A stretch of DNA of 64,000 nucleotides from Nonlabens spongiae (GTDB lineage: Bacteria > Bacteroidota > Bacteroidia > Flavobacteriales > Flavobacteriaceae), in contig NZ_CP019344.1 in the NCBI RefSeq assembly GCF_002117125.1, positions 124,001 to 188,000 of the forward strand, read 5' to 3'. Below the pieces are notes generated by a model that worked only from the letters and a program-made list of their open reading frames with translations, searched no databases and was not told the origin of the DNA. The translations under genes were made by a program, and so were the position numbers. Positions 1 to 64,000 of this stretch are shown piece after piece. Positions within the stretch are counted from its first letter, which is position 1. Each line of letters begins with the position of its first letter.

Positions 1-904
1 AAAAACTTTTTGCGCTGATTTTGAATTGGAGTCCTTCCATTTCTTCAAAAATGTGATCCCTGCCGTGATAGAGTACGACATCTTGATCGTAAATGGTGTC
101 GTTTGCTTTCTCGTTAATGATGTACTGCAAAGAGGTAATTTCAGGAAACTCATTCTTTAGATGTTCCAGCAGTTTTTCTCGATCCTCTGGGCGGTCTTCA
201 AAAAATTGAATCACCACCATGTTTTCGCCTGTCGAACTCATGCGCAACATCAAGGTACGTAGCATGCCCTCTTTGGTTCTAGGGTTAAAGTAGGGTAGGT
301 TTTCCGCTTTCGCGAAAGCGTGAACTCCCAGCCTAATACGCTCTCCAATTTCAGGGTGAAGGTGACACTCATCCAGATGAAGGATCTTGTCCCACATTCC
401 CGGAATATGAAAACCCAGCGCGTTTTTGTTCTCAATTTCACGATCGCTTTGAATCTCTTCCAGCGTGAGCCATCTGTTAGCCGAAAAGCTGAACTCCATC
501 TTATTGCGATAATGGTACGTGTTTTCAGAACCAGCGATAGGAGTGATTTCTGGAAGGTCTAGATGGCCTATACGTCTCAGATTTTCAGAGACTTCCTTCT
601 GTTTGAAATGCAGTTGATGTTCATAAGCCATGTGCTGCCACTTGCAGCCACCGCAAACGCCAAAGTGTTTACATACAGGCTCTGTTCTGCGCTCTGACTT
701 CTTAATGTAATTGGTAACCTTGCCCTCGTAAAAAGATTTCTTCTTTTTGAAAGTCTGTATATCCACCACATCACCGGGTACCGCATCAGTCAGAAAGATG
801 ACTTCGCCGTTCTCGGTTTTTGCGACACTCTTTCCTCTAGAACCAGCATCTACTACTGGGACGTTTAGAAATGTTTTTTGGGCTCTTCTCCTACGTTTTG
901 ACAT
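1..904 (-). CDS. rlmD: 23S rRNA (uracil-C5)-methyltransferase RlmD, C-terminus outside window
   Basis: SAM-dependent enzyme expected to methylate U1939 of 23S rRNA in the cytoplasm. The frame is open from the ATG at 904 to the left edge (301 codons), so only the N-terminal two thirds are seen. Residues about 10-70 look like a TRAM RNA-binding domain. C78, C84 and C87 (CKHFGVCGGC) give the C-x5-C-x2-C spacing of the iron-sulfur cluster in RumA/RlmD. The methyltransferase core and catalytic Cys lie outside the window. A copy of the 16-bp palindrome is translated as HAFAKAE near residue 198. The family is certain; RlmD rather than a paralogue is inferred from TRAM plus the Fe-S motif. Confidence 0.88.
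   Translation of the reverse strand, partial: MSKRRRRAQKTFLNVPVVDAGSRGKSVAKTENGEVIFLTDAVPGDVVDIQTFKKKKSFYEGKVTNYIKKSERRTEPVCKHFGVCGGCKWQHMAYEHQLHFKQKEVSENLRRIGHLDLPEITPIAGSENTYHYRNKMEFSFSANRWLTLEEIQSDREIENKNALGFHIPGMWDKILHLDECHLHPEIGERIRLGVHAFAKAENLPYFNPRTKEGMLRTLMLRMSSTGENMVVIQFFEDRPEDREKLLEHLKNEFPEITSLQYIINEKANDTIYDQDVVLYHGRDHIFEEMEGLQFKISAKSF
305..320. repeat. CGCTTTCGCGAAAGCG palindrome, copy 1 (in rlmD)
   Basis: Perfect 16-bp copy inside the methyltransferase gene, read as AFAKA. Confidence 0.95.
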
Positions 905-1213
905 GCTGCAAAATTAAGCAAACCATACTCGCTGTCGCGACTTTTGAAATGGGATCAATTCTACTGTAGATGCAATTGAATTTATAATCATTTTGTAGTC
1001 CGTAAATGAACCTTTTGCAAAACAAAATCCCAAGCCTGCAAGCCTGGGATTTCTAAATCGTATCATAACACTAACCATTAATTATGAAAATACGATTGTG
1101 GTAAGGTTTTTCTTTTTCATAAAAACTTAGATCAATCAAATAAATCATGAGAACTTACCTCTCTCTATTAAAAAGACGATACCTTTATCAAATTGTTACA
1201 GTAAAAATGCTAA
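905..1213. other. intergenic stretch with one hairpin
   Basis: 309 bases between divergent genes. It holds a hairpin with an 8-bp perfect stem (AAATCCCA at 1025-1032, TGGGATTT at 1045-1052) without a T-run. No convincing ORF is present apart from a 6-codon ATG frame near 1084. It presumably carries both promoters; no clear box was found. Confidence 0.5.
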
Positions 1214-1576
1214 ATGTCTAAGAAAACCCTCGTTTTAGGAGCGTCGTTAAAAGAAGTAAGATATTCTAATATGGCAATCAGGCGGTTGCGACAGAATAAT
1301 GTTGAAACCGTAGCGGTAGGATTGCGAGAAGGCAGCGTTCTGGATGTTGAAATCGATACAGAAAATGTTCCTTATAAAAACATTCATACCGTAACGCTCT
1401 ATCTCAATCCCACGAGACAAGAACCGTTTTACGATTACATACTTTCCTTGAATCCTTCACGAGTTATTTTTAATCCGGGAACGGAGAATCCTGAGTTTTA
1501 CAAAATATTGGGTGATGCAGGAATCGAGGTTGATGTTGCGTGTACGTTGATTTTATTGAGCTCAAATCAATATTAA
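1214..1576 (+). CDS. CoA-binding domain protein (YccU-like)
   Basis: Small 120-residue cytoplasmic protein with a Rossmann-like CoA_binding_2 fold. The N-terminus KKTLVLGASLKEVRYSN has the glycine turn and the S/N-rich loop of the family, and FNPGTENPEF near residue 87 matches its conserved N-P-G-x-E-N segment. The biochemical role is not established for the family; nucleotide or CoA binding is predicted. The ATG follows an AT-rich leader with no Shine-Dalgarno. Its stop codon directly abuts the stop of the convergent lipoprotein gene with no base between, so each mRNA must end inside or beyond the neighbour. Confidence 0.85.
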   Translation: MSKKTLVLGASLKEVRYSNMAIRRLRQNNVETVAVGLREGSVLDVEIDTENVPYKNIHTVTLYLNPTRQEPFYDYILSLNPSRVIFNPGTENPEFYKILGDAGIEVDVACTLILLSSNQY

Positions 1577-2089
1577 TCAATCAAGTAGCACGGTAAGCTC
1601 ATTCAGTTTAAGTTCAGGTTGATTTAAAGTTAGATTGAGATAGGTTTTTCCGTCTTGTTTTTTGATGCTCACCAGTACATCATCTTTAACGTGGTACAAA
1701 TCCTGACCGCGATAGTTACCTATTCTCCCGTATAACAAATTAATCTTAAAAGTGCTTTTTTGAGCCGTGATTTGGTTTTCTATCACCGTTAGAGGCAAGA
1801 AATATTCCTCACGGTAGGGAGAATCAGCGATGGATGGGTCTTGGTTTTGGTCAAAAAGTATTTTCAGCTGGCGAGCACCTTCTTGCTGTTGAAGTTCTAC
1901 ATAACTTTTACTGAATTGATCCCTCTTTAATATGTATCGCTCATTTTCTAACACCTCTGTTTTACAGATTCCAGAGCTAGGACAATTCATGACCTGGGGC
2001 TGTTTGATGTTCAAACTAGAACAAGAATAAGTAAAGGTCACGAGAAGCCAGAATATAAGTAAAAAACGCATTAATTTCAATTTGTTCAA
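1577..2089 (-). CDS. putative lipoprotein, unknown function
   Basis: 170 residues. A hydrophobic N-terminus (RFLLIFWLLVTFTYSC) ends in a Cys at about residue 23 that fits a lipoprotein signal, so the product is probably anchored in a membrane facing the periplasm. The rest is soluble, rich in Q, L and K, with two further Cys (MNCPSSGIC) that could form a disulfide. No family was recognised. It is divergent from the secreted metalloprotease; the shared upstream region contains a 22-bp extended palindrome. Confidence 0.7.
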   Translation of the reverse strand: MNKLKLMRFLLIFWLLVTFTYSCSSLNIKQPQVMNCPSSGICKTEVLENERYILKRDQFSKSYVELQQQEGARQLKILFDQNQDPSIADSPYREEYFLPLTVIENQITAQKSTFKINLLYGRIGNYRGQDLYHVKDDVLVSIKKQDGKTYLNLTLNQPELKLNELTVLLD

Positions 2090-2116
2090 ATAAATGTAGT
2101 GCTTTATCGAGAGTTT

Positions 2117-2132
2117 CGCTTTCGCGAAAGCG
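2117..2132. repeat. CGCTTTCGCGAAAGCG palindrome, copy 2 (divergent intergenic)
   Basis: Perfect copy; symmetry extends to 22 bp (2114-2135, TTT...AAA outside). It lies between divergent genes starting at 2089 and 2196. Confidence 0.95.
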
Positions 2133-2195
2133 AAATTCTTAAAATTGCTACCGAAAATAGGAGATTACCGTATTTTAGGCGGCAAATTCCTCTAA

Positions 2196-4895
2196 ATGTT
2201 TAAAAAGTTAATTTTTGGAACCTTGCTTTTAGCGTCAATTACGATAAACGCACAAATAAAACAGTTATGGTTCCCGTCCCAGATTCAAATTGATCAGCAA
2301 GATCTTAGGATAACTAAATCAGAGCCAGTAAAATTCCAGCAATTTATCCTGGACTTGTCTGGAATGGCGCAGCAACTGGAGTTTGCTAATGGCTTAGATC
2401 AAGATTCAAATCCCGTGGAACTTAAACTACCTACCGTTGCTGGGGAAAAGATATTTCTAATTAAAGAATCTAGCGTGATGGAAGATGCATTGCAAAATAG
2501 ATTCTCTTCTATTAGAAGTTATAAAGGTACTAGTAAAGACGGTAGAGGTGATGTCGTTAGAATCAATATAAGTCCCTTCTCTTTTCACGCTGTAATTCAA
2601 TCCATTGAAAATGGTCTACAATATATTGACCCTATAGACAAGGCTGGAAGTTTTTACAGATTATATAGCGTGGAAAGTTTGACTTCCCGAGGAGATAATG
2701 CAGTATGTCACTGGGAGGACGATGGATTGTCTCAAAGGTCGACACAACCGCAGACTACCGTATTAAATGCAAATGACAGTCAATTAAGGACCTATCGAAC
2801 GGCGATTAGTGCCACAGTTGAATATTCCAGATTTCAATTCTTACAAGCAGGCTTGACTGTCGCCTCACCAGATGCTGATCGTCTAGCGGCGGTCTTGGCA
2901 GCTATTAATGTTACGCTCGCTCGGGTGAATAGTATCTATGAGAGGGATCTCGCAATTGAATTAATACTAGTAGCAAACAACGATCAGATTATATTTCTAG
3001 ACACCGACAATTTGAATAACAACAGCGCGGGAATTGTTATCGATCAAAATCAAACTCTGATCGATAACGTAATAGGCTCTGCTAATTATGATGTAGGTCA
3101 CATTTTTACTACAGGTGGTGGAGGTCTAGCTAGTTTAGGTAGCGTTTGTAATAGCCAGCGTAAAGCGCAAGGTGTTACTGGCAGGCCAGACCCTGTGGGA
3201 GATCCTTTTGATATTGATTTTGTAGCGCATGAATTTGGTCATCAATTTGGAGCAAGACACACTTTCAATGGTAATACTGGTAGTTGTCAAGGAGGGAACA
3301 GGAGTGGCTCAACAGCTTATGAACCTGGAAGTGGATCTACGATCATGGCCTATGCGGGAATTTGTGCACCTCAAAATGTACGACCCAATTCTGATGCTTA
3401 CTTTCATCAGGCAAGTTTGAGGGAGATCTGGAGCTTTGTAAATCAAGGTGGCTTCTGTTCAACAGAATTGACAATTTCAAACGACCCTCCCACAGCTGAA
3501 GCTGGAGCGAATTTTACAATACCTGTAGGAACACCTTATCGTCTAACAGGTAGTTCTACAGACCCACAGGGAACGGCTTTGCATACCTACACCTGGGAGC
3601 AATATGATTTAGGACCTTCTGGATTACCTGATGGGAATAGTACAACTGGACCTTTGGTCAGATCTTTTGAAGGAACACTTTCCCCTACACGTTATATACC
3701 CAGACTTGAAGATGTAGTAGCAAGTGGTGGAAATTCTACAGAGTGGGAAAAATTACCTGAGGTCACTCGTGCCATTAATTACAGACTTACGGTAAGAGAC
3801 AATGACGCTAGGGGAGGGCAAACCGCAGTTGATACAAAGCAACTGATCAGTGTAACGGCGGCGGGACCTTTTTTAGTAACCTCTCAAAACGCATCGGGAA
3901 CTATTTGGCTGCCAGGTGCTCAAGAAACCATTACTTGGGATGTGGCAAATACTGATTCAGCTCCTATCAATTCTTCATTAGTAAATATTCTATTATCTAC
4001 AGATGGTGGAGCTAATTTTGATACCGTTCTAGCTGCCAATACTCCTAATGATGGCTCAGAATCTATAACGGTACCCAGTAACATCGTTGCGCCGTTTTGT
4101 AGAATAATGGTTGAAAGTGTAGATAATATTTTCTTTAACGTTAATCAAACCGATTTCAGTATCAATGCTGAGGTGATCACTACCTGTAATACTTATGATT
4201 CTGGGGCGGTAAATATTGCCATACCTGATCGTGTCAATGGCCAAAACATTCAAGGAGTTGCTAATGTTATAACAGTAGGCCCATCAGTAATATCTACAGA
4301 TGTAAACGTTTCAGTAGATATTAATCATACCTATATAGGTGATTTGATTGTAGAAGTGACTAATCCTGATGGGGTAACATCGAGATTGTTCAATCTTCAG
4401 TGTAATGACACAGATGATCTTATGGTCACGTTTGACGATCAAGGATCTCCATTTGATTGTAATAACAGTACGACAGGAACTTACGTACCCGCACAACCTA
4501 TAGATCCTCTAGTGGGAAGTGATGCTCAAGGTAACTGGACTATGGTAATGGGTGATGCAGCGCCAGGTGATTTAGGAACTTGGAATACATGGTCTGTTGA
4601 GATTTGTTCTACTGAAGTGAGAGCGTTGAGTTCAGAATCTTTTGCTCAAATAGACTCATTTAAAGTTTATCCTAATCCATCTTTAGGATCTTTTACCATT
4701 ACATCTTCTCTGTTTTCAAGAAGTTCTTCTCAATTAAATCTATATGATTTGAGTGGTCGACAGGTTTATGCTCAAAACATGACCGCGCAGACTTCTCAAG
4801 ATGTGAATCTTCCTAGTCACATTTCCTCAGGACTCTATGTACTGGAATTGACTGATGGTGACACAAAGGAAAGCTTGAAAATCGTTATAGAATAA
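2196..4895 (+). CDS. secreted reprolysin-type zinc metalloprotease with P domain and T9SS sorting tail
   Basis: 899-residue extracellular protease. Order: signal peptide (1-20, ending ITINAQ); propeptide-like region to about 195; M12B-like catalytic domain about 200-420 with HEFGHQFGARH at 345-355 (His345, His349, His355 zinc ligands, Glu346 base); Ig/PKD-like region about 430-650; proprotein-convertase P domain about 668-805 (IPDRVNGQNIQG, NHTYIGDLIVEVTNPDG); C-terminal sorting domain about 826-899 (FKVYPNPS...GRQVYAQ...SGLYVLEL). The tail predicts export through the type IX system, to which PorQ encoded at 53 kb belongs. It is followed by a bidirectional terminator. It is typical of marine flavobacteria degrading external protein; the substrate is unknown. 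Confidence 0.9.
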   Translation: MFKKLIFGTLLLASITINAQIKQLWFPSQIQIDQQDLRITKSEPVKFQQFILDLSGMAQQLEFANGLDQDSNPVELKLPTVAGEKIFLIKESSVMEDALQNRFSSIRSYKGTSKDGRGDVVRINISPFSFHAVIQSIENGLQYIDPIDKAGSFYRLYSVESLTSRGDNAVCHWEDDGLSQRSTQPQTTVLNANDSQLRTYRTAISATVEYSRFQFLQAGLTVASPDADRLAAVLAAINVTLARVNSIYERDLAIELILVANNDQIIFLDTDNLNNNSAGIVIDQNQTLIDNVIGSANYDVGHIFTTGGGGLASLGSVCNSQRKAQGVTGRPDPVGDPFDIDFVAHEFGHQFGARHTFNGNTGSCQGGNRSGSTAYEPGSGSTIMAYAGICAPQNVRPNSDAYFHQASLREIWSFVNQGGFCSTELTISNDPPTAEAGANFTIPVGTPYRLTGSSTDPQGTALHTYTWEQYDLGPSGLPDGNSTTGPLVRSFEGTLSPTRYIPRLEDVVASGGNSTEWEKLPEVTRAINYRLTVRDNDARGGQTAVDTKQLISVTAAGPFLVTSQNASGTIWLPGAQETITWDVANTDSAPINSSLVNILLSTDGGANFDTVLAANTPNDGSESITVPSNIVAPFCRIMVESVDNIFFNVNQTDFSINAEVITTCNTYDSGAVNIAIPDRVNGQNIQGVANVITVGPSVISTDVNVSVDINHTYIGDLIVEVTNPDGVTSRLFNLQCNDTDDLMVTFDDQGSPFDCNNSTTGTYVPAQPIDPLVGSDAQGNWTMVMGDAAPGDLGTWNTWSVEICSTEVRALSSESFAQIDSFKVYPNPSLGSFTITSSLFSRSSSQLNLYDLSGRQVYAQNMTAQTSQDVNLPSHISSGLYVLELTDGDTKESLKIVIE

Positions 4896-4916
4896 AACAT
4901 AACTTCTAAAGCAATA

Positions 4917-4948
4917 AAAAAGGAGAGCTCACCAGCTCTCCTTTTTTA
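4917..4948. terminator. bidirectional rho-independent terminator
   Basis: Stem AAAAAGGAGAGCT / AGCTCTCCTTTTT with a 4-base loop, flanked by A-run and T-run, between convergent metalloprotease and clpC genes. It should work in both directions. Confidence 0.85.
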
Positions 4949-4966
4949 TTGAAGCAAGAATTGTAA

Positions 4967-7528
4967 TTAACTTTCTTGCGATGTTTCAGACCCTTTTTTG
5001 ATATCGATCTTGAGTTCATTGCTGTTTTCATCCAGATCCATATGAATTGAGTCACCCTCGTGTAATTGACTATTTACAATTTCCCCTGCAAGAGCGTCTT
5101 CTATATACTTTTGGATAGCTCTTTTGAGTGGCCTCGCACCATATTGCTGGTCAAAACCTTTATCAGCGATATAATCTTTAGCTTTATCGGTAAGTGTGAG
5201 GTTATATCCTAAGTCTTTGATTCGAGCAAAAAGTTTCTCAAGCTCAATATCGATGATTTTGTGTATGTCCTCACGCTCAAGTGCGTTGAAAACAATCACA
5301 TCATCGATACGATTCAAGAATTCAGGAGCAAAGGTTTTCTTCAAAGCAGACTCGATTACGCCTCGAGCATTTTCTCCTGCAGCACTTTTTCTTGCAGCAG
5401 TACCAAAACCTACACCAGAACCAAAGTCCTTTAATTTTCTCGCACCCACATTTGATGTCATAATAATTACCGTATTCCTGAAATCAATTTTGCGACCTAG
5501 GCTATCGGTTAAATAACCATCATCTAAAACCTGTAAAAGCATGTTGAATACATCTGGATGCGCTTTCTCAATTTCATCTAATAGTATTACTGAATAAGGT
5601 TTTCTGCGTACCTTTTCTGTAAGTTGACCACCTTCTTCATATCCTACGTATCCAGGAGGTGCTCCTATTAATCTTGAGATTGCAAATTTCTCCATGTATT
5701 CACTCATGTCAATTCTTATGAGCGAATTCTCAGAATCAAACAGTTCGCTAGCGAGAATCTTAGCGAGTTGAGTCTTACCCACACCAGTTTGACCTAAAAA
5801 GATGAAGGAACCGATGGGCTTGTTGGGATCTTTCAATCCAGCGCGGTTACGTTGTATAGCTTTAACAACTTGCTTCACGGCAGGTTCTTGACCTATTACT
5901 TTATCACCTATAATGTCACCGAGGTTGCTCAATTTCTTGAGTTCTTTAGTGGCAATACGGCTCACTGGAATTCCAGACATCATGCTCACGACTTCAGCAA
6001 CGTTTTCTTCTGTTACCGTGTCCTTGTGAAGTTTAGACGCCTCTTCCCATTCCGCTTGAGCTTCGGCAAGTTGCTGTTCCAGCTTCTTCTCGTCGTCTCT
6101 CAGTTTTGCGGCCTGCTCATATTTCTGTTTTTTAACCACATTGTTTTTCTCGATCTTGACTTCTTCCAGTCTTTTCTCGATTTCAACAATCTGATCGGGC
6201 ACTTCTATGTTGGTGATGTGGATGCGAGATCCGGCTTCATCGAGTGCATCAATCGCCTTATCTGGTAAGAAACGATCGGTTAAATATCGATTAGTCAATT
6301 TTACACAAGCCTCAATCGCCTCTTGTGTATATTCCACATTGTGGTGATCTTCATACTTAGCCTTAACATTATTAAGAATCGCAATTGTTTCCTCAACTGA
6401 TGTAGGCTCCACTATCACTTTTTGGAATCTACGTTCCAGAGCACCATCCTTCTCAATACTGTTTCTATACTCATCTAGGGTTGTGGCGCCTATGCATTGA
6501 ATTTCACCACGAGCAAGCGCAGGTTTAAACATATTTGATGCATCTAAGGAGCCTGCAGCCCCACCAGCTCCCACGATCGTGTGGATCTCATCTATAAAAA
6601 GAATAATGTCATCATTCTTTTCAAGCTCGTTCATAACAGCTTTCATGCGCTCTTCAAACTGACCGCGGTATTTAGTACCAGCAACTAGGCTAGCGAGATC
6701 AAGTGTAATGACCCGCTTGTCAAATAGCATGCGAGAAACCTTGCGCTGAACGATACGCAATGCGAGACCCTCAGCAATAGCACTTTTACCCACACCTGGC
6801 TCTCCTATTAGCAGTGGATTGTTCTTTTTACGACGGCTCAAAATCTGCGATACTCTTTGTATCTCCTCATTTCTTCCCACTACTGGATCGAGTTTGTCAT
6901 CCTCAGCCATGCGTGTGAGGTCTCTACCAAAATTATCCAAGACCGGAGTTTTTGATTTTTTATTGGTTTTTTTATCTCCAGATCCGCCGAAGAGATTTTC
7001 CTTGCCTCCGTCTTTTCCAGCATCTCCTTCCTCTTCACTAAAGGATTGCGCTAGCGGTTGATCCTCACCATAATTATCATCGCTGGAAATCATGGCCTTG
7101 AATTGCTCTTTAGAATTGTCATAATCTACATTTAGCTTATTGAGAAGCTTGGTAGTAGGATCATTTTCATTTCTAAGAATACATAATAAGAGGTGAGCCG
7201 TGTTGATTGAAGTGCTCTGAAAAAGCTTAGCTTCTAAAAAAGTAGTTTTTAATGCGCGCTCTGCCTGTCGCGTAAGGTGCAGGTTTTTCTTCTCGTTGAT
7301 GAGATTTTGAGGGTTAGGGTTAGCCGGACTCAAAATCTCTACTTTGCGTCTCAAATTATCCAGATCAACTGATAATTGATTCAAAATATCGATAGCCTTA
7401 CCGTCTCCATCTCTCAGTACTCCCAGCATTAAATGTTCAGTTCCTATGAAGTCGTGACCCAGCCTCAGCGCTTCTTCCTTGCTGTAGGCGATCACATCCT
7501 TTACTCTTGGTGAAAAATTATCATCCAT
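4967..7528 (-). CDS. clpC: ATP-dependent Clp protease ATP-binding subunit ClpC
   Basis: Cytoplasmic AAA+ unfoldase that feeds proteins to ClpP. 853 residues: two Clp_N repeats (about 1-140); an acidic/Lys-rich linker (150-195); AAA-1 with Walker A GEPGVGKS at 242-249 and Walker B FIDE; a middle region carrying a UVR-like motif (about 468-484, YEQAAKLRDDEKK) that marks ClpC rather than ClpB; AAA-2 with Walker A GQTGVGKT at 579-586; the ClpP-docking VGFG loop at 706-709; then the C-terminal D2-small domain. Length is normal for Bacteroidota ClpC. It is divergent from gyrA with a 269-bp spacer holding one palindrome copy. No CtsR-like operator was recognised. Confidence 0.96.
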   Translation of the reverse strand: MDDNFSPRVKDVIAYSKEEALRLGHDFIGTEHLMLGVLRDGDGKAIDILNQLSVDLDNLRRKVEILSPANPNPQNLINEKKNLHLTRQAERALKTTFLEAKLFQSTSINTAHLLLCILRNENDPTTKLLNKLNVDYDNSKEQFKAMISSDDNYGEDQPLAQSFSEEEGDAGKDGGKENLFGGSGDKKTNKKSKTPVLDNFGRDLTRMAEDDKLDPVVGRNEEIQRVSQILSRRKKNNPLLIGEPGVGKSAIAEGLALRIVQRKVSRMLFDKRVITLDLASLVAGTKYRGQFEERMKAVMNELEKNDDIILFIDEIHTIVGAGGAAGSLDASNMFKPALARGEIQCIGATTLDEYRNSIEKDGALERRFQKVIVEPTSVEETIAILNNVKAKYEDHHNVEYTQEAIEACVKLTNRYLTDRFLPDKAIDALDEAGSRIHITNIEVPDQIVEIEKRLEEVKIEKNNVVKKQKYEQAAKLRDDEKKLEQQLAEAQAEWEEASKLHKDTVTEENVAEVVSMMSGIPVSRIATKELKKLSNLGDIIGDKVIGQEPAVKQVVKAIQRNRAGLKDPNKPIGSFIFLGQTGVGKTQLAKILASELFDSENSLIRIDMSEYMEKFAISRLIGAPPGYVGYEEGGQLTEKVRRKPYSVILLDEIEKAHPDVFNMLLQVLDDGYLTDSLGRKIDFRNTVIIMTSNVGARKLKDFGSGVGFGTAARKSAAGENARGVIESALKKTFAPEFLNRIDDVIVFNALEREDIHKIIDIELEKLFARIKDLGYNLTLTDKAKDYIADKGFDQQYGARPLKRAIQKYIEDALAGEIVNSQLHEGDSIHMDLDENSNELKIDIKKGSETSQES

Positions 7529-7607
7529 GTTTCTTTCTTTCTAATAACGTAATAAAGGTAAACATTCAAAAAGCATTCCGTATATAAAATGATGATAATA
7601 GTGTTCT

Positions 7608-7623
7608 CGCTTTCGCGAAAGCG
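7608..7623. repeat. CGCTTTCGCGAAAGCG palindrome, copy 3 (clpC-gyrA divergent spacer)
   Basis: Perfect copy 80 bp upstream of the clpC start and 175 bp upstream of the gyrA start. Confidence 0.95.
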
Positions 7624-7797
7624 TGCTCAAAAAAGTCCTTGTAGTCACACATACCGCCCGAGATTGAATTTATCCACAGTACATGTTGAAAAATGTTAAT
7701 AAAAACAATGTGATAAACAGCATAAAGCTGCGTAAATACTGGCGATTTCAGTAAATTGCTTTCTGTTAAAATTTTATATCAATAAATCTGATTTTAG

Positions 7798-10326
7798 ATG
7801 GCAGATGGAGAGAAGTTAATCCCGATCAATATCGAGGATGAAATGAAGTCAGCGTACATCGATTACTCGATGTCAGTCATAGTGTCACGTGCGCTGCCAG
7901 ATGTGAGGGATGGTTTAAAGCCGGTTCACAGACGCGTACTGTACGGTATGTATGAGCTAGGTGTCCTTTCAAATAGAAGTTATAAGAAAAGTGCAAGAAT
8001 CGTGGGTGAGGTTTTAGGTAAGTACCACCCGCACGGTGATACCTCAGTTTATGATACCATGGTGCGCATGGCCCAAGAGTGGTCATTGCGATACATGATG
8101 GTTGATGGCCAGGGTAACTTCGGTAGTGTCGACGGAGACCCGCCTGCAGCAATGCGTTACACAGAGGCGCGCATGCGCAAGATCTCTGAAGAAATGCTGG
8201 CTGACATAGACAAGGAAACGGTAGATACTCAGCTCAACTTTGACGATACGCTATCTGAACCTACTGTTTTACCTACTAAAATTCCTAATTTATTAGTCAA
8301 CGGAGCCAGTGGTATCGCTGTGGGTATGGCGACTAATATGCCGCCGCACAACCTGAGCGAGGTAGTGGATGGTACTATAGCTTATATCGACAACCACGAT
8401 ATCGAGATTGACGAATTGATTCAACACATCAAAGCACCTGATTTTCCGACAGGTGGTATTATTTACGGTTACGATGGCGTGAAGGATGCCATGCATACCG
8501 GCCGTGGTCGTGTTAAGATACGCGGTCGAGTCAGAATCGAAGAGGTGAAGGGAAGAGAGTGTCTAATTGTAGATGAGCTGCCTTATCAGGTCAACAAAGC
8601 TGACATGATCAAGAAAACAGCTGATTTGATCAATGATAAGAAACTGGAAGGAATTGCGTCAATCAGGGATGAATCTGACCGTAAGGGGATGCGTATCGTT
8701 TACGTTTTAAAGCGTGATGCCATTCCTAACATCATTATCAATAAGCTGTATAAGCACACGGCGCTGCAATCCAGTTTTAGCGTCAACAATATTGCGCTGG
8801 TAAAAGGAAGGCCGCAATTGCTGAACATCAAGGAAATGATTCACCATTTTGTGGAACATAGACACGATGTAGTAACTCGTAGGACGACCTATGAATTGCG
8901 CAAGGCAGAAGAGCGTGCCCACATTTTAGAAGGCTTGATCATCGCAAGTGATAATATTGATGAAGTTATCGCCTTGATTAGATCCAGTAAGAATGGAGAA
9001 GAAGCCCGTGAGAAGTTGATCGAACGATTTGATTTGTCTGAAATTCAAGCCCGAGCAATCGTGGAAATGCGATTGAGACAGCTCACCGGTCTTGAGCAAG
9101 ATAAACTGAGAACGGAGTATGAAGAACTTCTCAAAACGATAGAAGATTTAAAAGACATTCTTGCCAGAAAGGAGCGTAGGATGGCGATTATCAAGGAGGA
9201 ACTTCAAGAGATGAAGGATAAATATGGGGATGAGCGTCGTTCTCATATTGAATATGCCGGCGGTGACTTGAGTATTGAAGACATGATTCCAGATGAGCAG
9301 GTAGTTATCACTATTTCTCATGCAGGGTATATCAAGCGTACCAGTCTTTCTGAATATAAAACTCAAAATAGAGGAGGAGTAGGTCAGAAGGCCAGTACTA
9401 CCCGAGATGAAGACTTCTTAGAAGATTTGTTTGTGGGTACGAACCACCAGTACATGCTATTCTTTACGGAGAAAGGAAAATGTTTCTGGATGCGAGTTTA
9501 TGAGATTCCAGAAGGTAGTCGTACTTCAAAAGGTCGTGCAATTCAGAACTTGATCAACATTGAGCAAGATGACAACGTTAAGGCGGTTATTTGTACTCAA
9601 GATATTAAAGATGAAGAATACATCAACAGCCATTATGTCATTATGTGTACTAAGAAGGGTGTTGTGAAGAAGACCTCGCTTGAGCAATATTCACGCCCTA
9701 GGACAAATGGTATTAATGCGATTACCGTGCGCGATGGTGATATGCTTCTTGAAGCAAAATTGACTACTGGTGATAGCCATGTAATGTTAGGTGCAAAGAG
9801 TGGTAAAGCCATTCGTTTTGACGAGTCTAAGACTCGACCTATGGGTCGTAATGCCAGCGGTGTGCGAGGAATCAAACTAGCAGATGAGAATGATGAGGTG
9901 ATCGGTATGGTGTCTGTAAATGATATGGACTCTAATATTCTAGTGGTCAGTGAGAAAGGTTACGGTAAACGCTCGAGCTTAGAAGATTATCGTGAGACCA
10001 ACCGTGGAGGAAAAGGAGTTAAAACGATTTCTGTCACTGAAAAAACCGGTGGTCTGGTAGCTCTGAAGAATGTTACTGATAAAGATGGTCTTATGATCAT
10101 TAACAAATCAGGTGTTGCCATAAGAATCAATGTTGCAGATTTAAGAGTTATGGGACGTGCCACTCAGGGAGTTCGCTTAATAAATCTCAAAGGCAATGAT
10201 TCTATTGCCGCTGTTGCAAAAGTCGTAAATGATGCAGACGCAGATGAAATCGATGAAAACGGAGACATCATCGTAGATGACCAAAACAAAGATGGCGCGG
10301 TTCCTGCAGATGATAGTGAAGAATAA
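7798..10326 (+). CDS. gyrA: DNA gyrase subunit A
   Basis: Breakage-reunion subunit of gyrase, which introduces negative supercoils using ATP with GyrB. 842 residues. The N-terminus has [17 protein letters not shown], followed by the catalytic Tyr121 in AMRYTEARM. The C-terminal beta-pinwheel starts around residue 505, with the GyrA box QNRGGVG at about 523-529, which supports gyrase rather than ParC. The tail is acidic ([12 protein letters not shown]...DDSEE). The ATG at 7798 gives the standard N-terminus [21 protein letters not shown] gene follows after 6 bp, suggesting co-transcription. Confidence 0.97.
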
Positions 10327-10332
10327 TTAAAA

Positions 10333-11532
10333 ATGATAAACATGAAATATACTTTTTCAGCACTGTTTATAGCCATGACACTTATGGTAAGTGCTCAAAA
10401 ACGTGAGTTGAGAAAAATTGAGAAGGCGGTTCAGTATGGTCAGATGACTGAAGCTCTTGAAATTTTCAATAGCATAGAAGAAAGTGAAGTTGAGGATAAA
10501 TATAGTGGTCAGTATAAGTTTTATAAAGCTGCTGTGGTATCTGGGGTTGTAGGAGATAAAAAGCCTACTTACGAAGATATCCAGATGGCTGAAAATCTTA
10601 TTGCTGAATCAAAGGCTGCCGGCTATGAGGACAAACAGTTAATGGCAATGGTAGAAAACGCGATCAATTCTCAAAAAATTCAGATTGTCAATTCAAAATT
10701 ACAATCTGGGAAAACTGAAGAAGCGATCGTAATCGTTGAGGATATCTATGAAGCAGACAACAGTAATAAAGATATGTTGTTTACTTCAGCCCAGCTCTCT
10801 TACCAAGTTTCTGATTTTGATGCTGCCAGAAAGAAATTTCAAGAGTTATTTGATGCTGGTTACACTGGTGAGACCGTAACCTTTTATGCTAAAAACAAAT
10901 CAACAGGTCAAGAAGAGGTTTTTCCGTCTAAAAAATTGGCAGAAGTAGCTATTAGCACAGCGAAATCCCACACTGATTTACGTGAAGATAAAGCGCCTTC
11001 TAAACTTGGTACAATCGTAAACAATTTGGTTTGGTTATATAAAAATGATGACCAGATGCAAAAAGCGAAATTTGTATTTGAAAAAGCGCAACAAAGATTT
11101 CCTGAAGACGCCTCATTGAAAATTGTCACTCCAGATATTTACAATACCCTAGGCATGACAGAGGAATATAAAAAAGCCATTGCAAATAGAGGTAATGATA
11201 TTACTGATCCTCAAGTTTATAATAATCTAGCAAGTGCCGCCTTTAAATCAAAGGATTATGACAATGCTATTCAATATTATACTTCTAGTCTTGAATTGAA
11301 AGAGGATAGCTATGCAGCTCATGTTAATTTGAGTAATGCTTATTTAGAAAAAGGTAACTTAGAAGAAACTACTGCAAAAGAACAGCAAGTATTGTATAAG
11401 GAAGCTTTGTCTCATTTAGAAAGAGCTCATGAGCTTAAACCAGATGATAAGAATATTCTCCCTACTATGGTAAGTTTATACGGTGTTTTTGAAATGACTG
11501 AAAAAGCTGAGGCGATCAAAGCTAAGATGTAG
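10333..11532 (+). CDS. exported tetratricopeptide-repeat protein
   Basis: 399 residues: signal peptide (MKYTFSALFIAMTLMVSAQ; ATG at 10342 is an equally good start), then helical pairs typical of TPR repeats, clearest from about residue 225 to the end (YNNLASAAFKSKDYDNAIQYY; HVNLSNAYLEKGNLEET). It is probably a periplasmic or envelope scaffold. It starts 6 bp after gyrA and likely shares its transcript; a TPR gene behind gyrA recurs in flavobacteria as I recall, with no known functional link. It ends before a strong bidirectional terminator. Confidence 0.82.
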   Translation: MINMKYTFSALFIAMTLMVSAQKRELRKIEKAVQYGQMTEALEIFNSIEESEVEDKYSGQYKFYKAAVVSGVVGDKKPTYEDIQMAENLIAESKAAGYEDKQLMAMVENAINSQKIQIVNSKLQSGKTEEAIVIVEDIYEADNSNKDMLFTSAQLSYQVSDFDAARKKFQELFDAGYTGETVTFYAKNKSTGQEEVFPSKKLAEVAISTAKSHTDLREDKAPSKLGTIVNNLVWLYKNDDQMQKAKFVFEKAQQRFPEDASLKIVTPDIYNTLGMTEEYKKAIANRGNDITDPQVYNNLASAAFKSKDYDNAIQYYTSSLELKEDSYAAHVNLSNAYLEKGNLEETTAKEQQVLYKEALSHLERAHELKPDDKNILPTMVSLYGVFEMTEKAEAIKAKM

Positions 11533-11555
11533 ATGAGCATAGGATAATCAAAAAC

Positions 11556-11591
11556 AAAAAAGCTTCTAGATTAGTTCTAGAAGCTTTTTTT
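11556..11591. terminator. bidirectional rho-independent terminator
   Basis: Long stem AAAAAAGCTTCTAGA / TCTAGAAGCTTTTTTT with a short loop, between the convergent TPR gene and NlpC/P60 gene. Confidence 0.85.
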
Positions 11592-11622
11592 GTTTCCAGT
11601 TGATGTTAATGGGAGCAACGGT

Positions 11623-12372
11623 CTAGAGCGATTTAATAACTCTTAGTTTATGCGAGTGATAATTGAGCTGCTCGTTATATATGCCCGTTTGATCAATTCG
11701 ATCCACTCGCACCTTGCCATGAGCATGAATGATATAGTTATTGGCCATAATGATTCCCACATGAGTAATAATGCCTTCAGCGTTGTCAAAAAATGCTAGA
11801 TCACCTTCTTCCGCTTCTTCAACAAAACTGAGAGAATCTCCCGCTTCCGCCTGCTGACTGGCATCACGCTTGATTTCCTTCCCATTCATGCGATAGATGA
11901 GTTGCGTGAAACCACTACAATCGATACCAAACGGTGTCCTGCCTCCCCATAAGTATGGTGCATTTAACAAGCATAGAGCGTCTTTGACTATTCCCGCTTT
12001 CGCGAAAGCAGACTGGTTTCTAGACTTATGTATAAATGTATCACCTAAAAACACAGCAGACGAGATTCTGGAACCGTAGCTGATATGTGAAAGACTCTCA
12101 TTGCTATGAGCCACTGGAGTCAGGATATCTTCACTATAAGATATGGACGAATTATTAAGGTTTTGAAAATCTTTTTCATCAATCTCAAGAACCATTTTTT
12201 TGTCTACCCAGCCCTCATATAAATCATGATGCAACCTTATGAGAAACCAGTTCTTTCTGGTGTCAATAATCTTAAACGTTTCACCATAGAGTAATTGAGA
12301 CACCATTTCTGAGGCATCACTACATTCACTCCTCATGGGAGTTATGGAAGTAGGTGAGACTCCGTATCTCAT
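11623..12372 (-). CDS. NlpC/P60 family cell-wall peptidase with SH3-like N-terminus
   Basis: 249-residue putative peptidoglycan endopeptidase. Residues about 1-60 resemble a bacterial SH3 domain (SQLLYGETFKIIDTRKNW...YEGWVDKK). The catalytic domain (about 125-249) has Cys152 in FGIDCSGFTQ, the following GDLAFF, His204 in THVGIIM and His216 in IIHAHGKVR. No signal peptide is seen from this start, as is common for the YkfC-like branch that trims murein peptides in the cytoplasm. A 15/16 copy of the palindrome encodes SAFAKAG (121-127) just before the catalytic domain. It lies immediately downstream of the thiolase (4-bp gap), so probably shares its transcript. Confidence 0.88.
   Translation of the reverse strand: MRYGVSPTSITPMRSECSDASEMVSQLLYGETFKIIDTRKNWFLIRLHHDLYEGWVDKKMVLEIDEKDFQNLNNSSISYSEDILTPVAHSNESLSHISYGSRISSAVFLGDTFIHKSRNQSAFAKAGIVKDALCLLNAPYLWGGRTPFGIDCSGFTQLIYRMNGKEIKRDASQQAEAGDSLSFVEEAEEGDLAFFDNAEGIITHVGIIMANNYIIHAHGKVRVDRIDQTGIYNEQLNYHSHKLRVIKSL
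11995..12010. repeat. CGCTTTCGCGAAAGCA, copy 4 (in NlpC/P60 gene)
   Basis: The only short copy with a mismatch (last base A instead of G). Read as AFAKA in the peptidase. Confidence 0.9.
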
Positions 12373-12376
12373 ATAT

Positions 12377-13555
12377 TTAAGCTGGTCTTTCTAATACCAT
12401 TGCACTAGCACCGCCACCTCCATTGCAAATGGCTGCAGCACCTAATTTCCCACCTTCTTGAGTCATGACACTCAACAAGGTACAAAGAATACGAGCACCA
12501 CTACAACCTAGTGGATGTCCCAAACTTACAGCACCGCCATAAATGTTAATATTATCGTCTTTTAGTCCGAGAAGTTTTGTGTTGGCAAGACCAACGACCG
12601 AAAACGCTTCATTAAATTCAAAATAATCCACATCTTCAATCGCTACTCCAGCATTTTTCAATGCTACAGGAAGAGCTTTAGCTGGAGCTATCGTAAAGTC
12701 GACTGGCTTAGTAGCTGCATCTCCATATCCTTTAATGTAAGCAATAATGTCGAGTCCCAATTCTTTAGCTTTTTCTTCTGACATTAAGACTAAAGCTGCC
12801 GCTCCGTCATTAATAGTTGAAGCGTTTGCAGCGGTCACCGTACCATCTTTTGTAAACGCAGGTCTCAAAGCTGGAATCTTATCCATTTTTACATTTGAGA
12901 ATTCCTCGTCTTTACTCATAACGATAGGTTCACCACGTCTTTGCGGGATTGAAACAGGAACTACTTCCTTATCAAATTTACCCGCGTCCCACGCAGCTGT
13001 AGATCTCTGATAGGATTGGATCGCAAATGCATCTTGATCTTCTCTGGAAAAATTGTGGTCTATGGCACACTGGTCTGCACATACTCCCATGGCTTGTTGA
13101 TTATAAGCATCAACCAGTCCATCGCGCTGCATACCGTCCACCATAGTGTCAGGGCCAAATTTCTTACCGTTTCTTAAATGTAAATAGTGAGGGATCGAGC
13201 TCATGTTTTCCATACCACCGGCTACAACAACCTGTTGCTGACCTAGTGCTATGCTCTGTGCCGCCATCATTACTGACTTCATACCACTGGCACAAACTTT
13301 ATTGATGGTTGTACAAGGCGTGTCCTCACTCATTCCAGCGCCTAGTGCGGCTTGTCGTGCTGGAGCCTGACCAGTATTAGCCTGTACCACATGACCCATA
13401 AAAACTTCTTGAACTTCCTTTGGGTCAAGGTCAATTTTTTTAAGAGCCCCTTCCGTCGCGATGGAGCCGAGCTTAACTGCAGATATATTTGAAAGTGACC
13501 CCATGAAACTTCCTATGGGTGTACGGGCGTATGATACTATGGCTACTTTTTTCAT
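12377..13555 (-). CDS. acetyl-CoA C-acetyltransferase (thiolase)
   Basis: Condenses or cleaves acetoacetyl-CoA (fatty-acid, ketone or isoprenoid-precursor metabolism). I choose the ATG at 13555 because it gives the family N-terminus MKKVAIVSYARTPIGSF; an in-frame start at 13615 adds a non-conserved basic leader. 392 residues, normal length. The nucleophile Cys is about residue 88 (NKVCASGMKS), the His is in GHPLGCSGAR and the C-terminal Cys is in AAICNGGGGASAM. Biosynthetic versus degradative use cannot be told from sequence. The NlpC/P60 gene follows 4 bp downstream. Confidence 0.93.
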   Translation of the reverse strand: MKKVAIVSYARTPIGSFMGSLSNISAVKLGSIATEGALKKIDLDPKEVQEVFMGHVVQANTGQAPARQAALGAGMSEDTPCTTINKVCASGMKSVMMAAQSIALGQQQVVVAGGMENMSSIPHYLHLRNGKKFGPDTMVDGMQRDGLVDAYNQQAMGVCADQCAIDHNFSREDQDAFAIQSYQRSTAAWDAGKFDKEVVPVSIPQRRGEPIVMSKDEEFSNVKMDKIPALRPAFTKDGTVTAANASTINDGAAALVLMSEEKAKELGLDIIAYIKGYGDAATKPVDFTIAPAKALPVALKNAGVAIEDVDYFEFNEAFSVVGLANTKLLGLKDDNINIYGGAVSLGHPLGCSGARILCTLLSVMTQEGGKLGAAAICNGGGGASAMVLERPA

Positions 13556-13669
13556 ATAATTGTTTATCCAGCAAAAATAACGTTTTCGCCGTTGTTTTAA
13601 AATCAGTAAATACATAAGCTGTCCTGTATTTTATGGAAGATTTTAAGGATTGATTCGTTTATTTGTAGA

Positions 13670-15709
13670 ATGCTTTCGTTTTTAAAGGATAATCAGATTA
13701 CAACCCAGTGGATAGCGCGCATATCTCTCTTGATATTCTGCACAGCTTTTGTAATCTACTTTTTCCCAAAAAGCAATCGGTTTACCTATGAGTTTGAGCA
13801 GGGACAACCTTGGGAATATGAAACCCTATACGCTCCATTTTCTTTTCCTATTAAAAAAAGCGATGAAGAGATAAAGAAAGCTCAAAAGGAAATCAAGCAA
13901 TCCACTCCTAGGTATTTTAAAAAGGATAAAGAGCTTTCTAAATTAGTGAAAAACGAGTGGAGCTCTAGGATCGAGCAATTAATCATAGATAGTATTATAC
14001 CAAATAATTCGGGTGTAGGTAGAAATGGTATCTCACTTTTAGAATCCATTTACAAAAATGGTTTTCTAGAAAATCCCTTGGCCCTTGAGGATTCTCATCC
14101 TGTGTATATTGACGATGGCAACGAGGTGGTGACAGCAACTTATGGAGGTCTAATCTTACCAGCAGAACTCAATAAAAAACTCAATAGGGCTTTTAATACT
14201 CAGCCAGATTCGATCCAGCCTATTTTAAAAAGACAGCTTCTGGGAATCATTAGAGGTGATATTATCTATAATGAAGAACTTACTGAGCTCAACATTGAAG
14301 ATGAGTTAGAAAACATAATTCCCACAAAAGGCTTGGTATCTCGTAATGCTAGGATTATCGCTCAAGGCGAAATAGTAGAGGGCGACAAGCTGCAAAAACT
14401 CAAGACCTTAAACGACCTTTACCAAGCTCAAACCTGGACAGAATCACAATACGGTTGGAAGCTGCTCGGTTACTTTATTTTGGTTGCTATGGCGATGATC
14501 ATGTTGTTGCTGTTCATTCATAAATACCGGTACCAGATCTATCTCGACTTCAGGAAACTCGCTTTCGTATACTTCAACGTACTATTTTTTATACTACTCA
14601 CTTCCATGGTGGTAAAGTTTCAGGACGATTATTTATACATCGTTCCGGTTTGTATGCTGCCCTTGATTATCAAAGCATTTTTTGATTCCAGATTGGGGCT
14701 TTTTACGCATGTGATCACCATCTTCGTTCTCAGCTTTATCGTCCCCAATAGCGCTCAGTATCTCTTCCTTCAAATGATGGCTGGTATCGTTACCATCCTC
14801 TCAGGATCTGAAATCTACAAACGAGCTAACCTCTTCATTACAGTAGGTCAGATCTTATTAGTCTATCTTGTTTCTTACACAGCATTCTATGCCATCAATC
14901 AAGGAGGAATCTTAGGTTGGGATTGGACTCAAGTTGCTTATTTCGGTTTGTCAAGTTTGGCACTATTGTTTGTATGGCCACTGATCTATGTTTATGAGCG
15001 CATTTTTGGTCTCGTGAGTGATGTATCCTTGTTAGAATTGAGTGATACCAACAGTAAATTGCTTAAAAAACTAGCAGACAAAGCGCCAGGAACTTTTCAC
15101 CACTCGCTCAATGTTGCTAATATCGCAGAAACAGTTGCCAATGAAGTCGGAGCAAATGCTATGCTGGTGCGGGTAGGAGCACTTTACCACGACATCGGTA
15201 AAATGAAAAACCCTACCTATTTTGTGGAGAATCAGACCAGTGGAGTGAATCCTCATGATGATATGGATCCTGAAGAAAGTGCTCAAATCATCGTAAATCA
15301 CGTGATTGATGGCATTGAAATCGCTCGCAAGAACAATCTGCCAGACCGTATTATCGATTTTATCAGAACCCACCACGGCGACAGCACGGTGTACTATTTC
15401 TATAAACAGGCAAAAGAGCAAGATCCTGAGGTTCCTAAAAAGCTTTTTCAGTACAAAGGCCCGCGACCGTTCAGTCTGGAAACGGCTATTTTGATGATTT
15501 CTGATAGTGTGGAGGCAGCTTCAAAAAGCCTTCCCAAACCTACGGCAATTCTCATCAACAATCTTGTTGACAACATTGTAAGCAAGCAGGTGAGCAACGA
15601 TCAATTTCTGAATGCTGATATTACCTTCAAGCAAATCGAGACCATCAAGGCAGTAGTAAAGAAAAAACTGGCTAGCATCTACCACCTACGCATCGAGTAT
15701 CCTGAGTAA
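13670..15709 (+). CDS. 7TM-HD family phosphohydrolase, PgpH-like c-di-AMP phosphodiesterase
   Basis: 679 residues. An N-terminal membrane segment (about 15-33) precedes an extracytoplasmic 7TMR-HDED sensor region to about 265, then about seven membrane helices (270-465) and a cytoplasmic HD domain from about 473 (GTFHHSLNVANIAE, LYHDIGK, later IRTHHGDS). This is the architecture of PgpH, which hydrolyses cyclic di-AMP; activity here is inferred from the family. It is divergent from the thiolase gene. No second c-di-AMP gene lies nearby. The ATG at 13670 is the first in frame and gives MLSFLKDNQITTQW. Confidence 0.9.
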   Translation: MLSFLKDNQITTQWIARISLLIFCTAFVIYFFPKSNRFTYEFEQGQPWEYETLYAPFSFPIKKSDEEIKKAQKEIKQSTPRYFKKDKELSKLVKNEWSSRIEQLIIDSIIPNNSGVGRNGISLLESIYKNGFLENPLALEDSHPVYIDDGNEVVTATYGGLILPAELNKKLNRAFNTQPDSIQPILKRQLLGIIRGDIIYNEELTELNIEDELENIIPTKGLVSRNARIIAQGEIVEGDKLQKLKTLNDLYQAQTWTESQYGWKLLGYFILVAMAMIMLLLFIHKYRYQIYLDFRKLAFVYFNVLFFILLTSMVVKFQDDYLYIVPVCMLPLIIKAFFDSRLGLFTHVITIFVLSFIVPNSAQYLFLQMMAGIVTILSGSEIYKRANLFITVGQILLVYLVSYTAFYAINQGGILGWDWTQVAYFGLSSLALLFVWPLIYVYERIFGLVSDVSLLELSDTNSKLLKKLADKAPGTFHHSLNVANIAETVANEVGANAMLVRVGALYHDIGKMKNPTYFVENQTSGVNPHDDMDPEESAQIIVNHVIDGIEIARKNNLPDRIIDFIRTHHGDSTVYYFYKQAKEQDPEVPKKLFQYKGPRPFSLETAILMISDSVEAASKSLPKPTAILINNLVDNIVSKQVSNDQFLNADITFKQIETIKAVVKKKLASIYHLRIEYPE

Positions 15710-15750
15710 TTATTCTAATACTTTTTTGACAAAGATGCTTTGTAATGTAC

Positions 15751-15766
15751 CGCTTTCGCGAAAGCG
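15751..15766. repeat. CGCTTTCGCGAAAGCG palindrome, copy 5 (intergenic)
   Basis: Perfect copy, 42 bp downstream of the HD phosphohydrolase stop and upstream of a co-directional gene. Confidence 0.95.
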
Positions 15767-15883
15767 AGATAATAAACAACACCACCCAAAACGATCCGTT
15801 CTGAAAACTGCACAACCTCGATATTTAGGCATGAACCTTGAACATATATGAAGATATAAGTTGCAACTCTTTATATTTGATTT

Positions 15884-17137
15884 ATGCTTAGATTTTTAGT
15901 GATTTTTCTCCTTTGCGGATTCATGGGCTCAGCGCAATATATTCTGGTTCCCATGGATCATGAATCTCAAACAGACCACCTCAAAGCTTATGGGGTTTCT
16001 TACTGGGTGTTGAGCAAGGGAACTAAAGTGAAATGGCTACTCAATTATCGTGGTGGCTCATTTCTCCTGCCTAATGTGGAGGAGATAAAGAAGGAACTGA
16101 TCATAAGGGGAGTGAGTTATGAGGAGTTGAGTGATGCAGAAGTCTCTGGTATTCTTGAGCTTATCTCCAGCCCATCGCAAAACATGCAAGAGGTATTGCT
16201 GGAAAAAGCGCCTAAAATTGCCGTTTACACGCCCACGGGTAAATCGCCTTGGGACGACGCGGTTACGATGGTTTTAACCTATGCTGAAATTCCGTATACA
16301 AAAGTCTATGATACCGAAGTTCTGAACGATGAGTTGTTGCTCTACGATTGGTTACACCTGCATCATGAGGATTTTACAGGTCAGTATGGTAAGTTTTACC
16401 GCAATTTCCGTTCTGCGCCCTGGTACATTCAAGAAAAAAAGGAGGCTGAAGAACTTGCCGCTAGTCTAGGTTACGATAAAGTGAGCGAGGCTAAACGAGC
16501 CGTGGCACTCAAAATAAGAGACTATGTGGTGGGTGGCGGTTTTATGTTTGCCATGTGCAGCGCGACAGATAGTTTTGATATTGCGCTCGCCGCAGAGGGC
16601 GTGGATATTCAAGAAGCCATGTTTGATGGAGATCCCAGTGAGGCTGGTTATCAAAACAAAATTGACTATAGTAAAACCTTTGCATTTACTGACTTTTTGT
16701 TGGAACGATCTCCTATGGTTTATGAGTTCAGTTCCATCGATATGACTGCAAAAAGAAAAATTAAGAAAGAACTGGATTATTTCTCTTTGATGGATTTCAG
16801 TGCAAAATGGGATCCTATTCCCACCATGTTAAATCAGAACCATACCTCACTTGTCAAGGGTTTCATGGGACAAACAACCAGTTTTAACCGTCCCGAAGTC
16901 AAGAAAAATGTACTGGTTCTGGGAGAGAATAAAACTAATGGAGAAGCAAAATACATCCACGGTATAAGAGGAAAAGGTTTTTTCACCTTCTACGGCGGCC
17001 ATGATCCAGAAGACTACCAGCATAGAGTAGGTGATCCACCTACGGAGTTGAGTCTGCATCCTAATTCACCTGGCTACCGACTGATCTTGAACAATATTTT
17101 GTTCCCAGCTGCCAAAAAGAAAAAGCAGAAAACTTGA
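15884..17137 (+). CDS. conserved exported protein, often labelled 'asparagine synthetase B'
   Basis: 417 residues with a signal peptide (MLRFLVIFLLCGFMGSAQ). Related flavobacterial proteins are commonly named asparagine synthetase B, but I see neither an N-terminal Cys nucleophile nor an ATP-pyrophosphatase motif. The GGGFMFAMCSATDSFDIAL segment (about residues 210-228) resembles the nucleophile elbow of a class I glutamine-amidotransferase-like fold, and GFFTFYGGHDPEDYQH would suit its His region; both are inference. Strongly conserved look with many W, Y and H. It overlaps the PAP2 gene by four bases, so the two are translationally coupled. Function should be left open. Confidence 0.65.
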   Translation: MLRFLVIFLLCGFMGSAQYILVPMDHESQTDHLKAYGVSYWVLSKGTKVKWLLNYRGGSFLLPNVEEIKKELIIRGVSYEELSDAEVSGILELISSPSQNMQEVLLEKAPKIAVYTPTGKSPWDDAVTMVLTYAEIPYTKVYDTEVLNDELLLYDWLHLHHEDFTGQYGKFYRNFRSAPWYIQEKKEAEELAASLGYDKVSEAKRAVALKIRDYVVGGGFMFAMCSATDSFDIALAAEGVDIQEAMFDGDPSEAGYQNKIDYSKTFAFTDFLLERSPMVYEFSSIDMTAKRKIKKELDYFSLMDFSAKWDPIPTMLNQNHTSLVKGFMGQTTSFNRPEVKKNVLVLGENKTNGEAKYIHGIRGKGFFTFYGGHDPEDYQHRVGDPPTELSLHPNSPGYRLILNNILFPAAKKKKQKT

Positions 17138-17889
17138 AAGTGCTGATGGTAGCAAAGCAGTTTCTGCTGTTCTTAATGTTGACCGTAACAGTCCTTTCTG
17201 GTTGTGCTCAATCCGTGATTGATTCTACCACGACTCCATTTAAAACCAAAAAATCTTTTTTCAGAAAGGCGGCGCTTCCTCTCGGGATGATTGCTGGTGG
17301 TAGTTTATTGAGCAGCAGTGACCTGGAACTCGATTTACAAAAATTTGTCAGGCGACAGACTGGCGATGACTTTTTATGGAGAGCCGACGATTATACACGC
17401 TTCATTCCACTTGCAGAAATAGGCATCGCAAATGTTGCAGGAATCGAAGCAAAAAATCACTGGTTTGACCAGTCTAAAAACCTGTTCATTGCTGGATATG
17501 CCACTGATTGGGTCACATTTAAAATCAAAGAATGGATTTTTAAACGGCGTCCCACCGGCAGGCAGCCTAATTCATTTCCTTCTGGTCACACCTCTTTTGC
17601 TTTTATGGGTGCCAGCGTGCTCAGGCATGAGTATCAAGATACTGCACCATTGTTGGGATATTCCGGATATTTTTTTGCCGCTACTACTGGCGGATTCAGA
17701 ATGGCAAATAATGAGCATTTCATCAGTGATGTGATCGTGGGCGCAGGTATCGCAATGCTGATTACTGAAATCGTATATCATTTTGATCCCATTATTCCTT
17801 GGAATCCGTTTAAGAAAACTAGAGGCGTCACTTTTTTTCCTACAATCGATGAGGATCGTTATGGAGTGGCTTTCAGTATGCAGTTTTGA
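17134..17889 (+). CDS. PAP2 family phosphatase, lipoprotein
   Basis: Acid phosphatase/phosphatidate phosphatase-type protein of 251 residues. TTG at 17134 overlaps the previous stop (TTGA); ATG at 17146 is the alternative and gives MVAKQFLLFLMLTVTVLSGC, a lipoprotein signal. The three PAP2 signatures are in order: KEWIFKRRP, FPSGHTSFAF and FRMANNEHFISDVIVGAG (the catalytic His and Asp of motif 3, with F in place of the usual S/T before Arg). It probably faces the periplasm and dephosphorylates lipid phosphates or undecaprenyl pyrophosphate. Substrate unknown. Confidence 0.87.
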   Translation: MKVLMVAKQFLLFLMLTVTVLSGCAQSVIDSTTTPFKTKKSFFRKAALPLGMIAGGSLLSSSDLELDLQKFVRRQTGDDFLWRADDYTRFIPLAEIGIANVAGIEAKNHWFDQSKNLFIAGYATDWVTFKIKEWIFKRRPTGRQPNSFPSGHTSFAFMGASVLRHEYQDTAPLLGYSGYFFAATTGGFRMANNEHFISDVIVGAGIAMLITEIVYHFDPIIPWNPFKKTRGVTFFPTIDEDRYGVAFSMQF

Positions 17890-18035
17890 CAAGGTTTGTT
17901 ATCCACTTGGGCTGAAAATTTTATAATAGAATCAGCTGCTCTCATAATTTGTGTGAAAATTCTGCATAAATCTGTTAAGCTCTTGTGTGATTTTAAAATA
18001 ATTAAGGGAGTTGGTGTTATTTTTAAAAGAAAAAC

Positions 18036-18164
18036 ATGAAACGTTTATTTAAAGTACTTACCGTAGCACAACTTGCCTTGACCGCTTATAACTATTATAT
18101 GGAGCACAAGCGCAATCAAGAGGTCAAAAAACTCAATAGAAAACTTGAGAAGTCTGGTTTGTAA
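18036..18164 (+). CDS. small hypothetical protein, 42 residues
   Basis: Short frame with an ATG after an A-rich leader: MKRLFKVLTVAQLALTAYNY then a highly basic segment ending KLNRKLEKSGL. A hydrophobic helix (about 5-21) followed by a charged helix suggests a small membrane-associated protein. It lies 21 bp upstream of the topoisomerase IB gene on the same strand, so may be co-transcribed. No family recognised. Confidence 0.5.
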   Translation: MKRLFKVLTVAQLALTAYNYYMEHKRNQEVKKLNRKLEKSGL

Positions 18165-18185
18165 TTTGATTTTCATTTAGTAAAA

Positions 18186-19274
18186 ATGACCCTCACTCCT
18201 GAACAAATCAAAGAGATGCTTACTGAGCCTGAATATGCTGCTCAGGTTGCCGATCTGGTCTATATCAATGATCACCACCTCAATATTTATCGCAAGCCCC
18301 ATGGTAGGGGCTTTACTTATTTGATCAATAATAAGGATAGGCTTACAGATAAGGACCAGATCAAGCGCATCAAGTCTCTTGTGATACCACCTGCGTGGCA
18401 AGAAGTGCGCATTAGTGAACTTCCTAACGGTCATTTGCAAGTTGTAGGACGTGATGACAAGCAGCGCAAGGTATATCTGTATCACAACTTATGGATGATG
18501 CTGCGCAATCAGACTAAGTTTTTTAAGATGTCCGCTTTCGCGAAAGCGTTACCTAAACTAAGATCTCGAGTAGAACAGGATCTGGAACAAGAAGAAATGA
18601 ACCTGAGCAAATGCCTGGCATTAGTAATTAAAATCATGGATGAAACCCACATAAGAGTGGGCAGTTCCTATTATGCTGAAACCAATAAAACCTACGGTTT
18701 GAGCACCCTGAGAACGCGACATGTTAGAGAAGATCACGGACACCTCAAATTTGAGTTTAAAGGCAAAAAGGGAGTCATGCAATCCCAAGAAATAGATGAT
18801 CCTGAATTGATGCAACTCATCAAGGAGAGTGAAGAGATACCCGGCTGGGAACTATTTCAATATTACGACGCACGAGGTGGTCACCACTCAATTGATAGTT
18901 CTATGGTCAATGAATACATTAGAGAAAATGCTGGAGAGATGTTCAGCGCAAAGGATTTTAGAACCTGGGGCGCTTCTACTGAATTCTTCACTCACGTATC
19001 TGGTTTAGATATTACGAAAGAACTTAAACAGCGTGAGAAAAATATCATCAGCGGAATGGACGCAGCGGCAGAGGCACTGGGAAACACGCGATCTGTCTGT
19101 AAGAAATATTATGTTCATCCCCAACTTCCCGAGCTTTACCTGAAAGACGGTTATAAAGAGTTTCATGAGAACAGATCCAAATTCAGGAACTCAGATTTTT
19201 TCACTCGCGAGGAAAAATGGGTGCAGCACATTATCAATGCCTTTGAGATCAAGTTTGAGGAAGCACTGGATTAG
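18186..19274 (+). CDS. type IB DNA topoisomerase (poxvirus/eukaryote-like)
   Basis: Relaxes supercoils by a 3'-phosphotyrosyl intermediate without ATP. 362 residues, the size of bacterial viral-like TopIB. The N-terminal domain (about 1-100) has FTYLINNKDRLTDKDQIKRIKSLVIPPAW. The catalytic domain has the Arg region HIRVGSSYYAETNKTYGLSTLRTRHV, a Lys/Arg stretch HLKFEFKGKKG, and the nucleophile Tyr (308 or, more likely, 309) in VCKKYYVHP. A palindrome copy is read as SAFAKAL at about 117-123. TopIB is patchily distributed in bacteria. It probably shares a transcript with the preceding 42-codon ORF. Confidence 0.92.
   Translation: MTLTPEQIKEMLTEPEYAAQVADLVYINDHHLNIYRKPHGRGFTYLINNKDRLTDKDQIKRIKSLVIPPAWQEVRISELPNGHLQVVGRDDKQRKVYLYHNLWMMLRNQTKFFKMSAFAKALPKLRSRVEQDLEQEEMNLSKCLALVIKIMDETHIRVGSSYYAETNKTYGLSTLRTRHVREDHGHLKFEFKGKKGVMQSQEIDDPELMQLIKESEEIPGWELFQYYDARGGHHSIDSSMVNEYIRENAGEMFSAKDFRTWGASTEFFTHVSGLDITKELKQREKNIISGMDAAAEALGNTRSVCKKYYVHPQLPELYLKDGYKEFHENRSKFRNSDFFTREEKWVQHIINAFEIKFEEALD
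18533..18548. repeat. CGCTTTCGCGAAAGCG palindrome, copy 6 (in topoisomerase IB)
   Basis: Perfect copy, read as AFAKA between the N-terminal and catalytic domains. Confidence 0.95.
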
Positions 19275-19363
19275 GAGATAAAAAAAATTGTGATCGTTTT
19301 TTATTAATTGGATTTTTTAAACCTTAGCCAAGAGTCAAGAGTCAAGCTTCAAGCACTCAAAAA

Positions 19364-21796
19364 TCACCACTTATACAGAATGATGTCCCGTTCATCTTGA
19401 GTGACTAGATACCTAAAATTAGATTTGGCTAAATCTAGACTCTTACTACCATAAACTGGTAGCCCAGCGATTAAATCGCCGTCCATGTCAAAGATGTAGA
19501 TTTTGTTCTCTCCTTGTTCTAAAACAGCGACATAAGATTCTTTTTCAAAAGTAAAGATTTTCCCGTTTTCATAAGTTCCATAAGGGAGATCGACTTCCTT
19601 ACCGTTGATGGATAATTCATTGTTCTTTTGTCTGAATTCTAGTCCAGCTTTAATAGCAAAGGCAGGTTTTTTTAGTACGTCTTTACTTTTTGAAATTGAT
19701 CCATTACCTAGATCCACTTGAACGGTTTGTTCACCCGTGGAAGGAATTAAGGCTTTCCCGTCCTCAAAAAATAGACCTTGTGAAATGTTGATTTTCGTTT
19801 TGACAGGCGTCCTTATTTTTCCAACTCTGCTTAGAATTCTTAAGGTATTATCAGCAGTTCCAAAAACGATATAATCCTTGGTGCGTACTCTGTGATGTTG
19901 TGGTTGAGTAATGACATCTGACGTAGGCTGGTATTTGAAACCGGTAACTATTTTTCCGTCCCGATTGAGCATAACCAACTTGCTGCCACTCGTCGCTAGA
20001 AATCGGTAATTGCGATTGTTGTCATAATCAAAAACACTGAGAGGTTGGGTAATACCTCCTGAAATTTTGTACGGAAATGCATTTACATCCCGACCATTGC
20101 GATCTAGAAAGTAAACCGATTGATCCGTAGCAAAAACAAGTTGTTGCCTTTTGTTTTTGTAGGCATCTACAGCCTCGATATTTCCCAGAATAGGCGCGTC
20201 CAGCTGTTTGCTCCACAGCTTTTTGCCTTTGTTGTTGATAAGATGCAAATTGAGGTCTTCATCCTGATAAGCCACATCGTGTTGCTGAGTAAGGTGGTTT
20301 GGAAAAAGAAACGGACCAGAAATTATTTCTTTGTCAGTGCGATAACTCATCAATTGCCCGGTAGAAGCTTGTGCCGCGTTTTGATCCACTTGCGGTAGCT
20401 TGAAATGATAGTGGGCATATTCATCTTCATGAACGTACTGACTTACCAAAAACGGATACCTATCCTGATCCAGCTTTTTTAGCAGTTTCTTGTCCTGATC
20501 ACTTTTAAGCGTCGGTAGATTTTGTAGTTTTTTAATATTAGTCAATCGCAGCAGTGTACTCTCATCACTCAGATCTTTTTTTAGGTTGATCCACCAGTTT
20601 TGGGATCCTACTACAGTACCATTTTGAATATTACTGACAATTTCCTCGAGCGACTTAATAGATTTAGCAAACACCATAAATTTTGAGGTTTGCAAGGTGT
20701 ACTCATATTTATTGCTTTTTAAAAGCGGTTTGAATTTCTGGGTATTTAAAGGCGCATTCAATTTGAAGATTTGCTGGTTGCGGTAGGTGTATTTTTCAGA
20801 ACTCAAAGAATCTAGGTCTACAAACAAAGTTTCGTAAGGCTTCAATGTGAAAGCAAGAGTGGTTTCGGCGCCCAACTCAATTTCGGTCATTTCTTGAGTA
20901 TTTTCAAACAGCTGATTGACAAAACCACTCAGTCGTATTTCGTTAGAATGGTATTGCTCTAGATTATTTATAAGTTCATCAGCTTTTGAAAAAGTGATCG
21001 ATTTTACTTCCCGAGCTGAGAGCGGAATAATCTCAGGAACCTCGTTCTTTACTGGAACTATTTTATTGAAAAGGGATTGATAAATCTTGACCGTATCGGG
21101 ATAGGTGACAAGACCGTCCAATTCTAAACCACTGGAACCATAGCTAGGCTCCACTTGATACCAATAGGCATCCGTAAGGCGGTCATCTATATTGTTGCCT
21201 GCTAGATATTGCTTGAGCCATTCATCATTTGCCCCTTTAAAATACAGCGAAAATTCCCCACCACCCGTACGGCTGTAGATTTCTGAAAAACTCTGGTCAA
21301 AGACGTAATCGCTTATGGACCTTCTGATCAAGCTCTCCAGAACCAATCTGGAGGAACTGGCGAGAAGCACTTTATCTATTTGTGTAAAGTAATGATCCTT
21401 GTCTGCGCCTTGATAGATTTTCTGGTCGTTGTAGGTCAAGCTGTCAACTGCAATTGACCTTTGCTGTTGAAATACAGAATTTTCAGAGACAAGAGTAATC
21501 ACGGTTTCATTCCTGCCTTCCATGCTTAGAGCGATGAAAGATTCCTCCTCAATAGGATAGTTTTTCAAAAACTGCATCGCACTTTCTATCTCCTGAACTC
21601 GCTCTAATTCCCTAACGGATTGATAAAGTTCGCTGCCTTGTAACCAATTTATGCTGGTTGAAACATCATCAGTATCGATGATGATTTTAGAATCTTCAGG
21701 AATGTAGTGGATCAGATCGCTGTCATAGCTGGAGGGTTGGTCCTCACACGCCATAATCAAACATATCAAAATCAATAGAATAGGGGCAATTCTCAT
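19364..21796 (-). CDS. large lipoprotein with C-terminal beta-propeller-like domain, unknown function
   Basis: 810 residues from the ATG at 21796, chosen because it gives the lipoprotein signal MRIAPILLILICLIMACEDQ; a frame start at 21838 adds 14 residues. The N-terminal half (about 20-450) has no motif I know. The C-terminal part repeats a sheet pattern (LHLINNKGKKLWSKQL, VYFLDRNGRDVNAFPY, LVMLNRDGKIVTGFKY, LRILSRVGKIRTPV, IYIFDMDGDLIAGLP), which looks like a PQQ/WD-type propeller. It is likely envelope-anchored. It is followed upstream on the same strand by rnhB with about 100 bp between; a lipoprotein of this kind beside rnhB recurs in flavobacteria as I recall. Confidence 0.78.
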   Translation of the reverse strand: MRIAPILLILICLIMACEDQPSSYDSDLIHYIPEDSKIIIDTDDVSTSINWLQGSELYQSVRELERVQEIESAMQFLKNYPIEEESFIALSMEGRNETVITLVSENSVFQQQRSIAVDSLTYNDQKIYQGADKDHYFTQIDKVLLASSSRLVLESLIRRSISDYVFDQSFSEIYSRTGGGEFSLYFKGANDEWLKQYLAGNNIDDRLTDAYWYQVEPSYGSSGLELDGLVTYPDTVKIYQSLFNKIVPVKNEVPEIIPLSAREVKSITFSKADELINNLEQYHSNEIRLSGFVNQLFENTQEMTEIELGAETTLAFTLKPYETLFVDLDSLSSEKYTYRNQQIFKLNAPLNTQKFKPLLKSNKYEYTLQTSKFMVFAKSIKSLEEIVSNIQNGTVVGSQNWWINLKKDLSDESTLLRLTNIKKLQNLPTLKSDQDKKLLKKLDQDRYPFLVSQYVHEDEYAHYHFKLPQVDQNAAQASTGQLMSYRTDKEIISGPFLFPNHLTQQHDVAYQDEDLNLHLINNKGKKLWSKQLDAPILGNIEAVDAYKNKRQQLVFATDQSVYFLDRNGRDVNAFPYKISGGITQPLSVFDYDNNRNYRFLATSGSKLVMLNRDGKIVTGFKYQPTSDVITQPQHHRVRTKDYIVFGTADNTLRILSRVGKIRTPVKTKINISQGLFFEDGKALIPSTGEQTVQVDLGNGSISKSKDVLKKPAFAIKAGLEFRQKNNELSINGKEVDLPYGTYENGKIFTFEKESYVAVLEQGENKIYIFDMDGDLIAGLPVYGSKSLDLAKSNFRYLVTQDERDIILYKW

Positions 21797-21897
21797 AAAG
21801 AAACTTCTTATCCCAAAAATAAAAAATATAAATCCCAAGGAGCGTATTTAACTTTTATCTAAACGACAAACGCTACAGACTTATAGATAGTCCGTTT

Positions 21898-22497
21898 TTA
21901 GAGTTTCAAGGTCAGTTGCTGGGGCAATAATTTAAAACTTTTACGGTGGTACTTTGTAGCGCCGTGTTCTCTAATGGCTTCACGATGCGCGCGGGTGGGA
22001 TAACCCTGATTGCGCTCCCAGCCGTATTCTGGGTATTCCCGTGCAATTTGCGCCATAAAATCATCACGATAAGTTTTTGCCAAAACTGATGCAGCAGCGA
22101 TATGCAAATATTTCCCATCGCCCTTGATCACCGTGGTGTGGGGGATTTCTGCAAAATTTGTGAACCTGTTACCGTCTACTGCGATGTGTTCAGGTGTCAT
22201 TTGAAGTCCTGAAATGGCAAGATGCATGGCTTTGATGCTGGCGTTTAAAATATTGATTTCGTCAATTTCTTCCATCATAACGTGAGCCACGTGATAGGCC
22301 ATGGCTTCCTTTTCTATGAGTGGTCTGAGAAGGTCTCTACGCTTTCGCGAAAGCGTCTTACTATCATTCAACAGTTCACAGGCAAAATCATCTGGAAGGA
22401 TAACGGCCGCTGCGGTAACAGGACCCGCAAGACAACCGCGGCCGGCTTCATCAGTACCGCATTCCAGTAATTCTTTATGGATTTTTGAAAGCAACAT
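21898..22497 (-). CDS. rnhB: ribonuclease HII
   Basis: Endonuclease that cuts RNA in RNA-DNA hybrids, including single ribonucleotides in DNA. 199 residues. The DEAGRG motif ([14 protein letters not shown], residues about 16-29) holds the first two acidic ligands, and VDGNRF and [13 protein letters not shown] further acidic/structural elements of the family. It has normal length. A palindrome copy lies at about residues 48-53, read as the basic peptide LSRKRR in place of the family's variable loop. It is divergent from the porin gene. Confidence 0.95.
22340..22355. repeat. CGCTTTCGCGAAAGCG palindrome, copy 7 (in rnhB)
   Basis: Perfect copy, read in the second frame as LSRKR. Confidence 0.95.
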
Positions 22498-22570
22498 TGC
22501 GCCAAAAATACCGTTTGCTCACCAAAGTATCTAATACCGTGCAATACTCTAGAAGTTGTGCGTATTGCGT

Positions 22571-22578
22571 TACTTTTG
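22571..22578 (+). promoter_or_regulatory. candidate -7 box TACTTTTG for the porin gene
   Basis: Fits the Bacteroidota TAnnTTTG consensus 10 bp upstream of the ATG. A TTG lies only 12 bp further upstream, shorter than usual, so the call is tentative. Confidence 0.3.
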
Positions 22579-22588
22579 ACCTCTGAAT

Positions 22589-24565
22589 ATGAATTGCAAT
22601 AAATTACTTCTTTTCTTTTGCTTTTTGATCCCTGTGGTGCTTTGCGCTCAGACCAGGCCAGACAAACTGACCAAAGTTCCCAATTCTCGTGGAACGATTG
22701 AACCGCTGGACAATAAAAGTGTGAATGTGGAAGGCGAGAAACCTCCCATTACGGACTATTTGATCATCTCCCAAGATCGAGATACCACTTTTGTGGACAC
22801 TACGCTGAACATGAAAAAGGAGTATAAGTTCAATTATCTACGTCAAGATAATTTTGAACTGATTCCGTTTGCTAACATCGGCCGTCCGTATAACAAGCTC
22901 AGTAGGACTTATGATCTGGACAGGCTGGAACCGCGACTGGGCGCCAGAGCAAGGCATGATAATTATTATGAGGTGGAAGATGTGTATGATTACTATGTTC
23001 CCACACCGCTTACTGAATTATATTTCAAAACTGCGGTAAATCAAGGCCAGCAGCTCGATGCGCTTTTCACGACCAATTTGTCGCCTCAATACAATTTTTC
23101 AATCTCTTATAAAGGAATGCGTAGCGCGGGAGATTATGTGAATACGCTCACCAGTACGGGTAATTTTAAATTTACCTCGAGCTACTTTACTAAAGATAAA
23201 CGCTACAGATTACGCCTACACACTACCTTTCAAGATCAATTTAACGAAGAGAATGGTGGCCTGACACCCGAGGCTCTGGAAGGTTTTTTAAATAATGATG
23301 AAGATTTTGACGATCGTGCAAGGCTTGATCCCAACCTAACCAATGCAGAATCGCTTCTCGACGGCAAGCGTTTTTATATCGATCATGATTATGAAGTCTT
23401 GCGTAATAAAGACAGCGCTTCTTATTATAGTGCAAGAGTTTATAATAAAGCTTATTACGAGGATAAGTTTTACCGTTTTTCACAAACTTCACCTAATGAG
23501 AGTTTGCTTGGTGAAGTTTACAGAAGCGGAGCTATCATCAACACTACGGATCTTGAAGAAGGAGAAATAGAGCTGGGTGCGACCTTTGACCACTATTTAT
23601 TGGGTTATTTCCAGGCGGGATTGTCCAGAAAAAAATTCAACTATGGCTACTCACGCAGACTCAATCTGGAGGATCAAATCATTCCTAATAGAATCTTAGG
23701 GGAGATTTATCAGTTTCAAGGAGCGTTTGAGAAACAAATAGGCAAATTTGATTTCAAATCTGCTGCTGGGGTGAATTTTGCGGGCGACGTAGAAGGTCAA
23801 TTTGTGAGAGCGAGCGCCGGTTATGAGATTTTTGATTCTCAGCTAGAGGCTGGGATTGCGGTAAACAACAGCAGTCCGGATTTCAACTACCTCCTTTTTC
23901 AGAGTAATTATGTGAACTACAACTGGTTCAATGATTTTGATAACGTCAGAACTCAAGAACTGTACTTCAAAGCCGAGTCTGAAAAATACCTGGATATGGA
24001 GTTAAGTCTGAACACCATTCAGGATCAAGTCTTTTTTGAAGAACGACTGCGGTTGAATGCTGCGATGGATACTTTAGGGTACGATGTACGCCCTGCTCAG
24101 GCAGGTTCTGGGATTACACATCTTAAAGTCAAGTTACACAAAGAGCATAAGTTGCCATGGAATTTTGGGATGGATCACACAGTGATGTATCAAAACGTCT
24201 CCCAAAGCGATAATGCGATCAATGTTCCCGAGTTTGTGACGCGCAACACTTTGTATTACAAAAACCGCTTCTTTAAGCGTGCCCTGCAGTTGCAAACCGG
24301 TATCACGTTTAAGTATTTTTCCAGCTATTTTATGGACGGTTACGATCCCGTGCTGGGGGAATTCTACAGTCAGCAGCGTGAAGAGCTGGGCGCGTTTCCA
24401 TTAGTGGATTTTTTTGTCAATGCCCGCATAAGACAGACTCGTATATTCTTCAAGGTGGAACACGCAAATGCACCTTTTGGAGAGCAAAACTATTTCAGCG
24501 CTCCCAGACATCCCTATCGCGATTTGACGATACGGTTTGGTCTGGTTTGGAATTTCTTCCTATAA
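22589..24565 (+). CDS. putative outer-membrane porin (Bacteroidota Porin_10-like)
   Basis: 658 residues with a signal peptide (MNCNKLLLFFCFLIPVVLCAQ). A soluble N-terminal part (20-130) contains RDTTFVDTTLNMKKEYKFNYLRQDNFELIPFAN-type sequence, typical of this family (only a piece is quoted here as a marker). The rest alternates in beta-barrel fashion with many aromatic residues and short turns, and ends FGLVWNFFL, a C-terminal aromatic strand suited to BAM insertion. It likely forms a general diffusion pore; substrate unknown. It is followed 33 bp later by cinA on the same strand. Confidence 0.78.
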   Translation: MNCNKLLLFFCFLIPVVLCAQTRPDKLTKVPNSRGTIEPLDNKSVNVEGEKPPITDYLIISQDRDTTFVDTTLNMKKEYKFNYLRQDNFELIPFANIGRPYNKLSRTYDLDRLEPRLGARARHDNYYEVEDVYDYYVPTPLTELYFKTAVNQGQQLDALFTTNLSPQYNFSISYKGMRSAGDYVNTLTSTGNFKFTSSYFTKDKRYRLRLHTTFQDQFNEENGGLTPEALEGFLNNDEDFDDRARLDPNLTNAESLLDGKRFYIDHDYEVLRNKDSASYYSARVYNKAYYEDKFYRFSQTSPNESLLGEVYRSGAIINTTDLEEGEIELGATFDHYLLGYFQAGLSRKKFNYGYSRRLNLEDQIIPNRILGEIYQFQGAFEKQIGKFDFKSAAGVNFAGDVEGQFVRASAGYEIFDSQLEAGIAVNNSSPDFNYLLFQSNYVNYNWFNDFDNVRTQELYFKAESEKYLDMELSLNTIQDQVFFEERLRLNAAMDTLGYDVRPAQAGSGITHLKVKLHKEHKLPWNFGMDHTVMYQNVSQSDNAINVPEFVTRNTLYYKNRFFKRALQLQTGITFKYFSSYFMDGYDPVLGEFYSQQREELGAFPLVDFFVNARIRQTRIFFKVEHANAPFGEQNYFSAPRHPYRDLTIRFGLVWNFFL

Positions 24566-24598
24566 TACAGCGCATATTTCATTCTTAAAAGCAACAAT

Positions 24599-25846
24599 TT
24601 GAAAGCTACCATTATTACCATAGGCGATGAGATCTTGATAGGCCAGATCGTAGATACAAATTCGGCCTGGATGGGGCAGCAGCTCAATAACGTGGGGGTT
24701 TCTGTTTATGAGATTATCACGATTAATGACGATAGGGTGCATATTCTTTCCGCTTTCGCGAAAGCGGAACAACAATCAGACCTCGTCCTAATAACCGGCG
24801 GTCTGGGTCCCACAAAAGATGACGTTACCAAAAGCACGATCTGTGAGTATTTTGATGATGAATTAGTGCTGAACCAAACGGTACTGGAGCACATAGAGAA
24901 TATTTTTTCAAAGTATGTGAAAGACGCTATTTTACCCGCAAATAGAGACCAGGCCCTAGTTCCCAGCAAAGCGAGAATCCTACATAATGACTATGGGACG
25001 GCGCCAGGGCTTTGGATGGAAAAGAACGATACGATTTTTGTATCCATGCCCGGCGTGCCTTTTGAGATGAAGGGAATCATGACCTCTGGAGTTTTGCCTG
25101 AGATCATCAAAAAAGGAAATCTACCGTTCATACACCACCGCACCATGATTACAGCAGGAGTGGGGGAAAGCACGATCGCAAAACGTATTGAAGCATGGGA
25201 AAATGCCCTGCCTGAAACGATCAAACTTGCCTACCTGCCTAGCTCAGGAATGGTCAGGTTGCGCCTTTCCAGTATCGGGATGGATCGTGTTGAGGTAGAA
25301 ACTTCAGTTGCGGCTCAGGTAAAAGCGCTTTACGATTTGATAGGCGATATCATCGTAGGGGAGAGCAATGGTGAATCGCTAGTTCATACGGTTTTTAATC
25401 TACTCAAGGAAAAAAGGAAAACCATCGCCACTGCCGAAAGTTGTACGGGAGGCAAAATTGCAAATCTGATAACAGAAATCCCTGGGGCATCTACCGTTTT
25501 TAAAGGTAGTACGATCACTTATGCCACGCAGTCCAAAATTGATATTTTAGGAATTGAAGGGAAGTTGATCGATGAAAATAGTGTGGTCAGTGCTGAGGTA
25601 GCGACTGCCATGGCTGCTCAAGCTCGCGTAAAATTCAAAAGCGATATCGCTATAGCCACTACTGGGAATGCCGGTCCCAGCAAGGGAGACAGCGATGCTG
25701 AGGTAGGAACCGTCTACATAGGAATCGCCGATGAGAATGGTGCGGAAGCCTGTAAATTTCTAATGGGAAACAACCGAGAACGCGTAGTGCAGAAAACGGT
25801 AAACAAGTCGCTGGAGCTGTTGCAAAAAATATTAATCAAAAAGTGA
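24599..25846 (+). CDS. cinA: CinA family nicotinamide-nucleotide amidohydrolase
   Basis: 415 residues, the usual two-domain form. N-terminal molybdopterin-binding-like COG1058 domain (1-170; ITIGDEILIGQIVDTNSAW, TGGLGPTKDDVTK) acts on ADP-ribose in relatives; the C-terminal PncC domain (about 255-415; TAESCTGGKIANLITEIPG, TGNAGPSKGDSDAEVGTVY) deamidates NMN to NaMN for NAD recycling. TTG at 24599 is the start because it gives MKATIITIGDE with no better ATG. A palindrome copy is read as SAFAKAE (51-57), taking the place of a variable helix without changing the usual protein length. Confidence 0.93.
   Translation: MKATIITIGDEILIGQIVDTNSAWMGQQLNNVGVSVYEIITINDDRVHILSAFAKAEQQSDLVLITGGLGPTKDDVTKSTICEYFDDELVLNQTVLEHIENIFSKYVKDAILPANRDQALVPSKARILHNDYGTAPGLWMEKNDTIFVSMPGVPFEMKGIMTSGVLPEIIKKGNLPFIHHRTMITAGVGESTIAKRIEAWENALPETIKLAYLPSSGMVRLRLSSIGMDRVEVETSVAAQVKALYDLIGDIIVGESNGESLVHTVFNLLKEKRKTIATAESCTGGKIANLITEIPGASTVFKGSTITYATQSKIDILGIEGKLIDENSVVSAEVATAMAAQARVKFKSDIAIATTGNAGPSKGDSDAEVGTVYIGIADENGAEACKFLMGNNRERVVQKTVNKSLELLQKILIKK
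24751..24766. repeat. CGCTTTCGCGAAAGCG palindrome, copy 8 (in cinA)
   Basis: Perfect copy with symmetry extended to 22 bp (24748-24769, TTC...GAA). Read as AFAKA. Confidence 0.95.
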
Positions 25847-25853
25847 TGAATTC

Positions 25854-25880
25854 TTGCTTGTGAGTTCCATTTTATATTTG
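25854..25880 (+). promoter_or_regulatory. candidate promoter of the rpmB operon
   Basis: TATATTTG at 25873-25880 matches the TAnnTTTG -7 consensus, with TTG at 25854-25856 (16-bp gap) as a -33 element. The predicted start of transcription leaves roughly a 30-base leader before rpmB. Confidence 0.45.
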
Positions 25881-25914
25881 TTATTTTGCAATCCGATTTT
25901 AAACACCGAGAATC

Positions 25915-26154
25915 ATGTCACGAGTTTGTGAACTTACTGGTAAAAAAGCGATGGTAGGGAACAACGTTTCCCACGCAATGAATAAGACGAAGCGTAAATT
26001 TGACGTGAACTTGTTCAAGAAAAAATTCTACCTGCCAGAAGAAGATAAGTACGTTACTTTGAAAGTATCTGCAAGAGCTATCAAAAACGTCAATAAAAAG
26101 GGAATCACCCAAATGATGAAGGAAGCTCGTGCAAACGGGTACACCACAAAGTAA
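25915..26154 (+). CDS. rpmB: 50S ribosomal protein L28
   Basis: Large-subunit ribosomal protein, 79 residues. Starts MSRVCELTGKKAMVGNNVSHA, the standard L28 N-terminus, with one Cys only, so it is the zinc-free form. It is first in a three-gene operon with rpmG (20-bp gap) and the DUF4295 gene, an arrangement conserved in Bacteroidota. Confidence 0.97.
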   Translation: MSRVCELTGKKAMVGNNVSHAMNKTKRKFDVNLFKKKFYLPEEDKYVTLKVSARAIKNVNKKGITQMMKEARANGYTTK

Positions 26155-26174
26155 TCTGTTTAAAGAATTAGAAG

Positions 26175-26360
26175 ATGGCAAAGAGTAAAGGAAATAGAAT
26201 CCAGGTTATCCTACAATGTACTGAGCACAAAGAATCTGGACAGCCAGGTATGTCTCGTTACATCACTACAAAGAATAAAAAGAATACGCCAGATCGTCTT
26301 GAATTGAAAAAATTCAACCCGATCCTTAAGCGTATGACTGTTCATAAAGAAATCAAATAA
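26175..26360 (+). CDS. rpmG: 50S ribosomal protein L33
   Basis: 61-residue ribosomal protein. [12 protein letters not shown] and [27 protein letters not shown] sequence are L33 hallmarks; a single Cys means the zinc-free form. Second gene of the rpmB operon; the DUF4295 gene begins 7 bp after its stop. Confidence 0.97.
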
Positions 26361-26367
26361 TTAAGTC

Positions 26368-26520
26368 ATGGCAAAGAAATCAATCGCAACCCTACAATCA
26401 GGCTCGAAAAGATTAACTAAAGCGATCAAGATGGTCAAGTCACCTAAGACAGGTGCCTACACTTTTGTAAGTGCCATCATGGCTCCAGAACTTGTTAATG
26501 ACTTCTTGAACAAGAAATAA
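26368..26520 (+). CDS. DUF4295 family small basic protein
   Basis: 50 residues: MAKKSIATLQSGSKRLTKA, then MVKSPKTGAYTF and PELVNDFLNKK. It is a very basic, Bacteroidota-specific protein found directly behind rpmB-rpmG, which suggests a ribosome-associated role; its function is not established. In many Bacteroidota ftsY follows; here a terminator ends the operon instead. Confidence 0.92.
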   Translation: MAKKSIATLQSGSKRLTKAIKMVKSPKTGAYTFVSAIMAPELVNDFLNKK

Positions 26521-26552
26521 TTGGTTAATTAAGTTAGTTAAGTTAAAATGTG

Positions 26553-26588
26553 AAAAGCCATTCTGTGTCAGCAGAATGGCTTTTTTAT
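26553..26588 (+). terminator. rho-independent terminator of the rpmB operon
   Basis: Stem AAAAGCCATTCTG / CAGAATGGCTTTT with a 6-base loop, followed by a T-rich tail. Confidence 0.85.
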
Positions 26589-26659
26589 TTTGACAATGCT
26601 TCAATACGGTCACATGCCATTTTGATTTCACTAAACGGATCAACCCATCACCACTCACA

Positions 26660-26740
26660 AACTCACAGGTGGATGCAATCCACTACTCACAACTCACTAA
26701 CTCATCAACTCATAGGTGGATGCGATCCGCCGCTACTCAT
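26660..26740. repeat. two direct copies of a 31-34 bp hairpin-bearing unit
   Basis: Unit 1 at 26660-26690 and unit 2 at 26707-26740 share AACTCA(C/T)AGGTGGATGC then (A/G)ATCC and CTACTCA. Each contains a small hairpin (GTGGAT...ATCC(A)C). The surrounding 100 bases are rich in ACTCA words. It is noncoding, between the rpmB-operon terminator and a convergent gene. Confidence 0.55.
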
Positions 26741-26744
26741 GAAC

Positions 26745-27293
26745 TCAATAACCTCTCTTTAAATATGCTTGGTAATAATTATCGGTGCTTAGGTATTCCT
26801 GCCTCATTTCTTTGAAGAATTCAATAGCGCGATCCCGTTTTTCATGATCTGGATGTAAAACGTCATTTCGCTGGAAGTCTAGTAAATGCAACGCGATATA
26901 CCAGGTATCACTTGTTCTGGTATAGCCCGTGCGATCAAATAGGGGCGATACGCCTTCATTTTCAAGGGCTTTATCTACTATCATACCGCCTAGATTCCAG
27001 GTAGAAGATGATTTATCAGTTTCATACCATGATAGATAATACAAATGATCATCTATGATGACGGGCACCATGTCATCAACATATTCATCGTTGCATTCAT
27101 ACTTAATATTGATGTAGTTGTAGAACTCGTCTACATCCTTTGGATCTCTAAAAATGTAGGTATAGACATCAGGCAAATCCTTTTTGAACTTCTTTCCCTT
27201 TGTGACTTTATCGTTTTTAAGTTTTGGTGCTACTTGAACGGGAACACATGATTGGAATAAAAATAGAGCTGTGATAAAGTAAAAGAACTTCAT
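26745..27293 (-). CDS. putative lipoprotein, unknown function
   Basis: 182 residues. The N-terminus MKFFYFITALFLFQSC is a short lipoprotein signal with the Cys at 16. The mature part is acidic and Tyr/Asp-rich (YTYIFRDPKDVDEFYNYINIKYEC; one further Cys at about 66), with no recognised motif. It is probably on the outer membrane facing the periplasm. It is downstream of the TPR histidine kinase gene on the same strand with a 57-bp gap. Confidence 0.68.
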   Translation of the reverse strand: MKFFYFITALFLFQSCVPVQVAPKLKNDKVTKGKKFKKDLPDVYTYIFRDPKDVDEFYNYINIKYECNDEYVDDMVPVIIDDHLYYLSWYETDKSSSTWNLGGMIVDKALENEGVSPLFDRTGYTRTSDTWYIALHLLDFQRNDVLHPDHEKRDRAIEFFKEMRQEYLSTDNYYQAYLKRGY

Positions 27294-27350
27294 ACTTAGG
27301 TTTTGTGAAATTTATCAACTATTGTTCCATTTAGAGGATAATACTACCGA

Positions 27351-29249
27351 TTATTGTAGTGGAATAACAATCATCGCTGATGTGCCCGACTGGTGACTAG
27401 GCTCAAAATTGATACTCCCCTTAATCATGTCTATACGGCTTTTCATATTGAGCACACCATGCCCTTCCTCAGAAGAGCCTTTCATTCCCACACCATTATC
27501 ATCTACCATAAGGATAAGGTTATCTTTTTGCTTGTAGAGTAGAACACTCATTTCTGTAGCACCTGAATGTTTAATTATATTATTGATCAATTCCTGCAAA
27601 ACACGATAGAGACAAATCTCAATACGCTCTTCAAAGCGCTTGTCTTGAACACCATTATGCTCAAAATTATATGATATTTCCGAGTATTTGAAAGAGTTGT
27701 TCAGCAAATCTTCAAAGGCATTTACGAGACCGTTCTCCATTAAACTACGAGGCATCATTTGATGAGAGATGTCTCTAATATCATCGGCGCTTTTTGAGCA
27801 AGACTCATATATTTTATCGAGTTCTTCCTTCTTTTCAAGATCTTCCTCTCGATTTTTTATGTGATGAAGCGCCAGTTTAAGCGCTGACATTTCTTGACCT
27901 ATTCCATCGTGCAGATCTTTACTGATGCGTTTTCGCTCATCTTCTGAAGCTTTTACAACTGCTTCAAATCCTCTTTCTTTTTCATGCAGCACTGCAGCTT
28001 GAAGCTTTTGTCGCTGCTTTGATCTGTAATAGTAATAAAAGAATATACCGCCCAAAATCAGAAAAGTAAGGCCGCCTGTCAAAGAAAGCTGTGTAAGTCT
28101 TTGTGAAGCAATCGTAGCGTTTTGAGTCTGAATTTCAAGATTCTGTTCAGTAATTTTGCGTTCTTTTTCAGCAGTCTCAAACTTGACTTCTAAGTTGGAG
28201 ATCGTTTCCAGCTTTTGAGCATTTATAATGGAATCCCGATGTATAGTTTTTAGTTTGAAATAGTCGAGAGCCTTTTGATGATTTCCTTTAAGTTGCTCTA
28301 GCTCGTGTAAATAGCCATAAGTATCCACAATGTTTCTTCTACTGCCTAGCTTTTTGAAAATAAGTAATGCCTCTTTTAAGTATTTTTCCGCTGGCTCAAA
28401 TTTTTTCTGGTTGTATAGCGCTTCACCTATATTTATCATCGCGATTCCCTCACTTACCTGATCGCCAAAATCCCTTGCCAGATCCAATCCAGTCGTATAG
28501 TATCCTATTGCAGCGTCTAGATCATTTTTGAAAAACATCACGGCGCCCATATTAGTATAGAGCGCTGCAATGCCTTCCAAGTGCTGGGTGTCTTGAACAA
28601 TGCTCTCCGCTTTTTTGAAATGAAACATCGCATCATCAAAAGCTCCTTGAAAATAAAGTGTCGTTCCTTTCTCTAAAAACAGCCCGAAAGCCACATCGTT
28701 TTTCAGCTTGTGCTCTTCCGCTGTTTCTAATGCTTTATCAATATATTCTGTGGCTTTTTTTATATCACCTAGTCGCCAGTAGGTCTGGCATAAAGCCATC
28801 TCTGCAGTTGCTGCGGTTTTCCAGTCTCTCGCATTTCTGGAACGGTTCCTTGCCTTTTGAAAATATCCCAACGCTCTATCGTAAATACCTTGATATTTAT
28901 AGACAACTCCTAGTCGCTGATACGCTTTTCCGCGCAAGAAATCGTTGTCTAGTGCTTCAGCGATCTCGAGGGCTTTTTCCTGTTCTTGTATCGATTTTTC
29001 ATAATCAGATTTATTGAACGCATACAAGCCGCTTACAGAATGATATTTTGACAACCATACGGAATCACTTGGTTGAATGCTTTTCTCCAAAGCAGAAATG
29101 AAATAAGACATGCTGTCCAGCTTAGAATACTGGGTACGCACGATGTTCTCATACAGATACTCCAAACGATCCTCATATTCCTGCTGTCCATGAGCTATAG
29201 AGCTAAAAAATAGATTGAATAAGAGAATTATGATTCTGGAAAATTTCAT
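27351..29249 (-). CDS. membrane histidine kinase with TPR sensor (NarX-type, HisKA_3)
   Basis: 632 residues. Signal peptide (1-22), then a periplasmic array of about six TPR units (35-340; e.g. GKAYQRLGVVYKYQGIYDRAL), a coiled coil (345-395), one membrane helix near 390-410 (LTGGLTFLILGGIFFYYYY), then the kinase. The phospho-acceptor is His447 in ISKDLHDGIGQEMSALK; the ATP-binding part has INNIIKHSGATE and VDDNGVGM with a C-terminal GTSAMIVIPLQ. This type normally partners a LuxR-type response regulator; none is encoded in the window, so the kinase is an orphan here. The stimulus is unknown. Confidence 0.9.
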   Translation of the reverse strand: MKFSRIIILLFNLFFSSIAHGQQEYEDRLEYLYENIVRTQYSKLDSMSYFISALEKSIQPSDSVWLSKYHSVSGLYAFNKSDYEKSIQEQEKALEIAEALDNDFLRGKAYQRLGVVYKYQGIYDRALGYFQKARNRSRNARDWKTAATAEMALCQTYWRLGDIKKATEYIDKALETAEEHKLKNDVAFGLFLEKGTTLYFQGAFDDAMFHFKKAESIVQDTQHLEGIAALYTNMGAVMFFKNDLDAAIGYYTTGLDLARDFGDQVSEGIAMINIGEALYNQKKFEPAEKYLKEALLIFKKLGSRRNIVDTYGYLHELEQLKGNHQKALDYFKLKTIHRDSIINAQKLETISNLEVKFETAEKERKITEQNLEIQTQNATIASQRLTQLSLTGGLTFLILGGIFFYYYYRSKQRQKLQAAVLHEKERGFEAVVKASEDERKRISKDLHDGIGQEMSALKLALHHIKNREEDLEKKEELDKIYESCSKSADDIRDISHQMMPRSLMENGLVNAFEDLLNNSFKYSEISYNFEHNGVQDKRFEERIEICLYRVLQELINNIIKHSGATEMSVLLYKQKDNLILMVDDNGVGMKGSSEEGHGVLNMKSRIDMIKGSINFEPSHQSGTSAMIVIPLQ

Positions 29250-29347
29250 GGTTGAATACTTTAAGCCAATTGCAAATTAAACAATCAGCTCAAGTTAGGT
29301 TATAGGGCATTTACCTGAAATATAGTTAGTTCTATTGGGAATTTTTA

Positions 29348-29429
29348 CGCTGTCCCTCGGTCGCCATACTGCCTTCGTAGCCACTTCGGCGTAGTTGGCT
29401 AGGCTTGCCGAAGGCGCAGCGCGAAAGCG
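29348..29429 (-). repeat. 82-bp long form of the palindrome element, copy A
   Basis: Read on the minus strand it begins CGCTTTCGCG and ends CAGCG, so its two ends are bases 1-10 and 11-16 of the short palindrome (one change in the last six), with a 66-bp insert between. 74 of 82 bases agree with copy B at 59279-59360. The insert can fold: GCCTTCG / CGAAGGC encloses TAGCC-A-ACT(A)C-GCC-GAAGT-GGCTA. It is G+C-rich compared with its surroundings. It sits 7 bp beyond the extended end of the HAD hydrolase frame. Confidence 0.85.
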
Positions 29430-29513
29430 AAATATCTAGAATAAATCTCTTAACTTATTTTCTAGATCCATCACATCCTCTTTCCCGACTTGTAGATGCC
29501 AGGTTTTGATGCC

Positions 29514-30053
29514 TTATTTATTCGCGGCATCAGTGTTTTCTACGGTATCATCTATGAAAAGAGTGTCTTCGGCCTTGATATTATTCTTATTCAGGACAAA
29601 CTCATAGATGTCAGTATTAGGCTTGCGTAACCCTATTTCATGAGATAAGTAGAAGCCATCAAAAGCATTTTTGAAAGTCTCAAAATCTGCTCCCATATTT
29701 TCTTTTATATTCTCAATATGGAGATCATTGGTATTGCTTAGCAGAAAAATTTTATGAGTACGCTTTCGCGAAAGCGTCACCAAAAAATCAAGTCTGTTTG
29801 TTGGAAAATCCAGCAACATGCCATTCCAAATTTCTTTCAATTGCTGCGAGTTAAGTTGAGGGATAGCCTCGTGCAGCGAGTTCAAAAACTCCTTTGTGCT
29901 GTTGGAACCTACCTCATATAACTTATTGAGCCGATCCAAAGCTCTACGTCCACTTTCATGAACTGAATAAGAGTCGAGTTGCCTCGAGACATAGGTTTTG
30001 TCCAGGTTCACAAATACATCACCAAAATCAAATATGATGTTTTTTATAGGCAT
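29514..30053 (-). CDS. HAD family hydrolase, shortened by a late nonsense codon
   Basis: Haloacid-dehalogenase-like phosphatase of 179 residues as written. Motif I FDFGDVFVNLD (nucleophile Asp about 9), motif II LLSNTND, Lys in GLRKPNTDIYE and motif IV FIDDTVENTDAA are all present. The frame stops with TAA at 29514-29516, but the same frame continues for another 25 sense codons (GIKTWHLQVGKEDVMDL, then ENKLRDLF) to TAG at 29436-29438, which would give the 205-residue family length. TTA (Leu) to TAA would explain it. All catalytic motifs survive, so activity is possible. A palindrome copy is read as TLSRKRT at about 93-99. Confidence 0.85.
   Translation of the reverse strand: MPIKNIIFDFGDVFVNLDKTYVSRQLDSYSVHESGRRALDRLNKLYEVGSNSTKEFLNSLHEAIPQLNSQQLKEIWNGMLLDFPTNRLDFLVTLSRKRTHKIFLLSNTNDLHIENIKENMGADFETFKNAFDGFYLSHEIGLRKPNTDIYEFVLNKNNIKAEDTLFIDDTVENTDAANK
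29761..29776. repeat. CGCTTTCGCGAAAGCG palindrome, copy 9 (in HAD gene)
   Basis: Perfect copy, read as LSRKR. Confidence 0.95.
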
Positions 30054-30082
30054 ATCATCTTATTTATAGTATACTTAAGATG

Positions 30083-31267
30083 TTAGACAGCTTTTTTCAA
30101 CTTTGACTTTTTCCCTACCAATCTATTCAAGCTTTTCTGGATAATCCTCTTTTTAAGATTTATAGGGTAATTCCGGTCGCCACAGAAGACAGCGGTCATG
30201 TAGCGAGCAAATTTTGCACCATAGTGTTTGATCAGGAAACTCCGAAGTTTGGGTTTTCCGTAGAACCAGGCTGCTAGAGTACGGCCGGTAGCGAGCTGTG
30301 GTAATAGCTTCTCGTCGAGAATGTCTTGATACCTTTTTGCAGCACTATATGGATCTCCTTGACTTGAAATGATCGCTTGAGCTGCATACCGGCCAGAAAA
30401 AATAGAATTTGATATACCTTCTGCGGTAATGGGATCTGCAAAGCCGGCAGCGTCACCAGTGAGAAACACACCATTTTTCACAAAACCTTCTTCTCGTGGC
30501 GTTATAGGAATATTGAAACCAAATTTTTTTATCTCTACGATATTTTTGATGTTCATGTCATCAATATATTTCATGCATGCCGATTTGAGATCCAGCTTTC
30601 CGCCACCGTTTCCAAAACCACCTACGCCTACAGAGAGATGGCCATTTTTGGGAAATACCCAACCGTAACCGTGAGGTACGGCACCCATGTCAAATCGCAC
30701 GTTGCGGCAATGCTTTTCATACTCTTCTGGACTCACGTAGATCTCATATTCCAGCGCAGGTATGAGTGTGCGGGAATCTGTGGTCCAGCCAGCCATTTTT
30801 GCGGTAGGGCTGTACGCGCCATCTGCGGCTACGACCATTTTTGTTGAATAAGCATTTTTATCTGTGGTTAGTAAAATTTGATCTGACTTATGCTGTAAGG
30901 CAGTCAGCTTTTCTCCCTGTTTTAAAACAGATCCTTTTTCAATAGCCTTTTCAGCAAGTAGATAGTCAAATTTATCTCGCATTACCATGCTGATCACGGG
31001 ACGATCGTCAGAAGCAACTAGATGCGTGCCATCATCAAAATAAATGTCTACTTCTTTGAATTGAAGGTCTACCACTTCTGCCGCATCAAAAGGAAGATCT
31101 CTTAGGCCTCTATATACAAAACCGCCACCACAGACCTTGTAGCGTGGCAATTCTCGCTTCTCGATAACAAGAACTTTTAATCCAGCCGCAGCGAGATCAT
31201 AAGCTGCCATACTTCCCGCAGGTCCGGTTCCTATTACCGCAACGTCATATAATGTGGCTTCATTCAT
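30083..31267 (-). CDS. geranylgeranyl-reductase-family FAD-dependent oxidoreductase
   Basis: 394 residues. The N-terminal FAD dinucleotide fold is VAVIGTGPAGSMAAYDLAAAG with IEKRELPRYKVCGGGF, the signature of the geranylgeranyl reductase/lycopene-cyclase-like family; GDAAGFADPITAEGIS (about 275-290) is the second FAD motif. Family members reduce isoprenoid chains of lipids or quinones; the substrate here is not known. It is 29 bp upstream of the HAD gene on the same strand and probably co-transcribed. Length normal. Confidence 0.87.
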   Translation of the reverse strand: MNEATLYDVAVIGTGPAGSMAAYDLAAAGLKVLVIEKRELPRYKVCGGGFVYRGLRDLPFDAAEVVDLQFKEVDIYFDDGTHLVASDDRPVISMVMRDKFDYLLAEKAIEKGSVLKQGEKLTALQHKSDQILLTTDKNAYSTKMVVAADGAYSPTAKMAGWTTDSRTLIPALEYEIYVSPEEYEKHCRNVRFDMGAVPHGYGWVFPKNGHLSVGVGGFGNGGGKLDLKSACMKYIDDMNIKNIVEIKKFGFNIPITPREEGFVKNGVFLTGDAAGFADPITAEGISNSIFSGRYAAQAIISSQGDPYSAAKRYQDILDEKLLPQLATGRTLAAWFYGKPKLRSFLIKHYGAKFARYMTAVFCGDRNYPINLKKRIIQKSLNRLVGKKSKLKKAV

Positions 31268-31722
31268 GATTAATGGTCGACATTTAAATGGAGCGTAAAA
31301 ATCGTAAATATTTAAGAGTTTTTAACATTGACAGTCTCTTTACTTCAATCGATAATTTCTTGACCGGTGGTAATTGAGTAATTGAAGACAAGATGTTGAT
31401 CCAGAGATCTTAATCGGGAAAACAATGACTTTACTATTGTAAGTGTTATGAATTTGTGGGTGTGGCTCAATGAGCTGACAAATGTGCATTTATTGATAGC
31501 TTCAGATGATTTTAAGCACCTTATTGTCAATTACTAATAGATGATTTTTTTTACATATGAAATCTCACCATTTAGTTAGCTCAAAAAATGTAATTATGAG
31601 TTTAATCCTATTGTGGTGTGGAAGTAGTCTTGAATTATGACTTGAATAATTGGCAACGAATTAATTTTCTTTTAAGGCTCTTTAACAACGTTCTCAATAG
31701 ATTTGTCGAAAAATAAATAACT
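31268..31722. other. 455-base AT-rich gap without a recognisable gene
   Basis: Divergent spacer between the oxidoreductase and an outer-membrane protein gene. It is AT-rich with scattered stops in all frames; the only 61-codon frame is unsupported. It holds the candidate promoter box at 31698-31705. No RNA gene or clear repeat seen. Confidence 0.5.
31698..31705 (+). promoter_or_regulatory. candidate -7 box TAGATTTG for the OMP gene
   Basis: Matches TAnnTTTG, 17 bp upstream of the ATG at 31723. No clear -33 TTG at the usual distance. Confidence 0.3.
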
Positions 31723-32325
31723 ATGAAAAAGCTATTTTTATCAGCTATGGCACTTGTTGCCGCAACAACAATGAGCGTGGCTCAAGAAATCGACTTTGGT
31801 GTACAGGCTGGGGTAAACTTTGCAAAACTTCAAGGTGATAGTGTAGAAGATGCAGATGGCCGTACTGGTATCAATGTCGGTTTAACAGGTGAATACATGT
31901 TCAACGATTCATTTGCTCTATTTACTGGAGTAATCTATAGTCAGCAGGGATTACAGTCTGAAGATGCCGGAATCGAACAAAAATTAAAATTAGACTATTT
32001 AAATGTACCGGTGTTGGCTAAATTTTACATAGCTGATTCAGGTTTCAGTATTGATGCAGGACCTCAAATAGGTTTTATCGTAAATGATGAATACACCGTA
32101 GAAGGTGGGCCACTGGCCGGTGAAACCGATCTGGATGCTGCAACTATCGACCTTAGTGCTGGTGGAGGCGTAAGCTATAAATTTTTGGAAGGAACCACTC
32201 TTGAAGGTTTATCTATTGGAGCACGTTACATGATAGGATTGAGCAATATCTATGATGATGATGAAGCTTTTGGTGATGACTTGACTAACAGTGTGTTATC
32301 AGTAAATCTAGGTTACAGATTCTAA
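31723..32325 (+). CDS. outer-membrane beta-barrel protein (porin family)
   Basis: 200 residues with signal peptide (MKKLFLSAMALVAATTMSVAQ). The mature part follows the small eight-stranded barrel pattern: FGVQAGVNFAKLQGD, GINVGLTGEYMFNDSFALFTGVIY, LDYLNVPVLAKFYI, FSIDAGPQIGFIV, and a final VLSVNLGYRF with terminal aromatic residue. It belongs to the OMP_b-brl_2-like family; function unknown. It is monocistronic, with a terminator 25 bp later. Confidence 0.85.
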   Translation: MKKLFLSAMALVAATTMSVAQEIDFGVQAGVNFAKLQGDSVEDADGRTGINVGLTGEYMFNDSFALFTGVIYSQQGLQSEDAGIEQKLKLDYLNVPVLAKFYIADSGFSIDAGPQIGFIVNDEYTVEGGPLAGETDLDAATIDLSAGGGVSYKFLEGTTLEGLSIGARYMIGLSNIYDDDEAFGDDLTNSVLSVNLGYRF

Positions 32326-32349
32326 TCTTAAATTAATTTGATAATGAAA

Positions 32350-32375
32350 AGCAGCTCAATCGAGCTGTTTTTTTT
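32350..32375 (+). terminator. rho-independent terminator
   Basis: Stem CAGCTC / GAGCTG (32352-32367) followed by eight T. Between convergent OMP and xerD genes. Confidence 0.75.
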
Positions 32376-32384
32376 GTCCCTAAT

Positions 32385-33281
32385 TCAAGCTCTGGGGTGG
32401 TGTTTTTCCATAACTTGAGCAAGGTGGGAGCGATCTACGTGCATGTAGATTTCTGTGGTAGTTATGCTCTCGTGACCCAACATGATTTGGATACTGCGCA
32501 GATCAGCTCCGTTTTCCAGCAAATGGGTTGCAAAACTATGCCTAAACGTGTGCGGGCTAATACTTTTTTTAAGACCAGCCTTGATCGCGAGTTGTTTGAT
32601 AATGTGGAAAATCATCGCTCGGGTAAGACCTTTACCACGTCGATTGAGAAATAGCGTGTCCGTAAACTTAGGATCGACATTCACATGAGTGCGTATCTCA
32701 TTTTTATAGAGGTTGATGACTTTGATCGTGTAGGGGCTTATAGGTACAAAGCGCTGTTTGTTCCCTTTTCCCGTTACTTTTACAAAACCCTCATCAAAAA
32801 ACAAGTCACTTATCTTAAGTGATGTAAGCTCACTCACGCGCAAGCCGCAACTGTACAGCGTTTCTAAGATGGCGCGGTTGCGTTCTCCTTCTGCTGTTGA
32901 GCGGTCTATGTGGGTGATGAGGTTGTCTATTTCTTCTAGCGAGAGTGTATCGGGTAATTTGCGAGGTGTTTTGGGCGATTCCAGCAAATCCATTGGATTA
33001 GTCTCACGGTAGTTTTCAAGAACCAGATATTTAAAAAATGCTTTTAAACTACTGATAAGACGCGCTTGAGATCGTGGATTGATCTCCTTTGCCATATGAT
33101 AGATGAACTCTCGTAGATGTTGCGTCTCTAGTCGATCTGCGGGCAGTTCAACATCATTTTCTTCTAGCCATAGTATGAGCTTACGCAAATCCCGCGCATA
33201 GGCTTTGATGGAATTTTCTGCAAGACCACGCTCTAGAGTGTTGTAGTTATTGAAAGATTTAACGGCGTGTTCCCATTTCAT
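32385..33281 (-). CDS. xerD: site-specific tyrosine recombinase XerD
   Basis: Resolves chromosome dimers at dif with XerC under FtsK control. 298 residues: SAM-like N-terminal domain (1-100), catalytic domain with Arg148 (CGLRVSEL), Lys172 (TGKGNK), His244 and Arg247 (HTFRHSF), His270 (LGHESI) and nucleophile Tyr279 (EIYMH). All key residues are present and the length is typical of chromosomal XerD, so it is housekeeping and not an integron or phage integrase. No mobile element surrounds it. It is divergent from a small OMP gene with palindrome copy 10 in the spacer. Confidence 0.93.
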   Translation of the reverse strand: MKWEHAVKSFNNYNTLERGLAENSIKAYARDLRKLILWLEENDVELPADRLETQHLREFIYHMAKEINPRSQARLISSLKAFFKYLVLENYRETNPMDLLESPKTPRKLPDTLSLEEIDNLITHIDRSTAEGERNRAILETLYSCGLRVSELTSLKISDLFFDEGFVKVTGKGNKQRFVPISPYTIKVINLYKNEIRTHVNVDPKFTDTLFLNRRGKGLTRAMIFHIIKQLAIKAGLKKSISPHTFRHSFATHLLENGADLRSIQIMLGHESITTTEIYMHVDRSHLAQVMEKHHPRA

Positions 33282-33324
33282 GCATACAATGATTGAATAG
33301 ACTTTAATAAACGATTATTTATTC

Positions 33325-33340
33325 CGCTTTCGCGAAAGCG
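33325..33340. repeat. CGCTTTCGCGAAAGCG palindrome, copy 10 (divergent intergenic)
   Basis: Perfect copy 44 bp upstream of the xerD start, between xerD and the OMP gene. Confidence 0.95.
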
Positions 33341-33512
33341 AGAACGCAACCCATCCCGTTGTAAACTTAATCAGTTAGAATTAATCAACCTGTTCCTACT
33401 TAAAAAAATCAACGCAATTTTGATGCTTTCTCTACCATGCCGTTAACAAGCCCTAACTTAAAGTTAACGCCTGCCACGGCTCTATCAAGTTATCTTGCAT
33501 GAAAAATAGTAC

Positions 33513-34031
33513 ATGAAAAAGATATTTACAACCGTAGCGCTAGTCCTTACTTGTTTTATCAGTCAGGCACAGGTGGATCAAGATGAAAATTCTGCCGTGG
33601 TGGGCGATCAAGATTTTGCCATAGGTGGGATGGCTGCCTTACCCATAGGAGACCCTGCTGATTTTGCAGATTATGGTCTTGGAGTCGAGTTGATGTACCT
33701 GAAATCTTTATTCAATGGGAATCTTAATCTAGGAGGTACTGTGGGTTACTCACACTATGTTACTGATAAAGATGTTAATCTCGATGATGCCCAGTTTTTA
33801 CCTATAGCGCTAACAGGATTATACCCTATAGGTGATTTAGGTTTCGGTGCCGGTCTTGATGTGGGATATGCCATAGGTATCAATGATGGGAATAATGGAG
33901 GATTCTTATATGAGCCTAAAGCCTATCTTGAAACTTCTAGATTTATTTTTTCTCTAGGCTATAGAGGGATCGTATTAGAAAATGATACTTTTGATACTAT
34001 TAAGCTAGGATTTGCAGTGAAACTGAACTGA
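33513..34031 (+). CDS. small outer-membrane beta-barrel protein
   Basis: 172 residues with signal peptide (MKKIFTTVALVLTCFISQAQ). Mature part has barrel-like strands with glycine/aromatic alternation (LGVELMYLKSLFNGNLNLGGTVGYSHY-type, FGAGLDVGYAIGIN, SLGYRGIVL) and ends IKLGFAVKLN. Length is short for an eight-stranded barrel but complete. No specific function. In related genomes xerD and aroQ are often direct divergent neighbours; this gene separates them here. Confidence 0.72.
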   Translation: MKKIFTTVALVLTCFISQAQVDQDENSAVVGDQDFAIGGMAALPIGDPADFADYGLGVELMYLKSLFNGNLNLGGTVGYSHYVTDKDVNLDDAQFLPIALTGLYPIGDLGFGAGLDVGYAIGINDGNNGGFLYEPKAYLETSRFIFSLGYRGIVLENDTFDTIKLGFAVKLN

Positions 34032-34050
34032 TCTATCAAAAACTAATTTT

Positions 34051-34078
34051 AAAAAGTCCCTTGATGGGACTTTTTTAT
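34051..34078 (+). terminator. rho-independent terminator
   Basis: AAAAAGTCCC / GGGACTTTTTT hairpin with a 5-base loop, 20 bp after the OMP stop. Confidence 0.8.
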
Positions 34079-34134
34079 TGCTCTATATCTAAGCGAAACA
34101 GCTATTTTGATTAATTTGGTCTGAAAACATTGTT

Positions 34135-34572
34135 ATGCGATTGCTCATTGTTAATGGTCCTAATTTGAATCTATTAGGCACTAGAGAAACTGATATTTAT
34201 GGTAGTAAAACCTTTGAGGACTATTTTGTAGAGCTCCAGTTTAAATTTTCAGAAGTTGAGTTAGCACAATTCCAAAGCAATACAGAAGGTGAGATCATCG
34301 ATCAACTCCATCAAGCGCATGATGGCAAGTTTGATGGTGTGATTCTTAATGCTGGTGGTTATACACATACTTCAGTTGCCATTGCAGACGCTGTAGCTGG
34401 TATAGATCTGCCAGTGGTAGAAGTTCATATTTCAAATGTTATGGATCGAGAAGAATTCAGGCATACTTCTTACATCTCTAAATATTGCGTGGGAACGATC
34501 TCGGGTTTCGGTTTAGAAAGTTACTTGCTGGGCATACAAAGCTTTCTCAACGATAGCAAAGACAAAGATTAG
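34135..34572 (+). CDS. aroQ: 3-dehydroquinate dehydratase, type II
   Basis: Third step of the shikimate pathway (3-dehydroquinate to 3-dehydroshikimate). 145 residues, the normal type II size. MRLLIVNGPNLNLLGTRE is the signature N-terminus with the catalytic Tyr in DIYG (residue about 22); FQSNTEGEIIDQLHQA, LNAGGYTHTSVAIADA and VEVHISN with catalytic His follow. Cytoplasmic dodecamer in relatives. ATG at 34135 is clear. Confidence 0.96.
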   Translation: MRLLIVNGPNLNLLGTRETDIYGSKTFEDYFVELQFKFSEVELAQFQSNTEGEIIDQLHQAHDGKFDGVILNAGGYTHTSVAIADAVAGIDLPVVEVHISNVMDREEFRHTSYISKYCVGTISGFGLESYLLGIQSFLNDSKDKD

Positions 34573-34637
34573 ATCGTAAGTTTTCTTACAATCATGTTGG
34601 TTTTTCTACGTCTAGAATAGTAGAAAGTCTAACCAAC

Positions 34638-35228
34638 ATGAAAAAAGCAAGTATATTAATCATGACGACCGTATTATTACTATTTAATTACAGTTTCAGC
34701 CAAGAAACTTCTCAAGATTCAACGCAAGTTGCTAAACCATTTGAACCTCGATGGAGTTTTGGTGCTCAGTTGCAGTAAGTACTTGCGTTTGACTACTATG
34801 ATTACGAGGTAGAACGTTACCACGGTAGTACTGGATATAATTAGAATTAAGGTTTTCTAGCAAATTACAATTGGCATGAACGGCACGCATTACATACCGA
34901 GCTCAATTTTCTGATTGGTCAAAGAAATGCGGCTCTGGGAGCAAACCTATAATACGAGTATTCACCTTCTGATCGCTGAAGCATTTATGGAGGTTTAGGA
35001 ATGGAGTATACTTTTTCCTTTAACTATGAAAGTCCTAATTTGGGGACAGAACGCAGGTTTGTTCCTGCCGCAATGCTTTGTATAAGGTACAAAGCCAGCA
35101 AATGGATTACATCGGTTCTAAGATACCAGCGCGATTTGATGGATCGATTCAGTCCACCGACAGATCTTACCTATCCTCAATTGAGGAAAGTCAATCAGGT
35201 TGCTTTAGGTATTTCGGTAAGATCCTAA
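34638..35228 (+). pseudogene. decayed outer-membrane barrel gene with five in-frame stops
   Basis: One frame of 197 codons from ATG 34638 to TAA 35226-35228. It begins with a signal peptide (MKKASILIMTTVLLLFNYSF then SQE) and continues with barrel-like sequence (FEPRWSFGAQLQ, FLANYNWHERHALHTELNF, YGGLGMEYTFSFNYE) ending VALGISVRS. Internal stops lie at 34776 (TAA), 34842 (TAG), 34848 (TAA), 34950 (TAA) and 34977 (TGA). No frameshift is needed. Four of the five could be Tyr codons changed at the third base, in contexts where Tyr fits a barrel. Translation is presumably abolished after residue 46. No intact homologue was recognised in the window. Confidence 0.8.
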
Positions 35229-35247
35229 AAAATGGGATTGTTAATAT

Positions 35248-35273
35248 TAAGGCTAGCAACCGCTAGCCTTAAT
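35248..35273. terminator. weak hairpin after the pseudogene
   Basis: TTAAGGCTAG / CTAGCCTTAA stem with a 6-base loop (AACCG region), no T-run. It could have been the terminator of the decayed gene. Confidence 0.4.
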
Positions 35274-35323
35274 TCAACTTTTAAGATCTTTTATTCCCTA
35301 TTCCATACAGAAACTGCCATTGT

Positions 35324-35348
35324 CAGCTAACAGCTAACAGCTAACAAC
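35324..35348. repeat. short tandem repeat CAGCTAA x3
   Basis: Three consecutive 7-bp units just downstream of the lpd stop codon. Noncoding. Confidence 0.6.
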
Positions 35349-36740
35349 TTATAAGTGAATCACTTCATCATAAGCATCTGCTACGGCTTCCATTACTGCC
35401 TCACTCATCGTAGGGTGTGGGTGAACTGCCTTTAAGATCTCATGACCTGTGGTCTCCAGCTTACGAGCTACAACTGCCTCAGCAATCATATCAGTTACAC
35501 CAGCACCTATCATGTGACAGCCGAGCCACTCACCGTACTTAGCGTCAAAAATCACTTTTACAAAACCGTCAGGCTTTCCGGCAGCTTTTGCCTTACCTGA
35601 TGCGCTGAACGGGAATTTACCCACTTTGATCTCGTAACCTTCTTCTTTAGCTTGAGCTTCAGTAAGTCCTACGCTCGCGATTTCAGGAGTAGAGTAGGTA
35701 CAACCTGGGATGTTCCCGTAATCGAGTGGCTCCACGTGCATGTCAGCTATTTTCTCCACACAGAGAATACCTTCTGCACTGGCTACATGAGCAAGAGCTG
35801 GTCCAGCGGTAATATCACCTATGGCATAATATCCCGGCATATTCGTCTGGTACCACTTGTTGACAAGTACCTTACCACGATCTGTAGAAATCCCTACTTC
35901 TTCCAGACCTATATTTTTGATATTGGTTTCAATTCCTACGGCGCTCAATACGATGTCTGCCTCAAGAACCTCTTCGCCTTTTTTAGTCTTAACGTGAGCT
36001 TTGACGCCGTCACCACTGGTATCTACCTTAGTCACTTCGCTACTGGTCATCACCTTAATTCCAGACTTTTTGAAGCTGCGCTCCATTTGCTTGGAAACAT
36101 CGGCATCCTCAACGGGTACGATACGATCTAGATATTCTACGATCGTTACCTCAGTTCCCATAGCGTTGTAGAAATAAGCAAATTCAACACCTATCGCTCC
36201 TGAGCCTACTACGATCATTTTTTTCGGCTGGCTTTCCAGCGTCATTGCCTCGCGATAACCTATCACTTTTTTACCATCTTGTGGTAGTGAAGGTAACTGT
36301 CTGGATTTTGCTCCAGTTGCGATGATGATGTGGTCTGCCTCAACGGTAGAAGTGCTACCATCTTCAGCTTTTACTTCTATTTTCTTTCCTTTTTTAAGCG
36401 TACCGTAACCCATGATTACCTCGATCTTGTTCTTTTTCATCAAGAACTGTACACCTTTGCTCATGCCATTTGCCACGTCTCTAGAACGTTTTACGACCGC
36501 ATCAAAATCCTTATCTACATTGTCAGCTTTAAGCCCGTAATCTGCTGCATGGTTTAGGTAATTGAAAACGTCTGCACTTTTGATAAGTGCCTTAGTAGGA
36601 ATACATCCCCAGTTGAGACATACACCACCTAGCGATTCTTTTTCTACGATCGCCACCTTCATTCCCAGCTGTGAAGCTCTTATCGCGGTTACATATCCAC
36701 CAGGTCCACTACCTAAAACTATTACATCATATTTACTCAT
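35349..36740 (-). CDS. lpdA: dihydrolipoyl dehydrogenase (E3)
   Basis: FAD enzyme that reoxidises the lipoyl arms of pyruvate and 2-oxoglutarate dehydrogenase complexes and the glycine cleavage system. 463 residues. GSGPGGYVTAIRA is the FAD motif; the redox disulfide is Cys41/Cys46 in GGVCLNWGCIPTKAL; GSGAIGVEFA (about 180) is the NAD motif; the C-terminal interface has HPHPTMSEAV with the catalytic His. Monocistronic here and divergent from pyrD. The first ATG at 36740 gives the standard N-terminus. Confidence 0.96.
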   Translation of the reverse strand: MSKYDVIVLGSGPGGYVTAIRASQLGMKVAIVEKESLGGVCLNWGCIPTKALIKSADVFNYLNHAADYGLKADNVDKDFDAVVKRSRDVANGMSKGVQFLMKKNKIEVIMGYGTLKKGKKIEVKAEDGSTSTVEADHIIIATGAKSRQLPSLPQDGKKVIGYREAMTLESQPKKMIVVGSGAIGVEFAYFYNAMGTEVTIVEYLDRIVPVEDADVSKQMERSFKKSGIKVMTSSEVTKVDTSGDGVKAHVKTKKGEEVLEADIVLSAVGIETNIKNIGLEEVGISTDRGKVLVNKWYQTNMPGYYAIGDITAGPALAHVASAEGILCVEKIADMHVEPLDYGNIPGCTYSTPEIASVGLTEAQAKEEGYEIKVGKFPFSASGKAKAAGKPDGFVKVIFDAKYGEWLGCHMIGAGVTDMIAEAVVARKLETTGHEILKAVHPHPTMSEAVMEAVADAYDEVIHL

Positions 36741-36792
36741 ATCAGTCAGATTTTAAGAGCCACAAAAATATAGAATAAACGGCTATTCCTTG

Positions 36793-36800
36793 TATTTTTG
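36793..36800 (+). promoter_or_regulatory. candidate -7 box TATTTTTG for pyrD
   Basis: Matches TAnnTTTG 15 bp upstream of the ATG at 36816. It overlaps the in-frame TTG at 36798, which argues against that TTG being the start. No clear -33 element. Confidence 0.35.
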
Positions 36801-36815
36801 GGCAACCTTATTCCC

Positions 36816-37865
36816 ATGTACAAATCACTCGTTAGACCGCTACTTTTTCGTTACGATCCAGAGCAGGTACACCACTTTTCATTCAAATCTTTGAAATTGT
36901 TGAATAAGCTGCCTGGAGTAGGTACGCTTTCGCGAAAGCGTTATCACATCAAGCACCCCAGTCTAGAAAAAGAATTGTTTGGAATCAAGTTTCCCAATCC
37001 TGTGGGTCTCGCTGCAGGTTTTGATAAAAATGCCGTTGCCTTCAAGGAATTTTCAAATCTGGGTTTTGGATTTATTGAGATAGGAACCTTGACGCCCAAA
37101 CCGCAGGACGGAAATCCTAAAAAGCGCTTGTTCCGTTTGAGGGAAGATGAGGCAATCGTGAATCGCATGGGATTCAATAATGGGGGAGTGGATGCTGCGG
37201 TCGAGCGGTTGAAGCAAAACAAGCCGATGGGACATCCTGATCATGTGATTATAGGTGGGAATATTGGGAAGAATAAAGTGACCCCTAACGACCAGGCGGT
37301 AGATGATTATGTGATCTGTTTCAACAAACTTTTTAATTACGTAGATTATTTTACGGTGAATGTGAGCTCGCCCAATACGCCAGGTTTGCGGGAACTCCAA
37401 GACCGTAAACCGCTCACGCATATTTTACAGACCTTGCAGGATCTCAATGATCAAAAAACTTGTCGTAAACCTATCCTTCTCAAAATAGCTCCAGATCTGA
37501 CTGATGATCAATTGCTAGACATCATAGGAATTGTTGCCGATACAAAAATTGATGGCGTTATCGCTACTAACACGACTATCGAGCGCAAGAATCTCAAAAG
37601 CGACATACAACTTCAACAAGAAGCGGGTGGTCTGAGTGGTAAGCCACTTACAAACCGAGCTACTGAAGTGATTAAATTTCTCCACGAGAGAAGTAACGGA
37701 GCTTTCCCAATTGTGGGAGTAGGCGGGATCATGAGCCCTAAAGATGCTCGGGAGAAGCTAGAAGCTGGTGCAAGTCTTGTCCAATTGTACACGGGTTTTG
37801 TTTATGAAGGCCCGGCACTTGTAAAAAATATCAATAAGTCGATCGCTGCTCAAGCACGCAGCTAG
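36816..37865 (+). CDS. pyrD: dihydroorotate dehydrogenase (quinone), class 2
   Basis: Fourth step of pyrimidine synthesis, passing electrons to quinone at the inner membrane. 349 residues from the ATG at 36816 ([20 protein letters not shown]); a TTG 18 bp upstream is less likely. The N-terminal extension with helices ([16 protein letters not shown]) marks class 2. [10 protein letters not shown] binds FMN; the catalytic Ser is in [24 protein letters not shown] follows near the end. A palindrome copy is read as TLSRKRY at about 36-42, in the loop linking the membrane domain to the barrel. Confidence 0.95.
36925..36940. repeat. CGCTTTCGCGAAAGCG palindrome, copy 11 (in pyrD)
   Basis: Perfect copy, read as LSRKR. 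Confidence 0.95.
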
Positions 37866-37877
37866 ATTTTTCTAGCT
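37860..37877 (+). terminator. weak hairpin overlapping the pyrD stop codon
   Basis: AGCTAGA-TTTT-TCTAGCT, a perfect 7-bp stem that contains the TAG stop. No T-run follows, so termination is uncertain. Confidence 0.3.
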
Positions 37878-37901
37878 AAATTGTTCTAATATTTTAATCT
37901 T

Positions 37902-38828
37902 ATGAAAGCTACCGTATTCTTATTGTTGTTCATCATGGCCAATCTTGGATTTGCTCAAAATGAAATGCTTAAAGTTGTATCAGGCAAAATAGATCGTATT
38001 GAGAACTTCAAATCTGAATATGTAACTGCTCGTAATGTAGATATCTGGTTACCCGAAGGATATACAGACGATAAAAAATATGCTGTACTCTACATGCACG
38101 ACGGTCAGATGTTATTTGATGCAGAGACAACCTGGAACAAACAGGCTTGGAATGTGGATGACATCGCTAGCAATCTCATGAATGCTGGAAAAGTGCGGGA
38201 CTTTATTGTAGTGGGAGTATGGAATGGAGGAGCCACCAGGCATCCCGATTATTTCCCGCAGAAACCATATAAATCGCTTAGCGATGCACAATTAGAGCAA
38301 TTGTACAAGCAATTCAAGGCAGATGATTTGAAAATTGCCAAAAACTTCAAGCCTAACTCTGATAACTACCTTAAATTCTTAGTTGAGGAGCTTAAACCCT
38401 ATATCGATAGCAAGTACAGTGTGTATACCGATCAAGAACACACCTTTGTTGCCGGAAGCAGCATGGGCGGCCTGATATCGATGTATGCGATTTGTGAATA
38501 TCCAGATGTTTTTGGAGGTGCTGCATGTTTATCTACGCACTGGCCGGGCGCCCATTCTATTAAGGATAATCCCATCCCTCAAGCATTTTATGATTACATG
38601 GACGAGAATCTTCCAAACCCAGAATCTCATAAGATTTACTTTGACTATGGAGATCAAACACTTGACGCATTATACCCTGAACTGCAACAACAGGTTGACA
38701 AGGTGATGCAAAAGAACGGATACGATTCAAACAACTGGATTACAAAATTTTTCCCAGGGGAGAACCATAGTGAGATTGCGTGGGAGAAACGCTTTCACAT
38801 ACCGCTGGAGTTTTTATTGGGGAATTGA
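37902..38828 (+). CDS. exported alpha/beta-hydrolase, esterase D/enterochelin-esterase-like
   Basis: 308 residues with signal peptide (MKATVFLLLFIMANLGFAQ). The oxyanion segment VLYMHDGQMLFD and nucleophile elbow AGSSMGGLIS (Ser at about residue 188) define the Esterase family fold; the late His is in GENHSEIAWEKRF. Substrates of relatives include siderophore esters, acyl glutathione derivatives and feruloyl esters; none can be chosen. It follows pyrD by 36 bp and is followed by a LysE gene, possibly one transcript. Confidence 0.85.
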   Translation: MKATVFLLLFIMANLGFAQNEMLKVVSGKIDRIENFKSEYVTARNVDIWLPEGYTDDKKYAVLYMHDGQMLFDAETTWNKQAWNVDDIASNLMNAGKVRDFIVVGVWNGGATRHPDYFPQKPYKSLSDAQLEQLYKQFKADDLKIAKNFKPNSDNYLKFLVEELKPYIDSKYSVYTDQEHTFVAGSSMGGLISMYAICEYPDVFGGAACLSTHWPGAHSIKDNPIPQAFYDYMDENLPNPESHKIYFDYGDQTLDALYPELQQQVDKVMQKNGYDSNNWITKFFPGENHSEIAWEKRFHIPLEFLLGN

Positions 38829-38864
38829 TCATCGATCTCAAAATTAGTGATGTGTTAAATTTTA

Positions 38865-39488
38865 ATGGATTTTCAAAACCTCCTTACATTTTCACTTTTC
38901 ACATTAGGACTTGCACTATCCCCTGGACCTGATAATATCTTTGTCCTCACCCAGTCCATGGCGCGAGGTGCTAGAACGGGCATCGCCATTTCTAGTGGCT
39001 TGATTACTGGCTGCATTTTCCATACAACTCTTGTGGCACTGGGATTTGCGGTAGTGATTAGAGATAATGAGTGGCTACTCTGGACCATCAAACTGCTGGG
39101 GGCTGGTTACTTGCTCTTTCTCGCCTATCAAGTTTATCGCTCAGATGCATCGATCGATTTACAGGCAGAAACAGAGGCTGATAAAAGCTTGTGGGAGTTC
39201 TATCGTATAGGTGTGGTAATGAATGTGCTCAACCCTAAGGTGACCCTTTTTTTTCTCGCGGTTCTTACAGGATTTGTTCAGCCAAATCAAAAACCAGCTG
39301 AGTGGATACAGATATTTGTTCTGGGTGGGATTTTCATGGCGGTGTCACTTTTCGTTTTTTATGCGATATCATTCTTGGCTGGTAAAGTCTCTAGGTTTAT
39401 CAAAACGGCAAGAGGGTTCTCGAGTGTTATGAAATGGTTGCAGATTTTAGTCTTTCTCGCCATTGTAGCCATGCTTTTGTTTTTCTAG
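38865..39488 (+). CDS. LysE family amino-acid/metabolite exporter
   Basis: 207-residue inner-membrane protein with about six helices. LTFSLFTLGLALSPGPDNIFVLTQSMARGARTGI-type N-terminus (quoted in part: SPGPDNIFVLTQS, GARTGIAI) is the LysE/RhtB signature; LNPKVTLFFLAVLTGF is the second conserved loop. It should export amino acids or related small molecules; substrate unknown. Length normal. Located 36 bp after the esterase gene. Confidence 0.9.
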   Translation: MDFQNLLTFSLFTLGLALSPGPDNIFVLTQSMARGARTGIAISSGLITGCIFHTTLVALGFAVVIRDNEWLLWTIKLLGAGYLLFLAYQVYRSDASIDLQAETEADKSLWEFYRIGVVMNVLNPKVTLFFLAVLTGFVQPNQKPAEWIQIFVLGGIFMAVSLFVFYAISFLAGKVSRFIKTARGFSSVMKWLQILVFLAIVAMLLFF

Positions 39489-39560
39489 TCGGTAGAGGTA
39501 TATCAACAGTATATTGTTAATAAAAGTCCCTCTACTTTTTCATATTTTTATATGCTAGTG

Positions 39561-39568
39561 TATCTTTG
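39561..39568 (+). promoter_or_regulatory. candidate -7 box TATCTTTG for the small membrane protein gene
   Basis: Exact TAnnTTTG match 17 bp upstream of the ATG at 39586; no good -33 box. Confidence 0.35.
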
Positions 39569-39585
39569 CAGCAAATTGAAGAATC

Positions 39586-39768
39586 ATGCTTTTTGAATTT
39601 GATCAGTATTTAGGGTTTTTGGCATTTTTAGCTATATTGACCATTGGTTTTTGGTTAATGTTGTTCTTAACCCTTTTTGCGATTCCTTACTGGATTACTG
39701 GTTCAGCTCTTGAGAAGAGAAAGATGAAAAAGGAAGCTAAGAAAAAGCAACTTGAAGAATCGAGATAA
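39586..39768 (+). CDS. small membrane protein, unknown function
   Basis: 60 residues: a hydrophobic stretch (10-40, FLAFLAILTIGFWLMLFL then TLFAIPYWI) spanning the membrane once or twice, then a highly charged basic tail (EKRKMKKEAKKKQLEE). It has its own promoter-like box and a strong terminator, which argues that it is a real gene. No family recognised. Confidence 0.7.
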   Translation: MLFEFDQYLGFLAFLAILTIGFWLMLFLTLFAIPYWITGSALEKRKMKKEAKKKQLEESR

Positions 39769-39789
39769 ATAGTATCCTAAATAAAAACA

Positions 39790-39818
39790 GCCCGATCTAT
39801 CCGATCGGGTTTTTTTTG
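39790..39818 (+). terminator. rho-independent terminator
   Basis: CCCGATC / GATCGGG stem with a 5-base loop followed by nine T. Confidence 0.85.
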
Positions 39819-39890
39819 TACCTCAATTATCGTGTAAACCCATAGTGAATGCAGCGTCTAATGCGTATATTCACATTTAAATAGAATTAT

Positions 39891-40757
39891 ATGGATTATT
39901 CCTCTGCTTCTGCATTTGAAGAAATGAACCGCATTATTGACAATGCTTTGCGTGAAGATTTAGGAGATGGTGACCATAGCAGTCTGTCGTGTATACCTGA
40001 AACGGCACATGGTAAAGCCAGATTGCTCGTGAAGGACGAGGGTGTTCTTGCTGGTGTCGCTTTCGCGAAAGCGGTATTTCATAAAGTAGATCCAGAGTTA
40101 AAACTGGACGTAATCATAGACGATGGAGAGGAAGTAAGTTATGGCGATGAAGCATTTTACGTGAGCGGCTCGTCTCGTAGCATCTTAAAAGCAGAACGAC
40201 TCGTTTTGAATTCTATGCAGCGCATGAGTGCGATTGCCACCAAGACCAGAAAATTTGTACACGCACTTGAAGGTACAAAAACTAAGATTTTAGACACGCG
40301 TAAAACCACACCTGGAATCAGGTTGTTAGAAAAGTGGGCGGTAGATATAGGTGGAGGAGTGAATCATCGATTTGGTCTATACGACATGATCATGCTCAAG
40401 GATAATCATATTGATTTTGCGGGTGGGGTAGAACAAGCTATCAAAAAAACCAAAAAGTACCTGAGTGAGACGGGTAGGGACTTAAAAATCATCGTTGAGG
40501 CAAGAGATCTAGCCGAAATCAAGAAGATTCTCAAACACGATAACATCTATCGCATCTTGATCGACAATTTCAACTATGAGGATACGCGCAAGGCGGTAAA
40601 ATTAATTGGAGACCAGTGCCTCACCGAGAGTAGTGGTGGTATCACGCTCGATACTGCTAAGCACTATGCAGACTGTGGTGTAGATTTCATTTCAAGTGGA
40701 TCTCTTACACATAGCGTGTACAATCTGGACTTGAGCTTAAAGGCGGTGCATGGCTAG
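39891..40757 (+). CDS. nadC: nicotinate-nucleotide diphosphorylase (carboxylating)
   Basis: Converts quinolinate and PRPP to nicotinate mononucleotide in de novo NAD synthesis. 288 residues. EDLGDGDHSS, SMQRMSAIAT, TRKTTPGIRLLEKWAVDIGGG, HRFGLYDMIMLKDNHI, and the C-terminal ISSGSLTHSV are all QAPRTase motifs, with the catalytic and phosphoribosyl-binding Arg/Lys residues in place. A palindrome copy is read as VAFAKAV at about 56-62, where relatives usually have a similar-length helix. It overlaps yihY by 8 bp, so the two are coupled. Confidence 0.95.
   Translation: MDYSSASAFEEMNRIIDNALREDLGDGDHSSLSCIPETAHGKARLLVKDEGVLAGVAFAKAVFHKVDPELKLDVIIDDGEEVSYGDEAFYVSGSSRSILKAERLVLNSMQRMSAIATKTRKFVHALEGTKTKILDTRKTTPGIRLLEKWAVDIGGGVNHRFGLYDMIMLKDNHIDFAGGVEQAIKKTKKYLSETGRDLKIIVEARDLAEIKKILKHDNIYRILIDNFNYEDTRKAVKLIGDQCLTESSGGITLDTAKHYADCGVDFISSGSLTHSVYNLDLSLKAVHG
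40058..40073. repeat. CGCTTTCGCGAAAGCG palindrome, copy 12 (in nadC)
   Basis: Perfect copy, read as AFAKA. Confidence 0.95.
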
Positions 40758-41682
40758 ATTGCGAGAAGTCCTGAAGCGTATTCCCGTTATATCATGGTTT
40801 GTAGCAGTCTCCACATCATGGAAGCTGCCAGGCTTTGAAGGGATGACCGCTTGGGATCTCTGGGAGACTTATTCAATGGGCATTGTAAAGGGCGCTTTTT
40901 CTTCAAGGGCCAGTGCCATATCCTACAGCTTTTTTATGGCTCTGTTTCCATTTATTCTTTTTGTTCTGAATCTGATTCCTTTTATTGATATAGAAAATTT
41001 TCAGGCTGAGGTCTTACTGTTTGTCAATGATCTGTTACCTACTCAAGCTGCAGGAGCCTTTGACAACATCTTTAATGAAATTGCGATGCAGGAGAATACA
41101 GGTTTGCTCACGATTTCCTTTGTTTCCTCGATTGTTCTGATGACTAATGGTGTCAATGCTATTTTTGACGGTTTTGAAGGCAGCTATCATTCTGAGATCA
41201 ACAGAGGTTTTATTAGGCAGTATGCGGTCTCATTAGTTGTTTCTTTGCTGCTAGTCTTGTTTTTGCTGGTAGGTGTGATTTTAACCGTGGGTGTTGCCTA
41301 CTGGATTGCTGAAATGCGAGCACAAAACTTTATGACTGAAAACAGTATGGTCTTTTGGCTCTCAACTGTGCGGTATATCATTCTCGGTATCATGGTATAT
41401 GTATTTATCTGCACATTGTACTATACGGGAACCAGAGATGGTCGCAACACAAGGTTTTTTTCTATAGGTGCGGTAATGTCTCTCATCCTAATTGTAGCTT
41501 TTTCATACCTATATGGTCTTTATATTGACAACTTTAGCTCTTATAATGAGATCTATGGTTCCATAGGCGCTATACTTATACTCATGGTTTATATATGGTT
41601 GAATTCCAATATTTTACTGTTGGGTTTTGAATTAAATGCTTCTTTGCGCTCATTAAAGGCACGGAATTTGGTTTTAGAATAG
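40750..41682 (+). CDS. YihY/BrkB family inner-membrane protein
   Basis: 310 residues with about six membrane helices. SSRASAISYSFFMALFPFILFVLNLIP-like first helix pair (marker: ASAISYSFFMALFP) and the C-terminal YGSIGAILILMVYIWLNSNILLLGFELNA region (marker: GSIGAILILMVYIW) are family signatures. The often-used name 'ribonuclease BN' is wrong for this family. Function unresolved; transport or envelope roles have been suggested. It overlaps nadC by 8 bp. Confidence 0.88.
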   Translation: MARLREVLKRIPVISWFVAVSTSWKLPGFEGMTAWDLWETYSMGIVKGAFSSRASAISYSFFMALFPFILFVLNLIPFIDIENFQAEVLLFVNDLLPTQAAGAFDNIFNEIAMQENTGLLTISFVSSIVLMTNGVNAIFDGFEGSYHSEINRGFIRQYAVSLVVSLLLVLFLLVGVILTVGVAYWIAEMRAQNFMTENSMVFWLSTVRYIILGIMVYVFICTLYYTGTRDGRNTRFFSIGAVMSLILIVAFSYLYGLYIDNFSSYNEIYGSIGAILILMVYIWLNSNILLLGFELNASLRSLKARNLVLE

Positions 41683-41708
41683 TATATTTAAAAAGTAAAT
41701 CTGATATA

Positions 41709-42272
41709 ATGAAAAAAATACTTTTAGTAGCAGTCGCTTTTCTAGGAACATGGGGAGCACAGGCTCAAATGAAAATCAATGGAGTAACGTTGGAAAAAAA
41801 CCTTACGGTAGATGGTGAGGAACTGATTCTAAACGGCGCTGGAATGAGAGAAAAACTTTGGTTTGATCTTTATGTAGGTGCTTTATACCTTAAAAGTAAA
41901 ACGGAAGATGGAGAAAAAGTACTTAAAGCCGATGAACATATGGCTATTGTGCTTGTCATCACAGATGATAAAGTGACTCAAAAAAAGCTTGAAGATGCTG
42001 TAGAAGACGGTTTTGAAGACAGCTGCACCGACAAAGAAAGAGCTGCGATCAAATCAGAAATCAATCAGCTACTTGCTTTACTTAAAGATCCGATCAAGGA
42101 AGGACATCATTTTGAATTTGCTTACGTCCCTAATAAAGGAACGATGATAAGTAAAAATGGTAAAAACCTAGGCACTATAAAAGGTTTAGCTTTTAAAAAG
42201 GCGTTCTTTGGTATCTGGTTAGGGGAAGATCCTGCAGATAGGGATTTGAAAGAAGCAATGTTAGATCAGTAA
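41709..42272 (+). CDS. exported chalcone-isomerase-like protein
   Basis: 187 residues: signal peptide (MKKILLVAVAFLGTWGAQAQ), then INGVTLEKNLTVDGEELILNGAGMREKLWFDLYVGALYL-type sequence (markers: LNGAGMREKLWFDLYVGALY, FKKAFFGIWLGEDPAD). This is the bacterial chalcone-isomerase-like fold, whose members are periplasmic and of uncertain function; flavonoid isomerisation is not expected, and fatty-acid-like ligand binding is the more cautious idea. 26 bp after yihY; a terminator follows. Confidence 0.87.
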   Translation: MKKILLVAVAFLGTWGAQAQMKINGVTLEKNLTVDGEELILNGAGMREKLWFDLYVGALYLKSKTEDGEKVLKADEHMAIVLVITDDKVTQKKLEDAVEDGFEDSCTDKERAAIKSEINQLLALLKDPIKEGHHFEFAYVPNKGTMISKNGKNLGTIKGLAFKKAFFGIWLGEDPADRDLKEAMLDQ

Positions 42273-42295
42273 GTAGATCAACATAATTATATGAC

Positions 42296-42322
42296 AAACC
42301 CGTCTCTATAGACGGGTTTTTT
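42296..42322 (+). terminator. rho-independent terminator
   Basis: AAACCCGTCT / AGACGGGTTT stem with a 4-base loop and T-run. Confidence 0.85.
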
Positions 42323-42390
42323 AGTATTTAAGATTATCATTTCTTTATCAAGGGTAGTAGATTGTAATAGGTATTTTAGCAAAAAGAACA

Positions 42391-42822
42391 ATGATGCGAG
42401 CGATACTTATTTTTTTAATTACCACTTTTACCTTCATTACTGCTAGTTGTCAGGATAAAGGAAAAGTACCTCAAAGTGTTCTTAAAACATTCCAGGAAAT
42501 GTATCCTAATGAGGATGATCCTGATTTCAAACAAGATGCTCATGGATACTGGGAAGCTCATTTTAAAAAGGATGGCGAGAAATATCGTGCAGATTTTCTA
42601 GCCGATGGTTCATGGAGAGAAACGGAAAACTCGATTAAGGAAAAGAATTTACCTAAAGCTGTTAAAGCGGCCATAAAAAAACACTATGGTGACGAAGAGA
42701 TCACAGAAGTCGAACACGTTTTAAGTGCAAAATATGGTGAGTTCTATGATGTTGAGTTCAAGCAAAAAGGCAAGAATAAAGACGTTATGTACCGTAAGGA
42801 CGGTTCTATTATTCAGGAGTGA
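42391..42822 (+). CDS. PepSY-like (DUF2874-type) lipoprotein
   Basis: 143 residues with a lipoprotein signal (MMRAILIFLITTFTFITASC). Two repeats of a PepSY-like beta-sheet unit are visible: VPQSVLKTFQEMYPNEDDP...YWEAHFKKDGEKYRADF and LPKAVKAAIKKHYGDEEITEVEHV...EFYDVEFKQKG (only parts of each noted). Such proteins sit in the periplasm or on the outer membrane; function unknown. Its last 10 bases overlap the end of the convergent GAF kinase gene. Confidence 0.82.
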   Translation: MMRAILIFLITTFTFITASCQDKGKVPQSVLKTFQEMYPNEDDPDFKQDAHGYWEAHFKKDGEKYRADFLADGSWRETENSIKEKNLPKAVKAAIKKHYGDEEITEVEHVLSAKYGEFYDVEFKQKGKNKDVMYRKDGSIIQE

Positions 42823-44021
42823 TTTTGTGGAAAAGTGATTTTAAACTCAGTCCATTTGCCTAATTCTGAGGTAACTGATATTTTGCCTTCCATGTGTTCC
42901 AAAAGCCTTGCTACTGTTGCCAGACCTATTCCGGTTCCTTTTTTACCGTGGCGATCCTGTTCAGATGCGACATAAAATAACTTGAAAACCTGATCAATTT
43001 TATCAGGAGCAATACCGCTACCATTATCCTTTACTGAGATGTGGTAATTTTCTTCATCCATTTCTAGATAAATTTCTATCACCGTCTTTTCCTTATCGCT
43101 ATACTTGACCGCATTAGTCACAAGGTTGATTAAAATTTGCTCGAGGGCAATTGCATTAGTATGAAGGGTGGTCTCCTCAGTGGGTTTGTAGATCACTGTG
43201 ACGTTTTCGTTGAGAACGGTCATCGCAATCACATCTTCTACCAGGTCTATATAACTTACTTCATCTACCTCCTCACTAACCATCTCATCGCTCTTATAAA
43301 AAGTAAGCATACCGTCTATATAGCGACTTAGACTGGCTGAACTTTCTTTTAGACTTTCAAGATAACTGATGGATTTTTCACTCAGATCTTTTTCAGTTTT
43401 CTTCAAAAGATCTGTTACCATCATTATGTTGCTTAGCGGTGCTTTTAAGTCATGGGAGACGATTCCGGCAAAATCCTTTAGTTCCTCATTGCGCTCCTTC
43501 AGCCTTTTACGGGCTTCCTTTAATTTGAAGTTCTGGTACCGCTGTTCAAAGAGGAGCATGACTTGTTTTGCCATGGATTTAAGGGCATCGGATTGACTTT
43601 CTGTTAGAGATCTCTTTTTATGATCGTAAACACACAAAGTCCCTAGTCTATAGCCGTTTTTATCTATAAGTGGTGCACCGGCATAAAAAATAATTTCAAA
43701 TTCCTCAGCCACTGGATTACCCTTGAATCGCTCGTCTTCACGTGCATCTTCTACAACCATAATCTCATCAGGATTGTTCAGGGCATGACCGCAAAATGAC
43801 AAGTCTCGAGGGGACTCTGTGAGATCTACACCAAACCGGGATTTGAAGAAATTCCTGTTATTATCAATTAAAGTGATCAGCGCGATGGGGGCATCACAAA
43901 TAGATGCAACAATAGAGGTTATATTATCATATTGCTCCTCAGGCATCGTGTCCAGTAACTGGTATTTTTTTACCGCAGCGACGCGCTTCTGCTCGTCTCT
44001 ACCTATTGTGGGTGCAATCAT
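42813..44021 (-). CDS. soluble GAF-domain sensor histidine kinase
   Basis: 402 residues, no membrane segment or signal peptide. GAF domain about 20-160 (ICDAPIALITLIDNNRNFFKS, FYAGAPLIDKNGYRLGTLCVYD), helix to 185, HisKA with phospho-acceptor His190 in FAGIVSHDLKAPLSNI, then HATPase with N box LINLVTNAVKYSD, G1 VKDNGSGI and G2 GKKGTGIGLATV. This is the cyanobacterial/flavobacterial 'GAF sensor' kind; the ligand is unknown. No response regulator is encoded nearby. Confidence 0.92.
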   Translation of the reverse strand: MIAPTIGRDEQKRVAAVKKYQLLDTMPEEQYDNITSIVASICDAPIALITLIDNNRNFFKSRFGVDLTESPRDLSFCGHALNNPDEIMVVEDAREDERFKGNPVAEEFEIIFYAGAPLIDKNGYRLGTLCVYDHKKRSLTESQSDALKSMAKQVMLLFEQRYQNFKLKEARKRLKERNEELKDFAGIVSHDLKAPLSNIMMVTDLLKKTEKDLSEKSISYLESLKESSASLSRYIDGMLTFYKSDEMVSEEVDEVSYIDLVEDVIAMTVLNENVTVIYKPTEETTLHTNAIALEQILINLVTNAVKYSDKEKTVIEIYLEMDEENYHISVKDNGSGIAPDKIDQVFKLFYVASEQDRHGKKGTGIGLATVARLLEHMEGKISVTSELGKWTEFKITFPQNHS

Positions 44022-44105
44022 GATTCAACTTTGGACAAATATAATGAGATAAGTGGTTTTATGTGGTTCTTCCTACATGATTCAATGAGTACTTTATTGA
44101 AATTA

Positions 44106-44121
44106 CGCTTTCGCGAAAGCG
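44106..44121. repeat. CGCTTTCGCGAAAGCG palindrome, copy 13 (divergent intergenic)
   Basis: Perfect copy, symmetry extended to 22 bp (44103-44124, TTA...TAA). Between the GAF kinase start (44021) and the DoxX-like gene (44202). Confidence 0.95.
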
Positions 44122-44201
44122 TAACAACTCAAATTATCCTACATTTTTTTGGAAAGGTTTTACATAGATGAACCAATGCGATAAGTGCTTTTAGAATAAA
44201 A

Positions 44202-44531
44202 ATGGATTTGATTCAGATTCTAGAGATTGATCTGAAGCTCATTAACGGTTTAGACATCTTCAATGTGTGGCATATAAGAAGAGATAAAGCGAGTGAATGG
44301 CGTGGAGGGAATGCTGATAATATGAAACAAGAATTCAAAGATTACGGTTTGCCGGTGGCTACAATGTATGCGGTAGGCGTTTTAAAATGTCTTTTTTTGA
44401 TAATGCTGTTAGTGTCAATTTTTATCACTGAACCCATGTGGTTTGAGACGGTAGCTGGATACGGTATAGCAGTACTTATGGCTGGAGCTATTTTAATGCA
44501 TGCTTATATAGGAGATGAAGCAAAGAAATGA
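44202..44531 (+). CDS. small DoxX-like membrane protein
   Basis: 109 residues. The N-terminal third (1-47) is soluble (LINGLDIFNVWHIRRDKASEW). The region GLPVATMYAVGVLKCLFLIMLLVSIF and a second helix (AGYGIAVLMAGAILMHAYI) resemble the last part of DoxX/DoxD-type proteins, which have four helices. Either a diverged two-to-three-helix relative or an unrelated membrane protein. It faces another small DoxX-like gene convergently. Confidence 0.62.
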   Translation: MDLIQILEIDLKLINGLDIFNVWHIRRDKASEWRGGNADNMKQEFKDYGLPVATMYAVGVLKCLFLIMLLVSIFITEPMWFETVAGYGIAVLMAGAILMHAYIGDEAKK

Positions 44532-44578
44532 TTGCCTGTTTTTTCTTTAATGACACTCTCGATCCTCGTTACACTGAT

Positions 44579-44863
44579 CTAGGAAATGTTTAGAAAAAAT
44601 CTGTAGGCAAGAATAAGGTTGAGGATCAAGTATATCAATGCTGGTGAACTGCGATAGATCGCATCTTTAATTCTCAGTCTTACGAAAGCTCCAGCTGTTA
44701 TTAAAAGAGCTAATTCCAGAGAGGCAAATAATCCTATTACGGTAAATTTTATACCGACAAAGAGACCCGAAACACCTATTAATTGAAGTATGCCGGTGAG
44801 GATTCTTTGATTTTTTGTCAATTTGAGCCGTTCATATTCGGTTATCATTCTTTTACCAAACAA
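44579..44863 (-). CDS. DoxX-like membrane protein, start uncertain
   Basis: 94 residues from TTG at 44863. MITEYERLKLTKNQRILTGILQLIG matches the segment after the first helix of DoxX-like proteins (marker: RILTGILQLIGVSGLFVG), then two or three more helices. The frame stays open upstream of the TTG to a TGA about 21 codons earlier, and those codons (FIIVFRLTCLF) would supply the missing first helix, but there is no ATG or GTG among them. The real start may be a rare codon (ATT) or the gene has lost its original start. Confidence 0.6.
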   Translation of the reverse strand: MFGKRMITEYERLKLTKNQRILTGILQLIGVSGLFVGIKFTVIGLFASLELALLITAGAFVRLRIKDAIYRSSPALIYLILNLILAYRFFLNIS

Positions 44864-44956
44864 ACAAGTTAGCCTAAAAACAATAATGAAATGATATTGA
44901 AATAATGAAGTAGCTCAATAGTTTTCACTTCATCGTGGTGCGATCAATTATTATAT

Positions 44957-46114
44957 TTAAGAAACCTCTGTAAGTATAGGCATTTCTACAGTAATCCTAG
45001 TTCCGTGATCATTCTCTGAGATAAAAGAGATATTTCCTTTATGTACGTTAGTAATCAATTTAGATAAATGATTAGTCAAACCATTTTCTAAACCTTTCCC
45101 AAAATGAGCATTTTTATCAAAGAATCTGAGTTTCATTTTCTCAGAAATGACAGATTCAGTCTCGATATAGACACTGAGCTGTCTTTCTTCAAATATTGTG
45201 ATATTAATAGTGCTGTTTTGGGGAGCGCTCGTTATTGCGTTCTTGATTAAGTGTTCAAAAAGGTACTCCAGGTAAAACTCGTCGCCTACCACAATCAACT
45301 GATGCCCGTATGGATCAATTAGATCTTGATCTTGATTCTTAATATTGATTCTAATGCCCTTCTCATCTGCCATTTCAGCTGAATCCATGATTTGATTACA
45401 GATGAGATTAATGAAGTCAAAGTTGCTCAATTGAGGCTTAAAGCTACCCGTTTCCATAGCTTCAAAATCATCTGCGCTGCTTAGGTGCCTCAAGGTATCC
45501 TTACCTATGTCCATGATGATTTTGAGCCATTGCTCTTGCTTTAAGGTGAGATCGGTTTCTTTGAGAAGGTCGGCAAAGGTGAGTAGAGAACTTACCTTGC
45601 CGCTCATAGATTCTTTTTCAGCTTTTTTTTCCAGACTCAAATCATCAGTAATTACTTTTTCAAGAATGTCTAGTGTGATACTTAATCTCTTGAGCGTGAC
45701 ATCAGTTTGATCAGCTTTGACGACTAGAGTCATTTTACACTTACCGTCATCCTCACCATCGTCTAGGTAAGCCGCATTTGTGATAATTTCAAATAGATTG
45801 TCCTTTTTATCCTTGACTAGCCACCTACCTTTTAATTCAAACCGTTCTTGTAGAAATTTTTGATGCAATTCTACTAAGTGGGATTGATGGTCATCTGGTA
45901 CCACAATGGTAAAGTTCTTACCTATGAGTTCTTCCCGGGTATAGCCATAGATGTCACAATAGGTTGCATTAACATCGGTATAGATTCCTTGTTCATTAGT
46001 GACACAAATACCTATAGGCATCAGTTCAAAAACCTGATACATAACATCCTGATGATCCTCAAAGAAACTTACGATTTTCTGAAGGTCTTTTTCTGTGCTT
46101 TTATCCTTGTTCAT
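44957..46114 (-). CDS. PAS-domain protein resembling a degenerate histidine kinase
   Basis: 385 residues from the ATG at 46114 (an in-frame start at 46150 adds 12). PAS domain about 20-140 (YQVFELMPIGICVTNEQGIYTDVN; YCDIYGYTREELIGKNF). A HisKA-like helix follows, but where MSHEIRTPLN is expected the protein reads MSGKVSSLLTFADLLKETD, without the phospho-acceptor His. The ATPase-like part keeps EHLIKNAITSA (N box) but lacks the DxGxG motif, reading VYIETESVIS. It therefore looks like a pseudokinase that senses through PAS and may act by binding partners. Cytoplasmic. Confidence 0.78.
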   Translation of the reverse strand: MNKDKSTEKDLQKIVSFFEDHQDVMYQVFELMPIGICVTNEQGIYTDVNATYCDIYGYTREELIGKNFTIVVPDDHQSHLVELHQKFLQERFELKGRWLVKDKKDNLFEIITNAAYLDDGEDDGKCKMTLVVKADQTDVTLKRLSITLDILEKVITDDLSLEKKAEKESMSGKVSSLLTFADLLKETDLTLKQEQWLKIIMDIGKDTLRHLSSADDFEAMETGSFKPQLSNFDFINLICNQIMDSAEMADEKGIRINIKNQDQDLIDPYGHQLIVVGDEFYLEYLFEHLIKNAITSAPQNSTINITIFEERQLSVYIETESVISEKMKLRFFDKNAHFGKGLENGLTNHLSKLITNVHKGNISFISENDHGTRITVEMPILTEVS

Positions 46115-46150
46115 TATTAGGGTAAAATAATACCTGGGTAAAGCGGTCAA

Positions 46151-46484
46151 TCAATCATTCTAAAGCTTGTATCCCACAAACATAACGTACAAATATACTC
46201 CCAATTCTCATATTTCAGATATAATGGATAGTTGTACCACGATTGTAGCACCATACTTATTATGAATTATGAATGAGATGGCTCTTTTGAGAGTTATAGA
46301 AATGAGTCTTGCGATATGTGTTTTTAAACCAAGGATTTCTTTCTCATCAGCAACTACTACGAGATACAGTTTGTTTTTTTAACTTCTCAATTTTGAAGAA
46401 ATTGAGCATTTATAATAATGGCAATCTAAGAAAATCGGTTCCAGTGTCAAGTTTGTTTCACTACAACTCAACTGATCAACAATT
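46151..46484. other. 334-base gap, nothing recognised
   Basis: Between the start of the PAS gene and the end of the M48 gene, both on the minus strand. AT-rich; a 73-codon frame on the plus strand overlaps the M48 gene end and has no protein-like features. It presumably carries the PAS gene promoter. Confidence 0.45.
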
Positions 46485-47714
46485 TTATTTCATAGCTCTA
46501 ATACGCTGCGATAAAGAGGGATGCGAGTAATGAAACCACACATAGGCTGGGTGCGGTGTTAAGTTACTCAAGCTGGTTTTTGAAAGTTTCTTCAGTGATG
46601 ATATAAGAGGTTGTTCAGAGTATGTATTCTTGGCATAATCATCTGCTTGATATTCAAATTTTCGCGAAAGCAAATTCATACAAATACCCGTTATCGTGGA
46701 TATAGGAGAGTATAACAGTCCAAATGCAACCAGTCCTATATGAAAAGTGCTATTTTCTACTCCCAGAGCTCCTGCCAGCAACTCGCTATCGACAACTAGA
46801 GAAAAAATAAATAAGGTCAGTCCCGTAGTGAGTGCACTCGCAATTAAGTTAAATATGATGTGTTTTTTCTTGTAATGGCCTACCTCATGGGCTAGAACTG
46901 CAACAATTTCTTCTTCATCGAGTTTCTCGATAAGTGTATCGTACAACGTGACTCTCTTTTCACTACCAAATCCGCTGAAGTACGCATTTGCCTTAGTTGA
47001 ACGTTTACTGCCATCAATCACAAAAATCTTGTCGAGCTGGAACCCCACGCTAGCGGCATAATCAGCGATTTTTTCGCGTAAGCTTCCATCTTCAAGTGGC
47101 GTCTGTTTGTTGAACAATGGCACAATTAACTTAGAATAGAACATATTCATAAGCAACGAGATAACAAATACGAGAATCCACACATACCACCAAAAATTTT
47201 CTGCCGTAAGACTGTAGATATAAATGATCGCAGCAAGAATCCCGCCTCCTAGAATCAGTGACATCAAATAACCTTTGATTTTATCCAGAATAAAGGTTTT
47301 AGGCGTCGTTTTATTGAAACCAAAACGCTCCTCAATCACAAAAACTCTATAAATCCCAAATGGTAGAGAGATCAACTCGCTCGCTGCTCCTAAGATTCCA
47401 AAAAATACCAGCGCGACAAGAATATAGTGATCAGTAATCTGGTAGGCAATCTCATTAACAACTGCAAAACCATCTAGAAATAGAAAAGCGAGCAACAAAA
47501 CAAAGGAAAACACACTGGACAGCAGTCCAAATTTATAGTTCACCATTTTATAACGCTGTGACTTCTCATATTCCTCCTGATCGTAAACATCAGCGAGTTC
47601 TTGAGGTATAGGTTGAGAATACCAGGTATAATTTAGGTAGCCCAGAACACGTTCCAGAACAAAATCAAAGGCGATAATCGCAATGATGATATAAAATAGG
47701 GTCGTTTCGTTCAT
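46485..47714 (-). CDS. M48 family metalloprotease, Ste24/CAAX-protease-like
   Basis: 409-residue inner-membrane zinc protease. About seven hydrophobic segments (e.g. 2-20, 65-85, 95-115, 145-165, 175-195, 285-310). The HExxH motif is AVLAHEVGHYKKKH at about residue 280, and the third ligand is in FEYQADDYA. The arrangement is that of Ste24/HtpX-type membrane proteases that clear or process membrane proteins. Bacteria lack CAAX prenylation, so the substrate is unknown. Its ATG overlaps the stop of the upstream RNA methyltransferase gene (ATGA). Confidence 0.9.
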   Translation of the reverse strand: MNETTLFYIIIAIIAFDFVLERVLGYLNYTWYSQPIPQELADVYDQEEYEKSQRYKMVNYKFGLLSSVFSFVLLLAFLFLDGFAVVNEIAYQITDHYILVALVFFGILGAASELISLPFGIYRVFVIEERFGFNKTTPKTFILDKIKGYLMSLILGGGILAAIIYIYSLTAENFWWYVWILVFVISLLMNMFYSKLIVPLFNKQTPLEDGSLREKIADYAASVGFQLDKIFVIDGSKRSTKANAYFSGFGSEKRVTLYDTLIEKLDEEEIVAVLAHEVGHYKKKHIIFNLIASALTTGLTLFIFSLVVDSELLAGALGVENSTFHIGLVAFGLLYSPISTITGICMNLLSRKFEYQADDYAKNTYSEQPLISSLKKLSKTSLSNLTPHPAYVWFHYSHPSLSQRIRAMK

Positions 47715-48529
47715 TTAAAATTTCTTTGTCGTTTGGCTTCAAAAAGCAATATCGCAGCACTTACTGATACATTCATGGAGTCTATCGCTCCTCCCATCGG
47801 GATGATCACGTTTGCTTTTGCGGCATCTCTCAAAGCCTGATCTAGGCCGGTAGCCTCAGTTCCCACAGCAATCGCGCAACCATTTGTGAAGTCTTGCTGG
47901 TCGTATCTGGTGCTATTTTGTAAGGTAGCTGCGAATAGGTCAATTTTTTTAGTTTGCAAGAAGTCGGTTAGTTCAGCAGCTGTTTCAACAGTTACCGTGG
48001 GAACCGTGAAAAGACAGCCTACGCTGGATCGTATGACATTTGGGTTGTACAAGTCTGTGGTGGGCGCTACCACGATCATGGCATCTACTTTGGCAGCGTC
48101 TGCAGTACGTAACAAGGCACCTAAATTTCCAGGTTTTTCAGGTGACTCTGCGATGAGTATTAATGGCTTTTCAGAGAGTTGTAAGTCTTGAAGTTTGAAG
48201 TTTTTCGCTTTCGCGAAAGCGAGACAACCCTCAACACCACCACGATAAGCGATATTTTCATAAACCTCGCGAGAAACCTTGATGACTTGCGGACTTTGCT
48301 TGATGTTCAGTTTATGGTAAATGTTCTGGGGGTCAGTTGTGTCTGTATCCTGAAACAGATCATCGCAGACAAATAAAGTGTCCAACTCGTAATAACCCTG
48401 ATCTGCCAGCATGATCTCACGACGGCCCTCAATCACAAAAATGCCCTCAGATCGCCTGGCGCGGCTCTTGCGCTGCAATTGCTCAATTTTTCTGATGGTC
48501 GCATTATGAGGACTGGTAATCAATTTCAT
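47711..48529 (-). CDS. TrmH/SpoU-family RNA 2'-O-methyltransferase
   Basis: 272 residues from the ATG at 48529 (MKLITSPHNATIRKIEQL); a frame start at 48559 adds 10 residues. The N-terminal substrate-binding domain (1-95; RSEGIFVIEGRREIMLA) and the knotted SPOUT domain carry ESPEKPGNLGALLRTADA (motif 1), CAIAVGTEATGLDQ (motif 2) and IPMGGAIDSMNVSVSAAILLFE-type motif 3 (marker: IPMGGAIDSMNVSVSAA). The methylated RNA is unknown. A palindrome copy is read as LAFAKAK at about 107-113, between the domains. It overlaps the M48 gene by 4 bp. Confidence 0.92.
   Translation of the reverse strand: MKLITSPHNATIRKIEQLQRKSRARRSEGIFVIEGRREIMLADQGYYELDTLFVCDDLFQDTDTTDPQNIYHKLNIKQSPQVIKVSREVYENIAYRGGVEGCLAFAKAKNFKLQDLQLSEKPLILIAESPEKPGNLGALLRTADAAKVDAMIVVAPTTDLYNPNVIRSSVGCLFTVPTVTVETAAELTDFLQTKKIDLFAATLQNSTRYDQQDFTNGCAIAVGTEATGLDQALRDAAKANVIIPMGGAIDSMNVSVSAAILLFEAKRQRNFK
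48206..48221. repeat. CGCTTTCGCGAAAGCG palindrome, copy 14 (in RNA methyltransferase)
   Basis: Perfect copy, read as AFAKA. Confidence 0.95.
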
Positions 48530-48601
48530 GCGACAAAAATAGGGATAAGCCAGCATCAAGGTTGCTCATGTTTATGAAAACTTAAGCGCAGGCTTCTCGG
48601 G

Positions 48602-48627
48602 TTGGGATCTAAGTTCTCGTAAATTTG
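48602..48627 (+). promoter_or_regulatory. candidate promoter of the thioesterase-ung pair
   Basis: TAAATTTG at 48620-48627 matches the -7 consensus, with TTG at 48602-48604 (15-bp gap, slightly short). The ATG is 15 bp further. Confidence 0.4.
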
Positions 48628-48642
48628 TGAGAAACTCAAATT

Positions 48643-49047
48643 ATGAACTTTCATACTAGAAAATGGGTGAAACCGGAGGATCTGAATCCTAACGGAAGCC
48701 TCTTCGGTGGTAGGCTGCTGGAATGGATCGATGAGGAAGCGGCGCTATACACGATCATCCAGCTGGAAAATCAGCGTGTCGTGACAAAGTACATGTCTGA
48801 GATCGATTTTAGAGCAAGTGCAAAGCCAGGTGATATTGTTGAGATCGGTTTAGAGGTAGTTTCGTTTGGAAAATCCAGCATTACTTTGAAATGCGAGGTT
48901 CGCAATAAGATGACCTATGAGTCGATCATCACTATTTCCAAAATCATTTTAGTAAATCTGGATGAAGCTGGAAAACCAGCTCCTCATGGTAAGACAAAGG
49001 TAGAATACCAGCATGAACGTATGAAAGATCGAGGTTATGAGTCTTAA
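48643..49047 (+). CDS. acyl-CoA thioesterase (YciA-type hotdog)
   Basis: 134 residues, hotdog fold. NPNGSLFGGRLLEWIDEEAALY is the family signature (Asn/Gly loop and the catalytic acidic residue of the central helix; shortened marker: GSLFGGRLLEWIDEEAA). It hydrolyses acyl-CoA to free acid and CoA in relatives; the preferred chain length is not predictable. Its end overlaps the start of ung by 11 bp, so the two are co-translated. Confidence 0.92.
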   Translation: MNFHTRKWVKPEDLNPNGSLFGGRLLEWIDEEAALYTIIQLENQRVVTKYMSEIDFRASAKPGDIVEIGLEVVSFGKSSITLKCEVRNKMTYESIITISKIILVNLDEAGKPAPHGKTKVEYQHERMKDRGYES

Positions 49048-49708
49048 GATCGAGCCCAGCTGGAGAGAGATGCTACAGGATGAGTTCAATCAGCCTTATT
49101 TTGAGCAACTAACGGAATTTGTGCGTCATGAATACCAGAATAATACCTGTTACCCACCTGGTCCTAAAATTTTTTCCGCATTCAATCGTACGGCTTTTGA
49201 AGATGTTAAAGTAGTCATTATAGGTCAAGACCCATATCATGGTTCAGGTCAAGCAAATGGTTTGTGCTTTTCAGTAGCTAATGGCGTTGCACACCCACCG
49301 AGTCTGGTAAATATTTTCAAGGAACTCTATCAAGATGTGGATGTCAGAAAGCCTTATCCAAAATCTGGTAATCTTGAACACTGGGCAGATCAGGGAGTCT
49401 TGTTGCTCAATGCTGTTCTCACAGTACGTAGTGGAGAGGCAGGCAGTCACCAGAAAAAAGGCTGGGAGCGCTTTACAGATGCCGTCATCAAAAAATTATC
49501 AGATGAGCGGGAGAATCTAGTTTTTATGCTTTGGGGAGGTTTTGCAAAAGGTAAATTAAAACTAATTGACGAGAAAAAACATTTTGTTCAAACCACGGGT
49601 CACCCGTCACCATTAAGCGCAAACCGCGGATACTGGTTTGGGAACAAGCATTTTTCTAGAGCTAATCGCTATCTCGAGGAGCAGGGGAGAAGGCCTATTC
49701 AGTGGTGA
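49037..49708 (+). CDS. ung: uracil-DNA glycosylase
   Basis: Removes uracil from DNA as the first step of base-excision repair. 223 residues. The catalytic Asp lies in VVIIGQDPYHGSGQANGLCF (about residues 62-81), the uracil-stacking Phe follows, and the His loop is TTGHPSPLSANRG near 187-199. Family 1 UDG, normal length. It overlaps the thioesterase gene by 11 bp and ends before a strong terminator. Confidence 0.96.
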   Translation: MSLKIEPSWREMLQDEFNQPYFEQLTEFVRHEYQNNTCYPPGPKIFSAFNRTAFEDVKVVIIGQDPYHGSGQANGLCFSVANGVAHPPSLVNIFKELYQDVDVRKPYPKSGNLEHWADQGVLLLNAVLTVRSGEAGSHQKKGWERFTDAVIKKLSDERENLVFMLWGGFAKGKLKLIDEKKHFVQTTGHPSPLSANRGYWFGNKHFSRANRYLEEQGRRPIQW

Positions 49709-49713
49709 AATAA

Positions 49714-49741
49714 AAAAGGATCGCGAGAGCGATCCTTTTAA
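49714..49741. terminator. rho-independent terminator
   Basis: AAAAGGATCGC / GCGATCCTTTT stem with a GAGA loop between ung and the convergent secreted-protein gene. Confidence 0.8.
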
Positions 49742-49762
49742 AATTTGAAGCAGAAATTTATT

Positions 49763-51364
49763 TTACAATTTAACTATTTTAACTACACTAGTTGATTTTC
49801 CAGAAGTTAGCTGGGCTAGGTAAATACCACTATTTAGTGAAGTACCCTCAATTGTAGTTTGAATAGCATTAGGTGTCAATTCCTTAACCATTTTTCCGGT
49901 CATATCAAATAATTGAATTCTATCAATTGTTGAATCCTGAGATTCTACTCTCCAATTATTTGCTGAAGGGTTAGGGTAGACATTGAAGTTAGCAACCGCA
50001 ATATCATCCTCTGATAGTGGTCCATTTTGAGTAAGAACAATATTATCAAAGTACACAATCCCACCATTTGCAACAGACTGCTGATAAGGATCAGCCTTCC
50101 ACTGGAAGAAGTTTGCATCACTGAAACCTAGATTTGTGAAATATGACATAGGGATTGAAACTAATGTCCATGCGCCCGTCGCAATATTCTCTTGATCTCC
50201 GTTGTTTGTGTCACCGATCTGATAGTTAAATTCTTCAACACCACCATCATTATCAATCATTACAAATCTAAACCCTGGAGTACTTGCTTGCGCGAAATAA
50301 TAGAAATTCACGAAGTCATAAGATGATACATCGTCAGGACCTCCTTCGCCTTGTCCGTAACCAGCTACACTAAAATCTAACTTCAAGGCATTGTTTACGT
50401 CTCCTGAAGGATCTAGATCTACAGTGGTAACAGAACCAAAGTCATACTGGAAAGTGAGACCATTAGAGAAGTTTCTTGTGTCGTTATAGATGCTATAAAC
50501 TTCTGAATCAGGATTGCTTACTCCAGGCGCTGCATCAGGAATGGTAGCTACAAAATTTACAGTGTAGGTTTCAGACACATTACCATTAGGAGAAGTTACG
50601 ACTACAGTTGCCGATCCGGGCACAGCAGTTGCCTGATTGATTTGAACTGTTGCTCCAGGATTGTTAGGGGTTGCAGCTGTAATTTGGGGTACACTAGTTG
50701 TCCCTATTTGTAATTCAATAGTATAGTCTGTTCCAGCACCTGAAAAGTTAGGTACAGACTGACCATCTACCTCTAGTGAGCTAAGTGTAGCATCATCTTG
50801 AGGATTTGCAGGAACTTTCCAGAAATATACATTGTCTACATAGATTTCACTTGCAGCAGTACCATCTCCTCCATCATACTTGAATTGCTGGATAATAGTG
50901 CCTGATAAACCTGCATTATAAAAATCTGCTAAAGGAATGTCCAGACTTGTCCATTGTCCTGGAGCTGCTGGAATTGACACAGATCTTTCATTTCCAGCGC
51001 CTAATCCAATTAAAAAGAAATTTACCGTGGTGTTATTTGTCCAAATATCGATGTGTACAAATTCCATCGCAGCTACATTCTGATTGGATCCAAATTGATT
51101 TCCTTGATAATTAAAATTAGGATATGCTAGCGCAAGGTCACCTGAACCTAATACATCATAAGCCGTATTTGCACTGGCAAAACCTGATTGTCCCCAATCA
51201 GGATTGTAATTTGATCCAGTCACATCATTATAAGCTCCTGAAAAGATGCTGATCACATCAGCCGCATCTCTAGTAGGAGGTGTCGGAGCAACAGCCGTGG
51301 GAACACTTTGAGCGAAGCATAAAGCCGCACACATAAGTGATACATATAAAGTAATTTTTTTCAT
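49763..51364 (-). CDS. secreted protein with two carbohydrate-binding-like modules and T9SS sorting tail
   Basis: 533 residues. Signal peptide (MKKITLYVSLMCAALCFAQ); module 1 about 25-190 (DVISIFSGAYNDVTGSNYNP, VHIDIWTNNTTVNFFLI, EIYVDNVYFWK); cadherin-like beta-sandwich about 195-275 (ATLSSLEVDGQSVPNFSG); module 2 about 290-445 of the same kind (EVYSIYNDTRNFSNGLTF, YFDNIVLTQNG); C-terminal type A sorting domain about 460-533 (FNVYPNPSANNWRVES, LNSGIYLAQL). These modules are seen attached to flavobacterial glycoside hydrolases, but here no catalytic domain is present, so the product is probably a cell-surface or released glycan-binding protein. Confidence 0.85.
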   Translation of the reverse strand: MKKITLYVSLMCAALCFAQSVPTAVAPTPPTRDAADVISIFSGAYNDVTGSNYNPDWGQSGFASANTAYDVLGSGDLALAYPNFNYQGNQFGSNQNVAAMEFVHIDIWTNNTTVNFFLIGLGAGNERSVSIPAAPGQWTSLDIPLADFYNAGLSGTIIQQFKYDGGDGTAASEIYVDNVYFWKVPANPQDDATLSSLEVDGQSVPNFSGAGTDYTIELQIGTTSVPQITAATPNNPGATVQINQATAVPGSATVVVTSPNGNVSETYTVNFVATIPDAAPGVSNPDSEVYSIYNDTRNFSNGLTFQYDFGSVTTVDLDPSGDVNNALKLDFSVAGYGQGEGGPDDVSSYDFVNFYYFAQASTPGFRFVMIDNDGGVEEFNYQIGDTNNGDQENIATGAWTLVSIPMSYFTNLGFSDANFFQWKADPYQQSVANGGIVYFDNIVLTQNGPLSEDDIAVANFNVYPNPSANNWRVESQDSTIDRIQLFDMTGKMVKELTPNAIQTTIEGTSLNSGIYLAQLTSGKSTSVVKIVKL

Positions 51365-51710
51365 AATAAAATGTTTTTTTAATTCTTAGGTAAAGATAAA
51401 ATGCAACTATTACGTTTTCGTTAATCTTAATGAGTAAATGGTCTATACATTCATATAAATTGTTAAATTATAGTTGTAAAAATTTGAATATTAGGGTGAT
51501 ACGTATACATAATTAGGCTCTAGACAACAAATATTCTTGACTTGTATAGGTTATGTTGTGGCGGTAGTTACAGGTTTTGATATGGTTTCTTGATACGGTT
51601 TATGTTGATTATTGAACATAGAGTTTACTTAAATCCCAATCGCCGACTAATTTCAGTAAACTTTTTGCAAGTGGTATCTTTGCAAATTCTTAAAAAGCTC
51701 TGGAAATTAA
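51365..51710. other. 346-base divergent spacer
   Basis: AT-rich, no ORF of note. It carries TATCTTTG at 51675-51682 upstream of mtaB and presumably the promoter of the T9SS cargo gene. No repeat or RNA structure recognised. Confidence 0.45.
51675..51682 (+). promoter_or_regulatory. candidate -7 box TATCTTTG for mtaB-porQ-cmk
   Basis: Exact TAnnTTTG match 28 bp upstream of the mtaB ATG. A -33 TTG at the usual distance is not evident. Confidence 0.35.
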
Positions 51711-53033
51711 ATGATTGAAGAAGCAGTAGATACTAAATCAGTTGCATTTTACACTTTGGGTTGTAAGCTCAACTTTAGCGAGACCAGTACGATTGCACGC
51801 AGTTTTAAGGCAGAAGGTTTTGAGCGCAAGGAATTTGATGAAAAGGCAGATACCTATGTTATAAATACCTGTAGCGTTACAGAAAATGCTGATAAGCGAT
51901 TTAAATCAATCGTGAAAAAGGCCTATGCTCAAAATGAAGATGCCTTCATAATCGCTATCGGCTGCTATGCGCAGTTGAAACCAGAAGAATTAGCAGATGT
52001 TGAGGGTGTGGATCTGGTTTTAGGAGCGACTGAAAAATTTAATATCACTGATTACCTCAACCAGCTATCAAAAGAAGAACCGGCCGTGATACACTCTTGT
52101 GAGATCAATGAAGCCGATTTTTATGTGGGATCCTATTCCATAGGTGACCGTACACGTGCTTTTTTAAAGGTTCAGGACGGTTGCGATTATAAATGTACTT
52201 ACTGTACAATCCCGCTTGCTCGAGGAATTTCTCGAAGTGATACACTTGAGAATGTTTTGAAAAACGCTGCAGAAATAAGTGCCAAAGACATTAAAGAAAT
52301 CGTCCTCACTGGAGTTAATATAGGAGATTATGGGAAAGGAGAGTTTGGTAACAAGCGGCACGAGCATACTTTTCTAGATTTGGTAAAAGCGCTGGATTAC
52401 GTGGATGGAATCGAGCGTTTGCGTATCTCTTCGATTGAGCCGAATCTGTTGAAAAATGAAACCATTGATTTTGTAGCGCAATCGCGCACTTTCGTGCCTC
52501 ATTTTCACATTCCCTTACAGTCAGGTAGTAACGAACTCCTCGGAAAAATGCGACGTCGTTACAATCGTGAACTTTATGTAGATCGAGTGAAACGTAGCAA
52601 AGAAGTCATGCCAGATTGCTGCATAGGAGTAGACGTAATCGTAGGGTTTCCTGGTGAAACAGATGATCACTTTCTCGACACCTTCAACTTTTTGAAAGAC
52701 CTGGATATTTCATATTTGCACGTTTTTACCTATAGTGAAAGAGATAATACCCTCGCCGCAGACATGGAAGGTGTTGTTCCTATGAATGTGAGGAAAAAAA
52801 GATCTAAAATGCTCAGAGGACTTTCCGTAAAAAAGCGACGCAGTTTCTATGAATCTCAACTGGGTAAAACAAAAACTGTTTTATGGGAAGCTGAGAATAA
52901 AGAAGGATTCATACAAGGTTTCACAGAGAACTACGTCAAGGTGAAAACCTACTGGAACCCAAATCTCGTAAATACCTTGCAGCCTGTTACGCTCGACCAA
53001 ATCGATGAAGACGGTATCGTGCGCATTTCCTGA
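51711..53033 (+). CDS. mtaB: tRNA (N6-threonylcarbamoyladenosine-C2)-methylthiotransferase MtaB
   Basis: Radical-SAM enzyme that converts t6A37 to ms2t6A37 in tRNAs reading ANN codons. 440 residues. The N-terminal UPF0004 domain has the three cluster Cys (TLGCKLNFSE, INTCSVTENADKR, IGCYAQL); the radical-SAM CxxxCxxC is QDGCDYKCTYCTIP at about 150-163; the C-terminal TRAM-like part follows. The DGCDYKCTYCTIPLARG form and ASSIEP-like RISSIEP fit MtaB better than MiaB or RimO. First gene of a run with porQ and cmk. Confidence 0.92.
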   Translation: MIEEAVDTKSVAFYTLGCKLNFSETSTIARSFKAEGFERKEFDEKADTYVINTCSVTENADKRFKSIVKKAYAQNEDAFIIAIGCYAQLKPEELADVEGVDLVLGATEKFNITDYLNQLSKEEPAVIHSCEINEADFYVGSYSIGDRTRAFLKVQDGCDYKCTYCTIPLARGISRSDTLENVLKNAAEISAKDIKEIVLTGVNIGDYGKGEFGNKRHEHTFLDLVKALDYVDGIERLRISSIEPNLLKNETIDFVAQSRTFVPHFHIPLQSGSNELLGKMRRRYNRELYVDRVKRSKEVMPDCCIGVDVIVGFPGETDDHFLDTFNFLKDLDISYLHVFTYSERDNTLAADMEGVVPMNVRKKRSKMLRGLSVKKRRSFYESQLGKTKTVLWEAENKEGFIQGFTENYVKVKTYWNPNLVNTLQPVTLDQIDEDGIVRIS

Positions 53034-53105
53034 AAATAATCGCGCTCTTTGTTGAAATTTTTTGATCTTGCGCACGTTTGTTTAAAAAGCATCAAGAATC
53101 TCCCT

Positions 53106-54122
53106 TTGAAAAAAATATTGCTGGTTATTTTTTTAGTTGTTTCCGCTTTCGCGAAAGCGCAAATAGGAGGAAGATCTACCTACCAATTTCTTAATTTGGT
53201 CAACGGTGCCAAACAAGGAGCACTGGGCGGCCGTGTCCTAACCTCTGTGGACTATGATCCTACATCAGGAATCTACAATCCCGCAACCATCAATCGTAAG
53301 ATGGATAACCAGCTGCAAGTGAATTACGTGAATTACTTAGCTGATGTGAATTACGGTACGGCAAGCTACGCGTATACTTGGGACCAGCATGTACAGACTT
53401 TTCACGCTGGCGTTGTATATCTTAACTACGGGAGTTTTGATGGATACAATGAGCTGGGTGAATCTACGGGAGAGTTCGGTGGAAATGAAGTGGCTGTAAG
53501 TTTTGGGTATAGTTACAACATTCCCTGGACCGATTTTTATGTGGGGGCCAACTTAAAGTTGATCAGTTCTCAGCTGGAACAATACAGTTCTTTAGGTGGA
53601 GCGGTAGACTTGGGATTATTGTATTATAATGAAGACAAGTGGATACGTGCGGCGGTGGTTGTACGTAATATTGGAACTCAATTTACACCTTATAACGAGA
53701 TCTACGAGCCCTTGCCACTAGAAGTTTCCGCTGGTTTTTCAAATACCATGCGTAATCTACCTGTACGATTGCATGTAACATTGGAAAATTTGCAGCAATG
53801 GAACCTCGCATTCTCAAACGATGCAAATGCCGAGCGTGATCTCGATGGAAATGTTATTGAAGATGAGCCCGGTTTTTTCAATAATGCATTACGACACACC
53901 GTAGTAGGAGTGGAGATATTCCCAGAAAGTGCCTTTGAGGTGCGATTGGGTTACAGTTTTAGAAGAGCAGAAGAACTACGCATTGCAGATACTCGCGCCT
54001 TTTCTGGTTTGAGTGGAGGTTTCTCCTTAAAAATCAATAAATTACGATTTAGTTACACTCACGCGAGATATACGCTGGCAGCTCATACTAGCATTATTGG
54101 GCTCAATATCGATTTACGCTAA
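53106..54122 (+). CDS. porQ: type IX secretion system protein PorQ
   Basis: Outer-membrane protein that, with PorU/PorV/PorZ, helps attach cargo to the surface. 338 residues from TTG at 53106, chosen because it gives a proper signal peptide (MKKILLVIFLVV then SAFAKAQ); a TTG at 53049 adds 19 residues that are not signal-like. GGRSTYQFLNLVNGAKQGALGG and YDPTSGIYNPATINR are PorQ/PorV-family features, and the barrel ends IIGLNIDLR. The palindrome supplies the AKA before the predicted cleavage point. Its stop overlaps the cmk start by one base. Confidence 0.9.
   Translation: MKKILLVIFLVVSAFAKAQIGGRSTYQFLNLVNGAKQGALGGRVLTSVDYDPTSGIYNPATINRKMDNQLQVNYVNYLADVNYGTASYAYTWDQHVQTFHAGVVYLNYGSFDGYNELGESTGEFGGNEVAVSFGYSYNIPWTDFYVGANLKLISSQLEQYSSLGGAVDLGLLYYNEDKWIRAAVVVRNIGTQFTPYNEIYEPLPLEVSAGFSNTMRNLPVRLHVTLENLQQWNLAFSNDANAERDLDGNVIEDEPGFFNNALRHTVVGVEIFPESAFEVRLGYSFRRAEELRIADTRAFSGLSGGFSLKINKLRFSYTHARYTLAAHTSIIGLNIDLR
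53144..53159. repeat. CGCTTTCGCGAAAGCG palindrome, copy 15 (in porQ signal peptide)
   Basis: Perfect copy, read as AFAKA; AKA immediately precedes Q and forms the predicted signal-peptidase I site. Confidence 0.95.
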
Positions 54123-54823
54123 TGAAAAAAATTACCATCGCCATAGACGGTCATTCCAGTACGGGAAAAAGTACCGCAGCAAAACAATTGGCCAAAAAGC
54201 TCAACTATATCTATGTCGATACGGGTGCCATGTACCGAGCCGTGTCTTACTTTGTTCTTCAAAATAGACTTATTGAAAATGGTCAGGTCAAAGAAAATGA
54301 ATTGACCGACCACTTGGAGGATATCAAAATTCGTTTTGAGAATAATCCCGATTCTAAAAATGCTGATGTCTATCTGAATAATGTAAATATTGAAAAAGAA
54401 ATCAGGACATTAGAAGTAAGCAATATCGTCAGTAGAGTGGCAGAAATTTCTGCTGTACGCAAAAAACTGGTGCAACAGCAACAGGCTATGGGAGTGGAAA
54501 AAGGTATCGTGATGGACGGTCGCGACATAGGTAGCGTGGTTTTTCCAGATGCAGAGCTTAAGGTTTTCATGACTGCAGCACCAGAAGTGCGAGCTACGCG
54601 TCGCTATGATGAACTTATTGAGAGAGGTGATGATATCACCTTTGATGAAGTCCTGAAAAATGTTTTGGAACGTGATCGCATTGATTCTTCTCGTGAGGAC
54701 AGTCCGCTTATTCAAACTGAAGATGCCTTGTTACTAGATACTTCAAAGATGTCACGCGAGGCGCAGTTAGAGCAATTGGAACAATGGGCACGTGAGCGTA
54801 TTCCAGATGGCAGTGAGCAGTAA
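54122..54823 (+). CDS. cmk: cytidylate kinase
   Basis: Phosphorylates CMP and dCMP with ATP. 233 residues. The P-loop is IAIDGHSSTGKSTAAKQLA (about 5-23), followed by YVDTGAMYRAVSYF, the NMP-binding insert, MDGRDIGSVVFPDAELKVF and a lid with the DRIDSSREDSPL segment. Normal length. Translational coupling to porQ (TAATG). This porQ-cmk pairing is common in Bacteroidota. Confidence 0.96.
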   Translation: MKKITIAIDGHSSTGKSTAAKQLAKKLNYIYVDTGAMYRAVSYFVLQNRLIENGQVKENELTDHLEDIKIRFENNPDSKNADVYLNNVNIEKEIRTLEVSNIVSRVAEISAVRKKLVQQQQAMGVEKGIVMDGRDIGSVVFPDAELKVFMTAAPEVRATRRYDELIERGDDITFDEVLKNVLERDRIDSSREDSPLIQTEDALLLDTSKMSREAQLEQLEQWARERIPDGSEQ

Positions 54824-54871
54824 GCAGTTGCAGTATGTAGTAACGACTAACGTCAACCTATTTAATAAGAC

Positions 54872-54913
54872 CTGTCACGCTGAGCGTTTCGACTCCGCTC
54901 AACGACCACCTGT
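54872..54913. repeat. imperfect inverted repeat of the CGCTGAGCG...CGCTCAACG type
   Basis: GTCACGCTGAGCG, then TTTCGACTC, then CGCTCAACGACC; the arms TGAGCG and CGCTCA form a stem. It resembles a dispersed intergenic repeat often seen in Bacteroidota, from memory. One copy in this window, between cmk and the convergent pyrF. Confidence 0.5.
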
Positions 54914-54970
54914 CAAAGCGGTTAAAAATTTATCGTGTAAGTTCAGTCGCTTAGATTCATATTGCTGAAC

Positions 54971-55786
54971 TTAACCTAACAACTCAGCCATCTGCTCCTG
55001 AAGTTCTTTAGCTTTTTCTCGAGCTTTTTCAGCAAAATCTTCTCCGTTTGAAGCATAGATAATCCCACGTGATGAATTGATCAGCAAACCTACCAATTCG
55101 TTTTTACCATATTTATAGACCTCTTTCAGACTTCCTCCTTGAGCGCCTACACCGGGAGCGAGTAAGAAAGAATCAGGAACTATTTTTCTCACTTCGGTTA
55201 ATGAAGAAGCTTTTGTGGCTCCCACTACATACATTAATCGATCACTGTCCTTATAGTCTTGCGTTTTTCTCAAAACATCTTCAAATAAGAGGTTGCCTTG
55301 TTGTGATTCAGTCATTTGGAAATCAGCGGCTCCACGGTTTGAGGTTAATGCCAATAGAATCGCATATTTTCCATCAAATTCCAGAAATGGCTCCACGGAA
55401 TCTCTTCCCATGTAGGGAGCAATCGTCACGCTGTCAAAATTAAGGTCTTCAAAAAAAGCTTTGGCGTATCTGGTGGACGTGTTTCCTATATCGCCACGTT
55501 TCGCATCAGCGATAGTAAAATGATTGGGATAGTTTTCGTTTAGGTAATTAATTATTTTCTCCAGCGCTACCCAGCCTTTAACTCCATAGGCTTCAAAAAA
55601 TGCCGTGTTGGGTTTATAAGCAACACATAAATCGTGAGTGGCGTCTATGATCGCTTTCGCGAAAGCGAAAATAGGATCCTCCTCCTTCAATAAATGCGGC
55701 GGTATCTTCTCAAGATCCACATCCAGACCTACACAGAGAAACGACTTTTTTTCAAGGATTTGTTGATGGAGTTGGGTTGTGGTCAT
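54971..55786 (-). CDS. pyrF: orotidine-5'-phosphate decarboxylase, type 2
   Basis: Last step of UMP synthesis. 271 residues from the ATG at 55786 ([20 protein letters not shown]); an upstream in-frame start at 55831 lies inside the preceding gene. [33 protein letters not shown] (catalytic Lys/Asp), [15 protein letters not shown] and [10 protein letters not shown] mark the type 2 (long) family. A palindrome copy is read as FAFAKAI at about 40-46, just before [14 protein letters not shown]. The preceding gene on the strand is the nuclease-peptidase fusion, whose stop is 11 bp upstream. Confidence 0.95.
55652..55667. repeat. CGCTTTCGCGAAAGCG palindrome, copy 16 (in pyrF)
   Basis: Perfect copy, read as AFAKA. 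Confidence 0.95.
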
Positions 55787-57059
55787 TTGATATCTGGTTA
55801 TTTGATGTCTATGAAATATTCCGACAGCCATTCTCCTAAAATGTCGCCAATATGTTTCAGTCTCGAATGATTTTTAATCATATTAATTTCGTTCAAACGA
55901 TATATTATACTTGTTTTTGAAACGTTGAAATGGTGTGACAATCTGTTTATTACAAAATTAAAATGCTTAATTGATTTCGGATCATCGTTAAATCTCAAAT
56001 CTCTTTTATACCCCTCATACCTCCAAGATTTAATAACTAATGAAGATTTAGGAATAAGTAATGAAGCCGAAAAGTAATTTGCCTGCCATTCAATCCAGTT
56101 CTTAGCATTCTTCAATTCATACTTTGCAATTTGAAAATTGAATTTAGAATCTGAAAAAGAATTCAATAAATTCTGATTTATACTAAGTTTCTGATGTAAT
56201 ATAAAGTGTCCAAATTCATGGCCAATTACAAAGAGTTCTCTCTTCGTATTTTGTAAATTCTGATTGATTTTGATCAATCTTTCTTCGATATCACAAGTTC
56301 CTAGAATGCTATCATCGCGAAATTTCCAGAATTGAGTTTTAATTCCATATTCTTGACTCATGTATTCAACTAATTCTGTTGTGCTAATTCCGTAAGACTT
56401 CAAAAGAATATCCTCACTAAATTTGTTTAGTTCTTTTTCTGCAATTTTTTCAATATCCGCTTTAGAAAGCCTGTCTATTCCATAGCTGGCTTTCTCTGAG
56501 GATTGGATTAAACATTCAAAAATGGCGGAATCTATTTTCTGAGTTAGCATATCAATATCATCACCTAAAACGAGATTTTTATCATCTATAAGCCAAGGGA
56601 TGATCGTGGAATTACCGAAATTTCTTTTATAAAGAATTATCTTATAATTCAGTTCCGAACTTCCCTCAATAACCATCATATTCATGCTGCTAGCATAATC
56701 CATGGCCCCTTTAGACAAAGGAGAGTTTGAAACAAAAATAGCTTTAGCATTTAGCCTAGTCGACTCACAAATATCTGCATAAAATTTTTTGACAGCTGAT
56801 ATCGGAATTCGTGACTTATAATTCTTACATTCTATAAAATAAATTAACGAACATCTGTTCGCGCCCGGAGGCCAAATTTCAATCGTTAAGTCGAACTCAA
56901 TCTCACCATCTGGTCTATTGATTGATGGATATTTTTTTTTGGTGAACACTCTAGCGAACTCTTCGTTAATTCCGAGGAGAGATTTTCCAAGCACATTTCT
57001 TATAATTTTTAGAGTACTGTGCTCTAGAGAATCGCCTTTTTCGACAGTGTTCATTTGAT
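55783..57059. repeat. 9-bp direct repeats TCATTTGAT bounding the nuclease-peptidase gene
   Basis: Identical 9-mers lie at 55783-55791 and 57051-57059. On the minus strand each reads ATCAAATGA and contains a start codon: the one at 55786 of pyrF and the one at 57054 of the fusion gene. A third, near copy (ATCAAATAA) contains the stop of the fusion gene at 55798. They may mark the edges of an inserted cassette. Confidence 0.5.
55798..57054 (-). CDS. fusion of PD-(D/E)xK nuclease-like domain and ImmA/IrrE zinc peptidase
   Basis: 418 residues, no signal or membrane segment. N-terminal region 1-140 looks like an Mrr-type nuclease fold: Asp55 in EFDLTIEI, Glu75-x-Lys77 in [11 protein letters not shown], then [19 protein letters not shown]. 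Residues 150-255 are a helical linker. The C-terminal region has HEFGH at 279-283 ([16 protein letters not shown]), Glu322 in [19 protein letters not shown] and a helix-turn-helix-like [16 protein letters not shown], all typical of ImmA/IrrE peptidases, which cleave repressors. The gene is visibly more AT-rich than prfA and pyrF around it. Suggests a regulatory or defence role; function unknown. Confidence 0.82.
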
Positions 57060-57083
57060 CAAAAATAGGTGATTATTTAAGTC

Positions 57084-58160
57084 TTACAAATCCTCCTCCG
57101 TCATTTTCAACTTCTCCGTATTGTCTACCAGCTGTAACTCATCAATAATTTTCTGGATGTCACCGTTGATGATATTATCCAGATCGTAAAGCGTTAAGTT
57201 GATTCTATGGTCTGTTACACGTCCCTGTGGATAATTATACGTACGGATTTTTGCGCTACGGTCCCCAGAGCTCACCATATTCTTACGTTTTTCAGAATCG
57301 GCTTCAAGTTTCTTTTGAAGCTCCAGTTCGTAGAGTCTGGAACGCAAAACCTTAAGTGCTTTTTCAAGATTCTTGTGAGAGGATTTTTGATCCTGACAGC
57401 TCACGATCATTCCGGTAGGTTCATGGTGTAATTTAATCGCCGAGTAAGTCGTGTTTACTGACTGCCCACCAGGTCCGGTAGAGGTGGTGCGCTCTATGCG
57501 TACCTCTGTCATATCCAGCTCCACGTCAAATTCCTCAGCTTCGGGCAAAACCATTACCGTTGCGGCACTCGTGTGGACACGACCTTGAGTTTCTGTTTGT
57601 GGGACACGCTGTACGCGGTGCACACCGGCCTCAAACTTTAAGGTCCCATATACATCCTCACCATTCACTTCAAGAATAATTTCCTTGTAACCACCGCTGG
57701 TTCCTTCACTTGTATCGACAACGCTGGTAGACCAGCCTTTGCTAGAGCAATACTTTTCATACATCCTGAAAAGATCACCCGCAAAAATACTTGCCTCATC
57801 ACCACCAGCACCAGCACGTATTTCCATAACGGCATTTTTAGCATCTTCTGGATCCTTAGGAACCAGCATCATGCGTATTTCTTCTTCAAGAGCTGGAATT
57901 GCTTCCTTAGCCTCGTCGTATTGCATTTGAGCCATTTCAGTCATGTCCGGATCGCTACCGTCTGCAATAATTTCTTTTGCCTCTTCAAGATTTGCGGTAA
58001 GCGTGACATACTCGTCACGTTTATCCATTAATTTTTTAAGGTCTTTATATTCTTTGGTAAGTTGCACATACCTTTTCTGATCAGCGATGATATCAGGCTG
58101 TATGATCAAATCGTTAACTTCGTCAAAACGATTTTTTACAATATTCAATTTATCAATCAT
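57084..58160 (-). CDS. prfA: peptide chain release factor 1
   Basis: Reads UAA and UAG and triggers peptide release. 358 residues, normal length. The GGQ loop is [16 protein letters not shown] near residue 230. The second GAGG-type motif [19 protein letters not shown] (about 112-130) is a release-factor hallmark. The codon-recognition loop near 190 ([17 protein letters not shown]) carries the RF1-type residues rather than the RF2 SPF tripeptide. Upstream of the nuclease fusion gene (29-bp gap) on the same strand. Confidence 0.96.
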
Positions 58161-58286
58161 GGAATTTTATTCTTTGCCGGGAGGGCATAGGCTCTAAATA
58201 ATAGTGCTCTTTTGCTCGTGCCGCTCGTATCGCGAAAATACGGATTTTGAGGTGATTTAGATATACCTAAGGCAGTCTCCGTTACC

Positions 58287-58314
58287 ATCTCAACGGGCTT
58301 AAGCCCGTTGAGAT
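58287..58314. repeat. 28-bp perfect palindrome
   Basis: ATCTCAACGGGCTT followed directly by its reverse complement, with no loop, in the divergent spacer between prfA and an outer-membrane protein gene. G+C-rich centre; a dispersed repeat of the CAACGGGC type is my guess. No other copy in the window. Confidence 0.85.
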
Positions 58315-58370
58315 TACCTTACTAATAATGGAAACGGCACCATACTTGATGCCAATCTGAAAATTTCATC

Positions 58371-58988
58371 ATGACCAAAAACTATTTTTTACTCGTTTTA
58401 ATACTCATTTCTCAAACCATGCTCGCTCAGAATATTGAAATCGGAGCTGGAGCTGGGTCAGGGGCTTTTTACCTCATAGAAGAAATAGACGATAATTCAC
58501 GAGCTATTTATGAGGGACCTGCCTCTCTTTATATGGATTTCAAATACAATTTCAATGGAGTAGAAGGCGTGAAACTACGCATGCTTCATACAAGTGTTAT
58601 GGTTGAGGGGCAAGATTATCAGTCTGGTCTTTCACTTAATGGTACTGTGGATGCATTCAGCTTCTTACTTTTATACGAGCGTTTGAGGGCAGATAAAAAA
58701 TTTAACGTGGGATATAATTTTGGTTTGGGACACACCATTCAAAACTTCAATCGGAATACGAGATCTGGTGCAAATGATGTTCAGGATCGATTCATGAGCT
58801 TGAATTTTACCGGGATAGCCTCACTTCAACTTAGCGATCGACTAAGATTGAAAGGCGAAGCGGGCTTTCTCTGGACAGATCCCATCAATTCGCTACGTGG
58901 ATCGGACTACTGGCAAACTGCTGGTGAGGACTTAAGTTTTCTTGTACAATTAGGATTAAGTTACTCGTTTCTAAAAGATGAGCAATAA
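58371..58988 (+). CDS. small outer-membrane beta-barrel protein
   Basis: 205 residues with signal peptide (MTKNYFLLVLILISQTMLAQ). The mature part has alternating strand patterns (IEIGAGAGSGAFYLIEE, YMDFKYNFNGVEGVKLRML, FNVGYNFGLGHTIQNF, LSFLVQLGLSYSFL). No named family. It overlaps msrA by 11 bp at its 3' end, so the two are translated together. Confidence 0.75.
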   Translation: MTKNYFLLVLILISQTMLAQNIEIGAGAGSGAFYLIEEIDDNSRAIYEGPASLYMDFKYNFNGVEGVKLRMLHTSVMVEGQDYQSGLSLNGTVDAFSFLLLYERLRADKKFNVGYNFGLGHTIQNFNRNTRSGANDVQDRFMSLNFTGIASLQLSDRLRLKGEAGFLWTDPINSLRGSDYWQTAGEDLSFLVQLGLSYSFLKDEQ

Positions 58989-59526
58989 GAAACTCGATTT
59001 CGGAGGTGGTTGTCACTGGTGTACTGAAGCTGTTTTCCAGGCATTGCCCTACGTTGATAAAGTAGAACAGGGCTATATAAAAAGTAGCCCTCCCTTCGAT
59101 AGTTGGAGCGAAGCGGTCATCGTACACTTTTCAGATCACGGTAGAATTCCAGAGCTCATGGACATCCATCTGGCTACGCACAAAAGTACTTCTGAGCACT
59201 CACGCAGGGCAGAGTATCGCAGCGCTGTTTATTATTTTGATAACGGGTTGAAAAAAGAACTTGAGAGTGTAATAATCCCGCTTTCGCGCTGCGCCGATGG
59301 CAAGCCTTGCCAACTTCGCCGAAGTGGCTACGAAGGCTGCATGGCGACCGAGGGAAAGCGGAACAAAAATTACATCACAAAAATTTTACCTTTTAAGGAT
59401 TTCAAACCATCCCGAGAGTCGATCCAGAATTATTATCAAACAAGACCAGACGCCCCATTTTGCACCAGATACATCGAGCCAAAGCTTAGTATCGTGCGAG
59501 AAATTTTAAGTTCTAGTGATAAGTAA
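58978..59526 (+). CDS. msrA: peptide-methionine (S)-S-oxide reductase carrying an in-frame repeat element
   Basis: Reduces methionine-S-sulfoxide in proteins. 182 residues. The catalytic Cys12 is in DFGGGCHWCTEAVF (GCHWC in place of the usual GCFWC); EYRSAVYYFDNGLKKELE and the C-terminal FCTRYIEPKLS follow. Residues 101-128 are encoded by the 82-bp long palindrome element and its flanking base pair; this stretch adds three Cys (105, 111, 121) and basic residues between the helix ending ESVII and the strand NYITKIL. The sequence is a divergent MsrA branch. It overlaps purM at the 3' end by 14 bp. Confidence 0.86.
   Translation: MSNKKLDFGGGCHWCTEAVFQALPYVDKVEQGYIKSSPPFDSWSEAVIVHFSDHGRIPELMDIHLATHKSTSEHSRRAEYRSAVYYFDNGLKKELESVIIPLSRCADGKPCQLRRSGYEGCMATEGKRNKNYITKILPFKDFKPSRESIQNYYQTRPDAPFCTRYIEPKLSIVREILSSSDK
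59279..59360 (+). repeat. 82-bp long form of the palindrome element, copy B (inside msrA)
   Basis: Begins CGCTTTCGCG and ends AAAGCG, i.e. bases 1-10 and 11-16 of the short palindrome with 66 bp between. 74 of 82 bases match copy A (29348-29429 reversed). The insert contains a hairpin GCC-A-ACTTC-GCC-GAAGT-GGC. One base pair outside extends the terminal match (C...G). It is read through by msrA without a stop. Confidence 0.88.
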
Positions 59527-60694
59527 ACGTACCGAATTCAGATTTGATCGTCAGTTTCTTCTCATCGCTCTCTTCAACGCGACCAATTATTTTTGCATCG
59601 ACATTAAAGGATTTTGAAATTTCAATAATCGCCTCAGCCGCTTGAGGTTCCACATAGAGTTCCATACGATGACCCATGTTGAACACCTGATACATTTCCT
59701 TCCAATCGGTTCCTGATTCCTCCTGAATCATTTGGAAAAGTGGTGGTAGCTCAAATAAGTTGTCTTTAATCACATGGACGTTATCAACAAAATGCAGCAC
59801 TTTAGTCTGCGCTCCTCCCGAGCAGTGCACCATTCCACAAATCTGGTCGCGGCTCACTTCATTCAGTAGTTTCTTAATCACGGGTGCGTAGGTACGAGTA
59901 GGGGAGAGTACAAGCTTTCCAGCGTCTAGCGGGCTGCCTTCAACAGGATCCGTCAAGTTCTTGGAGCCAGAATAGGTAAGTTCTGAGGGTACTGCTGGAT
60001 CAAAAGTCTGCGGGTAAGCTGCTCCTACTGTTTTGCCAAAAACATCGTGGCGCGCACTGGTAAGACCGTTTGATCCCATTCCACCATTATATTCAGATTC
60101 ATAAGTGGCTTGACCATGACTGGCTAATCCCACAATCACATTCCCAGGCTTAATATGGGCGTTATCAATGACGTCATCGCGTTTCATGCGCGCAGTCACG
60201 GTTGAATCTACAATGATAGTGCGTACTAAGTCACCCACATCGGCAGTTTCACCTCCCGTAGAAATAATCTCAACACCGTGTTTTTTAAGATCTGCGATCA
60301 ATTCTTCAGTGCCATTAATAATAGCGCTGATTACCTCGCCAGGTATCAGATTTTTGTTCCGACCTATAGTGCTGGAAAGAAGAATATTTTCAGTTGCTCC
60401 CACGCATAAAAGGTCGTCAATATTCATAATTAGAGCATCTTGAGCGATCCCTTTCCAAACGGATAAATCTCCAGTTTCTTTCCAATAAGCGTATGCTAGA
60501 CTAGACTTAGTCCCTGCACCGTCTGCATGCATGATCAAACAGTGCTGCTCTGAGCCTGTGAGGTGGTCTGGAACAATCTTGCAGAAAGCCTTGGGAAATA
60601 GTCCCTTGTCTACATTTTTAATAGCATTGTGAACATCTTCCTTTCCTGCGCTAACACCTCGTTGCGCATAACGTTTTGAAACTTCTTGACCCAT
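59513..60694 (-). CDS. purM: phosphoribosylformylglycinamidine cyclo-ligase (AIR synthetase)
   Basis: Fifth step of purine synthesis, forming aminoimidazole ribonucleotide with ATP. 393 residues, the longer Bacteroidota form. The start MGQEVSKRYAQRGVSAGKED is the family N-terminus; HADGAGTKSSLAYAY, DALIMNIDDLLCVGA (Mg/ATP site), GGETADVGDLVR and GLASHGQATYESEYNGGMGSNGLTSAR-type loop (marker: GMGSNGLTSAR) follow. Its last 14 bases overlap the end of msrA on the other strand. Confidence 0.94.
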   Translation of the reverse strand: MGQEVSKRYAQRGVSAGKEDVHNAIKNVDKGLFPKAFCKIVPDHLTGSEQHCLIMHADGAGTKSSLAYAYWKETGDLSVWKGIAQDALIMNIDDLLCVGATENILLSSTIGRNKNLIPGEVISAIINGTEELIADLKKHGVEIISTGGETADVGDLVRTIIVDSTVTARMKRDDVIDNAHIKPGNVIVGLASHGQATYESEYNGGMGSNGLTSARHDVFGKTVGAAYPQTFDPAVPSELTYSGSKNLTDPVEGSPLDAGKLVLSPTRTYAPVIKKLLNEVSRDQICGMVHCSGGAQTKVLHFVDNVHVIKDNLFELPPLFQMIQEESGTDWKEMYQVFNMGHRMELYVEPQAAEAIIEISKSFNVDAKIIGRVEESDEKKLTIKSEFGTFTYH

Positions 60695-60776
60695 GGGACA
60701 AAGTTAGGAAAGGAGATATTATTTCTTGAAGAACTTTTAAATAGGATTTATAGCAGAACCACATTTTTGATATTCT

Positions 60777-60792
60777 CGCTTTCGCGAAAGCG
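60777..60792. repeat. CGCTTTCGCGAAAGCG palindrome, copy 17 (intergenic)
   Basis: Perfect copy, 83 bp upstream of the purM start and just downstream of the glutamine-synthetase terminator. Confidence 0.95.
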
Positions 60793-60798
60793 TGAACA

Positions 60799-60826
60799 AA
60801 AAAAGCCCTCGATTTCTCGAAGGCTT
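60799..60826 (-). terminator. rho-independent terminator of the glutamine synthetase gene
   Basis: On the minus strand: AAGCCTTCGA / TCGAGGGCTT (one mismatch) with a GAAA loop, followed by seven T. It begins 22 bp after the stop of the glutamine synthetase gene. Confidence 0.75.
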
Positions 60827-60847
60827 CATGACTGATTTTCTAAAAGT

Positions 60848-63034
60848 CTATCTCGTAAATAGTAATTCTCTATACTTAGTGAGTGGCCAGATCTCGTCAT
60901 CTACCAGTAGTTCCAGTTTGTCACAGTGGTATCTGATCTCATCAAAAAATGGCTTTACCTCGTCGCAATAAATGTCTGCACACTTTACAGCATCATCGCT
61001 ATTGTTTGCCTTTTTACGGGCTTCAATCATATCGGTAATTCCCTTATTGATCTTCTCAATATGCTCAGAGATCTCTTCGATGATGGTCATTTGTTCTTTG
61101 GCAACTTTCTTGAAATCCTTACCGTAGATATCTTTAAGACCTCTCACATTTTTGATGAGTGTATTTTGATATTTGATCGCTGTTGGGATTACATGATTGC
61201 GAGCTATATCTCCTAAAAGACGACCCTCAATTTGGATGCGCATGGCATATTCTTCCACTTCAATCTCATAACGCGCTTCAGACTCAACGCGGCTCATGAT
61301 ATTGAGCTCTTCAAATAATTTCAAGCTCTTCTCAGAGACTTTAGCTTTTAAGGCAGTTGGTGTGGTTTTGTTATTGCTTAGGCCACGTTTTTTAGCTTCT
61401 TTTTCCCAAGCTTCTCCATAACCATCGCCTTCAAAGCGTATTTTCTTACTTTCCTTAATGTATTCTCTCAATACATTAAAGATCGCTTCATCTTTCTTGA
61501 GTTTTTTACCTTTAATAAGGGCATCGACTTCTTCTTTGAATTCGTTCAATTGTTTTGCAACGATAGCATTAAGCACGGTCATCGGGTTAGCACAGTTTGC
61601 AGTGGAACCTACGGCACGTAGCTCAAATTTGTTACCTGTAAAGGCAAATGGCGAAGTTCTATTACGATCTGTATTGTCAAGAATTACCTCTGGAATCTTA
61701 CCTACTACGTTAAGCTTGAGATCTGTTTTTTCTTGAGGTGATAGTTTGCCGTCAGTCACTTTTTCCAGCTCATCAAGAACAGCGGTCAACTGTGAACCGA
61801 TAAATACAGAGATAATTGCTGGTGGCGCTTCATTTGCCCCTAGACGGTGGTCGTTTGAAGCACTTGCAATTGTCGCTCTGATCAGTTCCTCGTTGTCATA
61901 AACCGCTTTAATCGTATTTACAAAAAAGGTCAAGAACTGAAGGTTCTTCATAGGCGTGCTGCCTGGAGAAAGGAGGTTAGTTCCCGTGTTAGTCGCAAGG
62001 GACCAGTTGTTGTGCTTACCAGAACCATTTACCCCAGCAAACGGCTTCTCGTGAAACAATACCCTAAAATTATGTCTAGAAGCCACTTTCCGCATCACAT
62101 CCATAAGTAGAGAATTGTGATCTACCGCTAGGTTTGCTTCTTCAAAAATAGGGGCAAGCTCAAATTGATTTGGTGCAACCTCGTTGTGACGTGTTTTCAC
62201 CGGTATACCTAAAAGCATACATTCTGTTTCCATATCGCGCATAAAATTCATCACACGAGAAGGAATAGATCCAAAGTAATGATCGTCTAGCTGCTGTCCT
62301 TTTGCTGATGCATGTCCTAATAATGTACGACCTGCAAGTTGAATATCTGGTCGGCTATCGGCTAGGGCTTTATCGATCAAGAAATATTCTTGTTCCCATC
62401 CTAAAGTCGCCATCACCTTAGTGACATTCTTATCAAAGTATTTACAAACTGCCGTCGCCGCTTGATCCACGGCCTGAAGACTACGTAATAAAGGCGTTTT
62501 GTAATCTAGAGCTTCACCGGTGTAGGCAACAAATACGGTAGGAATACATAAAGTTGTTCCCATTATAAAAGCTGGAGAAGTAGGGTCCCATGCCGTGTAG
62601 CCTCTTGCTTCAAAGGTATTTCTGATTCCACCATTAGGGAAAGAAGATGCATCTGGCTCTTGTTGTACTAACTGACCACCACCAAATTTTTCCAATACCT
62701 CACCATCCATTTCCTGCTCAAAAAAGGCATCATGCTTTTCTGCAGTTGCACCAGTTAGAGGTTGGAACCAGTGCGTGTAGTGAGTCGCGCCATTTGATAT
62801 GGCCCACTCTTTCATGCCGGTAGAAATATGGTCTGCAATTCCACGATCAATCTTGGAACCATTTACAATGGCATCGAGAACGCTCTTGTAAGCTTCCTTA
62901 GTTAAATATTGACGCATTGCAGCCTTATTGAAAACATGCTTGCCGAAGATTTCTGATCTTCTCTGAGGTTCTTCTACTTCAACAGGTTGACGGTTAAATG
63001 TTTGCTTTAAAGCTTGAAATCTTAGCGTGGACAT
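60848..63034 (-). CDS. glnN: glutamine synthetase, type III
   Basis: Makes glutamine from glutamate, ammonia and ATP; the hexadimeric GSIII of Bacteroidota. 728 residues, the typical size. N-terminal FGKHVFNKAAMRQYL and the GSIII insertion; catalytic NGATHYTHWFQPLTGATAEKHDAF, MATLGWEQEYFLID, PVKTRHNEVAPNQFELAPIFEEANLAVDHN-type core (markers: TRHNEVAPNQFE, GVNGSGKHNNWS), then NDHRLGANEAPPAIISVFIG. C-terminal helical extension to residue 728. Presumably regulated by nitrogen, but no operator is recognised. Confidence 0.96.
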   Translation of the reverse strand: MSTLRFQALKQTFNRQPVEVEEPQRRSEIFGKHVFNKAAMRQYLTKEAYKSVLDAIVNGSKIDRGIADHISTGMKEWAISNGATHYTHWFQPLTGATAEKHDAFFEQEMDGEVLEKFGGGQLVQQEPDASSFPNGGIRNTFEARGYTAWDPTSPAFIMGTTLCIPTVFVAYTGEALDYKTPLLRSLQAVDQAATAVCKYFDKNVTKVMATLGWEQEYFLIDKALADSRPDIQLAGRTLLGHASAKGQQLDDHYFGSIPSRVMNFMRDMETECMLLGIPVKTRHNEVAPNQFELAPIFEEANLAVDHNSLLMDVMRKVASRHNFRVLFHEKPFAGVNGSGKHNNWSLATNTGTNLLSPGSTPMKNLQFLTFFVNTIKAVYDNEELIRATIASASNDHRLGANEAPPAIISVFIGSQLTAVLDELEKVTDGKLSPQEKTDLKLNVVGKIPEVILDNTDRNRTSPFAFTGNKFELRAVGSTANCANPMTVLNAIVAKQLNEFKEEVDALIKGKKLKKDEAIFNVLREYIKESKKIRFEGDGYGEAWEKEAKKRGLSNNKTTPTALKAKVSEKSLKLFEELNIMSRVESEARYEIEVEEYAMRIQIEGRLLGDIARNHVIPTAIKYQNTLIKNVRGLKDIYGKDFKKVAKEQMTIIEEISEHIEKINKGITDMIEARKKANNSDDAVKCADIYCDEVKPFFDEIRYHCDKLELLVDDEIWPLTKYRELLFTR

Positions 63035-63144
63035 AATTTTTTATATGATTAAACGCGGCAAAAATAAAGTATTTTTACATACCCCTAAAAAATTTAGGGT
63101 GTCAGTGTGATAAAATTAACTATTTGGTAATTTAACCCTTTCTT

Positions 63145-64000
63145 TTAAGGGGTTTGAAATATCAAATAGATAAAAAGTGCGTAGGCGCCTAACATAAGTA
63201 GTCCTTTGTAACTATTGATGGTATATTGTTTTGAAATAAAAGCAAGAGGTAATAAACAAAAAGCAAATCCCAGCATCCAGAAAATATCGTTTTCTAACAG
63301 TCCCAAATTACTCTCGTCGAGAATAATGGGTTCTATCAGTGAAGTGATTCCCAAGACTGATCCTATATTAAAGATGTTAGAACCGATCAAGTTCCCGAGG
63401 CTTATAGCCTTTTCCTTTTTAACGGCAGCAATAATTGATGCCGCCAGCTCAGGTACTGAAGTTCCTATGGCGACCATACTCACGGCAATAACACTTTCAG
63501 GGATTTCAAGATAAGTAGCAATCGTTGTTGCGCCATCAACCAGAAGTTCTGAGCCACCCCAGAGTAAACCTCCACCAGCGATCATGAAAAAAATAATTTT
63601 CCCCCACGACTGAGAAGCAATCTCTTCATCTGGTAGAATCATGGGAGGTTTCTTTTTGGCCTTTCTGATAAGAAAAAAGACAAATAAAACCAGTAGGCCT
63701 ACCAGTATCAATCCTTCCAGTCTGGTAAGGTTTTGATCCCAGCTTATCAACAAATAGAGTAGTATACTAAAACCCATCATCCAGGGCCAGTTGAATTTAA
63801 AAAAGTCCCTATCAATTTCTAAAGATGATATGATTGCCGTGAGAGCTAGTACCAGTCCTAAATTAGCAATATTAGAGCCTACAACATTCCCTAGAGCGAT
63901 TCCGCTAGAGCCATTTATAGCTCCTTGCACGCTCACTAGTAATTCTGGGGCGCTGGTGGCAAAAGAAACTACGGTAAGACCTATGATCAGGCGTGATAAA
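63145..64000 (-). CDS. K+-dependent Na+/Ca2+-type antiporter (CaCA/YrbG family), N-terminus outside window
   Basis: Inner-membrane cation antiporter. The frame runs from the stop at 63145 to the right edge, about 285 codons; the internal Met at 63936 is not the start. It includes both alpha repeats: VVSFATSAPELLVSVQGA with GNVVGSNIANLGLVLAL upstream, and VAIGTSVPELAASIIAAV with GNLIGSNIFNIGSVLGI downstream. About eight membrane helices are visible. It should exchange Ca2+ for Na+ or K+; the ion is inferred. Confidence 0.93.
   Translation of the reverse strand, partial: LSRLIIGLTVVSFATSAPELLVSVQGAINGSSGIALGNVVGSNIANLGLVLALTAIISSLEIDRDFFKFNWPWMMGFSILLYLLISWDQNLTRLEGLILVGLLVLFVFFLIRKAKKKPPMILPDEEIASQSWGKIIFFMIAGGGLLWGGSELLVDGATTIATYLEIPESVIAVSMVAIGTSVPELAASIIAAVKKEKAISLGNLIGSNIFNIGSVLGITSLIEPIILDESNLGLLENDIFWMLGFAFCLLPLAFISKQYTINSYKGLLMLGAYALFIYLIFQTP

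Follow-up and report, generated by a model that had tools for sequence, protein, structure and literature searches.

The SDRs that Elhai et al. 2008 are said to have described in Nostoc and its relatives reportedly measure 21-27 nt and include related members that have a hairpin form and nested insertions. They are also said to share a common secondary structure with compensatory changes, and an RNA intermediate was reportedly proposed for their movement. According to the parts of one account that deal with the matter, SDR5 is inserted in cyanobacteria between nucleotides 3 and 4 of HIP1, and cutting directed at HIP1 is suggested there as a partial reason for this placement (PMC4390886). The same parts present HIP1 as a highly iterated cyanobacterial palindrome with no agreed function, for which a link to orphan methyltransferases is proposed, and put the over-represented oligomers of cyanobacteria at about 500-2500 per million (PMC4390886). 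A different kind of short repeat is represented by REPs, which, in the passages of two papers devoted to them, carry a GTAG or GTGG head before the hairpin, and whose RAYT genes are described there as always flanked by two inverted REPs (PMC2817692, PMC3116915). REP palindromes can themselves be targets of IS1397, ISPsy8 and others, with ISPsy8 making a direct repeat, as reported in the relevant portion of a further study (PMC1525189).

The window analysed here, the whole stretch of 64,000 nucleotides at G000:C1:124001-188000 in the 3.39-Mb genome of Nonlabens spongiae, contains two 82-bp sequences (Table 1), named below by their first positions, the 29348 copy on the minus and the 59279 copy on the plus strand. 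The repeat pair described in the first-pass annotation is real: pairwise comparison finds 74 of the 82 positions identical, and a scan of both strands of the window revealed no third 82-mer with at least 45 matches to the 59279 copy. Also as described there, the two copies begin and end with the first 10 and last six bases of a short palindrome, the 16-mer CGCTTTCGCGAAAGCG; both open with CGCTTTCGCG, and the right end AAAGCG bears a single change, to ACAGCG, in the 29348 copy. Searches of the whole genome recovered six such 82-bp copies together with fifteen of 49 bp, i.e. 21 filled sites of a family that we call F1. Three of the long copies beyond the window are co-linear with those inside it (L002, L003 and L005, with E values of 1.7e-27, 2.7e-26 and 4.3e-20, respectively), the last matching over bases 5-82 only, with its left arm decayed; in the sixth, L006, the inner 33 bases lie at another place and are inverted.

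How is the long form built? When the left 28 bases were used as a query against the own genome with up to 3 mismatches, 19 places were recovered, namely the fifteen 49-bp copies and four long ones. Every one of the fifteen has exactly the composition 10+33+6, i.e. CGCTTTCGCG, a 33-base piece designated X1, and AAAGCG, with an arm variant in five, and throughout the filled copies of this genome the insert lies between bases 10 and 11 of the 16-mer (a point written 10^11 below), even though the arms have decayed in some. Because these fifteen copies exist, the 66-bp insert is best regarded as two 33-bp pieces, so that its length was correctly given at first but its status as a single unit was not. 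Sequence comparison identifies the long form as X1 with a second 33-base piece, X2, replacing the three-base loop of X1. In L006, X2 is reversed and sits on the opposite side of the same GGCAAGCC, which implies that X2 moved or turned alone at least once; nesting of X2 within X1 is thus seen at two positions and in both orientations. A 21-base core of X1, again with up to 3 mismatches, matched 15 places in the own genome, by coordinate 14 of the fifteen 49-bp copies plus L006, and no core free of the 16-mer arms, which the first-pass annotation had named as evidence that would count against it, was found within that tolerance.

The folding of these sequences is less uniform than first proposed. 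A nested hairpin with the stem GCCTTCG/CGAAGGC had been attributed to the insert; the half GCCTTCG occurs in two of the five co-linear long copies, L003 and L004 (the latter being the 29348 copy), and is absent from the 59279 copy, so this stem is copy-specific. Relative to shuffled sequences, the 59279 copy folds with a z of -2.5 and one hairpin of the F2 family of related species (see below) folds strongly (z -3.2), whereas the 49-bp form (z -1.0), the 16-mer (z -0.9) and a hand-typed, consensus-like reverse strand (z -0.4) do not stand out. No covariation of stem bases, a sign that had been suggested for inspection, is seen in the 49-bp F1 form (X1), and the F1 fold is therefore unsupported by compensatory change. 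Similarly, the insert length is divisible by three in F1 (33 and 66), as originally noted, but not in the family common among relatives (20 and 21 bp).

Table 1. Positions of the long forms, their parts, msrA and the 16-mers within the window
Feature	Position	Strand	Remark
82-bp long form, 16-mer with 33+33 bp insert	29348..29429	-	intergenic, 4 bp past last in-frame stop of HAD-hydrolase-like frame
Left arm CGCTTTCGCG of 29348 copy	29420..29429	-	
Inner (second) 33-bp insert X2 of 29348 copy	29367..29399	-	by comparison with 49-bp form; ends within a base or so
Right arm ACAGCG of 29348 copy	29348..29353	-	one change from AAAGCG
82-bp long form	59279..59360	+	in frame within msrA, where orthologs have 16-mer
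Left arm CGCTTTCGCG of 59279 copy	59279..59288	+	
66-bp insert of 59279 copy	59289..59354	+	X1 with X2 nested
Inner 33-bp X2 of 59279 copy	59309..59341	+	at position of X1's 3-base loop; ends within a base or so
Right arm AAAGCG of 59279 copy	59355..59360	+	
msrA, peptide methionine sulfoxide reductase	58978..59526	+	PF01625, 182 aa, 22-aa insertion between LSR and KR
16-mer	305..320	.	intergenic
16-mer	2117..2132	.	intergenic, divergent genes
16-mer	7608..7623	.	intergenic, divergent genes
16-mer with one mismatch	11995..12010	.	coding, AFAKA
16-mer	15751..15766	.	intergenic
16-mer	18533..18548	.	coding, AFAKA
16-mer	22340..22355	.	coding, LSRKR
16-mer	24751..24766	.	coding, AFAKA
16-mer	29761..29776	.	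coding, LSRKR, in HAD-like gene
16-mer	33325..33340	.	intergenic, divergent genes
16-mer	36925..36940	.	coding, LSRKR
16-mer	40058..40073	.	coding, AFAKA
16-mer	44106..44121	.	intergenic, divergent genes
16-mer	48206..48221	.	coding, AFAKA
16-mer	53144..53159	.	coding, AFAKA
16-mer	55652..55667	.	coding, AFAKA
16-mer	60777..60792	.	intergenic

The 16-mer into which these pieces are fitted is a HIP1-like iterated palindrome that occurs far above chance, in and between genes. The own genome has 671 exact copies (~200 per Mb), and all 23 Nonlabens genomes carry it in 180-737 copies each (reversed control, 0). Among 249 genomes drawn from the family, three of them Nonlabens, the motif was abundant in just two genomes of other genera (153 and 630 copies), with 0-12 in the rest; 200 kb of each of these two contained 37 and 16 exact 16-mers, respectively, and no filled site with exact arms. 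Its conservation is best seen between the sister species G001 and G009 (94-95% identity), where 276 kb of alignment (275,943 positions, in blocks of at least 800 columns) include 59 distinct sites at which the 16-mer is exact in at least one of the two. These sites show 3 changes in 944 positions (0.3%; 3/1840 if shared sites are counted twice) against 5.1% overall, and, with shared sites counted twice, the two bases before them show 0 changes and the first base after them 2 in 115. Judged from such comparisons, the 16-mer appears to be older than the inserts, and maintained. Candidate roles for it are those of a DNA-uptake signal or a methylation-linked HIP. A search of the open-licence literature by motif letters found no paper on the 16-mer, and no open-licence paper containing both ‘Nonlabens’ and ‘palindrom’ looked relevant by its title and start of abstract.

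Within the window there are 17 copies, 16 exact and one with a mismatch, of which ten lie in ORFs, where they read AFAKA (7) or LSRKR (3), and seven between ORFs. Their spacing of about 3.4 kb is even, with a CV of 0.37 versus 0.93 for random placement (19 sites including the two long forms), and is also more even than random in three other Nonlabens stretches and in genome G227, though not in G211. Among the first 100 listed places, no exact 16-mer falls in G000:C1:1-24025 or 261488-305074, which are possibly acquired DNA. The motif seems to be shared by phages or prophages, as 41 viral stretches (L152-L192) hold exact 16-mers, 49 copies in 373 kb; filled sites with exact arms are absent from them.

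The 82-mer, by contrast with this genus-wide landmark, is a private possession: at E<=0.01 it has no match in the other 22 Nonlabens genomes, the own genome standing alone among 23, nor is there one in the records of 50,697 phages and 72,556 plasmids. Viral contigs likewise yielded no exact 20-mer from its core. Relatives carry other hairpins at the same point. A gapped pattern, in which the 16-mer ends are 22-52 bases apart, occurs at 1-40 places in 18 of the 23 genomes (reversed control, 0-1) and at none in G002, G008, G017, G018 and G019, with the proviso that some of these places represent chance or other arrangements. The own genome has 30 such places, no more than 12 of which can belong to F1 with exact arms; those in G015-G022 were inspected among the matches listed. 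Reading of the listed places assigns 35 of 39 in G001 and 33 of 40 in G009 to F2, a 20-21-base hairpin CCTGCC..GGCAGG, and five of eight in G012 to F3, a 24-base family. F1, F2 and F3 share the insertion point 10^11. Confinement to the landmark is nearly strict for F2: in 800 kb of G001 and G009, 16-mer arms flank 24 of the 26 F2 hairpins (on both sides in 21, on one side in three), the other two being a single orthologous place outside such arms, and 23 of the 24 arm-bound hairpins sit at 10^11, with one (site S1) a base further on by our reading. Control right arms gave 5 to 109 matches and are uninformative as a control, since the string behind the 109 shares sequence with common contexts of the 16-mer. 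Longer forms of 50-62 bases are present in several species. Two further kinds of arrangement were noted. A class of ~52-63 bases whose ends are CGCTTTC/GAAAGCG and whose centre is often AACTTC/GAAGTT, some members of which are joined to a complete 16-mer, was observed in G001, G003-G006, G009, G011, G012, G014 and G015, and may constitute a separate, older repeat class. G009:C1:881167-881206 is a perfect 40-base palindrome, CGCTTTCGCG-CCTGCCTGCCGGCAGGCAGG-CGCGAAAGCG, and the only symmetric filled site among the matches listed; the CGCG at either side gives it the look of an insertion that duplicated 4 bases.

Which state, filled or empty, came first? The answer is clearest at msrA, where 18 orthologs keep an in-frame 16-mer, exact in 12 and with one, two or three mismatches in three, two and one, respectively (this count leaves out a G018 match to a different protein, 43% identical and with 8 mismatches at the site, and G012, G013 and G014 gave no MsrA match). 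The insert of the 59279 copy splits the 16-mer exactly at the junction of the two parts kept in these orthologs. At the protein level, 11 of 120 listed database proteins were aligned, and precisely the 22 residues that the insert adds are absent from all of them, including the nearest, at 86% identity. Since the orthologs have the 16-mer and not the 22 residues, and the 82-mer is found in the own genome only among the 23, the short form is ancestral at msrA, and these alignments firmly indicate that the 16-mer preceded the 82-bp form there. A second case is provided by site S2, filled in G001, for which ten outgroups have matching flanks: six hold an exact 16-mer in the interval and two a copy with one mismatch, G011 and G015 have none within 3 mismatches, and in none of the ten is the insert present. 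Not every one of these intervals can be aligned base by base; outgroups that mostly have the 16-mer and never the insert indicate that G001 was filled later.

Comparison of G001 with G009 yields five sites, S1-S5, that are filled in one species and have the 16-mer (0-1 mismatch) in the other, besides seven filled in both and 56 with exact 16-mers in both. These counts omit alignment blocks of fewer than 800 columns, the unclear or chance rows G009 1535528 and 2134311 and a false F2 label at 402887, and they include two alternating sites, G009 1654315 and 1532821, that were recognised by reading the alignments and not by automatic labels. For two filled sites of G009, a flank is rearranged or missing in G001, and for six filled sites the stretches compared contain no counterpart, so that at these F2 sites a filled state may face no 16-mer at all. 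The initial view that the long and the short form represent one site in two states is supported, and orthologous sites do alternate, both at msrA and between G001 and G009. At S3, S4 and S5, the filled sister is longer than the empty one by a clean 20-21 bases, and no target-site duplication is visible; no usable outgroup was found for these three, and the direction of change is read from msrA and S2 alone. At S1, which lies inside a gene, the alignment covers the site in four outgroups besides G015, and all four have an exact 16-mer; a filled allele with altered downstream bases is common to G001 and the more distant G015, and G009, the sister of G001, has the 16-mer followed by outgroup-like residues. 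This pattern requires reversion or allele exchange, implying that turnover is not one-way.

Other filled sites are less easily placed. Twelve of the 21 own filled copies are in no ORF of at least 60 aa, and among the other nine homology backs msrA only. The HAD-like gene beside the 29348 copy has an ortholog in one other genome only, G007, where a decayed F2-like stretch lies 69 bases past the stop (27/37 matches; 0 of 1000 shuffles were as good), with no 16-mer; the two loci would fit different inserts in one ancestral landmark. The HAD-hydrolase-like frame itself (window 29434-30053, minus strand) has an in-frame TAA after residue 179 and stays open for 25 codons beyond it, resembling the C-terminus of the G007 ortholog, before it ends 4 bases short of the 82-bp element. 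For the 49-bp copy at G000:C1:192296, 12 relatives have no 16-mer within 2 mismatches over the same gene's end plus 250 bp, leaving a prior 16-mer there without support.

The reading that we favour, and hold to be probable as a whole, is that the 82-bp element is a 16-mer that received X1, which in turn received X2; that inserts entered pre-existing 16-mers is the part in which we have high confidence. A genome-wide 16-bp palindrome would thus have taken up X1, a non-coding hairpin of only 33 bp, between its bases 10 and 11, and X1 would then have taken up the second 33-bp piece, X2, in its loop. A putative sequence- or structure-specific enzyme would cut the landmark at 10^11, which in the predicted folded 16-mer is where the CGCG loop meets the 3' stem; a short hairpin would be joined or copied in at the cut, and filled sites would serve as donors for further 16-mers, so that species-specific families accumulate. 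We advance this cutting-directed mechanism tentatively, with slightly less than even confidence. The core does behave as if mobile, just as the first-pass annotation supposed, with the polarity reversed: at msrA and S2 the 16-mer came first.

The most direct competitor of a dedicated cut is template switching or gene conversion, in which replication or repair would stall at a 16-mer, copy a filled site by way of its 10- and 6-base arms and return, with no need for a special enzyme. Hundreds of identical 16-mers are at hand for such an event, which would account for scarless insertion, for a point fixed within each family and for the near-strict confinement to the 16-mer. Arms of 10 and 6 bases are, however, short for homologous recombination, and template switching by itself leaves unexplained why F1, F2 and F3 share 10^11; their use of a single point argues for a cut over pure template switching, which we consider possible but rather unlikely. 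Far harder to sustain is the proposal of the first-pass annotation that the long form is a mobile ancestor which left the 16-mer behind, either as the footprint of its excision or as a remnant after internal deletion. The alternation of long and short forms at orthologous sites would be expected under that proposal, as would the filled state at S1 that may have reverted in one species, but the 16-mer is genus-wide, slow to change, often kept in place and in frame within genes; 671 exact copies face 21 filled F1 sites found in the own genome, the 82-mer is present in one of 23 genomes, and the two 16-mer-bearing genomes of other genera yielded no filled site with exact arms. As the short msrA orthologs contradict it outright, an ancestral long form is scarcely credible.

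Movement by a Y1 (HUH) transposase, with X2 or the whole element as a REP-like hairpin, had also been raised. The own genome does have nine Y1_Tnp matches, four of them frames of 183-191 aa (G000:C1 689101, with a stop, 1568182, 1570639 and 3349888), and the reverse strand of X2 has GTAG directly before a bulged hairpin, as in REPs. Yet G001 and G009, which have the most pattern places (39 and 40), are without a Y1_Tnp (PF01797) match at E<=0.001, as are G006, G007, G016 and G020; GTAG is absent from the listed F2 inserts; and 20 regions round Y1 genes in 11 genomes, covering seven of the nine own matches, contain neither the F1 core nor a filled site recognisable by its left arm. Because the two genomes with the most pattern places lack a Y1 match and these 20 neighbourhoods hold neither core nor recognisable filled site, a Y1 or RAYT protein was rejected as the general mover, and an origin of the REP/RAYT type is very unlikely. 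Three Y1 transposase genes of 155 aa with near-equal scores lie at G000:C1:530102, 917683 and 1397943. Finally, the inserts might not be mobile DNA at all but selected extensions of a functional hairpin, a terminator or an RNA element, as would suit the strong fold of the F2 hairpin and the many own copies outside ORFs. Against this speak the nearly identical copies scattered over many loci of a single genome, the in-frame copies within msrA and the S1 gene, and the absence of any Rfam match in the window. Divergent genes, between which a terminator is unexpected, border four of the window's seven intergenic 16-mers, making the terminator reading unlikely; the functional reading in general we regard as most improbable.

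What does an insert confined to a landmark mean in wider terms? The orthologous sites show very small hairpins entering a highly iterated palindrome, with the point of entry all but fixed, and this in a second phylum after the cyanobacteria. This bears on how elements of 20-66 bases move and on what highly iterated palindromes are for, and hundreds of identical sites, combined with sister species that differ at single sites, make both questions testable in Nonlabens. It is conceivable, if doubtful, that a candidate Nonlabens enzyme reads a palindromic landmark and, causing no duplication, installs hairpins that vary in sequence where its loop joins the stem, SDR5 in HIP1 being an independent instance of the same process; if true, what defines such a class of mobile DNA would be the landing site, whatever the sequence of the element.

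Among described systems, the palindromic elements of Rickettsia resemble the Nonlabens inserts in being palindromic and able to sit in frame in genes, but they are larger and are not known to have a fixed palindromic target. REPs and REPINs served by RAYTs are likewise short, non-autonomous palindromic repeats in species-specific families; the Nonlabens inserts, unlike them, show no RAYT linkage or constant GTAG head and are restricted to a motif that was already present, coding sequence included. The insertion sequences that target REPs similarly enter at exactly one palindrome point, but are full elements with a transposase, whereas the Nonlabens inserts are non-coding, 20-66 bp long and without a visible duplication; nor was the target-site duplication of MITEs and IS elements found at the clean differences of S3, S4 and S5. 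Compared by description, SDR5 in HIP1 comes nearer: a very small element occupies a precise, off-centre point in an over-represented, genome-wide palindrome, and insertions in related SDRs can be nested, as X2 is within X1. A single point of entry of the SDR5 type is found here too, apart from a free F2 place, represented by two orthologs, and a site at which the insert lies one base off. Both targets are highly iterated palindromes, HIP1 being the 8-bp GCGATCGC of cyanobacteria and the Nonlabens target the 16-mer of another phylum, with its ~200 copies per Mb against the 500-2500 per million given for cyanobacterial oligomers. The sizes differ, SDRs with their 21-27 nt contrasting with F2 (20-21 bp), F3 (24 bp) and F1 (33 and 66 bp). 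As to the common structure with compensatory changes of SDRs, the F2 hairpin is strong, and the 49-bp F1 form neither folds above shuffles nor covaries. Unlike SDR5, moreover, different hairpins are placed at the same point by different Nonlabens species, and the direction is shown by orthologs. By these analogies, SDR5 in HIP1 appears to be the closest published analogue, and the Nonlabens system would work alike, while its F1 size, its target and its phylum set it apart from membership.
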